Assembly (NCBI RefSeq): GCF_032854445.1
Contig: NC_088301.1
Coordinates: forward strand, 43,573,187-43,637,186
DNA from: Liolophura sinensis
Taxonomy: Eukaryota; Mollusca; Polyplacophora; Chitonida; Chitonidae
Direction of reading: 5' to 3'
Length of the DNA stretch: 64,000 nucleotides
The notes beneath the pieces were generated by a model, which was given only the letters and a program-made list of their open reading frames with translations, did not search any database and was not told where the DNA came from. This document shows, one piece after another, positions 1-64,000 of the stretch. Positions within the stretch are counted from its first letter, which is position 1. Every line of letters starts with the position of its first letter. The position numbers were made by a program, and so were the translations under genes.

Positions 1-977
1 CAGCATTTCAAAGAAGATGGCAAATAAAATGAGAAAGTTTGTAAATATTAAGCTGAAAAGTTCACACGATTTTAAACTTGAATGGCGAGTTACAGATATA
101 CGCTGCGAGTGAGATGGTACTGTATATGAATGCGTGCGGTCCTATATTTCTCTACATATCTCAGGTTCTCAGGTCGGAAGAGTGAGTGCGAGTGTGTGGT
201 TAGGGTTTAACGTCGTACTTAACAATTTTCAGTCATATGACGACAAACACGTCTGAGGATGTGGCAAGAATATATATATATATATAACATATACTGAAAT
301 TGCAATACCTTGCGACACAATATATGAAATGAATTAAATCAACGAAAAGAGGGTAAAAATGTGGTGGAACCGCTTCAATTATTTTTCGCTTACCGCTACC
401 TATATATCCTAAATATATAATGCTAGCCTATACTAATATATGCCTAACACTATATCGTGCAATTCGTTTATGCAAATATACATTCCAGTTATAAGCTATA
501 TAACTGAATTCATATATATGACGAGTAAGCGATAAATTTGAAATGCAGGCATATGTACCCAAAAGGTCATTCTCACGAAAAGATTAACAACTAAAACATT
601 CTAATATACAAGGCCTATAGCTCTATCAACAATTGCTTAAAAGTGCTATAATTAAAAGCCCATTCAGTTCTAAGAAGACAAAAAATGTTACAATTTTGAA
701 GGTAAGCACACCCATTCTCTTAAAGTGTAGAAAGGGAAAAAAACGTCGTTTCATAGGCATCCTCGAAAAAGTATACAGAAACTGGGTCAACATTTACACC
801 AGTGCCGTAAAAAACCGTTCACAGCATGAAGCTTGACAATTCACTGTGTGAAAATCACCCGGGTAATATTCACGCAGGTATATGTCTGTTCGTCTTTCCG
901 CCCATCGGCTCAGCTGATCGAGGGAAGAGAAAGGTTTGGCTGCTGATGGTCAACACTTTGATCACAATTTATACGGA
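1..977. other. Upstream region of SAMTOR
   Basis: This stretch is AT-rich with no recognisable coding exon. It holds an (AT)n tract near 269-287 and, at about 180-260, a fragment of a dispersed repeat with the motif GGTTTAACGTCGTAC, which recurs near 38487. The segment just before the SAMTOR start codon (840-977) is the least AT-rich part and presumably carries the promoter and 5' UTR. I see no TATA box at a convincing spacing. A CAGCTG E-box-like site lies at 911-916. Confidence 0.5.
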
Positions 978-3900
978 ATGGCAGCCAAATCTGACCATAT
1001 AGATGAAAGTAAAGAAGATCATATTCGCCTGGCTAACGTTGTGAAAGGCGTTCATGCCGGATTACGGCGAAAATACAAAGAAAGTAAGTTGATGTGTACC
1101 GGCGTTTTCGCTGTGCTGTCTACAGAACTAAAAAAAATTTTTCCCCTCGGCCCCTGGATATGACGTTTTTCTCCAGTTTCTTTGTGAGAAGTCCTTGTTT
1201 ACTTCGCTTTGACTGAGTTTTGGAAGATAGTGCCGTACTCAAATCAGCATTGTTCACAGTATTTTGAACCAAGTTTGTTCGTTTATTTCTCGACCGATTT
1301 CATATAGTAAGACTATATACTGTCCTTTTATCCACAGATTGCCGGCAAACTTTTTAGTACTCGGGACACCAGAGTTAATAATAGTAAAGAATAATAATAA
1401 TAAAATGACTTCAGTATATTCTCCAACAGCAGAGAAAAATGTTGTCATGTCTGTACACAAGTTCTATGATAGTACAAGAACGATGACTGAGGAGCCTCCC
1501 ACGAATGCAGTCATTGTGAGTTCAAGTCCAGCACATGCAGGCTATCACTCAAGGTCTTCCAACAACCTGCTGATGGTCGTTGGTTTCCCCAAGGCTCTAT
1601 CAGGTTTCTTTCCACCATATAGCTGTCCATGGCCCTGTAAGCGAAATATTCTTGAGTACCAGTATGGCATAAAACACCAATTAATTCAATAAATAAATAA
1701 ATCCATCTTGTACTAGTATGGACGAACTCATAGTGCTGTATTGTGGCAACAGGAATCTGTGTGCAAAAAATGAACAACAACTTAAACAAATTTTGGACTA
1801 AAAGTTCCACAAATTTGTCAGTATTAATTGTTAATTCTCAAATTCAGTTTTTTGCCGTGTACTTAATTTGTTTTACCCTTAGCTGAGATAATCCTTCACT
1901 TTGGATATCAGCAGTTCAGTCAAGAAACAAGAATACAGTTAAAATGTAACCAAAAAAAAAAAAAGAAAAAAAATCTGATTTTACATCTGGTAATGTTGTT
2001 AATTCTACTTAAATTTTCACACCCTATGTTTGTTTCATTAAGGCTTGATGGCGTCTCTTGTAGGTGGGGATTTTGTGAGAACTTGGCAGGATCATTGTCA
2101 AGATGAGGAAGTTTTATCAGAATATGCTGATGCCATGCATCATTTGGCTGTTGATCACTGGACTAAACGACCTGATACAAGAATAGACTGGTGTAGAGAT
2201 ACATTGCTTGAATACTTCTTGCATGGAGGCTTGGTGAAGGTCTTGGAGAAAGATGCCAGAAGGTCAGCCCTTGAGAGGCAAACTGTTCAGCAGAGCCCCA
2301 ATGCTAAAGGAGATTCACAAGCCAATGAATGTGCAGCATGTTTGCTCAAGAACAAGAACTGTAAAGCATTGGGAGCAGGGGATCAGGTCAATGCTAATGG
2401 CAGTCACATGTGGAACAAACAGTACGACACTGTGTAAGTTTATGCTTTGTTACTTTGATTATAGACATTATGGTCTGTAAATATGAAAAAATTAGAATTG
2501 GTTTACTTGAGTGGGTTAAGGTGGTTGCCTTCCTTTAGCCGGGAAACAGGTGCAAGTTCAAAGCAGGGAATGCGTAGATTCGCTGTTTATGGGTGAATTG
2601 GTGACAATAACTATGTGGCCATGTGCACAGCCAAAATATTCATTGGAAAAATCAGTGTGGCATACATACACATGTACAGAAGTTCATCGTAACTTGCCAT
2701 ATGTCGGTGGTTAACATACGAAAATCTAATGTCCTGCACCCAAAAAATTACTGCCATTGTATAAGTGACAAGTTTTGGGTATGACATTAACATTAAATAA
2801 CAAGTGAATAAACAAATAGTGATTGTTGTTATATGTGTATTCTGGATCACAGAATGGAATACTCTATTTTCTTATACATAACCTGTTTCATACATTTTCA
2901 TATTATTGGCCAGATGTATTGGTTTCATACAATATAGGTGTATTATTCAAACTAGTAATGAAATTGAAACTTTTTACAGGTTACTTGTCATATTGCTGTC
3001 GTATCTTTTCATAATGCTTTCTTCTGCTTGTAATACAAATCCATTTGTGTTGCAGACAATTGCCTCTTGAGGGTAAAATTCGATTGCTAGATGTTGGAAG
3101 TTGCTTTAACCCTTTCTTGGAGTTTGAAGAATTTCTTCCTGTAGGAATTGATATTTGCCCTGCAAAACCGGTAAGACTATAAGTCCATTTTTCATTTACC
3201 GCTAACCTACAAAATAATTTTTTTTTTAAGAATAGATACTTCAAATTTAATGTCGTTTTCAGTTTAGGGAAATGAAGCTGATTCCACAAGTTCAGTTTTT
3301 ATTTAATTCAGCATTTAAGTTTATTTGAAACATTATTTTAAGGACTGTGCTACATATGTATTAACAATTTGAGACTACAAACTTTGCATTATAGTGGAGT
3401 ATATAATTTTGAATTAAGTCAAAAATCTGTTGGTGGAATCAGCCCAAGATCTCCAGTCCCTCCATTATTTCCTTGACCCTGTGTTTATTTATGCAATTGA
3501 TATACTGATTTTGATTATAGCAAACTTCTACTTTCAGAGTGTTTTTCACTGTGACTTTTTACACCTTGAGACAACTGAAACGCTACAGCTGGCATGGGAC
3601 ACATTGGATACCTACATGAGCAATCTCAGGAGCCCAATTGAAAAACTTCCCAAGGACAGTTTCCATGTGGTTGTCTTCTCATTACTTCTTGAATATTTCC
3701 CGGCCCCATACCAAAGATGGCTGTGTTGCCAAAAGGCCAGAAAACTTTTAATGAAGAATGGACTTCTCGTAATTATCACACCTGATTCTCACCCTCAGCA
3801 TCGTAATGCTCCAATGATCAAAAGCTGGAGAACGGCCATTGAGTCAATGGGGTTTGCTCGCTGGCGTTATGTGAAACAAGACCATCTTCATTGCATGGCC

Positions 3901-4110
3901 TTCCGCAAGGTCCCTCAGCCTAGAGACCGAGACCGCCATTTGGTTGGGGATGCTACTCCAGACATGCTGTACATTCCACAAGATTTCTCTGATGACGCTG
4001 CAAACAATGGCTCAGACGTGGCACCAACCTATACATCCACTGATGAGGAATTCTTCCGCCAAACTGTTCACGAGCTTCCCAGAGCATTCACTGATGACGA
4101 GTCTGAATAA
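978..4110 (+). CDS. BMT2: SAMTOR / BMT2 homologue, S-adenosylmethionine sensor of mTORC1
   Basis: Four coding exons join in frame: 978-1083, 2064-2433, 3056-3170 and 3538-4110, giving 387 aa (human about 405). The first ATG of the open frame at 978 is used. All introns are GT-AG (donors GTAAGT, GTAAGT, GTAAGA). Exon 1 carries the conserved VVKGVH...LRRKYK segment. Exon 2 carries [15 protein letters not shown]. Exon 3 carries the SAM-binding motif [11 protein letters not shown] (about residues 169-179) and GIDI. Exon 4 carries [20 protein letters not shown] and LLVIITPDS. Residues G173 and D191 match the human SAM-contact positions G172 and D190 as I recall them. In vertebrates the protein binds GATOR1/KICSTOR when SAM is low and restrains mTORC1; yeast Bmt2 is an rRNA methyltransferase. 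The linker at about residues 125-158 diverges from human and contains several cysteines; a short exon could be missed between 2434 and 3055. Confidence 0.96.
1483..1703 (+). repeat. tRNA-derived SINE in SAMTOR intron 1
   Basis: The 5' part contains the B-box-like GTGAGTTCAAGTCC. It is followed by a core shared with the other copies in this window (CAACCTGCTGATGGTCGTTGG, then a GGTTTC/CCACC segment, then GAAATATTCTTGAGTAC). It ends in ATAAATAAATAAAT. The same element occurs on the minus strand at about 31.2, 36.8, 52.3 and 54.2 kb and on the plus strand at 63.3 kb. It resembles V-/Meta-type SINEs described from molluscs, but the family name is not certain. Confidence 0.8.
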
Positions 4111-7100
4111 AGGCTGACCTAATTTCATGAAGCAAGGGACACTCCTTGGTTCATAAAAATGTGGAGAAGTGCTATTGGAAAGCAATGTAAAGAATTTAGA
4201 TTTTGGGGGTAACTGATTTAGTTACATTTTCTTTGGCTTTGATCATTCAGACCTCCCTGGCATTCTATTAGCATGTGACTGCATATTCTTATGTATTGCA
4301 GTGAGTAGGGTAAGTCCATGTACATGTAAATTCAGGCTGGTTATCCATGTGTACTTTTTTTTGTGATTGGCTAGACTTTTTCGCAAGTATAGGTCGCTAT
4401 TGATGTGCCATGTATGAAATATAATTGTGTAAATGTTTCCGTCAATTGGTCAGAATGTTTTGACCTGTTTGTTTATTGGTTTTTTCTTCATTGTTTCAAA
4501 TGTGCAAAAGCTGATTTTTTTTTTTCAGACTAGAAATCTTTCTTGGAAGTTTATTGAATTACACTATATCCACCCCGCCGTGTCTATCCTTTGCTGAATT
4601 GTTTGGTGAGATATTCTCGAGCACTGTCCCATAAGATGCTTTTTAAATGCATGGTTATCTGATGAATATCTTGTGATGAAATTGGAATAATTTATGTAAC
4701 ACGATGGCAGCATATGCCTCCTAGATGGAGATGGTGATCAGTGCAGAAGTGTGGTTTCCAATTAGTGTTTGACAACATTTTCAAAGTCAAGTGTTTTATA
4801 AGTTATTTTTAAGGTATGATGAGCTGTTTTACTGTAACCACTAACACAGCATGGCAGTATCTAGTATGGATCCGAAAAGTTACTTTTTCAAAACCTGTTA
4901 GTTGACGTCTGACGGTCCCCAGCTAAATATTTAAACTTGTTCCAAAATATTTATTTTAAAATTTTTAAAAGTGCTATGTAATGAATTCTGAAAAGTTGAT
5001 TTGAAAAATTTTAATGTTTGGATTGTCTTAAACTCTACATTACTGGTACAAATATTTTAAAACATTGTAGTAGAGGACCAGTAAAGCCTGCATATGGGGG
5101 CGATTTAATGCTTTTTGACAGACTGATGATGCACCTACAAGATAGAAAGGTTAAGGGTATCAGAAAGAGTTGTGTTTTATCCAATATACACAGCTTCTAC
5201 TATCATATACATATTATATATGCCTTTTGTGTGAAAATTTTTTTTCATGATTTGCTTCATTAATGTGCTTATTTATCTAAGTCATTTGACTCTGGATCAT
5301 TCTGTCAGTACTTCCACATGGTAGTGTTTGGAAATGATAGCACAAAATATAGTGTATTTTGAGAGAAAGAAGAAAGAGATGTATTCAAGAACAACACACA
5401 CCAAGATTGATATTAGTGCTACATCGAATTTTACTGGAATGTAAATAAGCTTTGTGGAACATTTTTGGTATGTTTAATATTTGGATATAACAGCTTATTT
5501 GTGTCCATTGTGTTAGTGGATTTTATGGTGTGCACATTGTGTCAAGGAAGTGGGAACATAGAGGAAATGATGAAATGAAATTTAAGAAGCTTAAAATAAG
5601 TGCAGAGGGACTTAGCCCACCATTGAATTTTTTTTCCGTTTAGATGATATACTCCCCCCTTTTTTCTAATTCAATCACAATATTTGAAAGGAACACATGA
5701 AGAATTAATATTCTACTTACAGATAGCCCAAGTGCACGTGCTCGGTAACACTGCAGTATTCATGTACAAGCATGTGGGCAGTGGTCATTTCTGAGAAATA
5801 TACAGCAGTATACACATCGATGAATGTGATAACTTTTTTGTTGAGCATTGGTTAACAGTAAGAGTTCAGTTCATATTAAGGCCAGTTGTCACCCATGTAT
5901 TTATGTTCCTCTGAACTAGGAAATCGCTCCCAGCAGAAAATTATCAAATGTAACTGACAGTCAACTTTCATATGATCTGTTTTTTTTAATATATATATAT
6001 ATATATATATGTATATGTATACATAACATTACATACATTGACATTCCAAGCTCTCTTTATTATTAGTAATCTTATTTATTTATCTTTCTTGTTTTTAAGG
6101 TGTGGTTGGGGTGAGAAGACAAGCATTTAATGGTTGTCAATTTATTTTAATGCAGCCAACACATTTTCTTTTAGCATGTTTAGTTATCTGCTAGACTACA
6201 AGAAGATACTGGTATTTAGCCTTGTATCAGATATCATTAGAGATGGAAAAACAAATATGTGTCCAGACAATGTTTTACTTCTCTTGTTGAACTCCTGGAC
6301 AACTGCAGCTTTGGGGGATCTCTTGAATAAGATATGAAATCCACAAATGAAGTATAGGAGGTTTTTTCCACTCTGCCTGTCTCTGAGACAGTACTTCATT
6401 GTCACCAACTACATTTTTGTAACATCTGTGACCCAGCTTTACATGTACTGTTGAGTGAAATTTTATGCATACATCTATGTGATGACTCAGATCTTGTCAA
6501 ATATCATTTTATTAAAATGCCACATTAATCAATTTTTAAATTTTTTAAAGAGAAAGTGAGGTTTTATGTGCCATGTTTGATTTCAATGTCAACTACCGCC
6601 TGTTTTCCACCCAGTCATAGCCTGGTATTTGTTATCTTTTTGACCTTTTTTTTTTCTTTTTTTTTGGATGCCAGGTATCAATATTCCACAAAGACATGTT
6701 GCAGTATTAGTATTGATACATATTTTGTGTGCAGATGTCAAGAATGTGAGGGACACAGTGGTTATCTCTTATTGTTTTATCCCAGTAATTGCTGCTCACA
6801 TTGTGATTGATTTCTTTCACATTTGTGTGAAAGCTACAGTTCAGAATGGTTTGGCATGGGTGATTAAGTTCTGCAAGATTTTCAGGACAGATTGGTATAC
6901 TTTTAAGTATGGTTATTCAAGTGCGTAGTGATATGTTGTGGATGTTGATGATTGCAGTGTTGTGTGCAACAGTTGTTCATGGCTTCAATTATTCATGTAA
7001 GTTTGCCCTGGTTACAAGGATACATGGGAGTTGTTTGTAGATGCAATGTTGCAAGGTTGTGCTTATGGTTGAACTGATGCATGTAAGTTGTTAACAGTGG

Positions 7101-7125
7101 TGCCTTAGGAGGGTCCAAGGCTGCT

Positions 7126-7475
7126 GTGATGCATAGATGTCAGTCATGGAAGCAGTGAGGCATGGATGGTTATCATGGATGTAATGATGCATGAAAATAG
7201 TCCTGGATGTTGTGATGCATGAAAATTGTCCATGGGTGTAGTGATGCATGACCATTGTCCATGGATGTAGTGATGCATGACAATTGTCCATGGGTGTAGT
7301 GATGCATGACAATTGTCCATGGGTGTAGTGATGCATGACCATTGTCCATGGATGTAGTGATGCATGACAATTGTCCATGGATGTAGTGATGCATGAAAAT
7401 TGTCCATGAATGTAGTGATGCATGAAAAATGTCCATGGTTGCAGTAATGCATGGAAGGTGTTTATGGATACAATG
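7126..7475. repeat. Minisatellite, 29-bp unit
   Basis: The unit is GATGCATGACAATTGTCC followed by ATGGATGTAGT, 29 bp. Successive copies start 29 bp apart, for example at 7214 and 7243. There are about eight good copies, with more degenerate ones at both edges. Because 29 is not a multiple of three and the unit lacks stops on the minus strand, three overlapping minus-strand frames stay open; these are not genes. Confidence 0.95.
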
Positions 7476-7564
7476 TTGCAAGAAGTTGTTCATTGTTATA
7501 GTGATACATTTCACAGTGGTAGATTGAATTTTTTCGTAAATGCTATAACACGTGATATTGTGCA

Positions 7565-9065
7565 GACGTACAAATGGTTCTTGGTGGCAAGCATGTGGGA
7601 GCGTTGTTTGTGGTGAGAATGATACAGGAATGGTCATGTGCTGATGTACAGATGGTTCTTGGTGGCATTGAGGTGGGCGCAGTTGTTTGTGGTGGGAATG
7701 ATACAGGAATGGTCATGTGCTGATGTACAGATGGTTCTTGGTGGCAAGGAGGTGAGCGCGGTTGTCCGTGGTGGGAATGATACAGGAATGGTCATGTGCT
7801 GATGTGCAGATGGTTCTTGGTGGCAAGGAGGTGAGCGCGGTTGTTTGTGGTGGGAATGATACAGGAATGGTCATGTGCTGATGTACAGATGGTTCTTGGT
7901 GGCAAGGAGGTGAGCGCGGTTGTCCGTGGTGGGAATGATACTGGAATGGTCATGTGCTGATGTACTGATGGTTCTTGGTGGCAAGGAGGTTGGAGCGGTT
8001 GTGTATGGTGAGAATGATACTGGAATGGTCATGTGCTGATGTACAAATGGTTCTGGGTGGCATTGAGGTGGGAGCGGTTGTTTGTGGTGGGAATGATACA
8101 GGAATGGTCATGTGCTGATGTACAGATGGTTCTTGGTGGCAAGGAGGTGAGCGTGGTTGTCCGTGGTGGTGAGAGTGATACAGGAATGGTCATGTGCTGA
8201 TGTACAGATGGTTCTTGGTGGCAAGGAGGTGGGAGCGGTTGTGTATGGTGGGAATGATACAGGAATGGTCATGTGCTGATGTACAGATGGTTCTTGGTGG
8301 CAAGGAGGTGAGCGCAGTTGTTTGTGGTGAGAATGATACAGGAATGGTCATGTGCTGATGTACAGATGGTTCTTGGTGGCAAGGAGGTGGGCGCAGTTGT
8401 TTGTGGTGGGAATGATGCAAGAATGGTCATGTGCTGATGTACAGATGGTTCTGGGTGGCAGTGAGGTGGGCGCAGTTGTTTGTGGTGGGAATGATGCAAG
8501 AATGGTCATGTGCTGATGTACAGATGGTTCTTGGTGGCAAGGAGGTGAGCGCGGTTGTTTATGGTGAGAATGATACAGGAATGGTTATGTGCTGATGTAC
8601 AGATGGTTCTGGGTGGCATTGAGGTGGGAGCGGTTGTTTGTGGTGGGAATGATACAAGAATGGTCATGTGCTGATGTACAGATGGTTCTTGGTGGCAAGG
8701 AGGTGAGCGCGGTTGTCCGTGGTGGGAATGATACAGGAATGGTCATGTGCTGATGTACAGATGGTTCTTGGTGGCAAGGAGGTGGGAGCGGTTGTGTATG
8801 GTGGGAATGATACAAGAATGGTCATGTGCTGATGTACAGATGGTTCTTGGTGGCAAGGAGGTGGGAGAGGTTGTCTGTGACGGGAATAATACTGGAATGT
8901 GCATTATGTGGTTGTGTACAGAGATGGTTCTTGATAGTCAGGATGTGGAAATGGTTGTTTGTGGTGGGAATGATACATGAATGGTGATGTGCTGAGGTAC
9001 AAAGATGGTTCTTTGTAGAATGGATGTAGGGATGGTTGTTTGTGAAGGGAATAATACAGGAATGC
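7565..9065. repeat. Minisatellite, 79-bp unit, about 18 copies
   Basis: The unit begins TGATGTACAGATGGTTCTTG and continues through GGTGGCAAGGAGGTGAGCGC and GGAATGATACAGGAATGGTC. Starts fall exactly 79 bp apart (7642, 7721, 7800, 7879). Copies are highly similar up to about 8880 and then decay to about 9065. Several copies share alternative variants (CATTGAGGTGGG instead of CAAGGAGGTGAG), which suggests unequal exchange among subtypes. Frames left open on both strands follow from the unit length being 1 modulo 3. Confidence 0.96.
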
Positions 9066-12000
9066 ATGTTATGTTTTCCCTGAAGAGGTGGTGCATTTTG
9101 ACATTGATTTAGAACTGCATGAATGGTTGTTCATGCTAGAACTGATTTGATTGTTTGTGAAGGATGCTGACATGGCTTGTTTGTAGTATCGGTGGTTCAA
9201 GACATGCTTGATGTGGTAATGATGCAGATGAAAAGATGAAAAATGAATGTTGATTTATAGGAGGTTGTGTACTGGGATTATCTTTCAAATAAAAAATCTA
9301 CTGCAGAATCAAAATAGTAAGATTTTGTAGGAGCAGCTTGTGAAACTCCAAGGATATCTTTTATCCACTGAATAGCAAGGAAACAAACATGTTTTAATTT
9401 ATTGAAATAGTTATCATGGGGATTAGTTTAAGTCAAAATATTGAATACATCAATATGTAAACTTGTTCTGAGTTAGCTGGATTTTGTACTGTGTTTTTTT
9501 ATGTTTTATTATCATTTGTTACAATGAGAACTTGAATACATTTTGCTGTGAGTCTTTTAACATTTACGCCAATTCCGATGAAATTTTGGATATCCATATC
9601 AGTGAGTGAAATGTACATATGCCAGAGAGTTTGAATTGATATCCCGTCTGTCTGTATTAAGGAATCTGTTAATTAGATGGCATGTTATGTCAACCCATGT
9701 GCTTAATTGTGCTATTACTTTTTCAATATGGTTTAAATGTTTTTAATTTCATTTTGGGCCAGTGAAATTTTTTCTCAGTTTTGGGAAACTGCACTTGAAT
9801 CTCAGCCATCTTTTAATAGTTTGGAAGATACAACATAAAGCCGTCTGTTTCTGGATGGTTTTTATTCTCCATTATTTCCAATAGATATCATCAGGAAAGT
9901 AGGAGATGGGGTGGTTGGTGTTAGCATTTTTTATTTTCTCTTGTTGGGGTTGGGGGGAGGGTTTTTTCAATTGTTGTAACAGGGCTACTGCATTTGCGTC
10001 TGATGTTGTATTCCATCATTTTGCATTCTTAGTGCTTAAAGATAATAGCTTTGCCTTTGAATATTGAATGCAGTACTGGTGGAAGTCAGATTGAGCTACT
10101 TGTGGGAAAGCTTGGATCAGTTTGGTGGCCACATTTTGTTTGGTGAAGGCATTTGTATGTGTCTACCTCAGTTTCAAGTGCATATATAAACTGTAGTATT
10201 TTCCCACCATCAGTGTTGCTGAATATCAGTCTCCACGATTTTGCCAACTTTATTGTTGTATACTAGATAAACGTGGAGTTTCACTGTATTACATGGACAA
10301 GCTGTTCGGGTTTACAGTAGTATTAAATGACCAGTAAATTTAAAAATTGGGTAAGCATTTACTTGTAGTTAGTTGAAACCAGGTTTCATTTGTTAGTTTG
10401 TATTCGGAAGTTATTAAATTTATTTGTGCCACATGGTGAAAACCTTAACCTTTCTTTGTATTTGTGCCATTGTTGAATATTTTCAAGTTAAAAATTATTG
10501 AATGAAAGACTTCAATTTTGTGCTTTAGTAGATACTGTGAAGATTGATAGATGTCTGGCATGGAACATTTTTGGGCACTAACATCACATATCTCTAACTT
10601 ATAAATATGTTGTTTTACAAAACTTTTACAAGTCACATTAACCGATATAGCTATCCTACAGTGTAACTGATGTGGTTGAAGATGGACTGTTTGAAAATAC
10701 CCAATTGTGAAACATTGTGAATGTTACCATATCCTTGGTCTCTGTGAAAGGTAACATAGGTTAAATTTTCTACATCCGTTAACTGCAGGTATATCTTTTA
10801 AAGAAAAACTCTACCATCAGCATCTTTGAGTATTTCCAGATGCAGGAGCTTTTTAATATGTTAAACATATGATAAAAAGAATGGCCCGAGAGTAAGATTC
10901 TCTGTAGAGTCCTGTAAATTTACTCAGTTTTATGGTTGTCATTATCAAAAGTTTTACAGGTTTTGTTTGTTTTTGCACTATATTTTTGCTCTATATTTTA
11001 TTGCTTATTGATATGTTCCACAATGCGCAGTGGCTAATAAAATTATTTATAAACCACATAGTGAAGACTGTGTATTTACATACATACTCAGTAGATAAGG
11101 TACATTCCCTTCAGAATTTATGCTTAGATTTAAAACATGTAATGCATATATCTGGCTTTAATTGAAGCTGTAATTAAATCAACCCTATTTTGAATTCCCT
11201 TTAGGAAGGGGATATTGAATAATATAGCAGTATTAATTCATTAGGAAAGAAAGTAATAACTGTGAACCAGATTTACTTATAAGAATTGTGTATTGTGTGA
11301 TGCTGTAAAGGTTTGGATAGTATGATGGTTGAATGAATACTTTAGGGATTGAGCTGTATCTTTTAATTGAATATGTGTATGCCAGATTTACCTTGTTAAG
11401 GTGTTTCCCTCAATAGGTAGATCTGTGCTAATGTCTGCAGTTTTGTCTTTATGTTGCAGCAAAACTCTGTATTAATCCACTTCAGGTGTTGCCAAGTCTT
11501 TTACACACCACTGTATGGTTGTCTTATGCACATGGTGTATCTTTACAATTCCGAGCTTTAAATAAAGTGTTTTGTAAATCGATGCCTTCTTTGTTTATTG
11601 AGTATTGCTTGAATGTTTTTTTGTCTCTCCAGTGACACATAAGACAAGTTAGCTGTCTGAGAACAAATGTTATGTTTTAATGTGATGTTCTATATCTGAA
11701 TACACTGCAGACACAGTTTATGTCCTACTCCAAGTATCTGGCCATGGGGTACAAAAACAAGGAGTTATGTTAAAGTAAATGTTAAGGGTGGTGTCGTAAA
11801 ATGTACTGCATGTGCTGAGATCAGGTTTTGCACACATGTATAGAACACAGCAATATGAAGGTATCAGGATTGAATATTTTCGGTCGAGAAATGTGGAAGC
11901 TTGCTATTGGTCGTTTTAGTCACATGATGACCTACGGTTGAGATTGACCTGCTGAAGACAACCGTGGTTTTAGTTTTTTCCTACGACATATAGTTTTTCT

Positions 12001-14224
12001 TTAAATTGCAGTTGTTGTTGTTTTTTTTGCATAATAATTTTCACGTTATGACCAAAATATCAAAAATATGAAGTATGTACGTGTGCATACATACCAAAAT
12101 TGACAAAACCTTCCATTCAAATAACACGGGAGGTTCATGCTATACTGCATGAAACCTGTTCACTGTAGAGTACTGGCTACAGGGCATCTCTATATATGTG
12201 ACACAGTACTGCTGTTTGAGAGCAATGTCTTTTTTTTCTTCTTCTTTTCACTGCCTTTTACCATAGCCCCAATGAACATCGCCCCTAGCAGTCACTGGTT
12301 CAAATCCAGCTGATTTCTGCCAATCTTTGTTCTCTTTTTTTCCTTCAATTACCATGAAATTATTAGTCCTATCGGCCTGGGGTTCCAGTCCAGTCTACTC
12401 CTTACCAATATTACCAATTCATGTGGACGCTGTGGTTCACTAATTTGTGGGAGGTCGTGATGCCGGGTATTGCTGAAATAGTTTTGTTTTCGTTGAAAAT
12501 ATAAGATCTGGTTTCGACAAGTTACATGCAATTCACTTGTTCAGAGAGTTTATCGCGTAATATGGATTGCGTCAATTTTTTTTTTTTTTTTTTGCTTATA
12601 TTAGACAAACCTGGGGTCTTTTCAGAAGAACATAAAACTGATAGATTTGAACGGCCTGTGGTGGAGAAAGTGTTAAGTTTTAGAAAATGGACTCTAAAGG
12701 CAGTGTTTACAGACCGCTTGGAAGCCGTATAACTGCATGCAGTTCTAGTTTTTAATTAGAATCCATGTTAAGGTAAACGTTTTAGTATTGAGCTGAACAG
12801 AATTCGTGAGCTCTGTGGTAGCATTGCTGTACCAAATATAGATTAAACGTTAAGGAATTGCGCGGTGTCCACTATGATGGCCATAAAACCGCATATAGTC
12901 GCGCTTTCTCTAGAACTGATTTGAATCTATGCGTCATTCGTATACCGATCGTGAACCAAGATGGACGTTCCAGGTCAATAATCGCAAGGACAATTCCCAA
13001 AACGATGCTTAAAACAAACTACCATAGAACTAATAAAGTATATAAAGTACGATAATATGACTTAATCATGCAAAGGGAAGCAGTTTTCAGTTATGCTCGA
13101 AAGGCGCAAGGTATGTTCTAGGCGACTGATTGAAATCAGTATTCGAATCGTGTACTATGCTAGAATGTGAACTGTCGATAATAAAACATGTATCTCAGAT
13201 GCGCTTTGATTGCAACTGTTCATATACCAAACGGGGTGATCTAACTTAACGCGATGAATATATACCCCCTGGCCCCAGACCAGTAGTCTTTATGACTTGA
13301 AAACCGGTGCAGCAAGATGCCAGTGGTAAGCGTGGTGACATATAGTATAAACTCAGGCATGTTCAACTACTCTCACTTCGGATATACTGTTGAAGAATCA
13401 ACAAGTCAGTTGTTCGTAGACCTATACATGAACATGTCGCTATCCCAATCACGGGGCGTGATGTGCGTATATTTCAGCTTGCCCGTTAACATTGCCTTTG
13501 GCTCTCAGCAAGGTACGGAGATTGTCCCTGCTGTCATATTGCCGAGTTGTGTAAATATTTATGTTTGTAGATAATTTTTTTACTGAGGGGAAATGGCGGG
13601 AGGAGGGCCCGGGTAAACATCGCAGCTGTGGCCTGTTTTATGGAGGCCTAAGCTGTCTGGATTCAAAAGCATGCACTTGGATGTTATTTTATAGACAGGG
13701 ACATCTGTTGTGATTTGTAAACAGTTCACCCCATTTTCAGATCTCATACATGGCTTGATCTGGGTCGTTGAAAAGTAATTTGTAACAGACAAGTTTTTTT
13801 CTTATGTTTCTGCATATGTCACCAGGGTTTTATCAACATGGTAAGGTCACGTATACATATTTAACATAAACGCGCAGAATTAAATCATTATTGTTTTATA
13901 ATTGTGCATTTTTTTATTAAAATTTACAATCCCATTCGAGATGATGCAAGTAATATATCCCAGTGTGCAATCTTTGGCACCCGGTGTCTTACAAATGTCA
14001 CCAATAGTAAAGAGATGGAATGCTGGCACATTGATCTAAGAAATATGCAGGTGTCGGGATTTGAACTCCTGCCTGCAAGGCTCCATCGCATCCAGAGATG
14101 CGCAAAGATTGTCATTTATCCTGATCAGTCGCGGGATACACTCAACCCTTACCATCTTACGTGGTGTTAAATGACAGACAAGAGTTAAAAGAAGAAATAA
14201 AATGTAGCAGCGTTCTCTTTCATT

Positions 14225-14445
14225 TTAACTGATTGAGTGATTGATTGACGGTTAACGCCGTATACGCATTAGATTAAACTTTGGAACGACTCACCTTTTA
14301 TCCTCTTATACCGGGTAGATGACAGAAAGGTGAAGGAATTAAATATAGCAAATGTTCACTTTCGTTTTGATTGATTGATGGATCGAATGTTTAACGCCGT
14401 AATCAAGAATGTTTCACATATATAAAGGGCCGGATATGTTAAGAC
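14225..14445 (-). repeat. SINE 3'-end fragments (two)
   Basis: Two short pieces, at about 14232-14272 and 14370-14430, each begin with TGATTGATTGA-like sequence followed by TTAACGCCGTA. The second continues into AATCAAGAATGTTTCACATATA. This is the reverse complement of the tail region of the SINE family seen elsewhere in the window. The tRNA head is missing from both. Confidence 0.6.
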
Positions 14446-15477
14446 ATGCTTGTGTTCTTTCTTTTGTGTTGCTGTTAATTGTAGTGTGGTAACAATGTTG
14501 ACTGGGTGATGACTGTGGAGAGATTTTGTTGGATGATGGTATAAGAAATACGGAGAAAGGCGTATAATATATAGCCCTGTGTATCGGTAGTTATATATTA
14601 AGAGTCGTTACAAATGTGTTCATGTTTATATAAAAACCCACACTTGGGTCTTTTAATAAGTCTCCTTTTTCCTCGTATATATAGCCGTTTACCGCATATC
14701 TCTCAAGTCCAGCCTTTTGTCTGTGACAAGCATGCGACATCGATCAATATATTGACCCATCTGTGTTTGTGAGTTTTTCTTTTTCTAAAGTCCTAAGTGT
14801 GCTGGAGACCCGGATAAATACATCTAACCCGTGGTGTTGCACTTAAGAGAAAACATGGACACGTGGTGTTTGGGCCGTTGCTCAACCCTTGTAATCACAC
14901 ACACAGTTTGTCAACCATATCGATCTCTCAGTTTACGGGAGAAACAGACCTTCGTCTAATACCACCATCGTCGAATATCGAGGTGCCAAACGCTAATCTA
15001 AGGTACCCGTATCTAAAAGGTGAAAGACAAGCTCACAGGTTTCGCGTATAGGCAGTCTAACTAATACCTGTAGGATATTTCACTGTATATATGAGGACAG
15101 TTTACGGCTACAGCTGGTTTAAAGTGATTCGAATATTGTAACCTCTTATGTTGGTGAAATAAAAAGACTGACAAATCAACAAGTAGTATATTTAAACACA
15201 GATACATCTGATGCGTGTAGCTGTATAAATTGTATATTGATGAAGTAAAATTGATCGACTGTGCATGTTTTGCAGTCATGATATAACTGTATTTACCACG
15301 GAAAGGTAGAATCGGCTTTAAAAAATGTTCCGACTACATAGTTACAGTTGTGTACATAGTATCCTAACTTGCTACATTGACCTGTGTTACAACATAGCAC
15401 GGTATACCGTATAATCCACAGCCACGCTGTGCAGCGCATGCAGGCCTACAGGAGCTGCAGAAGATTAAAGCCCGGCT

Positions 15478-15682
15478 TCTGCTGATCAGTGTCTTTATCA
15501 GTGAGGTCGAAGGCTCGAATCCAGGTCTGGCTGGGGCTTTTAGCTGAAGGTTTGTCATCCAGGAAACTGGCGAAGGGTGGTGGCTTACTCCGGGCAGTCC
15601 GGTTTCCTTCACCTGTTCCATAAGCCTCCGCCTTTGCAAATGAGTGAAAATTTTTGAATATGGTGTTAAGCTTTATGAATTT
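15478..15682 (+). repeat. tRNA-derived SINE, diverged subtype
   Basis: A B-box-like GGCTCGAATCC lies at about 15512. It is followed by a core with CTCCGGGCAGTCCGGTTTCC and a tail GAAAATTTTTGAATATGGTG that aligns to the ATATTCTTGAGTACGGCG tail of the other copies. The head differs from the common subtype, so this may be a related family sharing the core and tail. Confidence 0.65.
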
Positions 15683-17968
15683 CGACACTGTAAATTATCA
15701 CTACAGGTATAGCAATATAACGAAGGGTCATGGATATGGCGCTTACATAACCAGCCTGGTAGAATATGTTAGGTCTTGTATGTTGTGTGTGATGCAATAA
15801 ATGCTGTGTCACTGAAATGAATAATGAATGTAATTCTCTTGCTTTATAATTGTGTAAAGTTTTGCTTTAAACCTGGGCCCAGATATTCATCCTGTTAAAT
15901 ATCATCTCCACGTTGGACGTATGAATGAATAAATGCAACCAAAGCCCAAGTTAGACGCACATGTTTTGATTAACGACAACTTGTAAAGAAGCATGTGCAT
16001 GATATGGATTTAATTCATTCGCCTAAAACATTCCTTGCGTCGTTCCGTTATCATTGAAAACTGTTGGCTATTTCTCTTTGTAAGAATTTGTCCTGTAATC
16101 TCTTACTTTATATACTAGCTATCTTAGTTCTGTGATAGATTGTGTTGAGAGTTCTTTGGATATTGGTCAGCTGATTATTGACCCCGAAAGTTCAATTGGG
16201 TTGACTGCTGTTAAACAAATGTTGGACGCCTACAGACCCACATATACAATGTGAACCTAAACCTGTATCTGTTTTACTTATCACGTTATCCGAAATTTAT
16301 TTATTTCGCTGCGTGAAGACAATTTTTGCTTTCTCGTGGGGACCAAAAAATTGCCCCCGTTAGCGATATTATCAGCCCATATATAGGCTCCAATATGTAT
16401 CCCACGCTTTCACGAAAAGCAAGGGATATTAATTGTGAAATATGACAATCTCGATCACGCTCTATTTAGCAAGCCATGTTCAATTTTAATACCATTTATG
16501 AGTGTTAACTTTATGGAACCTTAGATCAAATCTAAAAAAAACCCCATGCAACCCGATTCATGCATATGTTTTGCATATTCAATGAATTCCTTATTGGCAT
16601 TAGTCGTTTGTTTTAAAAGCTCCAAATATTGTATAGTTGTCAAAAAAATCTGTGTACAAGTTCATTTTGTGTAAACCTCAGATCAAGTTCGAAAACTAAC
16701 AACATCCGAGCATAAGTTTTGCTAATTTAGTTGATTCAGGTTGCTCTTTGTAAGAACTACTTAGACGTCAAATACTGCTTGATTTTAATAAAAACAATTT
16801 TTTTCTTTGATTTTTTTGTGAAATTTGTGTCCTTTATTTTAGATTAGCTTATTTGCCCTCCTTCCCCATTCCTCTCGAACCGCTGTTTGTGGGTCTTTTT
16901 CCGTTGTTTGTGGCTCTCTCATCGCCTATGAAGGTACAATCATATAAAATGGGACAATATATATCAATCTTTTTGCATGTATGCATCTCCTTCTTAAAAT
17001 GTACATGTATTCATAGGGGAATTTTGACCGACCATTGCGGCATATCATGCACCCCAATTATCGAGTTTTTAAACATTTATAGAATAGTATGTACACATCT
17101 AGGAGGCCTAGATACAGATCAGGATACCTATATCACGACCATTCTATGATAAACGAAGATAACTGGACCTAAGCAACTGATGTTGACAAGATACATTGTC
17201 ATTTTGCAGGAAAAGACATATGGCCATATGCCTTTCAAGGCCATGAACGGTTAAATGTCAGCTCGTGCGTTTTACGTGCATTTACAGCTCATGCACACAC
17301 ACACATCCGCTGGAACGATGATGACTCAAGCGCGCATATATAGGTCTACAGTGGATTTCAGACCCATACAAAAGTAATTGTGGCGTATAAATTAAACGGC
17401 TTCAAGGTACTCAAAGAATCAGGCCTGTTTTAGTTTGGCTGGGAGAGTGATGTTTATTTACGTGCTTTCAACAAACAGGACTACATAATAAAAGTATGAG
17501 CAGTGCTTGAACGAGCAGCAAACTTGTTTTTGTGTGCATGCATGGGTGTATATCTATTGACGTCAGAGAGTTGGGGTCCAGTTTGAATTTCCCGTTTTTC
17601 TTTTATGTGTTTTGTGGAATTTTCAGGGAGACTTGAAACAGGAACAAAGGATTGTTGATATAGCCGTGTGTTCAGAGAGAAGACCAATTCCACATCTGTC
17701 GACTGAAAAAAGCAATTGATAATATTAACACAAATAAAACCTCCTGCGGCACGCGGTACTGGGAATGGCTCCAAACAACCCTTTAATTTTATCCTGAGAT
17801 CGCACAAAAAGTGTTATTTGTCGATGTATTGGAGCTTTTCAGTGAATTCCCTCGGCCCACCCACAACCATGGTTATCAGTGGGTAAAAAGCCGGACCCCG
17901 CATTTGTTGACAAACACCTATAGCAAGCGACCAGCCCAACAAATGCTCCAAGACCTTTCAAAGGCTGG

Positions 17969-18490
17969 GTAAACAGTCACGAGACAGCAAAAATAAACAA
18001 GTGGCTTTTCTCTTTTGTGTCAGTAAAGCGGACGGATCCTGAGCCGGTCTGGCATGGGGTGGCAAGCCCAGCAATACAAACATTAGCAAACCTGTCTTGA
18101 TAGTGTTTATAAGTATACAATTTCAGTCAGCGCTGTTTGCTGCCCGAAAAATGGACAAAACTGTTTATTTCGAGCGGTTTTCCTGACACTGTTTATTCTT
18201 GCGCACAGATTAGAGGTAAAAAGTTCACTAAAGGCGTACTGTTCTAGGACCATCGTCGGCCAGAAATGTTTGTCAAAAAAAGACAAACGCTATAGATGAG
18301 AAAGGACACTCTCCATATTGTGGTCTTGGATAGCGATGGCTTTCCGTCGTCATATTGTAAACTGTATACAGCCGTGGTATCTAAACTTGTTTACCGGCTG
18401 CGTCTGGTAATGAGTTACCGGTAAACAAACTGGATCTCACGCAAAGTCCCTTCATTAACAGTATACAAAAAACACAGTCACTGGTAAACA
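17969..18490. promoter_or_regulatory. Cluster of forkhead-like motifs, candidate enhancer
   Basis: GTAAACA or its complement occurs at 17969-17975, 18088-18... is not counted, 18388-18394, 18421-18427 and 18484-18490. Two of these sit in a palindromic pair: TTGTTTACCGG at 18387-18397 and CCGGTAAACAA at 18418-18428. GTAAACA is the core recognised by FOX factors. Four sites in about 520 bp is suggestive, but function is inferred from motifs alone. Confidence 0.25.
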
Positions 18491-21400
18491 AAATCTGACG
18501 TTCTGTAATTCGGAAAGCGAGGGTGTATTAATAGACGGGATATCCAACTAAGAAACTAACAAATCGTTAGAGAATCTCGGACAACATTCGATAGCAACCA
18601 CTGCGTAAAGCAGCCCCATTCCCCATTCATGAGTGCTCACAGAGCAAGTGTAGACCCAAACTTGGAGTCCATGTTAGTGCGTATTATAACGCTCATCCAG
18701 CCAGGTATAGAAGAGCTACCAGTATATGCATGCATATTCAATAAGCGCATGCGTTGAGAGAGGAGTACGTGCCAAGAAGCCCTGATGCCAAGTCTTTACA
18801 TGTGTTTAAGGACAAGTCTATGAAGTGTCTCCTGACATTAACACTTTCATGGACATGTATACAGTATTGTCGACAATAGGAATGGCCACGCTATACTTGT
18901 TGTAAATGGCGGGATAGACGTAAATATAGATAATAAATAGGCATCATAGATTCCAGGTCAAGCCTCGCATAGCTATAGTTTTCTGGCGTTTTTGTTGGTA
19001 TATACGTTTCATAAGATTTATATGTACAACTATATCAGGTGATTTTCTTATCTGAACTAAGTTTGTTTTGACTGGAAAGAATCAAATCCATAATAATATA
19101 AAAAGTATAGCGTCCACTGATTCAGTTGCATGTATTAGCTTGAACTATGTCTGGCAGTGCCATGGCCATGCAAGAACCTTTCCAAGAACCTGGGGAGAGC
19201 AATACTCCAGCCCTATTCCCAGCAAAAACTCATCTATATACTGATCTTAATGTATAGTATATGGTCATAAAGTATAATGGCTATAAAGACGAACTGGATG
19301 CCTTGAAGTCTCCAACTTGTGACAATATAGTGGCAGTGCTTCAGGCACAGGGGGTCATTCTTCAAGCTCACTAGAATAAGTCCAATTTATTCAATGTGTA
19401 TTCAACTCAAATTCCATTCATACCTAATATACAAGTAACGACTAAACCATTCGATGAAGAAAATTACATGCTGCACTTTGAACTTGTCCCTAAAATTATG
19501 AGAAAAAAAAATTGGTATTAGGTAAAGTATTTGTCTCTGTCTAATACCAAAGATACTTTCCGTTTCACTAGTGTTTATACGAGTTGGGAAGTATTTAGAA
19601 ACTATTTTAAACAGTGATAAAGAAAACATACATTTCGTAAAAATTAGGCCTGTGTTTATCCAGTGAAAAATGAATACCACATAATTCTGCGTCATTCACA
19701 AATTATTGTTTTTTGGGTGTTTGTAAGAGGACAAGGTGTAATGTCATAATAATTGGCGTCAATTAGCCTGTCCGTCTGTCCATTTCTCTGCGAACTCTCT
19801 GTTGAACACATATAGCCGGGTTTACCAAAACTTTACACTAACCTAATCATTGGGAAAAACCTATTACTTTTCTGTGACCTTGATAATTTTGTACAAGTTA
19901 ATTGGGATAGTTTTAGTTTATTTTTTGACAGTAAACAAGATATTTCTTGAACTAGATTTATGTTTTCCTTTTTCGAATTTTGATTACACTCGAAGCACAA
20001 TTGCGCTTAGTAATATAGAAAACTTTATTCCTTTTCATTGACCTTGACCCATTTTTCAAAATGGTGTAGACCCGTTTCTCACCAAGTTCTTGCAGTTCGT
20101 TCAAAACTGTACTGTAATGGGTATATAAAGGTGGGAGACATTTGTTGTGGGCCTAGACAGTTATATATACGCTATAAAGGTCTGTCTAATGACCTTTAGT
20201 CTCTGATGGAGAATAGACCATCTCAGTAGTGCTCAATAATGCACTAGTCTGTCTGAAGCTAATTCAGTGGAAAGTCGCTAGCAATAAAATAAGCAGTTAA
20301 GTAAATTTCAAAGCATTGCCAGAGCGCGTTATATTTATATACATTTACTTGATATAAGTTTCCTTAGTAATCGTTTCTAACAGTATAATGTTATTGAATT
20401 TACTCGATTGTCACAATGATGAAATCCCTCTTGTTATTGAAAAATAAACACTAAATCTGCTAGTAGCATCCTAGAATAAAGCTTGGATTAGTTCTTTAAA
20501 TACAATTATACGATAACTTGTTTTAAAGCGCAACTGTCAACTATACACATCACTTCTTTCCACAAGCCAAATGGAAACACTTCCATCTGGCTTCCAAATT
20601 CTAAACCTTTCCAGCAATCAGTTTCCGTGTGTATTTCGGTATATACTATCTCGCATGACCGTCCCCTTCCGATTTTGCTGACCTTAGCTGACCTTCTCTG
20701 CGATGCAGGTATATACTGTCCATTCGCTGTTGTTTTCTATCTCTATATATACCTCTCTTTCATGAATACAATCACTTGCCCTGCATGTATAGCAAAAAGA
20801 TGAAAGCTGAGACAGAGGTGCCACATCTTTGAATCACATATAGTTGCTATATGCGCATGTTGAATACAGTAGGTCTGTTGGTCTGTTGACGGGTACATTG
20901 CATTGGTCTTAAGACTTACATAGAGAAGAGTGCCTGTAAGGGTCGAGTAAAGGTCTTTTTATGTCTATTTACTATTGATGTTTACCTAGGGTGTGTTCGC
21001 CGTTTCCAAACACGCTCTACAGGCGTCCTATTTTAACATTAATAGAAATAAATGTGTATGTGTGTACGTAAACAGAGTGGCAGGGCAATTTCGTTTTGTT
21101 GTTGACTTAATATATTGCGGAAGTCCATCCGATGCTATGCGGTATGGCACTAACGATATAACGTTACACTGATGTTTGTTATCCGGCGCCACGATCTCTC
21201 GGGCGACACGTCAAATACACGGCTATCGATGCTGGGCCGCTTGTCCGTAGGACTGTACTTACCGTACAACACGACAAGGCTGACTGTGTCTGAATTATCG
21301 ACAGCAGAGGCTGCCGGTACATATGATATACATGTATAGTACTTCTCATCAACCTCCTTAATTCGGTGCCTTGCTGACCATACGTCACGAAAGGTGTCGA

Positions 21401-22284
21401 TCTAATTCGGCCTTTAGCCCGGGTTATGAGGAATTAGGCGCTGTTATAAAGTAGAGGGCCAGCGATCCTGGACAATCGGACCATATTCACTCACAACTCA
21501 CAATGAGTTATGCTCATTAACATGCAATAATAACAATGACACGTTCTGCAGTAATAACATAGTCAAACAAAAGAAACATATGGCATTTTTTGGAATAACT
21601 ATGACATACAGTTTTACGCCAATAAGGCAACTAATTTAACAAGACAATCTCGTTTGATGGAATAACCTTGACGCGCCAGTTTTTGCAGTATAACACAGAA
21701 TCTAACAAATGTTATGAACAAGGCGATATGTACACGCCATATACAAGACCCTTCAATGTATTGCTGTCAGCGTGACATAAAACCTTTTCGGTTTTTGTAA
21801 TAGTACCGGTCCAGATAAGATGCACCATTTGGAGAGGCTGTAGTTTCCTTTAGTTTAAGGCCCATCCTGGTTCTGACGCGGTTAAAGCACTCTCTGAAAC
21901 GATGTGTCCGCGCGGTGAACGATGAGATTCCGTGTTCCAATGTAGCTCTCGATTCTTTAAATGTGGCTTTATGTCAGGAGCTTATAGGGCTACCTGACGA
22001 CGGTCGATGGTTTACTGCAGACACTCAAGTTTGCATCATGTAGCTTAACAGAAAATTCTTGAGAACAGCGTTCAACATCAAATCTCTCCATCTATCTATC
22101 AACCTACTGGAATATATACGTACATGCCCTGTTTCACAATGCTCTCCGAAGGATCACAAACCCGTTTCCTTTTCTTTTTTCGTTTTTCAATGTGTCAAAA
22201 TATATAACATAATTGGTACAAAATATTCGAAGATTTTCAACAGTCTCACAATACTGACGATACTCAGATACTGAGAAAACTTTA

Positions 22285-22760
22285 CCTCCGCTACACACTT
22301 TTTCAACTTGTGAGATTCACCTGACGACTTTTATGAAGTGTTAATGTTTAACAATCGCCAAAGTGTTCACATTCCAACTACATTAAAACTTTATCTACAC
22401 CTTAAACCAACACTTACAACAGTGTTAAAAATTCAACACTTTTAACGGAGTTGAAATATGAATATCTCAAAAGAGTGTTCTAACATTAACTCTTACTAGT
22501 CAGATAAAACTGGTTAGATACCTGTACCTTATAGGTGTGACACTTTTACATTTCTATGTCACACAACAATAAGGCACGACGCCATACGTATCTAAGTCAA
22601 CTGCCATGGCCTATGCTTGCCGTTGATTGGTCTAAAATGCATGACCTCTGTGAATGGTGTGAAACAGTATGGCAGCATGAATTATACAGTTTTGGCCACA
22701 CTTTTATGAACTTTCGGGGGTAGAATAGACTCTAACACTTTCGTCTTGGTGTTTGTTGTG
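22285..22760. repeat. Possible MITE-like region rich in AAGTGT/ACACTT
   Basis: At least eight occurrences of AGTGTT/AACACT or ACACTT-type motifs are spread over about 475 bp on both strands. They include a short hairpin AGTGTTAAAAATTCAACACT at about 22421-22440. I could not define terminal inverted repeats or a target-site duplication, so the call of a mobile element is weak. Confidence 0.3.
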
Positions 22761-25059
22761 TAACCCGATACCGCTTAACCTTAAACCCGTAATCATATAA
22801 TGATTGATCTGTTTGTGGTAACTTGGATTGTACGGTCTTCTTGAACTTAAAGACTTATCTCAATATGTGTACACAGGTGTAGATCTTGGAACCTTTATAA
22901 TTATACTTTCCCTACAATAATTGCAGGTTTTGATCTTTCCTGAACAAGTTCACTTCGTTTGAATCTGTACCTGTACAAACTGGCGTGACGTTCTTTGTGG
23001 GTTGACATGAAAATGGTTTTTCCCTGGCATTATGCAAATGAGGATGAATTATCGCATGTAAATTTCCACCGTAACATCGAGCACGTGTTGGCTGCATTTA
23101 GTGGCATTGTCTATGTAAATGCAGTGCGGCAATCGGTTTGTTCGCTCTGCTTGAAGAAAAGCTGTCAATGATATATGTTAATATATGTGACGTTGCCTAT
23201 AAAGTTCCAGCAGCTGTACTCAAGCAGCTCGGTGCACCAGGTCAGAAGAAAGAAAGATGGCAGGATGAGAACATATACATGCACACTTGTTAAATAGTCC
23301 AGTTGCTGTGTCGAGATTGATTTCTTCGCTCGCCACACATTTCTGGCTTACCAAGGCCAGGGCTGTAAACAAGGCAGTAAACAGGGCGACCGAGCGGCAC
23401 GAACTGCTGTCGACTTCTCTTTGTGGAACCGCGTTAGAGAGCGACTTTTAAACAAGTGCCTCGTGTCGGACCGCATAACTCGCAGCTGATATTGTAATTA
23501 TGTTGGGTACGGTGTGAGGGTGTGCAGATTTCAACATTCGGCGCATTAGACCGGCAGATTTGTTCAGAAAATAACAGCTCTGTTACGACACTGGGAATGG
23601 AGTTAAAAAAAAAAAATACCGTCAATTATGAGGCTTATATATATATATGTCATATCGGCATGGTAGTATACGATAAGGCGATTTAGTCACGACGCCTTGA
23701 CAGCTTATTTATACACCTTCGTTATTTATTTTTCACTGTTCTCTTCAATTCTTAAATATTTGGGAGTTACGGATTATCACGGTTGTGTTAAAATCTGTCG
23801 GCCTTGTGGCCTAGGATGTTCTCGAGTCCACGGATAAATACAGCTGCATAGGCCCTATATACGCCGTTGTGTTATCTTGCGCTAGGTGCAGTAATTGGAT
23901 AGACAAACGGTTGCCTTATTGTGGTATATGGAATTTAGCAAAACAGGGTAACATTCTCTAACAAATGAGCAGCACTAAAACATACAGGTTTTACTGGCAA
24001 TAGGTCATCGTCTGTCCTTTCGAGTGTGCACAATGCGGCATAGTTTCGCGTACGGGCATATTTCAAGACCGTTTTTGCTGTACCATTTCATGTATATACT
24101 TGTCAAGGATACTGTGAATTTATATCTGAGAGAAAGATGGTCACATACATATCCATTTTAGACCCAGTTAGACATAAAAATGTTTTGTCATTCTTCTGTA
24201 TCAAAGGTTTGCTTTTCCGTGGTACTATGTATAATATTGGCCTAACAAAAGTGTTATCGATTTCCTTATTACATTATCTATTAATATATACGTATAAAGG
24301 TAAAGTATATTCAACAATATAGCAATTTACAAGCACAATTCAGATACGTACAGGTACTTTTCGAAACAAGTACAAATCATTTGTCAGCTACAACAAAGAT
24401 TCTCGGTAGGGGGAGGTAACTCTAACAATTGTATTTTTATCTGACGTGGTTAAGGTTCTTGTTCTGCCTATAGCTTTTTGGCGCGTTTGACATTTCTTAA
24501 GCGGATGACTTTTCAAATATATCTACTACACATATACAAATAAATAATGATAAAAAACAAGCAATAAAAATTACCTTCTGGTGACAAACTCTTATAATTC
24601 ACAGTTTATACACCACCATTCTGAAACAAGCATTTAATATGATATGTGATTTATGACATTCCTCTGTAAGGGTCACTTTATTATACAAACTAGTAAAAAT
24701 AGACTTTTGACATAGACTGAAAAATATACACTTCGAATAATATACTAACAAGCCTTACAAATATTCCATATATATATATGTGTGTGCGCATGAGTATGAT
24801 TCTCAGTACACACTACCACTAACCTGCTACTCCACATAGTGGTGCGGTTTATGTTAAAACGAGTAAACAAAGTCAATGAAAGAGAATCACTTAAGTCACA
24901 ATACCACATAGAGCAATATGAACTAGAGCAACAGCCCTTAGTGTAATACATGCCACAGAGCAAAATACACTACACCTATATACCTTAGAACAATATGCCA
25001 AAGAAATGGAAAATGGGATGTAGTGAGATTTATGCATGATGGAAATTGGATGAGCTGTA

Positions 25060-26060
25060 TGTGATTTAGATACACCGAGTATTAGGTGATTAGACAATGG
25101 GTGCGAGTAAGGCATGATTGGGCTTCGGGGTATACTTATTAGGAGTTAGGTGTTGTAAATATTGGATTGTACGAGAGCTAGGAGTGAACACTTGGTGCAG
25201 TAGTTTGGAGTGATCAGTAAGGGCTGTGCCAGGCAGGAGCTGGGCACGATTTGATTTTTGGGTGCCACGTGGACGGGATCACTATTTGAGCTATACCAAA
25301 TGAGAGTTTCACGTGATCAATAGTGAGTGTGCCAGGTTGGGGTGTGATTAAAATTGGATGTGCATTTTTTATTTTGGGGGATGCCAGGTCAGAATTGGGT
25401 GTAATTAGTATTGGGTGTTTCAGATGGATATTAGGTGTTATCAGTATTGGGACGCCAGGTGGGAGTTGGAGGCAATAGGTATTGGGTGTGCCAAGTGGGA
25501 GTAGGGCGTGATTGCTATTGGGGTGCCGGGTGGAAGTTTGAGGTAATCAGTACTGGGTGTGCCAGGTGGGAGTAGGGTGGGATTGGTATTGGGGTGGCGC
25601 GTGGGAGTTTGACGTAACCAGTACTGGGTGTGCCAGGTGGGAGTAGGGTGGGATTGGTATTGTGGGAGTTGGGTGCTATCAATATTTGGGTGTCAGGTGG
25701 GAGTTGGATGTTATCAGTACTGGGGGCGCCAGGTCAGAGTTGGGTGTTATCAGTACTGAGTGTGCAAGGTGGTAGTAGGGTGTGATTGGTATTGGCGGTG
25801 CCAGAGGTGTGTTAGGTGTTACCAGTACTGGAGGCGTCAGGCCTGCTTTGGTAGTTATCAGTATTGGAGATGCCAGAAGGAAGTTGGGAGCAATCAGTAT
25901 TGGGGGTGTCAGGGTGTGATTGGTATTGGTTATACAAGGTGGAAGACAGCAGTTATCAGTATTGGGCAGAAGTTGGGAGTGATCAGTCTTGGGAGATAAA
26001 AGTTATCAGTATTTTGGTTTCACCTGTATTGAAAGAGCCAGGTGAGATCTGGGTGTGGTG
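25060..26060. repeat. Minisatellite, about 35-36-bp unit
   Basis: Degenerate units alternate between a form with TGGGTGTGCCAGGTGGGAGT and a form with GGGATTGGTATTGGGGTG. This gives a dimeric period of about 71 bp in the best region (25450-25680), with stronger divergence toward 26060. The sequence is strongly G-rich on the plus strand. Peptide repeats such as the YQYWRCQ-like pattern in this zone are by-products of the repeat. Confidence 0.85.
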
Positions 26061-26938
26061 AGTTCTGATTGTGAAAAAATGAGTAGAAGATACATGTACA
26101 AGTTTAAGAATATGGAACAAGATAATAACATGCACTGTGCAGCATTTAACACAAACAGATTCCTCACAGTGTTCATATACACAGGCTAAACAACAAGATA
26201 TTCTAATTTTACTTTTTATATTTATCTCTCAAACAAAATGAAAAATTGTCTAATGTGCATTCACTCTCTACAAGCTCATGTGAGTGACTGGTAAAATGGT
26301 TCACTAAGTCTGTAATCTTTAATTACAAGTGTTCTATTTTTAAAACTTTTTTAAATCAAATTCTTAAAAATCTTAATATTAGTGCAAATACCACATATAT
26401 TTTACAGAAATGATGAATACGATGAGGCTAGGATGATCCAATAAAGCTTTATAAAGCCTTCAGCATAGTCAATCAAGACATTGTACTACATATATGTGAC
26501 GTTAATCCAAGCTCATACTTTCATACTAAATCTAGTGGACTTGTACATACACAAATCCCACAGACAGACAAACTGTATTTCACCTACAGTTTGATATGTA
26601 AAAATTCACTTTCAGGAGCACATAAACGTTTATAAACTAATTCTATAATGTGAACGAATCAATCAGAATCAGGCAAAATGTGCTACATGAAAAATGCTAA
26701 AAGGTGAAAGATGAAAAGTGAAATCTTTTGGTGAAATACAGTATTTCATTTCTCGATGCAATTACTCTGTAAATCAACAGTTTATCTTGTTTTACACGTT
26801 AAAAGGTCTGCACAATAGAAAGTTCATATACCAAAGTTATCTTGCAGGATAAAACTTATTTTACAATGTTAATACTGCATTAGCAGTTAGTAGACAGCAT
26901 TAAAATCACATAAACAGAACTCATCATAAAATAACTCT

Positions 26939-27760
26939 CCTTCAACCTTTTCGACCTCTAAAGCACTTTTTCCAGTGGAATTTATGCACACAATTGTTAT
27001 GAACATGATACCAAAATTATTTGTATGTGTCACTAATGATGCAAGATTCATAAAACTGTGAAGATTATTTTTATACATCCCACAGTTCTCTCAAAATCAT
27101 TGTTGTCATAGTTAAACAATTTGTTGTACGATGATCAAAATGGTAGCACAAGGCAAATTTCTACTTCTGAAGCTTTATCACAATCTTGTGACACACTGAT
27201 TTGCATAACAATTCTGAAATGGAAGAAAAAAAATTAACTTCAGCTGTATCCTTTTGTTCTGAAGTGCACAGTATACAAAAATATTTAAATAGTAGGTGAA
27301 CATTGTTTAAACATCTGTATGTGGGAAGCACAAGAACAAAATCCTGCAAAAATACAAAATATATGTTTATATTCATTAATACATATTTATTTTTAAAGTC
27401 TAAAATCTCTGACAAGCTTAAAACTTAAAATTAATGAAAAAACAAAAGTCAAGAGAGATAATTATACAGTCATGTAATATGTTGACTCCTCAATGCCATT
27501 CAAGCCTGAATGGCACAGTTCGTCAGCTTAGATATAGAAGTAACTAAAGTATTTAAATATACATGTAAGTTGTTCACACACACAGGAATACTGTTTACTC
27601 TTTAAAGCATCTATGGTAAATCTTCAACTTTTTGGACTGCTAAAGCACTTTATTTCATTGGAATTTATGCATACAATTATTATGAAAATGATATCAAAGA
27701 TGCAAGCTTCATAAAACTGTGAAGATTATTTCTCTGCACCCTATAGTTCTCTGAGAATGT
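26939..27760. repeat. Diverged local duplication
   Basis: Segments 26939-27098 and 27619-27760 are clearly homologous and direct. Shared landmarks include CTAAAGCACTTT, GGAATTTATGCA and ATAAAACTGTGAAGATTATT, in the same order. The copies are about 670 bp apart and have small deletions relative to each other. They lie 3' of TMEM168, possibly within its 3' UTR. Confidence 0.75.
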
Positions 27761-28492
27761 TTCAAAATACTGTTCTCAGTGGTGGTTGGAAAGGCTGAAC
27801 AATTAGGGTGTTAAGTACACTCTTCTAATGATGGTTTGGAGAGCAAAATAACATGCAGGTTTGTCAGACCTCTGGATGTATAGCAAACAAAATTTCGGAA
27901 TTGAAGACAAACATTGTTAATTCTGCAAAACCATTAAAACATGTGAATTAAACACTTTCTTCATGCCATGAGAGCAGCATGACACACCATTTCTTCACAT
28001 AATTCACCACATGAAATAGATGTAAGAGTTGTGGACTGATGATACTGGATTTACAAGAATGACGATGAATACCACATACTACATATACATCTAAGGAAAT
28101 ATTTTCTCTTTCTTTGTATATGAAGGTATTAACAAAAGCACAAAAAACATTTCATCCAATACGGAGTCCAAAACACGAGTATATTCCCATGCTGAGCAGG
28201 AATGTGCTTGATTCTCATTCGAGCCCTCTGTTATACTCATCTCTGTCAATTCTCATTAAATGAGAAACATTAATATTTACATTAAGTACTTTGTAGAATA
28301 TTTTAATGATTGCAGGAGTAATACTTTTAATGTGGAGAAAATGGAACGAGATTTACATGTAACTAAAAAAGTCGTCTTTGACAATGAATAAAATATATTT
28401 GTTCTCTTAGTAGAAATGATCAATGTACTCCAAACATCTATTAAAAGGAGATAACTGAATAATAAATATATATGAAGCTCAAAATAAAAAAA

Positions 28493-31400
28493 CTATGAGC
28501 GTACAAGCTTGAAACCATGACCAGTGTCAATTTCTTTGGGTGGCAGCCACCTCATCTTTTTACGCTTAACCCACCGTGTAACACAGTCACTGCAGCAGCA
28601 CAAGCTACCAGCCTGTGGAAAGTTTACCGCCCGAATAAGAGGGCGTGTCAGCTTTGGAAAGTTGTTGTCCCAATGCTGGGCGAAATCATGCTCTGTGGGA
28701 AGGTGGAACGAGAAGTCCGTCCATACGCGGGAAACTCCGAACACAGACTGAATGGGTCTCCCTTTGAGTGACCGTGTCACAGAAGGTGACTTGCCAGAGT
28801 TGTAGTCAATCCAGTCAAGGGTGAAATCTCCTATCCCACACTCTGTGCTTGCCTCAGGGTCGAGTTGGGGAAGGAACTTGCAGGTTTGGACAGCGACAAA
28901 GGCATCTTTAACATAGGAAACCTGTCTGGCCCAGTGGTAAGAGTGCAGTGTATCTAGGACCAACAGGAGACGTGCACCAGAACCCCTGTTCTTCTCCTGC
29001 CACCACTCCAATATTGCGTCCAGACTTAGAGAGACATTACCTGAGGAAGAAAACCAGAAACTGTTAATTCTGCATGCAGTGCTTAACGGGTCATAACCTC
29101 ATGACTTTTAATACACAATGGCATATAGTAAAGATAAACCATTTTTGTTCCCTGCGTGTACATTGTATGACGTTAATACCATGGAATGAGACAGGTATAT
29201 TACAGAAGCCATGGCTTGGACATCTGATTTGCACTAACAGACATTTCAAACTGAACCCATTCCCTTAGAAGTAAAATGTGGAGAATTTGTGCATAAAACA
29301 ACTGGTCAGTGTTTACTGTAAAGAGTAGATTAACTTGTTGAAATAACTAGGAAACTTATTTTCTTCCCCTTATAACCATATCAACTTTAAGACCCTCCAT
29401 AACACTGCTCTCCCAGTGAAGGAAACAGAGCAGTGGCACACGTACCTATGTCATAAAAATGGGTGTTAGTGACTGATGTAGCACACAATAATATGATATA
29501 CGACTCCAGTATATATGATGTAAAACTACATTCAATGTGATCTAGGACTCCAGTGCATGTGGTGTAGGACTGCCTACTTGTGATGCAGGACTCCAGTACT
29601 TGTGATGCAGGACTCCAGTACTTGTAAAGTAGGACTCCAGTACTTGTGATGCAGGACTCCAGTACTTGTAAAGTAGGACTCCAGTACTTGTGATGCAGGA
29701 CTCCAGTACTTGTAACGTAGGACTCCAGTACTTGTGATGCAGGACTCCAGTACTTGTAACGTAGGACTCCAGTAAATGTGATTTAGGGCTGCCGCACATG
29801 TGATGTAGGCAGTTAAATATCACATGCACATGGTGCAGTATATGTAGTACATATAACTTGAACTGCAGTACGTGAAGTAGGGCTCTAGTACATGTGATGT
29901 AGGGCTCTAGTACATGTGAAGTAGGGCTCTAGTACATGTGATGTAGGACTAGTACATGTGATATAGAACATTTGTGATGTAGGATGTGCCCGATGTAAGA
30001 TTCCATCACACAGGTGATGCAGGATCACTTCCATCTGTTTTGGGACATATCTTTATAATGCTGTGGACCAGCACAAGTGATCTGAACCACCATATTTACT
30101 TCATTACTGAACTTGTCTATTCCCTCTCTCTCTGTACACATACCTCTCCCAGTGGTTCTATCCGTAGAACTCCAGAATGAATCAAACTGAGGTACAATGT
30201 ACAAGAAAACTTTCTAGTATTTTACCCTCACCTGCTAAGGCCCAGTTACCATTGTCATATACATCTCCACTGTAGTACACTATGTAGGTATCAAACCGGG
30301 GACCATCACTGGTGTGCCGATCGAAAAATGCTCTCAGCTTGTTGTTGACATATTCAAGAGTCAGCCCACTTGTGGAATAGTCACATCCATAAGAGTCTAT
30401 CATGTGATAAGCAAAGAACCTCTGTACCAGGTTAATGATGGTAGTGGAACGGGACCCGATTTCTTGAAAAGCATGTGGAGTTAGCAGTTTAGCACCAGAT
30501 GAAGGACTACAAAAGAAAACCATAACCAATGGCCGTAATGATTAACAGGTCATAAACAAACATTGCATACAATCACAAAACCAGCAATGACTGAGATTGA
30601 TATTACATACATGTACATGAGGGAACATTTTTACATGTCCTTATCCATTAACATACATATAATCCAGAATTTATTCAGAAGATGTATTAAAATAGAACAA
30701 CCAAGAAAATAAAATAAAATAAAAAAATTCAGCTTTCTTCTTGGGGAATTAAAAAGAGCTTTAAGCTACAATTTTTGTACAGGCTGCAGAGGTAGGTTTG
30801 GAAATCAAGAAGCCTGCAGTGATACTGCCAACAGTGATAGCTGTCAAAACAATTTTGTGGGGAGGAAAGCCTGAATGGGGAATGTAAAGCTGGTCCTGAT
30901 GCAAAGTAAGTTTATAGATGATGCCCTTTCTGAAAATTCTCAACACTGACAGAAAATATGCATTTTAAATTTGAATGGATATCGAGAGGCATACCTGAAA
31001 AATGTTTTCTTTTTTTGGTGGGGTTAAAAACAGTTAAAACTAAAGTTTTCCGAGTACCTATTCGTGTATGCTTTAAGACTATGAATTACAAAAAGTTCAT
31101 AACTTGAGGACTTAAATAACAATAATCAATGTATATCTTATGGAGCATAAGGCTGCTAATCTTACAAGTTTTCCTTAGCGAGAATATTTATTTATTTACA
31201 TGTATTTATTTGATTAGTGTTTTACGCCGTGCTCAAGAATGTTTTACTTACATGACGGCAGCCAGTATTATGGTAGGAGAAAACTCAGGGGGAACCCACA
31301 AACAGATGCAAGTTGTGTATTGCCCGAGAGGAAGCAAGCATGAGCTGGACCTGAACTCACAGCGAAAGCATTGGTGGGAGGCTACTGCGTTATGGTGCTG

Positions 31401-32813
31401 TGATGCCACACTAACCACCTTGGTCATTTGTGAGAATACATATACATGTGTAAACTTGCCCTGAAGAAAATAACAATACATATATCACCTGAGCAGGTTT
31501 GCAGGTGCGACGAGCCCAAACCCTGTGCATGTCCCTCCCAAGTAGGAGCCCAGGTTATGGAAGAGACTGACAGCCATACTGTCTAGTGGAAGGATGATTA
31601 GCCCTAATGTCAGGCTTAAACCGGTTCTTGTTTCCCAGCCTATGGCAAGCAGCACCAGCGTCATCACCAGTCTCAGGCACAGCAATCGCTGTGAGATCAA
31701 AGCAAAATGGCGCACACCTTTAGAGGACATGACCCGGTTCATGCTCTTTGCCCCGTCCTCCGTGATGCTCAGGTTCGTGTGGGTGATATTACAATCTGTG
31801 ATCTTCACCATTAGATTCCAGACACTTATGAATGAAATCACATGGAAACAGAGCCAGATAAATACACACACAAAAAATATTGGAACCACTATGTACCACT
31901 CCTTGTGACTGTATGCTAGCACCCCTGTCAACGGACACAAGGCCATCTTCATCAGGAAAATGGTTAGTATTCCAAGATGTCTTATTACTTTAGACCTTGA
32001 CAAAATAACAGTCCACCTGTCCAGGCTTGTAGATCCAGAGAAAAGTAGATCTTTTATAGACAGAATCGCAATCCTTCCAGCAAAGCAGGAGATCCCGTAC
32101 AGATTAATGGGATTTAGCAATGGAAAAAGGAACATACTAGATACAACAAGAAGAGTGAAAAGATTAAGTATGCCAAGTAGTGACTTCAATCTTATTGAGA
32201 CTGTTGTAAAACAGAAAGCTGTTATGAGTAGGAACCAGACAAGAGGATCAGCCTCTGGTGCTGCCAAAGCTCCCACTGCTAATCCCACGACTTCATATAT
32301 TTCCACATTTGACAGTAATACAGTCTCTTCAGTCGTTAGGCTAAATACAACTTCTATAACATTCCATAAGCAGTTGAAGCTAAGAGATACAAGAAATAAG
32401 TCATTGGTGATTGTGTTGGTGTAATTGTAGCTTTCTTCCTTGCTCAGGTGCAGAGGCTGGGAAAACACCACCATGCCCAGCACGCCCCCAAGCCATATGT
32501 GCAGCACTGCTTGTCCGAGCTTCTCCCAGGTAAAGCAGTACCTTAGAATCAGTCCACCGCAAATCACCAGCAAGGTCACTACATTCTCCAGCACTGTCCA
32601 GGAGGTGTACAAATTTACTCCCAATCCACCAAGGAGGCAGGCTGTTGACAGGTAGCCCACTAAGTGAATGTTCAACTTTAACCTGGTTCTAATTAGATGT
32701 TTCAGTAAATTGAACAAACGAACCAGTAAAGCCATCACTGAATGGGCATACTGGGTGGTTTTGGGCATTGTGGATGTTGTGGAATTACTGCAATCATCAG
32801 CATCTATGATCAT
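28493..32813 (-). CDS. TMEM168: TMEM168 homologue, multi-pass membrane protein
   Basis: Three coding exons, read on the minus strand: 32813-31489, 30506-30232 and 29040-28493. They join in phase to about 715 aa (human about 697). The first exon encodes about ten hydrophobic segments. It ends with LPLDSMAVSLFHNLGSYLGGT, very close to human. The second carries FAYHMIDSYGCDYSTSGL and NWALAG. The third carries LEWWQEKN, GDFTLDWIDYN and the terminal DTGHGFKLVRS. Splice sites are GT-AG (donors GTGATA and GTGAGG). The ATG at 32813 is a conservative start: the frame stays open to a good acceptor at 32855, so the 5' end lies in an unseen upstream exon. In mammals the protein is reported at the nuclear membrane and linked to cardiac sodium-channel regulation; its molecular activity is not known to me. 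Candidate minus-strand AATAAA signals lie at 27649-27654 and 27386-27391. Confidence 0.95.
29546..29985. repeat. Minisatellite, 22-bp unit, inside a TMEM168 intron
   Basis: The unit is AGGACTCCAGTACTTGTGAT plus two bases, 22 bp. Two variants (GATGCAGG and AAAGTAGG or AACGTAGG flanks) alternate, giving a 44-bp higher-order period at about 29580-29770. A related subtype with AGGGCTCTAGTACATGTGAT follows at about 29880-29970. The array lies wholly within the intron between the second and third coding exons of TMEM168. Confidence 0.93.
31188..31428 (-). repeat. tRNA-derived SINE in a TMEM168 intron flank
   Basis: Reading plus, it begins with TTATTTGATTAGTGTTTTACG (tail), passes through CTCAAGAATGTTTTACTTAC and GGGGGAACCCACA, and ends with the tRNA-like head (GAACTCACAGCG, then CACACTAACCACC). 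It lies just downstream of the donor of the first large TMEM168 coding exon. It is nearly full length and of the same family as the copies at 36.8 and 54.2 kb. Confidence 0.85.
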
Positions 32814-35017
32814 GACTTCTCTTTCCACCTGTCTGCTCTTTGCCTTTATTCCAGCTAAGAAAGAAAATACAAGTACATGTACATGTTAAGTTACAACACA
32901 GGTAAATAAAATTTAGAACCAAATATGAAAAGCATACATGAATTAAGCAGAAATTCAGCTGAATTTGATACCAATTTTTAATACAAAAGACAATGTATCC
33001 ACCAATAATGCACCCCACTTAGTTTAAATTAAAAAGCATAACTTTTTATTTTTCTGATATTCCATAAACAAGATATTGCTTTTTCATTAAAGTGAAACAC
33101 AGCACCTGATTAATGTTTATGTCCGCTCAAAGACTACCATTCAAAGTATCATAAAACTGCATTAAATATCTGTTTAGATTTTTTTTCAACCCAGTAAAAC
33201 TTTAGTGAAACTTTGTCTTCACACAGCTTCAGCATGTCTCCATTATTGAGAGCAAGGTGAAGTCACGTTTACTCTAGCTCTCTAACATCAAAGGTATTTT
33301 CCGTAAAATAGTCTAGGCAGTAACCTACATGTATTGCAGATAAAAGTTGTGAATTTTGGCGATGAAGGCCTAAGTGATAAATATAGTTTTCTGGGAAATA
33401 GGACATAATGGAAGAATTTCTTTAACCGCTTGAACTGTTGAGAAAATAGGCCTACTATATCACTTACAAGGAACTCCAGTGACCCTGTTTCAATAACCCA
33501 GCTGTAGATGCACAACCGTGGCATTCCTGGATCAGATCGCAGCCCGCGGAGGGGTTGTGCTGGTGATTTTGACCCCTATTAAATGTTTACAAAATTACAA
33601 TAGGATTGTTGTACAACTAGATTCATGCTCTATTCTGAAGCAAATGGAAATAAATCCAATCACCACTGAGGTTGATCTACACATTCAACTGTCGCTGGAT
33701 TTTATGCTTCAAATTTGTAGCAGTGGCTTCCAAGATGAAAGCAGTGCGGACCTAGTTATCGCGGACATCAGAGAAAGCCCCTCGGCTTGAACACAGCATT
33801 TCAATAATTTTACTGTATTTTATAAGAGGAAACAAAAAAAATCCCTTCATTACAAGAGAGACTAAGGAGCACAATTTAAATTCTTCAGTTGTAATAAGAT
33901 CAGAGAAAAAAAACTACATCTTCAGATTTAATTAACATTAAGAACATTAGAATGAGATGCCACCTTCTCATTCCCATAAAACTTTGGCATCCCTAATGAA
34001 TTTTGCAATGACTGTGATATTTATTATTTACAATCTTCTGACTAAGTGCTAAAATAAAGGACAAAAAATATAATTTTGGGAGATGAATGCAGTTTGAGCC
34101 AAGATGGTATGCTACTGTGTGACATAATTTGTCATAACGTCGAATTACACGGCTTGTAAATCAACTGATTTTACATATGTGGTGGTCCGTAAATGATACA
34201 GACCTGTCCTACAATTAACACTTTGTGAAATGTACATGTTACACATAACTAAATCGTTGTAAACGATCTCAAAAAAATGTCTTATGGTAATGGTGATTGA
34301 GTGAGCGAGTGAATAGGTAATGGCTACATCACAGCTTAAGCTGTGCAACCTGATAGCAACGTGTTTGATTGGATAAAATTCACAAGATGGCTGCCTCAAC
34401 TCACACCTGCCATTTGTGCAGTACTGTCAATTTGTTCTACATAATTTTCGTTGAAATCTCATTATTAACAATGAAGCATGATACTTTTTAGAAAGCTTGA
34501 GTATCCTGCTTTCGACTGAAATTTGTTCAGCCAGACCTGTACTGTTCTCCTATTATTAAGCAAAATCACGCACATTGAGAAAATAAAAAGCACCATGCTG
34601 CTATCAACTTTAACCAAACAGGTGCTATTTTAGTTCTATAACCCAAGGACGCAGATGTTTCCGCTGAGGTTAGACAAAACACTGTTATGCCTTGTCGCAA
34701 TGTGAGCATGTGGTTCAAGCAACACATCTTGTTTCTGGCATATCCCAGAAAGAATGAAAAGACCTGGTAAGAATTGCAGATTCTTAGTTGATTTATAGAG
34801 TTAAAAAGGGCATCAGAACCAAATGGCTGTGGCTGTTTAGGTTTTTTTCCACCATTCTTTTGACAAACCTAAGGCTATCTGTTGTCTTTTCTTTTAATAT
34901 AGATAGCATACATCAATTTTCACATTTAAAGTGTTTTAATAATTAATCTGTATAAACCATCACATTTATTTACTCTGTAAGTTGTGTAGTGGGGAGCAAT
35001 GCTGTTGCATGAGTTAA

Positions 35018-36706
35018 GGAGAGAAACAGCCCCAAATGTGTCGGACTGACGGTAAGGAAAATTTATCGCTGTTCACACATTTCTAAAGGAGAAGAAAACT
35101 TAAAAACATGACACTATGGGATGAAAAGAGCACATTTTTTTCTATCTGGTGGTGCCGGCTGCATAATTTTGAGATTTTTCCTTGCCATACAGGTAAAGCC
35201 TGAAAACAGCAAAGCTGGCATAAATCACTGAGTTCATCAAGTCCTCCATCTTTAACACCCTGTAATTTATGCTGGGGGTGTGTTGCCTCTCAGCCAATGA
35301 GAGTCGTTAAAACTGCTGGCTTGTTCATGTAAACTCGGAACCTACGTCCAACATTCCGGTTTCCCGATCGTCAAGAGGAAAACGCACTGTACTCTTCGCT
35401 ACCTTCTGGAAAGAAGAGTTCTACCGGAAATTTACGACTGCACTTTGGCGGTTTCTGATGGCAATTCTCCTCCTAACACAGAAGACTTCAGGACTAGTTC
35501 TTAGGCAAAATAGAGTCGCGCTGACTTTATTTATAATTTGTCAACTTGAGGTACATGTTTTTTTATGGCATTCAACCTGCCAGTCAATGCATACTCTTTT
35601 CAATGGTATTTGATTGATATTTAAATTTTCTTCTCCTTTAAAACTTCTCTAGCATAAATCAACTTCAACCATGTTATCTCTGTAAGTACCACAATTCTTC
35701 TAATTTTTGGGTAATTGGTAAGACAATAGACCCAATCTACTTTTTTTAAAGGCAAAGAAAACACAAAAAATGATGCATGTATGATCAGATGAAAGACCAT
35801 TAACAACTGCCCAGGAAAATAGTTGGGTTTATCTTTTACAATTGGCCTAACCTAGTAAAATGCAGTTTTTACATCTGATTCTATGGTAGCCTTTTCTGAC
35901 GACATTTGGACAAGTGATGACATATAAGGTTTTTGCTACTTATCATACATAAGACTGCTACATTTCATCATTCAAAATGCATATACAAATAGATCTATAA
36001 ATGCCTTTGCCGATTTCACCTTAAAACGAATTATTTCAGGCAAAAAGTATGGATGTGATGTAAATGATATTCTCTGAGTTACAACAGACCAAGGTAGAAT
36101 CTAATCTTTTAACACCATTTTACTCCGTTAGAAAAATTGTAAAAAATTAAGTCAAAGTATTTTCCTGGACAGTTTTTAATGGTCTTTCATCTCATATATA
36201 CTACACTTTACTGTTCTCTTTGCCTTTAACCAATACACATGTAAGTGTAGCCAGAATATTTAGTTTCATTTTTTTTTCACATGGTTCCATTTAATAACCA
36301 ACAAATTCATATCTTTACTTTCCCAAAAACTGAGAGAGAAATATAACTGTTTGCACTACTTATATCTTTCGTAAAAATTAGAAGAAATAGGTAACTAACC
36401 TGTTGTCGAACTAAACAGGTTCATGAAATTAAAGTCTATTCATGAAAAATAATCACATTTTCCTAGCCTATACTGGAGGCTTGAAGTTATTAAGATGCTT
36501 CCATATCTAGATAATTTTCTTTTGTTGCCACTTTGTGTGAGTGTCACAGACTATTTTGGGGTTAGGCAAACCTAAGAACAGGTTAGTTAATTAGTAGGAA
36601 CATGTGGCTTGCATCGATTTATACTAGAGAAGATTTAATACATGTGTTAACACCGGTGAATGTTCCTTCCTTTCAATCCGACACATTTGGGGCTGTTTCT
36701 GTAATT
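35018..36706. repeat. Long diverged foldback (inverted repeat)
   Basis: The outer arms share a perfect 23-bp inverted match (35023-35045 with 36677-36699, core CAGCCCCAAATGTGTCGGA). Inner segments 35788-35821 and 36158-36191 match in inverted orientation with two mismatches over 34 bp. The similarity continues toward the centre near 35.97 kb (TTTTACAATT, AGTAAAATG and ATTCTA landmarks in the same order). Arm lengths differ because of indels. It could be a non-autonomous foldback transposon; no open frame is present. Confidence 0.7.
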
Positions 36707-36806
36707 TTCGCAGCTGTATTATTCCATACAAGTTACCCCACTCCTTAACTAGAGTAATGTTATGATTTAGATGAGAAAATTGAAGATACGTCTTTAAGTA
36801 ATAATA

Positions 36807-37064
36807 TTTATTTCATTTATTTGACTGATGTTTTATGCTGTACTCAAGAATATTTCATTTACATGGAAACGGCCAGCATTATGTTGGGAGGAAAATGGGT
36901 AGAGCCTGGGGGAAACCCACAACTATTCGCAGGTTGCTGGAAGACCTTCCCACATGATCGGAGAGGAAGCCAGAATGAGCTAAACATGAACTCGCAGTGA
37001 CCGCATTGGTGGGAGGCTCCTGGCTGATTGTGCCGAGCTGTCATCCTACCCACTTCAGCCATGG
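36807..37064 (-). repeat. tRNA-derived SINE, near full length
   Basis: The tail (TTTATTTGACTGATGTTTTA) is at the left. The core has AGCCTGGGGGAAACCCACAA and GCAGGTTGCTGGAAGACC. The tRNA-like head (GAACTCGCAGTGACCGCATT, then AGGCTCCTGG) is at the right. Orientation is minus. It is one of the best-preserved copies in the window. Confidence 0.88.
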
Positions 37065-38457
37065 ACACCCCTCACTTAATAATATACATGCAGACGTACC
37101 AACATAAGAAGCATTCTACACATATTAACTCTTTGGTCTTATGGGGGACATCAGCTGCACAGAATTATAGCTCACTTTTCATGTCAAAATGTCCTGCTTT
37201 GAACTTAAAAGTTTGCCAACAGAATAGAGCCAATGCCTGCTGATTTTTTAATTCCTTGTAAAGTCTCTTTTAATGCACTGTATGTATCAACAATTTAAGT
37301 ATCAAATAACCACTAGTGAACGAAGTAGCTTGCGAAGTAATGTTGCTTTGGTAACGTACTAGTAACCAAAAAAAAAATAAGTGCAATAAACTAGACATAA
37401 CTTAAGCCTACGTTGTTGTGGTTGCTCTCTGACAAACTTGAGCAGTTTGACAAATTCCTTCAAGAATTCGCTCAGAAATATTTGAAGATTGATGGTGCTT
37501 TCCCGTTCTTAAATGACGAAGTTTAATCATGTTTATTAGGATTCACTCCTATTTTCCTGCCTAATTAGACTAACCTTGCAGGTGGTTCCAAGTATCGTTG
37601 ACCAGTCCCAAGATGGCCTCGCAGGGATTCCCCTTCAGGCTTCGTCATGTGGCGATGTCGGAACGAGGCTGGAGGAAATCCCCTCCTGTGGCTCAGGACA
37701 CGGTTTGACTATGCCGATATTTCAAGCACAGTAGGGATACAGTGCATAATGTATTAACCTTCTACAGTGATCTCGTCCAAAGCTAGGGCTTTTGATCTAC
37801 TTCTGGTACAAGACGGCACGCGCTAACTGGTGTCAACTCTAAAAAGCATATAGTAAATAGGAGCAGATCTCTATAGCTGCTAGATGCATGTATATTCATA
37901 CATGTGCATAGCGTCTTGAATGTACACGTATGTACTCTCTCGACTCACACCGCTCTAATAAGTGGGATTCACGCTATACTGTGTGGTGAAAATAGGAATG
38001 ATTTATCAACTACGGAAGCTCAAAATGTATACATTCATTTCATAGTAGGTCTGCAGCATCATAGTAGCCAGTGTTTTACTAATATAGGAACATGGGGCAA
38101 CAGTGACCCTAAAATGTTATATCACCAGTACAAAAAATATTGAGAATCTTTGACTGTTTGCAAGTTATGTGGAAGTCAATTAATTAACTAATTTCTGTGA
38201 CTTATATATACCGGTATATAGTTGTGACAATCAACGTAAATAGATGAGTGGAATGTATTTAGACATCCAGATAAGCAGTAAATAACGGTTTGATGATAAA
38301 CAAGATAATCCAGTTCACTAAAAAAATTAACCAGTTAATTTCAGTAGAAACTAGTCCGTGATACTAACATGTATTCTGTTGCCATAACGCAATACTGCGT
38401 CATACTTCAACATATTATCATGCTAGGCTAAAGCAATCTTTATTTTGAGTTAATAGA

Positions 38458-38525
38458 ATGTGTGTGAGTGAGTGAGTGAGTGAGTGCTTGGGGTTTAACG
38501 TCGTACTCCAGAATGTGTGTGATAT
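38458..38525 (-). repeat. Short repeat fragment with (GTGA)n
   Basis: A GTGAGTGAGTGAGTGAGTG run is followed by CTTGGGGTTTAACGTCGTAC. The same GTTTAACGTCGTACT motif occurs at about 207-222. This looks like the tail end of a second dispersed element family, truncated here. Confidence 0.55.
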
Positions 38526-39480
38526 ATTAACAGAACAATCTGCCACAATGACAGAATACATTCTAGTATCACTCAATCAACATACTTTCTGTTAAATTTA
38601 ACAGACTATTTTTAAAATAATTTTTGACCTTTATTTATCAATTTCTGTAGCTGTAGGTAAAAGCTCGGTCATAGCTAAATGAGATGAAGCACAAAATTTC
38701 ACAAATTTCAACAGTCTTACGTCATGCATGACTTTATGATAGTAAGTCTCGACAAAAATTAAACTAAATAATCTTCAATATGTCAAGCAAGCCGCGCAAT
38801 ATCTGCAAGCAAAACCAATATTCGACATTTCCATTGTGGAAGTGCATTCACATACATACGCTTTCATATAGTCCATGATAGAGAGGATCACAAAATCATT
38901 GTGTGGTGCTGCGTAATTGTGTCGTTATATAATTGCTTCACAGAAATCATAGATAATACAAGAGCTAGTCTGTTTTGCGTACAGATTTAATGTGGAGTCT
39001 TTTTCTCGTGTCTTTGAACTAGAGGACAGTCGATATACAAATCACTATAAAGGGAATGAGCAATTATAAGACCGTTGCAGAAGGTGCATGGACCGTGAGA
39101 AATGTTTTCCAATTTCTAAACAGTGGGTGAAGACATTTTTTTTTCTTTCGGATGTTTTAATATAGTACCAAAGGTATGCACCACCTTTAAAGAGATTTGA
39201 TGGGATAATTTCCAGAACAATCATTCAAATAAACTAATATTTATTCACATGCAGCAATTATTAAAGATGAATTCGTGTTTTGTACAGGCAGTTTTTGTGT
39301 CCAGAACCCCAGTTGTACTCTTTGTAATGAAATGTGTGCGTGCTGTATGTAAAACCAGGACCTATATTGATAGGATTGCTACCAAGGCACGCATGTGTGT
39401 ATGTGTGTGTGTGTGTGTGTGTCACAAATTCAATTGGCACTGGTTCTCCCCTATTGCATATTACTTGCTCGTGGGGGGGG

Positions 39481-39525
39481 GGACAAAACTCCCGCGGACA
39501 AAACACCGCCGGACAAAACCTCCGA
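39481..39525 (+). repeat. Left terminal inverted repeat of the transposon
   Basis: Three consecutive units: GGACAAAACTCCCGC, GGACAAAACACCGCC and GGACAAAACCTCCGA. The array is directly preceded by a run of Gs (39473-39480). Its reverse-complement counterpart is at 47705-47749. Confidence 0.8.
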
Positions 39526-40410
39526 AGATCATCCATAAGCGCCACGATCAGTATTAAGTGTATATGGTAAAAGACATAAGCTGTTTGTTTGTTTGAGAAA
39601 ACTTGAAACACTCTCCCAGAAGTGACGTTTCAGATTTCAATACATGTTTGCAATAAATAGAACCCCTGCTTATTCGTTCAATCTCCATGTATTCTAACCG
39701 TTTTTGACGACATGGGAAAGAGCTACATATCTGTCAGCGGTATACAGAATGCTCCATCTTCTTTCCAGGCTCATCTTAAAACTAAAGAAGTCTACAAGTA
39801 TGGTAAACAATTGCTGTTTTGCAGCTTGTGTTTTTTCCCTATTCTAAGAACGCAAATCTTATATATACTAGTATGAGTCAATTGTTCCTATCCCGGAAAT
39901 ATAACTTACATGCTATAGCCTAAAACCTCTAAAGAAAATGGTTGATTCCAAATACTTCTAGCAGTAATGGTTTTAACCTCAGAAAACAAAAGAATCAAAA
40001 CGTGCCTATTTCGATTTGTCAGAGTGTTTATGTTCAAAAACATGCACCCAGCATTCATTTTACCGATTTCGGGGAATAATATGTAAACTTTAATTTACGA
40101 AATTAATCTAAAATACTTCCGATTTAACGTTAAAATCACTGATTCGTTTTATTTACCAGATACATCCATGTAGGGCATATAAAATAGAAAAAAGTACACA
40201 GTAACTTAGAAAAATAAATTATTGTATTTTATTCTCATAAGAGTATTCAGAAATAATATTTTTCTTGTAAACTATGATTTGGTTTTCGAAATTTCTAAAT
40301 AATCAGCATTTTAAAACACATCTGTTATACTGAACACATAAAATTGCATAGTACAGGCGCGAGGTGATACTGTGAATCAAAGTTAGCTATAACATGTGAA
40401 GAGTTTGATT

Positions 40411-40693
40411 CCAAAACGCGATAAATCCATTTCCAATGTTTGGTTAAAAAGCACATTTTTTACCTAGAGTGATTGATGACTGTAATTGATCAATTATATT
40501 GGCTGAACCTTTAGTGACAAACTACTCAAAGACAATCAGCACAAATAATTAAATCCAGAACTAATTACTACTTTCGTTTGATGAAATTAATTATTTTATT
40601 TGCAAAACGCGACATATCCAAGTTTAATCTTTTTTTCACAAAATGCTATATATCCTGATTTAATTTGTTTAACTGAAAAACGTCACTAATCCA
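40411..40693 (+). repeat. Left subterminal motif array
   Basis: Four variants of a roughly 19-bp motif: 40411-40429 (CCAAAACGCGATAAATCCA), 40602-40620 (GCAAAACGCGACATATCCA), 40637-40655 (CACAAAATGCTATATATCC) and 40674-40693 (AAAAACGTCACTAATCCA type). The last three are spaced about 36-37 bp apart. Inverted counterparts lie at 47224-47396. These are plausible transposase binding sites. Confidence 0.65.
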
Positions 40694-41045
40694 GTGGTGT
40701 AACTTCATGCATCTGGCAAAACAAAGTGATTTACTTGATGAAACATTAACTGACTAGTTTTGCAATAATTACAGGTATCAAAAAGAAAACTGCTGCCAAA
40801 TTCACAACTTCTGGCCGTAACACACAGGCAAGATCGCTAATAACAACAAAACACAATTCATACCGAAATGGAACACACAATTTCAACTTTAAGAAAGGTT
40901 AGGATCTAACCTAGAATATCGCAATGAAAAGAAAAAGAGTTTAATTAAACGTTTTAACCATCAACACACAATTTCGGAAAACTAACTCTTCAATAATTAC
41001 TGTTTCACTGAGCACAGCGCGGGATTTTAACAGTCTAGGTTAGGC

Positions 41046-43720
41046 CTACTCCTCAGCACTGCTATTTTCAGAGTGTTCGACACTACCGGTAACTCTGTTT
41101 GTTAGAGCACTGTTGTAGAAATCGAATACTTCTTCACTTGCTCCAATTTCAAGCAGTAAACTGTTCACGTCCCTAGCTTTTGCATCACTGACTGTGCTTT
41201 GGGTGTGCAACTGAGTGGGTTTAAAGTCTGCCCACCTTTTCCCCCGCTTAAGGATACTGTGATAACAGTATTCACCATTATAAACGGTTTTGAACCCAAC
41301 TTTGTCATTCTCAATCTTTAACATGCGGGCCTCGCTAATTTTAAACGTTTTCTGTGATTTTGTAAATGCCTGTGTGGCAGACTTGTAGTCAAATGCCTGC
41401 CAATCTTTACCATACACAAAGACATTTCCATAGTTTCTAAGGATCCCATAGTAGTCCTGAGGCATAAGGATTGTGTGGTGTTTCCGTATATTTTGTTCTA
41501 TCCGACCTAACACGCGATCAGCTGGGAGGAAAGAATGACCTCTAATAGGAAAACTGTATTCAATGTTAACATTGGGAAAGGCATTCTTTCGCAGAGCAAA
41601 TAGCATAGATAGAACGTTCATGTTTTTATTCTGTCCAAAACAGGAATCACTGAATAAGCGCAGCTGATTAGCCTGTCGTAGACTACCATTCAAGGCCCAA
41701 CGAAAACAGTGGTCAAGGGCGGATGAGATCATGTTACTGTCCTTTTTGTTTTCATGCTCCATCCAAGTATAGAGATAAACATCATCTTTGATCTGGCGGC
41801 TTTCCTTCCCATGGTGTACTACTATCATAAATAGATACATGTAAAGTTGACGTGAATAGTAAGCCTGACCGATAGGTGTTTTTGGTAGAACCAGGTTCTG
41901 CATCATATCAAAGCAAACTGTGACTGATGTATCTATAACCTGTCCCAGTAAGTCATAAAATACACGTGCACGTCGCCTATGCAGAATAAATGAGGCAGTT
42001 TCAAACTGCTTTTCCTCATCAGTCATATTCGGGTCTTTCATTTTCAGGCGGTACTTAACACATGTGGCACATGCATCACTGACAGGGCTCCCAAATCCAA
42101 GATTAAATTTGTAACGGAAAACGGAATAATATAAAGAATAGCTGACATCTGCATGGTTTTGTTGTTGGAATAAAGCATGCATTTTTTTCACACTCAAATC
42201 GCTTGGCAAGTATTTTCTGCCAGGTGCCCCTCTACGCCCATAATGACTTGCGCGACATGTAAAGGTTTTCACATGCTCCTCGATATCCTGTTTTTTCTGC
42301 TCATAATCAGCTACCCTGCGTCTACCGCCTCTGTTTTCCGGTCGACTTGTAGCGTGTTCGGCATAATACCGTGCAATTCTGGTTACACGATCTTTACTGA
42401 CGCCTGAAAAAGGAAGAACATAATCGGTCTTATTACTGCCATGTACGCTTTTGACCCACAAAATTTGGAGTAAATTTCAGAAAGCACAAAATGGAGCAAA
42501 TGAGCAACTTCTCTGTCTCTCACCCTCCCTTACTGAAGCTACAATGTAAGTCAACCGTATATTATGTAAATGTGTTGTAATAATGTAAACTCAGGAATTG
42601 ACGGAATGATTTCTCATTAATGCAGTCCTGATTTGATCTGATTTGATTACACCTATGACAATCAAACGCAAATTACTGAAATGCTTTCACACCACAGGTT
42701 TGACGTGAAGCCAAACTACTGGCTTTGATCTTTCAGCTGCAATGATAACTGACTGTTTGGGTTGATTGGTTGGATGGTGTTTATAACCGTACTTAAAAAT
42801 CTATCACTGGCATAACAGCCTGCCAGACTTAAGGGTGAAGGAAGCCGGGGTACCGGAGAGAACCACTGACCTATGTCAAGTCCTATCAACTCTTCCACAT
42901 GTGACACACGTCCAGTTCACGCAATGACTTACACCACAGCGGTGAAAGGCCAGTGATTTCCAGCGAAGGCATTACTGCGTTACAAAATCTAAAAGTGCCG
43001 TTACTCACTTGGCCACGAACAATTACAGCGAGAAAACCATGGAAATTCGCTGACCGAGTCAGATTTGACACCTGAGCCTCATGTATCAAACACAGCTGAA
43101 AAACCACACCCTTAACCTGACCGTAACAACCCACACTGTCAACCGTAAACCTATGAGCTTTAGTATGTTGTTGCTGTTCGACATTTTCACAAAAAACAAA
43201 GAAAAAATGAAAAAACAGCAGCAACTGGAATTGAACTCTGCTTTTGAACGTTGAAAGCCATAAAAAATACAGAATTTGCGTTGTCATATCACTTACCTAA
43301 AACCTTCAAAAATGTGGCCTTGCATACGTGTAGCCTGTTCGGGTGATCTTTAGTCATCAGCCTGTACTGAACCGAGAGGCACCGGCCCTTCCTGGAATCT
43401 TCATTTTCGACACGTAGGCGCCGTCGTTTAACCTTCTCAATGGTCATTAGTTGAAGCAGCATCTGGTCCTGTTCAACCTTGTTCTGTTTGCCATAAATTG
43501 TGTTAAAGTTGAAAGCGATGTCATCTGGTGTGAGCTTATCTGCATGGCAAAATGAACACGAACGAGCCTCATGCTGACAAGCAATTCCCGGTACTTTACC
43601 CATGCCGCTATGTCGAATTTTCTTAACTTTCTCTCGATCATGATGTTCCTTGGACGGTCTGCGTTTCTTCCCTACAGGCGATAATAGGACAGGCTCATCT
43701 GTTCCGTCAAAATTATTCAT
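41046..43720 (-). CDS. DUF7869-like transposase candidate, two exons
   Basis: Exon 1 is 43720-43297 and exon 2 is 42403-41046, joined by an intron with donor GTAAGTG and acceptor TTCCTTTTTCAG, in phase (593 aa). The start is the ATG at 43720. The frame runs a little further upstream without an ATG, to where the 453-bp repeat begins. The N-terminal part is basic, has a CxxC (CSFCHAD), then DSRKGRCLSVQYRL and HVCKATFLKVLG, a pattern I know from DUF7869-type proteins. The C-terminal part has acidic residues in FDMMQN, LFSDSCFGQNKN and IRGHSFLPADRVLGRIE, which resemble the D..D..D/E spacing of RNase-H-like enzymes. This similarity is from memory; catalytic activity is inferred. The uninterrupted frame suggests recent activity. 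It is flanked by matching inverted termini. Confidence 0.8.
42745..42905 (-). repeat. SINE-like fragment inside the transposase intron
   Basis: TTGATTGGTTGGATGGTGTT is followed by ACCGTACTTAAAAATCTATC and, further on, GAAGCCGGGGTACCGGAGAG and AACCACTGACCTA. The order matches the tail and core of the dispersed SINE group on the minus strand, in a subtype with a different core. It sits between the two transposase exons. Confidence 0.5.
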
Positions 43721-43774
43721 TATTCCCTCAAAACTGTCAAAATAGTGGAAGCTAAGACCTATCAGCTGCTGTCT

Positions 43775-44227
43775 GGCCACAGACCCCCATTAGTTTTCCA
43801 TAAGCGACAATGTTAACGTTTAGCGCTGTAGCTCAGTCCCAAACATTCCGAGGCCAATAAGCTTTGGTGCATACCTGGCCCAGCCTGAGAGAAAGAAGCT
43901 GTAAAAATCTTGACATAGGTTGACCGTCAAAATCTGGACCTTTACATGCCGGCAGCTGGGAGGGGTGCTTAGCAACGTCAAGGGGACGTCACTCGCAGCC
44001 TCGTCACCACCTGTCTCCTTGTGTCCTCTCGCCCAGAATTTCAAACTTTCACCATTAAAACTCATACCTGCCCAAAGCTTAGACAATTTCCATCATTTTC
44101 ATACCAAGCATGCACTTGTACACTAAAAACGGCAGGCTGGCAGCAAAAAAAGACTTTACACCCTAAAATACACAGAACTACAATCGTCCCTACTGAAAAA
44201 CGCAAGTTGTAATGGGGGTCTGTGTCC
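43775..44227. repeat. 453-bp repeat, copy 1
   Basis: Its ends are inverted repeats of each other: GGCCACAGACCCCCATTA on the left and the complement of GGACACAGACCCCCATTA on the right (one mismatch in 18). The body is almost identical to copy 2 at 46677-47129, with only about six to eight differences and the same length. It contains no coding sequence I can support. It abuts the upstream side of transposase exon 1. Confidence 0.93.
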
Positions 44228-46676
44228 TATCACACCAGCCAACTTTTTTTAAAATCAATCATTTTTGCACCACATAATGCTTACTACCTCTAAACCTCAC
44301 ACATAAAGTTACAGCTTGATACATGCAAAAACTTTTCAGTAGGAGGAATTTAACTTGGGGTACCCCTATCTTGGAAATGTGTCTGTTTGTCCGTCCTCAA
44401 GCACCAAGTTCAAAGCTCTGTAGTGCACATACCCTTCAAAATATCTTAACCAGGTCAAATGTTTTGGAAAGCTGGTATGTATATCTGCAAGAAAAATGAA
44501 AAAATTCCAATGACAAAGTATTTTACATTTTCCATTGACAAACATTTAGAAAATTATGGATTTTCAAGTAGATTTTCTTGTTTACAGCAGTGTTAAGAAA
44601 ATACTTAAAAGCCAAAAGTGTCAAAATATATATCAAAAGACAGGTAATTTATCTGACAATTCACTTAGCAAATATAGGACATACCTTTTAGCAACTTTGT
44701 GCAAAATTTGACTTAAAGTGATACAGGTGGGTAGCAAAGCGGAGTTTCAAAATTCCAGAAAAGTACATTTTGATCACCATCAAAGTAAACGTATGCATCC
44801 AAATTGATATAGAAATGCTCATAGGCAGAGTTTCCATGGATAGGGCTAAAGAAAAGACTAGTATCCCTTTTACATAGTGATTCACATGATAAAACCCTTT
44901 AAAAGATCACCCACTCCCCCCCCCCACACACACACACTACCCCCCTTTCCCGTCTCCCCCATGGCTGCCATTGGTTGGCTGGCTTACCTCAACTCACAGT
45001 GCAAAAGAATCCCACCACCTGTGTTGTTGCCTCAGACTAAATTAGTACTTTCCACATAACAAACACCAAAGTGTGACACTGGCATCTACAAGAGATAAGT
45101 AGAGGGGAGAAATATGAATTTGCCACTTACAAAAATAAAGCCACACAGTACATGCACATTGGTCATTCAGACAGTCAGCAAGGCAACCCTCCCAAGACAT
45201 GTTGAAGGGACCCAAGAAGAGGGGAAAAGCTATACTTTTTAACCTGTAACAACACAGAAATCCTCAAATAATCAGTGAGAAATTACATCCGTAATCAGGT
45301 TCCACACTGGGTGTTGCTGGGTGGGCATGAGGAATGGACATTCAAACTGTCCGTACATATATGAGAAACCTGTGACGTTTCCCCGGTTGGGGGGGTGGGG
45401 GGGCCGGAGGGGTATGTGTCATGGTGTAGTACCGGACCAATGACGGGGATTCTAGGTCGGCCAAAGGAGTCGAAGACTGCATCCGAATGGTCAGGCCTTT
45501 GAGGAAGCTGAACGGCTAGCAGACCCCACTCACCTAGGTAGATCCCAGTTCAATATATGCATAAACCAGGCAAAGTTCACTGACGCCATGTTTGGGAGAC
45601 AAGATCTAAAGAGGGAAACCAAGACAAAAGCTCAATAGGTATTAAACTAGGATGTGAAAGACATATGTAGCTGTCTAATTTCTAACTTGTGTGTGAGGAC
45701 ATTGGAAACATAAAAAAAATCCCAGCTGCCCAGGGAGGTGGATGCCACACTGGGCCACATACTAAAACAAAAACTCCTTGAGATGTCGCAGGAACAGCGT
45801 ACTATGTTCTGGTGGAAAAACAGACACCTGGTGGGGCAGAGACTCATTTTCACAAGGGCAATATTCCAACAGATCACACTCACATGTATGCTAGAAACTT
45901 GAAATTGATCATTTTTGTTCCAACGCCACACATACTGTGTGAGTGCACATGTAACTTGTCAGAGGAATGAATATACACATGCAATGAAAACTACATGCCC
46001 ACAGTGGTTTATTTTTAAGTTTAAAGAGGAAAATTTACCTTGTCCACTTCAAGTCTATGCCCAAAACAGCAGACAGTGTTCCAGCAGAGATGCCTGTTTT
46101 TCATGTTTTGTGACCTGCAGGATGATTTGAAGCACATTTACCTAGTGTGTGGTGGCACACATGGGAGGAACCTGACTTGGTTTGTAAATTAAATGCACAC
46201 TGGCCCTCTCTACTACTCTAGCCAAGTAAATTAATCTGCTGATGTGTTTTTATCCACCTGTGTGAGGCTGGGCCCTTATATGTGATGCAAGGCCTTATTG
46301 ACCATCCTTAATCACACCACCCTATCTATCAGCCACATACTCCAATTTCACTCGCAGCACTCAAATTTTGCATTATTTATCAAATGTCAGCCCCAAAAGA
46401 GACATTTTAAAAACCAGGAACAATGAAACATTGTCTGTGTTTGGTCCAGTCTGTTTATACTCCTGTACTACCCTTGACCACAGAGCGCTTTAGCCCATTT
46501 TTAGACAAAATGGATATGTGGGGAAAATATAGAATTAAAAAGCTTTAAAACTGCTCAATCAAGTTCCATGTCAATGCAAACCACATCGCAGATGTACCCA
46601 CCAAATATTATCAGGCTGTTGCCAAATCTGAGCACACAGTGACATATTACATGTTTTGGCACAAGTGGACAGATCA

Positions 46677-47129
46677 GGCCACAGACCCCCATTAGTTTTC
46701 CATAAGCGACAATGTTAACGTTTAGCGCTGTAGCTCAGTCCCAAACATTCCGAGGCCAATAAGCTTTGGTGCATACCTGGCCCAGCCTGAGAGAAAGAAG
46801 CTGTAAAAATCTTGACATAGGTTGACTGGAAAAATCTGGACCTTTACATGCCGGCAGCTGGGAGGGGTGCCTAGCAACGCCAAGGGGACGTCACTCGCAG
46901 CCTCGTCACCACCTGTCTCCTTGTGTCCTCTCGCCCAGAATTTCAAACTTTCACCATTAAAACTCATACCTGCGCAAAGCTTAGACAATTTCCATCATTT
47001 TCATACCAAGCATGCACTTGTACACTAAAAACGGCAGGCTGGCAGCAAAAAAAGACTTTACACCCTAAAATACACAGAACTACAATCGTCCCTACTGAAA
47101 AACGCAAGTTGTAATGGGGGTCTGTGTCC
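46677..47129. repeat. 453-bp repeat, copy 2
   Basis: Direct copy of 43775-44227 with the same 18-bp inverted ends. Visible differences include GACTGGAAAAATC in place of GACCGTCAAAATC, and CCTAGCAACGCCAAGG in place of CTTAGCAACGTCAAGG. The near identity suggests recent duplication or insertion. Confidence 0.93.
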
Positions 47130-47223
47130 GTCTGCATGGGCGCAGCCATGTTGGATTACCTTCGGACGAATGGAAGGATCTGATTGGCTGACTGGATATA
47201 TCGCTATCTGGGTCAAATGTGTT

Positions 47224-47396
47224 GTGGCGCATATCGCATTTTGAAAACAAGCCAAACTTTTAGAAGCCTGAAGGATATGGATTTAGCGCATTTTGGTGAA
47301 AACTATATATGGTAGGCACAAGATTAAACTATTGCCGACATGTTAGTGGTGGCAGCGTGAATTTCTTGAAAATGGCGTTTATCGCGTTTTGGAACC
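47224..47396 (-). repeat. Right subterminal motif array
   Basis: Three inverted variants of the left subterminal motif: 47224-47246 (GGCGCATATCGCATTTTGAA), 47272-47298 (GGATTTAGCGCATTTTGGTG) and 47373-47396 (GTTTATCGCGTTTTGGAACC). On the minus strand the last reads TTCCAAAACGCGATAAAC. It is preceded by sequence close to that before the left copy at 40411, including ACATG(TG)AAGAGTTTG. Confidence 0.65.
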
Positions 47397-47704
47397 AAAC
47401 TCTTCATGTATGCCATGTTGAAATACTTCAGCCAAACAAATTCAGCAGAGCGGTAGAACAAACTTATATTTGCTGAGCGAAAAAGCATTCGATAATAATA
47501 TTTGAGACATCAGTCATTTTCGGCGTTATTGTTTTGAAAACTTATGGGAGGAAGGCTGTTGAATGCGAGGGACAAACTGGGATAGGTTTTGATGACAAGT
47601 TTTTAGATGGAAAGCAAAGTCACACTATATGAATTCCCGTCAACAAATACTTAACATCATGCTTGTTAGACTGTCGGATATCTTTTGTAGGTTAATTAAG
47701 ACGA

Positions 47705-47749
47705 CGGGGTTTTTGTTCGCGGGGGTTTTGTCCGCCCGGGCATTTGTCC
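47705..47749 (-). repeat. Right terminal inverted repeat of the transposon
   Basis: Reverse complement of three units related to the left end: GGACAAATGCCCGGGC, GGACAAAACCCCCGC and GAACAAAAACCCCG. It ends at TTTGTCC, position 47749. The flank beyond it starts TGGATTC. Confidence 0.8.
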
Positions 47750-47885
47750 TGGATTCTTTGGTCACTAAGACCTCCCCATGCAACTAAGGTGCATGACTGC
47801 TCGCAGAACCCAAACTGGACCCCATACCTTGTATTCTAGCTTCACGTGTAGAAAACATGAGAAACAGTTGAGATGAATGTTATTT

Positions 47886-47891
47886 TTTATT
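47886..47891 (-). terminator. Polyadenylation signal of the TPR gene
   Basis: AATAAA on the minus strand (TTTATT on plus) lies about 200 bp beyond the stop codon at 48090-48092. It is the nearest such signal before the transposon boundary at 47749. Confidence 0.5.
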
Positions 47892-48089
47892 TGTTTATAG
47901 TACACTGCGTCTTTGGTTATATTATCTTAAATCAAAGCATGTTTTAATTGCTGAAAAAGAAGAAGAAGAACACTGTCCCAGATTTATGGCTGTAACACTT
48001 TGCCCGCTGTACATGCATATTTTGTCACGACGTACCCTATAATTAAATTTATCATAAAACCGATACATGCGTGCATGTAACATATAGCT

Positions 48090-51000
48090 TTAATAGAAGG
48101 CCAAAGTTGTTTTTCTTCTAGATATCTCTGCTGTGGGCAGTCGATCGCCTTTCCATGGGCTGTGGGTGAAAAAAATAGAACACTTATTAGCATTTTGCTA
48201 CTATAAGTTATATAGTATATTGGCATACGGAAAGTTCTGTACAATTGGGTTTGGTCACGCCGAGTCAGTGCATATGACTTTGTCATAATTGTACATGTTT
48301 AAAATTAAGTCAAACAATGTTGTGTATATAAAAAGGTTTCAAGTACCCATCTAGCACAAATATGTACATATATAGTTTTACATAAATAAAAAAATACGCA
48401 ATGCGTAATTTTACCAACAATGACTTATACCCATGACTATATTATCTCAGACCTGGCTTACCGGTAATACATGCGTGGTGCGTCTTTGATGTTTATGGGT
48501 TGGAAAACCTGCAAGAAGAAGAAGAAAAAAAAAATAAAATAACTGCTATGCTCAATCATGCAAGGTGTATGGCATACCTGTTGGTATAGAACGTACATGC
48601 ATATCACACACAGACGTGTTGATCTACTGTACAACTAACAGCACATTATATTAATGTGCATTTAGTTATGGATAAGAAAGTAAAAATTATAACTCACACT
48701 AGACATATAATTCACAGACATGCCCTTTTGCTACATGTAGATTCTGGATTCATTAATTTTAAACATGGGGTATGAAACAACCATTTTGTGGAAAATCTGA
48801 GAAGTGAAGTTGTTCATGACTGGAAGCGCACTATTCCTTTGCTATTATAAAAACACGATTGGCTGCAAACATACATGCAGTCTGTGACTTCATACATCTA
48901 AACTCTACACTTACCGGTATGGTGTAGTTTGAAGGTGACTCGATGGTGAAAGTTTTCGTCCGTCTTGTCTTGGTTTCTCGGGATGCAAGTGGCGTCTTGC
49001 AACTAGTGTTACGACTGCTGTTTCCGCGCCCTTGTTCGGACCTAGATTTGGAAGGGGACAGAAAAGAGGCTGGGCGGCTGGCAGGTGCAGAGGCCGCGCC
49101 CATCAGCGATCTGCCAGAACAAACATGTGTAGTCGCATCCCGTTGTTGTATGGACTGGTACAGTTCCGCTGAAATGAAACATTGGGTGCAAACCAGAAAC
49201 AACATAATGAAATTTGATTTTTTGCTCATCACAAGGAACGTCAACAAAATTTAATAATGTATATTAATAAAGAGTCAACTACGGTATCAAGAGCGTTTTA
49301 TAAATGGCCTGTTCTCTTATATATGCTCACCATGCAGGCAATGAAATTATGCCATCGATGACAGTATCAGACGATCTTCCGGTTTATATCTTGCATTTGT
49401 TAGAAAGTACCTGCGTGTATGTAAGTTATTTTGTAAATATATCTTTATGTTATCAAGGTGTCCTTCCCAGTGAATGCTAGCTATTTCATACAATACACCT
49501 ATAGGCATAATTATTATTACTACTGAACGTATAGCATGCATGCATAGAGACCACAGGGGTCCTGGTATTGTGGCAATTTGCTATATACACAAAACAAATA
49601 AAGTATTCAGAGCTGAGCTCTGTGGGCTTTGTATTTATGACGATGCCGTGCTCAAAACTGATCACCTTCCTATATCCATATAATGCTGTGAGCAGAGAAA
49701 AAAATATAACACACAAATAAACCAAAAGATGGCCGATAAATCTTGCCTAAAAACTGAACATTTAACTTAACTGCACTTTTACTGGTTAAGAAAACATTTA
49801 CAGAACACACAGGCACATTTTTCTATAGTTCTCCTGACAACCACATGTATTTAATTTTTGGCTTATAGGTTTACTTTTCTTTATACTCCGAATCTACAGA
49901 ATTTGTGTACGTTTTGCCCTGATTTACCAAGATATTCCTGTGCTGTCTTCGGCCTGACCGAGTGTTTCCTGACCGCTTCTCCGTAATCGTGGCGCCGGAG
50001 AGCCGACGTTTTGTTGATTTCGGCCGGAGTTGGGGTGCCACATTTAAAGGCATCACCGATATTCAGTCTTTCTTCTGCAGACTTCACTCTTCTCTTCGAA
50101 GACGGTGAGCGATACAAGGCCTGATTCCTCTCTGACAATCGACAGAAATTAGACAACGGCATAAAGTCTTATAGTTTTCGTGATTCATGCAGCGGACAGT
50201 TTTCTTGTTCCAGTACAACATAAACTCTTTCATAAGAAGAACACTCTTCCACGCAAGTTTGTTATAACATGCACGCATAAATATCAATAAAAGCCATTTT
50301 GTGATACCCCAAAGCATTGCTTGTCTCAACGTTTGCTTATCGACGTGCCATTATACAAGAGATATTAAAATTGGTCCATTATATAGTGTATATTTTGGGC
50401 GTGGACAGGAACTTCTTGTGAATTTCTTGGTTTTATATTATTGTTCGTTGATCCCTTGTTGATAATAATATAAGGCTCGTGTGAGTATAGCTGAATCGTT
50501 GAAGACTACTTGTCTTCCACCATGATAGTGTGTAAATTTGCACGCCATAAATAAGCATGGAAACTGGCTACATAGTTGTTAAATGCGTAGGTGCTTGCTT
50601 TATCTCAGGAAAACCAATTTCCTCCACTAAAAAACTGGCTGCTATGTAAGTCAACAATTCTTGGGAATGGCGTTAAACAACAATTAAATAAATAAATAAA
50701 TAATGTCTGGGTGTTATTTGTCTTACCAAGTTGCTTTTTGCTGGGTCGGTCTGGGGTCAGATCCACTGTCATCACCGTGTGAGGTACGCTCAAATTGTGT
50801 AGAAATCTGTGTGAAAGAAAGTGCTAGAATTATAGGCTATTCTAAGTCGTATAAGCGTGTGAAATAGTGTATTAAGTCCATTCCTTGGCAGTGTTTTGAG
50901 AGTAAAATACAACTAAAATAATAGAACATGCATATTACTTAGGTATATACGCAAAATTACGGTATGGTACACTGGATTTTCACCGTCATTTGTTTAGTAC

Positions 51001-54000
51001 ACATGACTTGTCAAGTGAACGAAAAGCTTGTCTACTTGTAATGACAGTCTGATTCCCTTTCATTCCTTTATTACTTTATTTTAGAATGGGCCAATCGGCT
51101 GTTTTTCACGACATGTACAATTCATATACACGTATAGTGCACTACAATACGCATGACACAAAATATCCAGTGCAGACTTTTCTCACAAATGTTTTACACC
51201 TCTGCATACACAATACATTTAACATGTTTTGTTTTCCTAATATAGTGAAAGTGCTTTTTTAACAAATGTACATGTATATAATGGTGTATGATCTGAATTT
51301 TTTCACCGCATTGATATTTACTGTACCTATTATAAAAGTCAAGCACCAGTGGGTCTTTAAAGTTAACAACATTTAAAAATGGTTTCGTGTCTGGGTTTAA
51401 ACCTGCGGCCTGTAACAAAAAAAAATAAATAAATAAAATAGTAAATTTAAACAAGACAAGAACAAACAGTATATCTATAAGAAAGATCCATATATAGATA
51501 TATACAGAGACTTATATATATATACTCAGGCTAAATATGTATCGTGGAAGACATATTGAAAGACATGCTTAATCCAAGTAAATTGAATTATGGTTTAGAT
51601 GAAATAAATCTTCTCTGATTGTGCAGATATTTTAATGAATCACCTTTTGATGGTTTAACCCATACATAAAGTAAACTATATGTATATATACCAGGGATTT
51701 TGTTTCTCCCCGGGAATCATGCATGTGTATTTTGATCACACTTTATAGCTTCCAGGTAACATTTGTTTACCTTTTTGTGGAACTCGTTGTCAAGAGGTTG
51801 ATATAGTTCACTCCATGCCGCATACTGAAAAGAAATCATATATAGGACACTGCTTGGAGCACGTGGCATTTGTTGGTAAAATATATGGGAATAGAAACAT
51901 TTATTCAGTTTTTACATATAATCTCATAAGTTTTCTTATTTAATTTTCTTGTGGTAACAAAGATTACCCGTTGGCCAATGTACAAGCAGATATAATCACA
52001 TTATATATGATAGTGGTTTATTGGTACATCTATAAGGACCCGTGACGGGAAGGCTAGAAATTACACTGAAAACTAATTGATCAAACAGAAAGGATATATG
52101 AATTAGACCATTATTTTTCTTAGATTAGGCATACTTACTAGAGGTCGAGACAAGCCCCCTCGAACAACAAGAGCTGCCAAATGGTCCGGGTTGATCCGAA
52201 GGGCTTCGTTTGCGTCACGTATTGCCTGTGAATTACATTATTTAGTAATTAAGCTTGGTACAAATTCTTTCTTCATTTATTTGTTGATATGATTGGTGTT
52301 TCATGCCGTACTCAAGAACATATCACTTATATGTCGGTGGCCATCATTATGAACCATGCAAAGAAAAGCCCATGACCATCCGCAGGACCCAAGTTCTTAA
52401 TACCCTCAAACGACTGACAGTATATTTTCTATTTACCTTTTGTACGCGAATACCCTCAAAAATCAACATTTTGATTCTGTAGGTTATTTTTTCATTATAG
52501 ATTTGTGGGGTCAGTCACAAATGACGAATGTACGAATTCGACGCTTCTAAAATAATAGGTATAGTTAATGATTAGTTTATCATCATGGCTGTGATTGGCT
52601 GTGACAGACGTTCCCACGTACGACTAGAGAGGAAGCCAGCAGGAGCTGGCCTTGAACCCACAGCGATCGCACTGGAGAGAGGCTCCTATGTCCTCATGCT
52701 GCACTATAGCACGCTAACCACAAGTCAAGGATGTCGCGTGGTACTGTCTATTGGTTGAAACATGATTCATTTTCCCATATTTTTAAGATGTGAAAGTATA
52801 CTTTACAAGAGGTTCCTCATCTCTGGTGCTTCTTGTCAATGCTCGGACGCAGAGAACATCCTGGAATCATATACACATTCACATATATATACAGGTATAT
52901 ATACAGGTAACAATATTGTTGAGAGAGTAGTAGTATGTTCTAACGTCAGATCATTCAGTTAATCATAAAAGCAAGAATGCATACAAATGTAATACTAAAA
53001 TAGTTACATACGTAAAGAAAAAATGTGAATCACCCTCAATACAAAAGAGAGTATATGCATGCAATATCCGGAAAATTGTGCTATGGAAGGCAAGGTATAA
53101 TCACATTAGCTGCTACAGGATAGGCCTGTAGTATTTCTGGGGACGTGCCTTTGTTTCCATGCATGTGTAGCCATAAACACTTACTGGATTTTCACTATCT
53201 AGCACCACAGCTCGCTCAGCATCCTTCAACGCTCCGGACAAGTCTCCTGGAAAATTTGTTTTGGACAGTTATTCGCTGTATGATAATTCGTTCATCGTTT
53301 AAAATGTAACTACAAACGTCAGATTACAATTCTATATTTCATGGTAACCATCTGTGGAAGTTCTCTCAGATAGGGTCTCCCAAGATCACAACCCTATATA
53401 ATATATGTCTCATAAAAATACACATTTCTATAGCTGTCATTAGAGATCACAACAGATGACATGGAACTCAAAGCATATCATCTGACGCTCCCCTTTATTG
53501 TATTGGAAGCTCTCCATTATTTTATCATGTTTCCACTTTAAGTGTATATATGTGTATACCTGTAGGTACCTGTACCTGTTAAGGCGAGGGCAAATGCTCT
53601 TCTCGCGTGCACAGGAGTCAACAGGCACGTGTTCATCGAACAGCCAGCGGTGCAGCCATTCTGTGGAACAATAGCAAGTTTTATTCCATTGTAATTATCG
53701 GCAATTGTTAAAGACATGTCATTTATACTTACGTAAACACGGGCGCATTTTTGCATTACACATGAACACAAATGTCACTAATATAATTTCTTTTATAGTT
53801 TGGTCGAGAATGTTTTAAAGACCAGAATAAAGACAATGAAGACGGCGATGCATAAATACAATCATGTATACTTATTATATAGGAGGATTAATCACTGAAA
53901 TAATTACATTTACTTTGTCTTCATGGCATTTAGATTGTCATTACATACATGTATACAAACCTTCGGAATAGATATTGCAGAAATAGCTTTAGTGAACTCT

Positions 54001-56865
54001 GTCACGGCCTTTTTGTGCTCTTTTCTATGCTGGAGAGCCATTCCAAGATGATAATGCACTTCATACATCTGTGTCAAAAAAGATATCCGTCATACTGGTA
54101 TATAAGAAATCCTGTCTTAAGCGACCTTCATGTTAGACCCAGCGGAAGAACACCATCAACCGTTTCCTGTATTCCAAACGCTGAGTACATTTATTTATTT
54201 ATTTGATTGGTGTTTTACACCGTGCTCAACAATGTTTTACTTATACGAATGTTGGCAGCATTGTGGAGGGAGGAAAACGGGCAGAGCTGGGGGGAAACCC
54301 ACATCCGCAGATTGCTGGCAGACCTTCCCACATATGGCCTGAGAGGAAGTCTTAGCTCAACTTGAACTCACAGCGACCGCATTGGTGAGAGGCTCCTGGG
54401 TCATTGCGCCGCGCAGGCACGCTAACCTCCTCGGCCATGGAAACCTAATTCCCATAATACTAGAAGCAGGGAAAATTCTGAGACTGAACCCAAGTCTCGG
54501 GTGACTTATGCTATTGAAATTGTTTTTCTGAGCTGGGCAAATCCTGTAGTTGGCTCAAGGTTTGATGGATTTGTATATATATACGTAGTAACTGAAGATG
54601 AAGAAAAGAACTGACAAATATAGAAATTAGTTGAATGTCAGCTGATCATTTATTATTACAGGAAAAACGTTATTATGTCTGCTTATCCATATTATAGATG
54701 GAGTTAAGCTAATTCCAATGAAATAATTGTATAATACAAACATATCTATTTAACATACTTCACGAAGAAATGTTAAAGCACAAAGCCGTGTACCCATGCT
54801 TCTTGGTGTGGGCAGATTTCCCGGTTTCCCGACATGAAAATAGCAATTCCATAGACAGTAAATTAAGTTAAACAAACAGAAACTCCCACATGTCAGTATA
54901 CCTGTGTAAACACTGTCCTGTAATATGTCCTCATATTTTACTCACCAAAAGACGATAACTAGCAGGTGGTTCGTAGTCATCGGGCAAGTGATCTCTGCCT
55001 ATTATCGACAACAGACGTTTATAAGTTTCCACCACCTGTATGCACGAAGAAAGATATTCGTTTACAGCATATGAAAATTCTGAAGCGGGTTTCAGTATTG
55101 TATTGTGGACACGATCCTGAATGTCGTGTATCTCTTTCCGATTACTTGCCACATTTGATCCCAACTTAAGATTTGAAGTAGAAGCTTTTTTACCATCAGT
55201 CCTCTTCACACATCATCCTCTAAATGCAACTGATACTTCCCATTCAGCATTATATACATTCCTTTTGAGCGGTTTCAAATTCTAGGGTCTTCATTTTCCA
55301 GATCTGTTTTTGTCGTATGGACACAAATATCAGGGAAACCATTCTACAAAGGTAGGTGGTTAATTCTTAGTACTTAACATACACTATGCATACACTTATC
55401 ATTACCCAGTTATAAGTTGGTATACGTAAATGTAGTTCTAGTCCAGTATTAACTTATTGTGTAGAATTCTTGGGGATCGTCTATCTCAGGTCACAGGTAA
55501 CTAGTGCGTTTGCCTATGCTGAGTAGAAATTCACAGCCAGAAATTTGTGCATTGAAATTCGTTTCTAAATTGTGTCAGAGTACAACGAAAATATGACCCC
55601 ATATTTACATGCAGTTCTTACGGGTATACATCAAGTGCATGTCATAACTTGTTATATACAGAAAAATTAGGCGATCTCACACAGATATGAGATCAAGACT
55701 GCATATCTGGCTTACAATTGTTCTCTGTACTTATTTATGCTTAATTCTTCACCTGAACTTTACTTGAAGTAATGTATGTCACTTTGCATGCAAACCCTAA
55801 TCATCCACGAATGACACCTTAATTGTACACCGATATGCAAGCTGTGAGTCCATTAACAGAAGCCATAGTGGTTCCACGCAAATCAACTATAACACCTCGG
55901 TGGATATCGATCACAGCACCACAATAAACATTGGCACGTATAATACCGATAATTTATCATTACCAGGGTTAAATGTGTCTATGATATGTTTCGCTATGCA
56001 CCAATCAACCTACATAAAGCCAGTATACAGGCACATGCATTAACCTGTATAGCCTGTGTACTGTACGTAGGCACCGTTATGTGGCGTAGATTCAAATGTC
56101 AATGCAGTGAGCATGCATGAGTGTTTGATCTGACAGATATATATCGATATTCACGCGTATAGTGGATCACGTGCATTTGATCTTCAGTCTAACTGTAACA
56201 ATGTAATATATGCCTATTTGAGAAAGCAAGAGACAGTTGCCAGCATATGTAGCTGACTGATTATGTGGGCTTGGGGCGTGCATATATACATATGTATATA
56301 TATGCACTCCCCATGCCCACATAATCAGTCAACTGATTACTTATGGCTGACCTATTGCTGAGCTCGTATTGAATGTTACCAAACTGCTAATCTAATATAA
56401 TACAGCAAAGTTACATGTCTTATTATGCAATTGTTTAATATCAATAAAGTGATTTCCGTGGAATTATCCGTGTGAAGTTTATAAACCATTGTGACCAATC
56501 TGAACTTTATAGATTATACTTTAAGTGTTGATATATCTCTGAGTATATGAGCTGCGTGATCTGTATATGTGTGCGTTGGTCAACATGAAGGAACAGTAAT
56601 ACACAAAACAAATAGCACTTAAGTACCTTCTTAAAGTACACTTGAGGCATTTCACGTCTTCCACATGCAGTACTGTATACAATTTATGCTCTAACGTGGA
56701 AGCCTTTTTGTGGTAGATGTGGGAAGGGCAATAGGCCTATACAACACTTACCTTTGACCATCTTTTGAATCTCTCATTAAGAATTGCCACTCTCAGTGCG
56801 TGGTTAGCAGCCTGGTGAAGTTCATTCAAATCAGAAAACGGAATCTTTTTCCTCGGCATCGTCAT
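48090..56865 (-). CDS. Tetratricopeptide-repeat protein, 13 exons, family not recognised
   Basis: Exons in transcript order: 56865-56752, 55035-54946, 54068-53961, 53660-53576, 53246-53185, 52225-52139, 51824-51771, 51409-51327, 50806-50727, 50131-49928, 49168-48915, 48508-48462, 48159-48090. All junctions are GT-AG and all phases agree, giving 445 aa ending in LAFY and TAA. The start is MTMPRKKIPFSDLNELHQAA; the downstream ATG at 56859 is an alternative. TPR-like pairs are YEVHYHLGMALQHRKEHKKA, HARRAFALALTG with GALKDAERAVVLD, and AIRDANEALRINPDH. The helix usually found between SENP and AIRDA is absent, so one in-phase exon may be missed between 53185 and 52225. The C-terminal 200 residues are basic and Ser/Arg/Lys-rich, ending with PRMYYRPWKGDRLP. 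There is no signal peptide or membrane segment, so it is probably cytosolic or cytoskeletal. Function is unknown to me. Confidence 0.85.
50597..50703 (+). repeat. SINE 3' half in an intron of the TPR gene
   Basis: CCAATTTCCTCCACTAAAAA is followed by CAACAATTCTTGGGAATGGCG and the tail TTAAATAAATAAATAAATAA. The tRNA-like head is missing. It lies in the intron between exons 9 and 10 of the TPR gene, antisense to it. Confidence 0.7.
52273..52730 (-). repeat. SINE split by about 210 bp of unrelated sequence
   Basis: The tail half (52273-52388: GATTGGTGTTTCATGCCGTA ... CATGACCATCCGCAGGA) and the head half (52598-52730: GACGTTCCCACGTACGACTA ... TAGCACGCTAACCA) are both well preserved and in the right order and orientation. 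The normal junction GGTTGCTGGCAGACC is replaced by 52389-52597. It lies in the intron between TPR-gene exons 5 and 6. Confidence 0.75.
54187..54439 (-). repeat. tRNA-derived SINE, near full length
   Basis: The tail TTTATTTATTTATTTGATTG and GTGTTTTACACCGTGCTCAA are at the left. The core CTGGGGGGAAACCCACATCC and ATTGCTGGCAGACCTTCCCA follows. The tRNA-like head GAACTCACAGCGACCGCATT with GGTGAGAGGCTCCTGGGTCA is at the right, ending CACGCTAACCTCCTCGGCCA. This copy best shows the full architecture. It is in the intron between TPR-gene exons 2 and 3. Confidence 0.9.
56255..56330. repeat. Near-perfect palindrome, 34-bp arms
   Basis: Left arm 56255-56288 and right arm 56297-56330 pair with two mismatches around an 8-nt loop (CATATGTA). 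The outer arm reads GACTGATTATGTGGGC. It lies in intron 1 of the TPR gene, so it would be transcribed and could form a long hairpin. Confidence 0.85.
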
Positions 56866-59427
56866 ACACTTTTTCTGCTATATATTACAACGACATTCAA
56901 TCCACAGCTAGAGTCGTCCTGCAAGTATTTCTATATATGAGCTACGAGATCAACACGTATGTTCGTGCTGTTTTGAACATTTTCACGTATATACAATAAA
57001 CACGAGAAAATATGTTCGTCATACACTCTCAGTACGTTGTATCTTGAAACTATCGAAGTCCGGAACACTTTGGAAGTATTGAATATTCAGGCAGCACTAT
57101 TTCCCACCACGTGGATAGTATAATCTTGCGTGCTGGATAGGTGTCATTGGTCAGTGTGTGTCCCCACATAAGCTCGTGTCACGCTAATTTACCTTTTGAC
57201 TCCTTCTAGGTGAGTATAAAGCTGTCGCCTACGCCGTGCCCTTGTATTGTCTGCTCAGAACACTGTCATACACACGGAGTGCCTTTATGTGACAGTATAA
57301 CAATACAGCCATGACCTTCTGCCGAATTCTACAGAGCATAAAGGTCATTTTAGCCCAACACAATGTTAATCTTTCTTGTAATATAGGACTGAAAAATATC
57401 AGTCCATTTCATGCCAAAGTATAAGGCAAAATCATATAATGTTGTTTGTTTTACTATTAATGCTTGTTGGTCAGCTTTGATCAAACAACACTTCAAAAGT
57501 TGTTTTTATACATCAGTACCGCAAATAGGCCTAAGACTCCACTGTAAAACTTAGAAACAATAATTTTAAGATTGGATTTTACACTGAAAGACGTCGATCG
57601 TCTATAGTTATATATACTGTCAAGCCTACCTTCAGACATTCTTTGACAGTGGCGCACGCACTGTCATGATGGGATTGCTACATTGCAATAACAGGTTAGG
57701 AAGCATTAATGGATTGTTAGTTGGTACATAGGTCGTCCTTGTGCACTGTGACTCCAAGTTAGATCGGGCTTAATTCTCGCTGTCGTTTTGTAGATGGCAA
57801 TCCCAACTCCATCTTATTCCATCTTGATCACTGTTTCTCCTGAACTGTCTCGTTCCAGATCGTCCTGAAGGGTGTCATACCTTGGACCGCCTGGTGGTAT
57901 AATGTACGTTAGTTTAATGTATCGGTGTATAGAAAGAGGGCCGACAAATCACAACGGTGCCTCCAGGAACGCCAATATTTCGATCTGACACAGATTTTTC
58001 CTTCACCAGGCTTCGATTTAATTGCTTCGCTACGCCGTGTGTATATACATGGCATAAATCTTTAGGGGTAACGATCGCGTCAATTAAACATGTTCTCGGG
58101 TTATGTTCGGGGAAATTGCTCAGAGACACCGATACCTTAGTATGTGTCATTTATATCATTCGAAAGATTTATTAGAGCCCCATTCTGCCTCATTGGTCAC
58201 AGAGATCTGACTTAATCTCACCTGAGAGCAACTTTTCCCACTCTTCTCGTACAGTTTACATTCATGCACCAGGTATAGTTACATGGGAGGTACAGGAATA
58301 CAAAACCGAATGGTATTTTGTAAACGCTCAGAGGGCTACGCCTTTGTAACCCGAGTGTGTGGTCACGATAATAACCCTATTACTGACACTACACACAACT
58401 TCAATACCTTAAGTACCACAATCCCGATGCTAAACTCACACTCGCTCATACTACTATTGAGCGAGACGTTTGTGTATAATCTTATTAAGTATTATCTATA
58501 TGAGAATAAATATGGCTTGTGATCTTTCACCGGCCTGTCACTTTCGGTCAACAAACGATATTGCTGTTTGCCGGAACACGAAATACCCACCTCACAGAGA
58601 TTGTTTGGGACAGCATATACACGTCAACTGTATGAGGACAGTATAAGGCACCATTTTTATGACAAGAAGTAAGAGTTCAAGATCGTGCCCCGCATTTTGA
58701 TGGATTAAGAGTCACAAAAACTGGTGACATCGTTAATGATTTTATAGGTCATAAATATACGGCGTTATAAAACACAAATTACGGCGATCTTACCCTTCGC
58801 ATTATACCAAATGATTAAAGGATCTAGATTTGAGCATTTATGTGCATGGTATAGGTTTACAAATTGCGGGAACCGGCATAAAATTTACGATAGTGCCCTC
58901 TAGACAGTACTTGTGTTCTTGTATAAATAAACAGTGGAATCTCATATGACCCAGATTGTGTAAAGTTGTTACAGACTGCAGTCTGAACTGTATAGACATA
59001 ACGAGGATGTTAATTTCCATGAGACAGAGTGGGCTTGTGATTCGGTAAAGCTCATACAAACACATTCAAAGATCACTAATTTTTAGCGCATGCCTATACA
59101 CTATACTTATCAATGTCGGCCTACACTACTTTTCTGGTGTAAGGCCGAAGTGATGTAGGCCTAGGACTTTAGGTGATTACATTTTTTCGTTCAAATATTT
59201 GGGCCAACACTATACGTGTTTGACTGTATCTTAAGAAAGTATTTAACAAGGTAATTTTCATGACCTGGTGATGGGGGAAAAGTGATTATTTTTTGTCGAT
59301 ACTGATGCAGGAGATTTGCTCCTCAAGTCTTTACCGGCCTTCCTTTTTAGAGCACCTGTATGAAATATAAGGAGTGGTACTGTGAGATGGGGTAAAACTG
59401 GCGGTATCAGCGTCTGTGCTGGTGTCT

Positions 59428-59680
59428 GGTTAAGCTTTTCTTTTTATACTCCTGTATAATGGGCTCTCACAAATGGATTGAAGGTTAAGCTTTTCTTTTT
59501 TAGCTCCTGTATAATGGGCTCTCGTAAATGGATTGAAGGTTAAGCTTTTCTTTTTAAGCTCCTGTATAATGGGCTCTCATAAATGGATTGAAGGTTAAGC
59601 TTTTCTTTTTAAGCTCCTGTATAATGGACTCTCACAAATGGATTGAAGGTTAAGCTTTTCTTTTTAAGCTCCTGTATCGC
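59428..59680. repeat. Tandem repeat, 55-bp unit, about 4.6 copies
   Basis: The unit begins GGTTAAGCTTTTCTTTTTAA and continues GCTCCTGTATAATGGGCTCT and CATAAATGGATTGAA. Starts at 59428, 59483 and 59538 are exactly 55 bp apart. Copies differ at only a few positions, so the array is young. Confidence 0.95.
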
Positions 59681-60307
59681 AGTTACACTTTTTTGTGATT
59701 TTTTTTTTCACTTAATTTTAGCATGGTAGGCCTAAATGTGGCATCGAAGTTTAGGATGGTATAATAGTCAGAAATGTAATATAAAAGCGAATGTATCTTC
59801 GACGTCGTTCAGGTTTAAGGACGGAATGATGAATCCGAGAAGAGCCCGGAACCAGAAACACCGCCCCCACCTCCTCGCAGAAACCGGATAAATCGCCTGC
59901 AGTGCAACCACGCTGCTGCATGGATCATAGGTTAATGCGAAACGGACCCTTTGTAAAAGCGAATGAGCTGACGCCCTGGACAAACATCAGAAGGAATAAT
60001 GATAAATAACATGTGGTTTCATTGACAATATACATAGGCTCATTTTGATGTAGACCTACGCTGAAAACATCATGTTAGTAGGCGATATTTAAGGAAATAC
60101 GTGAATGAAGACTTTAAGAATGTAACTTTATTTTTGCCATGGTAGTGGAGTAACCAGGTTCATCAGATTATTCACATCAAGCTGGTCAGCTATAATACAG
60201 GACCTACATTCGGGACGACGGTTTTGGTATTTCCCTATTTCTTTGTCCTATTTTTCTTTACCTATAAACCTGATCATATTTAAGTGAAATGCTTTTTAAA
60301 AATACCA

Positions 60308-60382
60308 ATGAAATAAATAAATACATATCGGTAAATGAATAAATAAATAAATGAATGAATAAATAAATAAATAAATAATAAA
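60308..60382. repeat. AAAT/AATG microsatellite
   Basis: A run of AAATAAATAAAT units with a few ATGA interruptions. It may have grown from a SINE tail, but no SINE core is recognisable next to it. Confidence 0.85.
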
Positions 60383-63292
60383 GCATTAGAAGCAATCAAT
60401 AAACACAACCACAAGTTTACCTAAATTTAGCTAGAATGGGTGGATAACTCTGTACGAATGGGGTTGTCTCCCCTACCTACATGTCAAGACGGCAGAGTCT
60501 TGGGGCAAAAACAGGTAAAATTTTCGTTGTGTGTTTTTATTGCTTTTGATGTATTATTGTGTTCCTTAATACGTCTGCTAAACTGAGAATCGTATTCTTC
60601 AGTTGAGGTAGATTATCTTCGTGCGGTGATGTTACTGCATCTTATGGATGGATAAGGTTTGTCGGTGTGTTGTTACTAGTTCAGTTGCAACAACAACTCC
60701 TGCAGAAGGTCGGCTGTCATAATAGAACGTAGACAATGGCATATTTTACATTTAGGTGTGTTAGTATAGAATCTAGAAAAAAAATCCACTCGTGTATCGA
60801 TCTCTTTTGACTCCAACCGTTCTAAGAAATTTGTTTAAATGTGTGTAGTCGTTCAGTAATATGCTTCTTTACCATAATCAAAATATTACGCCCATCATTT
60901 ACATTCACTTCAGTTTTTTAATATATATATTGTATGTGTTGGCTTTGTTTATCAGAGTTTACTTGCAAAAAAAATTACAGTTGCTTTGGTGTTTTAGCAG
61001 GGTGTAACTTATATAAAATGAGGAGTATTGTTAAAGACTTTCATCTTAAAGGAAACACAAACATGAAGCATAGATATGTCAGATGAAATGTCATTAAACA
61101 CTGTCCAGGAATTTTTGGTGTATTTTATAAAATTGTGTTTCAACCAAGTAAACTGCATGTGAAACATTTGATTTGCTCAGTTAACATCAGCCATTTGTAT
61201 TCACATGGCATGTACATATGGGGTAATGACAATGAAGGCATTTGCCAGATGGATCTTTAAACAAATTGTTTGAAGCAAACACTGTGGAAGTGATATATGA
61301 CTGGTGACAATGTGATTCCACAGAGCATCACAGATGTTTTAGTTAAGCATTTTGCTCAGAAAATTCTTGAAAAAAAAGAAAAAATCACAACAATTAAATT
61401 GAATTATTTTCCTAGACAGTGCTTGATAGTCATTTCATCTGACATATTGGCATACTTCATCATATTGTTTGCTTGTTAGCCTTTAATTTGTTCTCAGGAT
61501 ATCTCTCTAAGCTATTTACACATATTGTTAAGTTCTATTTCCTATATATCAATATTATATTCATATACTAGTGTTCTATACCCTGCTATTGTCATCTGAT
61601 TAAAAAAGCGGCTGAATACCAAAACATCTATTTTGGTTGGGGTCACATATGTTTGGTAGCATATATGCTTACTGCCTCTGTTCCACTTCACAATTCATAG
61701 GATAGATTAAATCATTTGCCCACTGTATTAGTCATCCATGACAGAGTCTGCTTGCAGAATTCAATTAACTTTTATTTTTCTTATACTTGGCTCTTAAGGC
61801 AGCAGATCCTGATAAATAGATGAACAGAGATGCATACAGATTTGTCCTAATGAATTACATGTATGTAATATTTTTAAGGTAATACATGTACTGTTGTTGG
61901 TAATTGTGGACAAGGCTTTTTTTTTTTGAAGACCATTACTTGGCCCAAGGGATCTCTCATTTGATTAGAATCGTTCTGTTATTTTCTTAGTTTTCACATA
62001 AGAAAACAAAATACATGTTATACTTCAAGGTGGAGAAACACTTTGAAACATCTCGGGCCTTTTCATGTAAAGAAGGTCATTTTGTTCACCATAATTATAA
62101 CAAATGACAAAAGGTTATTTAGCAATTAGTTTTGTGTCAGTTCTGTAAATTAAATGTAAAATCATTTATTGCTAACATTTGTGAGCATGTTTCAGATAGG
62201 GGCACCATTTTGATATTATTTGTGATCAGACACATACTTGAGCTGTGTGTACTATAGTGTGTTACTTCACAGTGTGTTATGGGTCTATGCCTTACCGTGG
62301 GCACACATGAAGATCTGAAGACTTAAAGTACAAGTAAATCTATTCAAATGTAATGGCTTATTCTTATGGTTGCAACAGAGCAAAGAAAATAAACTTAATT
62401 TCACTTTTTACAGTATTGCATTTGGTACTGTTATCCCTGTACTGCCATAACTCCAAAAGAAACTGACATATGTAGAATATCCGTCTTCTCATTTCTCAAC
62501 AGATTTATGATAAGTTAATTGTGATAATCGAAATTTTAAATTAGCTGCAACCCAGTGTTTGTCATCATTGCTAATTACAGTACATGTATCAGTATATTGC
62601 TAATATACATATAGAGTCTGTATGGCATATAAGACAAAGGCAAGTGATTTCCCATACTCTTCATGTAAGGTTTCTTGAGCAAACCGTTCATTACAAGGCC
62701 TAAAAAAAAAGAGTAGAAGCACAATTTCCCTGTCCAAGGCGCTGTGATTGAATAAATCACTGACCCACGACCTCCACCCCACCTCCTAATTTTGTTTGTG
62801 TCATATATCTCCATAGCCCTGTTTACTTATTCCCACTGCAATACATGTGTGTGTGCTGAGACTTAAGTATTTAAGATGCAGTGACTCACTGCACGTATAG
62901 AAGGCTGTCAGGAAGTCCATAGAGATGTTAATGTGTCTCAACACTTGTAAAAGACACTTTTGGTGTATACACCTCACACCCTCAAGGTGGTAGGGGTAGC
63001 CACATTAACGTGTAGGTGGGCACTTGGGTAAATAATAACAGGTGTAACCCACATTACCTGAAGCTTTTGTGTTGACTCAAATGATGAACATGTATGTGAG
63101 AAAACCAGACACATATTTCCTTACCATCAGTTAAAGGATGAATTGTATGGCCTCCAGGTACTCTAGATGGTAGATGTATAGGTGTACCTGGTACAGCCCG
63201 ACATACAAGCTTTCCAAAGATTTCTGCTTATTTTGAGTATAAATCAAGTAAACAGCACGTAAGTTTGCTTTGTAAAATAGTTGACACAAGCA

Positions 63293-63507
63293 TTGCGCAA
63301 TGACCTCTAACTAATGCGGTCACTGTGAGTTCAAGTCCAGCTTATGCTGGCTTCCTCTATGGCTATATGTGAGACAGTATTGAGCAGCCTGTGGATGTTT
63401 GTGGGCTTCCCCTGGGCTCTGCCTTGTTGCCACGCACCACAGTGCGGGCCACTGTCCAATGGAAATGTCTTCAACACAGTGTAAAACTCCCGTCAAATAA
63501 ATAAAAC
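63293..63507 (+). repeat. tRNA-derived SINE
   Basis: The head has AATGCGGTCACTGTGAGTTC followed by AAGTCCAGCTTATGCTGGCT. The core has AGCCTGTGGATGTTTGTGGG and CTTCCCCTGGGCTCTGCC. The tail has GTGTAAAACTCCCGTCAAAT and AAATAAA. A G-rich stretch in the core (GCCACGCACCACAGTGCGGG) is more diverged than in other copies. Confidence 0.85.
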
Positions 63508-64000
63508 TGACGCAGAACTATGTTTTAATGTTAATGTTTTTTTTTTTTTTTAGAAAAATCACCACAGATGCAGCATTGTTTTGTTCAGCAGAAGTTATTT
63601 TGCATGTATTTATCTCAATTTGCAACTAGTGAAAATAATTTGGTTGATCTTATATGATATTTGTATTTGTGGACTATCCCGGTTTGCCTTGCCAAACATA
63701 TTTTAATAACTGCAACTATAACATCATTTGACTAGAGCATTACTTTTGAACTGACAGCCCATTTATTCAGGGCTTCTTTAAAAGATACATGACAATGCTT
63801 GGTTATTACTTCTTAATATGGAGTGTATGATGTGACCTGACATATAAAACATAAAGGAGTTTCTATATAGCTTTCCTAAGATCCCAGCAGTCAGTCCGGA
63901 AACAATAACCTGTTGTGGTGATGTCAGTGGTGATCGCTGATAAAACAGTTTTGTTTGAGGGAAGAGCCTCATTTGAGATCCTGCATTCCATGTATTGATG

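Follow-up and report, generated by a model that had tools for sequence, protein, structure and literature searches.

Segment 39475-47756 of the window, the whole stretch of 64,000 nucleotides of Liolophura sinensis DNA analysed here, very probably consists of three unrelated DNA transposons nested within one another: an old Tm1-like element of the Mutator/Foldback type, inside it a transposon that is most likely a Sola2-type element, and a KolobokP-like element innermost (Table 1). All three are additions to transposon kinds that are already described. Without the nested inserts, the outer element measures ~1.27 kb and the middle element ~3.65 kb.

Table 1. Coordinates of the three nested elements and their parts in the window.
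Feature	Position	Strand	Basis or remark
Outer element	39475-47756	.	Old, non-autonomous, Tm1-like; left limit uncertain inside a G-run
Three head-to-tail 15-bp units (GGACAAAAC...), outer left end	39481-39525	+	Pattern and repeat search
About three units, outer right end (one clean, two degenerate)	47704-47749	-	Pattern search
Cap GAATCCA of the right end, beyond the last unit	47750-47756	-	Present in many copies
Middle element, young DUF7869 (Sola2-like) transposon	40398-47405	-	Alignment with L032, L033, L034 and L031
Duplication ATGT of middle element, left copy	40394-40397	+	Alignment and duplication test
Duplication ATGT of middle element, right copy	47406-47409	+	L017 has one ATGT here
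Terminal inverted repeat (TIR), left arm, middle element	40397-40425	+	Inverted-repeat search; includes 1 duplication base
TIR, right arm, middle element	47378-47406	-	Inverted-repeat search; includes 1 duplication base
Transposase exon 1, ATG to GT donor	43297-43720	-	Spliced translation
Transposase exon 2, DUF7869 / RNase H-like catalytic core	41046-42403	-	Spliced translation, Pfam profile, model
Innermost composite insert, non-autonomous KolobokP-like	43775-47129	.	Absent from L032, L033 and L034
First 453-bp long terminal direct repeat	43775-44227	+	Repeat search
Internal region, 2449 bp	44228-46676	.	Repeated in the genome, 97-100% among the matches listed
Second 453-bp long terminal direct repeat	46677-47129	+	Repeat search

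The nesting is supported by genome copies of both the outer ends and the gene. Once joined, the outer flanks (39470-40397 and 47410-47765) aligned through the junction with 22 further loci at 67-88% identity, gaps counted; several relatives have gaps or deletions at the junction, and not all span it. At the insertion site, the relative L017 carries a single ATGT (...ATAACATGTATGCC...), which is the empty site. Divergence is ~1% in the middle element, versus 25% (gaps counted) or ~17% (without gaps) between the outer element and L017. The genome holds four other near-identical DUF7869 gene copies, with 98-99% protein identity to the window copy. Compared over window positions 36001-52000, their element match is limited to 40397-43775 and 47130-47406, where DNA identity is 98.9-99.6% (97.9% in one 47-bp piece); the C4 copy reaches 42500 only. 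These copies end at the inner inverted repeats and have 4-bp duplications of their own; two are whole (L032, L033), one has an internal deletion (L034) and one is truncated (L031). No match to the GGACAAAA ends was found in the 10 kb around each of them. Conversely, neither the nine left-end matches of the outer element (all nine candidates scored) nor the right-end matches (at least 43; best 40 of 101 candidates) include any, apart from the window's own, that adjoins a gene copy.

The earlier note had read 39481-47749 as a single autonomous element of a possibly undescribed family, in which 15-bp ends in triplicate enclose a DUF7869 transposase. The units and the gene are indeed both present, inverted ends do enclose the gene at the spacing of ~8.27 kb that had been given, and tandem ends and transposase candidate each lie in a real DNA transposon, but not in the same one. 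We give hardly any credence to a single element, which is ruled out by the empty site and by gene copies that lack GGACAAAA ends; moreover, outer relatives with pairable caps are mostly 0.3-1.7 kb long and without the DUF7869 gene, and many cross the insertion site uninterrupted. The tandem ends and the gene move separately, and what had been described as a second subterminal motif of one element is the TIR of the separate inner transposon.

The ends of the outer element are made of GGACAAAA units. Three tandem copies had been reported at each end; the left end bears them out, while at the right end only the inverted unit at 47719-47733 is clean, its neighbours at 47734-47749 (GGACAAATGCCCGGGC) and 47704-47718 (GAACAAAAACCCCGT) being degenerate, with more than two mismatches from the unit pattern. 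This pattern has four matches in the window against 0.19 expected, a count that was reached in 0 of 100 shuffles. In the copies inspected, the units are 15-16 bp long and number from two to about six at each end, rarely more (L014), these counts being partly rough; the two ends of the family bear different short caps, GGGGAC on the left and GAATCCA on the right. Searched in the genome as cap plus one unit at up to two mismatches, these gave 63 and 129 matches, respectively, whereas the reversed control gave 5 and 1.

With the same high confidence that we place in the nest as a whole, this element matches the Tm1-type Mutator/Foldback elements. According to the cited passages on Tm1 of root-knot nematodes (PMC3169594), such ends consist of 13-15 bp units in tandem, whose number varies, and the elements make an 8-10 bp duplication. 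In both families the short motif at one tip differs from that at the other, and GGA and then ~15-bp tandem units in variable number follow; duplications in the 8-10 bp range and many MITE-like copies are further shared features. The outer family differs from Tm1, as described there, in the sequence of unit and cap, in its 10-bp rather than mostly 9-bp duplications, and in that no autonomous copy was found in the genome. A Mutator-type transposase with its gene elsewhere would probably bind at the GGACAAAA units, the tandem array offering it several sites.

The 10-bp flanking duplications of the outer family are decayed. In 15 copies with fixed borders, identity was 62% versus 26% in shuffles (0/5000 as high); these cap pairs were picked by eye from the listed cap matches, and the single-end pieces L070 and L071 were not used. 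Under one border rule, 14 other copies, namely those with both caps placed by script among 34 loci (L011 and L018 having been left out beforehand as duplicates), gave an identity of 0.543 versus 0.293 when shuffled (0/5000), and with unadjusted borders 0.436 versus 0.279 (1/5000). An initial test covered 13 of 14 copies, omitting L052 (1/10 matching), with the left border set by hand for the window copy, L010, L015 and L041. The window copy itself has no clear 10-bp duplication (2/10 or 3/10 matching), its left border being blurred by the G-run, and L015, L052 and other outer copies likewise lack one. The duplication length also bears on whether a P-type transposase, as in the Foldback-like Galileo, whose transposase is of the P-element type (PMC3169594, PMC3573991), moved the tandem-unit element in place of a Mutator-type enzyme. 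We consider this quite improbable: 10 bp fits the 8-11 bp cited for Mutator (PMC6446971) better than the 7-8 bp cited for P (PMC5199201).

No autonomous partner of the Tm1-like element was found. A MULE search of the genome returned 13 matches, all of them more than 50 kb from any cap listed (all 63 left caps and the best 100 of 129 right caps). The two longest cap pairs, L055 (5.5 kb) and L056 (3.5 kb), were rejected as autonomous copies, since reverse-transcriptase-like ORFs recognised by eye inside them mark nested retroelements. Among the literature matches listed for Foldback elements in molluscs, no title points to this family.

The TIR of the middle element has the sequence GAAGAGTTTG..., and its arms of 29 nt are 97% complementary; in one relative, the TIR is 28 bp long with 96% complementarity. 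Perfect 4-bp direct repeats were scored by script at 11 of 13 insertions of this element and two related families, a number as high being obtained in 0/5000 shuffles, while no direct repeats of 3 or 5-8 bp occurred at the same insertions. The test left out the truncated L031 and the decayed L024, and it took 6 of at least 11 copies of the 59% family. At L085 the script misplaced the end, and correction to AAAT/AAAT raises the count to 12 of 13; the duplication of L032 is imperfect (GTAT/ATAT). All 12 perfect duplications have the form A..T (ANNT), seven of them being strictly AWWT and the remaining five ATGT (twice), AAGT, ACAT and AGCT.

The intact two-exon gene that had been noted here is confirmed: exons 1 and 2, with GT/AG borders, splice to an open frame of 593 aa, whose product matches the Pfam profile DUF7869 (E 3.6e-9). 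Its predicted fold (pLDDT 76.9) contains an RNase H-like DDE/D core with D166, D253 and D296, numbered from the first residue of the window sequence in the family alignment A1. Across this alignment D296, E216 and H290 do not vary and D253 hardly does, and position 166 holds an aspartate in 11 of 13 sequences (all but L083 and L074). By Foldseek alone, nothing passed E <= 0.001, its top hit being TnsB (1.1e-3), and a sequence search of solved structures returned two meaningless matches at E 0.34. A VIA second look at Foldseek's own candidates, where chance often yields a top Z of 7-8, placed the model beside the SIV integrase core (Z 11.4, 128 residues, rmsd 2.6) and mariner-type cores (Z 9.1-9.8), among them the SETMAR transposase domain (Z 9.8, 162 residues, rmsd 3.4). 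The protein would bind the GAAGAGTTTG... inverted ends via its N-terminal part, cut, and make its joins in ANNT targets with a spacing of 4 bp.

Very probably, DUF7869 represents the catalytic core of a Sola2-like transposase that has been mobile recently. The 4-bp ANNT duplications fit Sola2, and the middle transposon is most likely a Sola2-type element. The assignment follows from the fold, the catalytic residues and the duplication, set beside Sola2 by published description only. The element has an RNase H-like DDD/E core (computationally predicted), a 4-bp AT-rich duplication and TIRs. In the passages cited, Sola2 elements make 4-bp AWWT duplications and have short TIRs (PMC3627910), and Sola transposases are described as DDD, with TIRs of 11 to 1124 bp (PMC10741241). 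Sola2 and the middle element thus share a DDD-type RNase H-like transposase, 4-bp A..T duplications, short TIRs and a length of a few kb (PMC3627910, PMC10741241, PMC10294476), although, unlike the AWWT of Sola2, some duplications of the middle-element type have G/C at mid-site. We think it unlikely that the DUF7869 elements, with their DDD transposase and ANNT duplications of 4 bp, are a separate transposon lineage outside Sola: non-AWWT sites do make up five of the 12 perfect duplications, Pfam lists the core only as a DUF and the name DUF7869 was not found in the literature searched, but the features that could be compared with the reported AWWT duplications, short TIRs and DDD transposases fit Sola. 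It is likewise doubtful that DUF7869 marks the catalytic core of DDD transposases that are widely diverged, have moved recently, use 4-bp ANNT targets and constitute a lineage distinct from Sola or an undescribed major branch of it, of which several families here (25-59% identity to the window protein) would be intact enough for activity. The Pfam DUF7869 model does not recognise the 30%-identity family (L075/L084-L086), though it has the same kind of duplication, nor does it recognise L076.

The insert within the Sola2-like transposon is 3355 bp long and has the anatomy of a non-autonomous KolobokP element. Its two 453-bp direct repeats are 98.7% identical and have 18-nt inverted tips of the GG..CC type (94% complementary), and its duplicated site, at 43771 and 47130, is GTCT or GTCTG. 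Among the matches listed, the genome contains multimers with units of direct repeat plus internal region, tandem arrays, abutting internal regions and monomers; solo direct repeats were not established among them. KolobokP is described in the cited passages as having long terminal direct repeats of ~450 or ~660 bp, inverted tips of 11-18 bp and RR..YY ends (PMC9587614), and the insert resembles these composite-like transposons in its two ~450-bp direct repeats, 18-nt GG..CC tips, 4- or 5-bp duplication, monomers, and multimers that include abutting internal regions. Unlike KolobokP as described there, its internal region (44228-46676) has no ORF above 103 aa, so the insert is a non-autonomous derivative at best, likened to KolobokP by its anatomy.

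The order of events can be proposed from the nesting. The young middle transposon, a cut-and-paste element that is most likely Sola2-like, entered the middle of the old outer element and duplicated ATGT, a step shown here; later, the composite KolobokP-like non-autonomous element would have landed ~55 bp upstream of the start codon. The insert would thereby part the transposase gene from its 5' end, so the window copy may be poorly expressed.

These results illustrate that nested insertions can pass for a new family of transposons whose ends look unusual. The outer family is a further animal example of Tm1-type ends. The Pfam domain of unknown function DUF7869 gains a testable role, that of a Sola2-like transposase catalytic core with defined ends and targets, for which young, near-identical transposon copies are available.

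The GGACAAAA ends and the DUF7869 gene do not travel together. In the genome searched (609 Mb, 632 contigs), exon 2 is listed five times at 98-100% protein identity, counting the window's own copy, and we compared the four others (L031-L034) with the window together with their surroundings, 10 kb each. L032 and L033 align with the window over 40397-43775 and 47130-47406, L034 does the same apart from a deletion inside exon 1, and the alignment of L031 covers 40397-42500 only; DNA identity is 98.9-99.6%, except for one 47-bp piece of L034 (97.9%). The inner inverted repeats form both borders of L032, L033 and L034 and the left border of L031, and the GGACAAAA ends found no match in these four 10-kb loci. 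Genome-wide, the left end has 9 matches (all 9 candidates scored) and the right end at least 43 (best 40 of 101 candidates scored); among the end matches listed, the window's own excepted, none lies at one of the DUF7869 gene copies. The earlier note had read ends and gene as one travelling unit and had proposed a genome comparison of the two; this comparison finds them apart, since the gene copies end at the inner repeats. Its description of an intact two-exon DUF7869-like gene is borne out (593 aa, stop-free, DUF7869 match at E 3.6e-9), and its triplicated 15-bp ends stand on the left side, the right end having a single clean inverted unit flanked by two degenerate ones. The window holds four unit matches (≤2 mismatches) vs 0.19 expected, and 0 of 100 shuffles reach four.

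Positions of the nested elements and their parts in the window
Feature	Position	Strand	Description
Outer element, left end	39481-39525	plus	three units
Outer element, right end	47704-47749		one clean inverted unit, two degenerate ones
Middle element	40398-47405		ends GAAGAGTTTG...CAAACTCTTC
Candidate transposase, exon 1	43720-43297	minus	GT/AG borders, open frame
Candidate transposase, exon 2	42403-41046	minus	GT/AG borders, open frame
Innermost insert	43775-47129		two 453-bp direct repeats, 98.7% identical, 18-nt inverted tips; 2449-bp middle

The flanks of the middle element, joined (39470-40397 plus 47410-47765, 1284 bp), were compared with 51 loci, and the alignments of 22 cross the junction. 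The outer-element relative L017 (75% over 1364 columns, 141 of these gaps) reads ATAACATGTATGCC there, with a single ATGT vs two in the window. Outer-element relatives outside the 22 have gaps or deletions at this point and speak neither for nor against an empty site. Relatives span the junction and L017 carries one ATGT, so the outer element was the target into which the middle one jumped, duplicating ATGT. In another relative of the outer element, L045 (1-1436), a 90-bp unit is repeated in tandem some twelve times, exactly at the point that the DUF7869 element occupies in the window copy. The outer family is old, L017 differing from the window by about 17% over ungapped columns, and the middle element is young, its copies differing by about 1%; the innermost insert, lying inside the latter, is the youngest.

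This insert is absent from L032, L033 and L034, and its site is duplicated (GTCT or GTCTG). Its 453-bp repeat has at least 40 genome matches (best 40 of 2067 candidates scored) and its middle region at least 51 (best 38 of 467), including monomers (e.g. C10:19612534-19615887) and arrays on contigs C26, C321 and C7. The anatomy is that of KolobokP, as described in PMC9587614, here without a coding region and with no solo repeats established among the matches scored. The KolobokP-like non-autonomous family forms long tandem arrays (C26:281228-313139, C321, C7:32930501-32969292), some of their internal regions abutting with a 4-bp overlap, as though repeats had been cut out precisely.

Copies of the outer family have caps, GGGGAC on the left and GAATCCA on the right, and behind each cap come between two and about six 15-16 bp units (more in L014). 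At ≤2 mismatches, the genome matches the right cap plus one unit at 129 places (69 + 60) vs 1 for the reversed pattern, and the left at 63 (29 + 34) vs 5. Target duplications of 10 bp are decayed, with a mean identity of 0.62 vs 0.262 in shuffles (15 cap pairs, fixed borders; 0/5000). For the 14 other copies the values are 0.543 vs 0.293 under one border rule (0/5000) and 0.436 vs 0.279 with borders unadjusted (1/5000); a prior 13-copy count (0.523 vs 0.301) omitted L052 and had some borders set by hand. Over the 15 pairs, 11 bp is mildly raised (123/5000), the remaining lengths tested are closer to background, and the window copy has no clear 10-bp duplication. The plan is that of Tm1 of root-knot nematodes (PMC3169594), which has asymmetric 7-bp tips, GGA, tandem units of 13-15 bp, duplications of 8-10 bp and a Phantom-type MULE transposase; tips that differ between the two ends, tandem units and duplications of similar length are shared. 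An autonomous partner was not found among 13 MULE-domain genome matches, none being <50 kb from a listed cap (best 100 of 129 right, 63 of 63 left). Five left caps occur within 76 kb at C10:16107733-16183539, perhaps a duplicated block, with no right cap near among the best 100 of 129.

The middle element measures 3650 bp in L033, and its family appears small, given the few right-arm matches (5, plus 4 TIR cross-matches; all 9 candidates scored). Another DUF7869 family, the second (59% protein identity; L025-L030), has similar ends (GAAGAG) and perfect 4-bp duplications; its six fetched copies, about 2.9 kb each (2866-2897 bp), keep a 451-aa frame open in 6 of 6, and were probably mobile recently. 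A third family (30% identity to the window protein; L084-L086 on C10, C3 and C30), about 4.14 kb, has different, 28-bp inverted ends (CGCTACCTC...), a single-exon 614-aa frame and duplications ATTT, AAAT and AGCT; it is very young, its copies being 99.4-99.95% identical. Across 13 insertions of the three families, the script found perfect 4-bp direct repeats in 11 (0/5000 shuffles as high), whereas lengths of 3 and 5-8 bp gave no perfect repeat. In L085 it had misplaced an end (AAAT/AAAT), which raises the count to 12 of 13, leaving L032 as the sole imperfect case (GTAT/ATAT). All 12 read A..T: ATGT twice, AATT, AAGT, ATAT three times, AAAT twice, ACAT, ATTT and AGCT. In such features the middle element agrees with Sola2-type elements as reported in a Fanzor protein paper (4-bp AWWT duplications, TIRs 12-21 bp; PMC3627910) and with the DDD transposases and 4-bp duplications that a review gives for Sola transposons (PMC10741241).

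When 13 relatives, 21-58% identical to the window protein, are aligned, H290, D296 and E216 prove invariant and D253 almost invariant, while 11 of 13 have aspartate at D166. PF25273 matches 10 of the 13 at E 0.01 and neither L075 (30%-identity family) nor L076; L079 and L081 score under its curated cut-off. Sola2 proteins, which we presume to have motifs resembling those of the window protein, offer a lead only. In the predicted structure (pLDDT 76.9, pTM 0.68), strands and helices between residues 160 and 307 succeed one another as in an RNase H core: D166 lies within strand one, D253 follows strand four, and the helix that comes next carries D296. Foldseek returned nothing at E ≤ 0.001 (best TnsB, 1.1e-3, and IstA, 2.2e-3), and VIA-align 2 gave Z 11.4 against SIV integrase (128 residues, rmsd 2.6) and 9.1-9.8 against SETMAR and Mos1 transposases. 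A common fold by itself is no proof of function; given fold, TIRs, duplications and near-identical copies together, a cut-and-paste transposase is by far the most likely interpretation of the modelled protein. The whole segment is an ordinary nesting of three known transposon kinds, and the value left lies in a function for DUF7869 and in a possibly active Sola2-like family.
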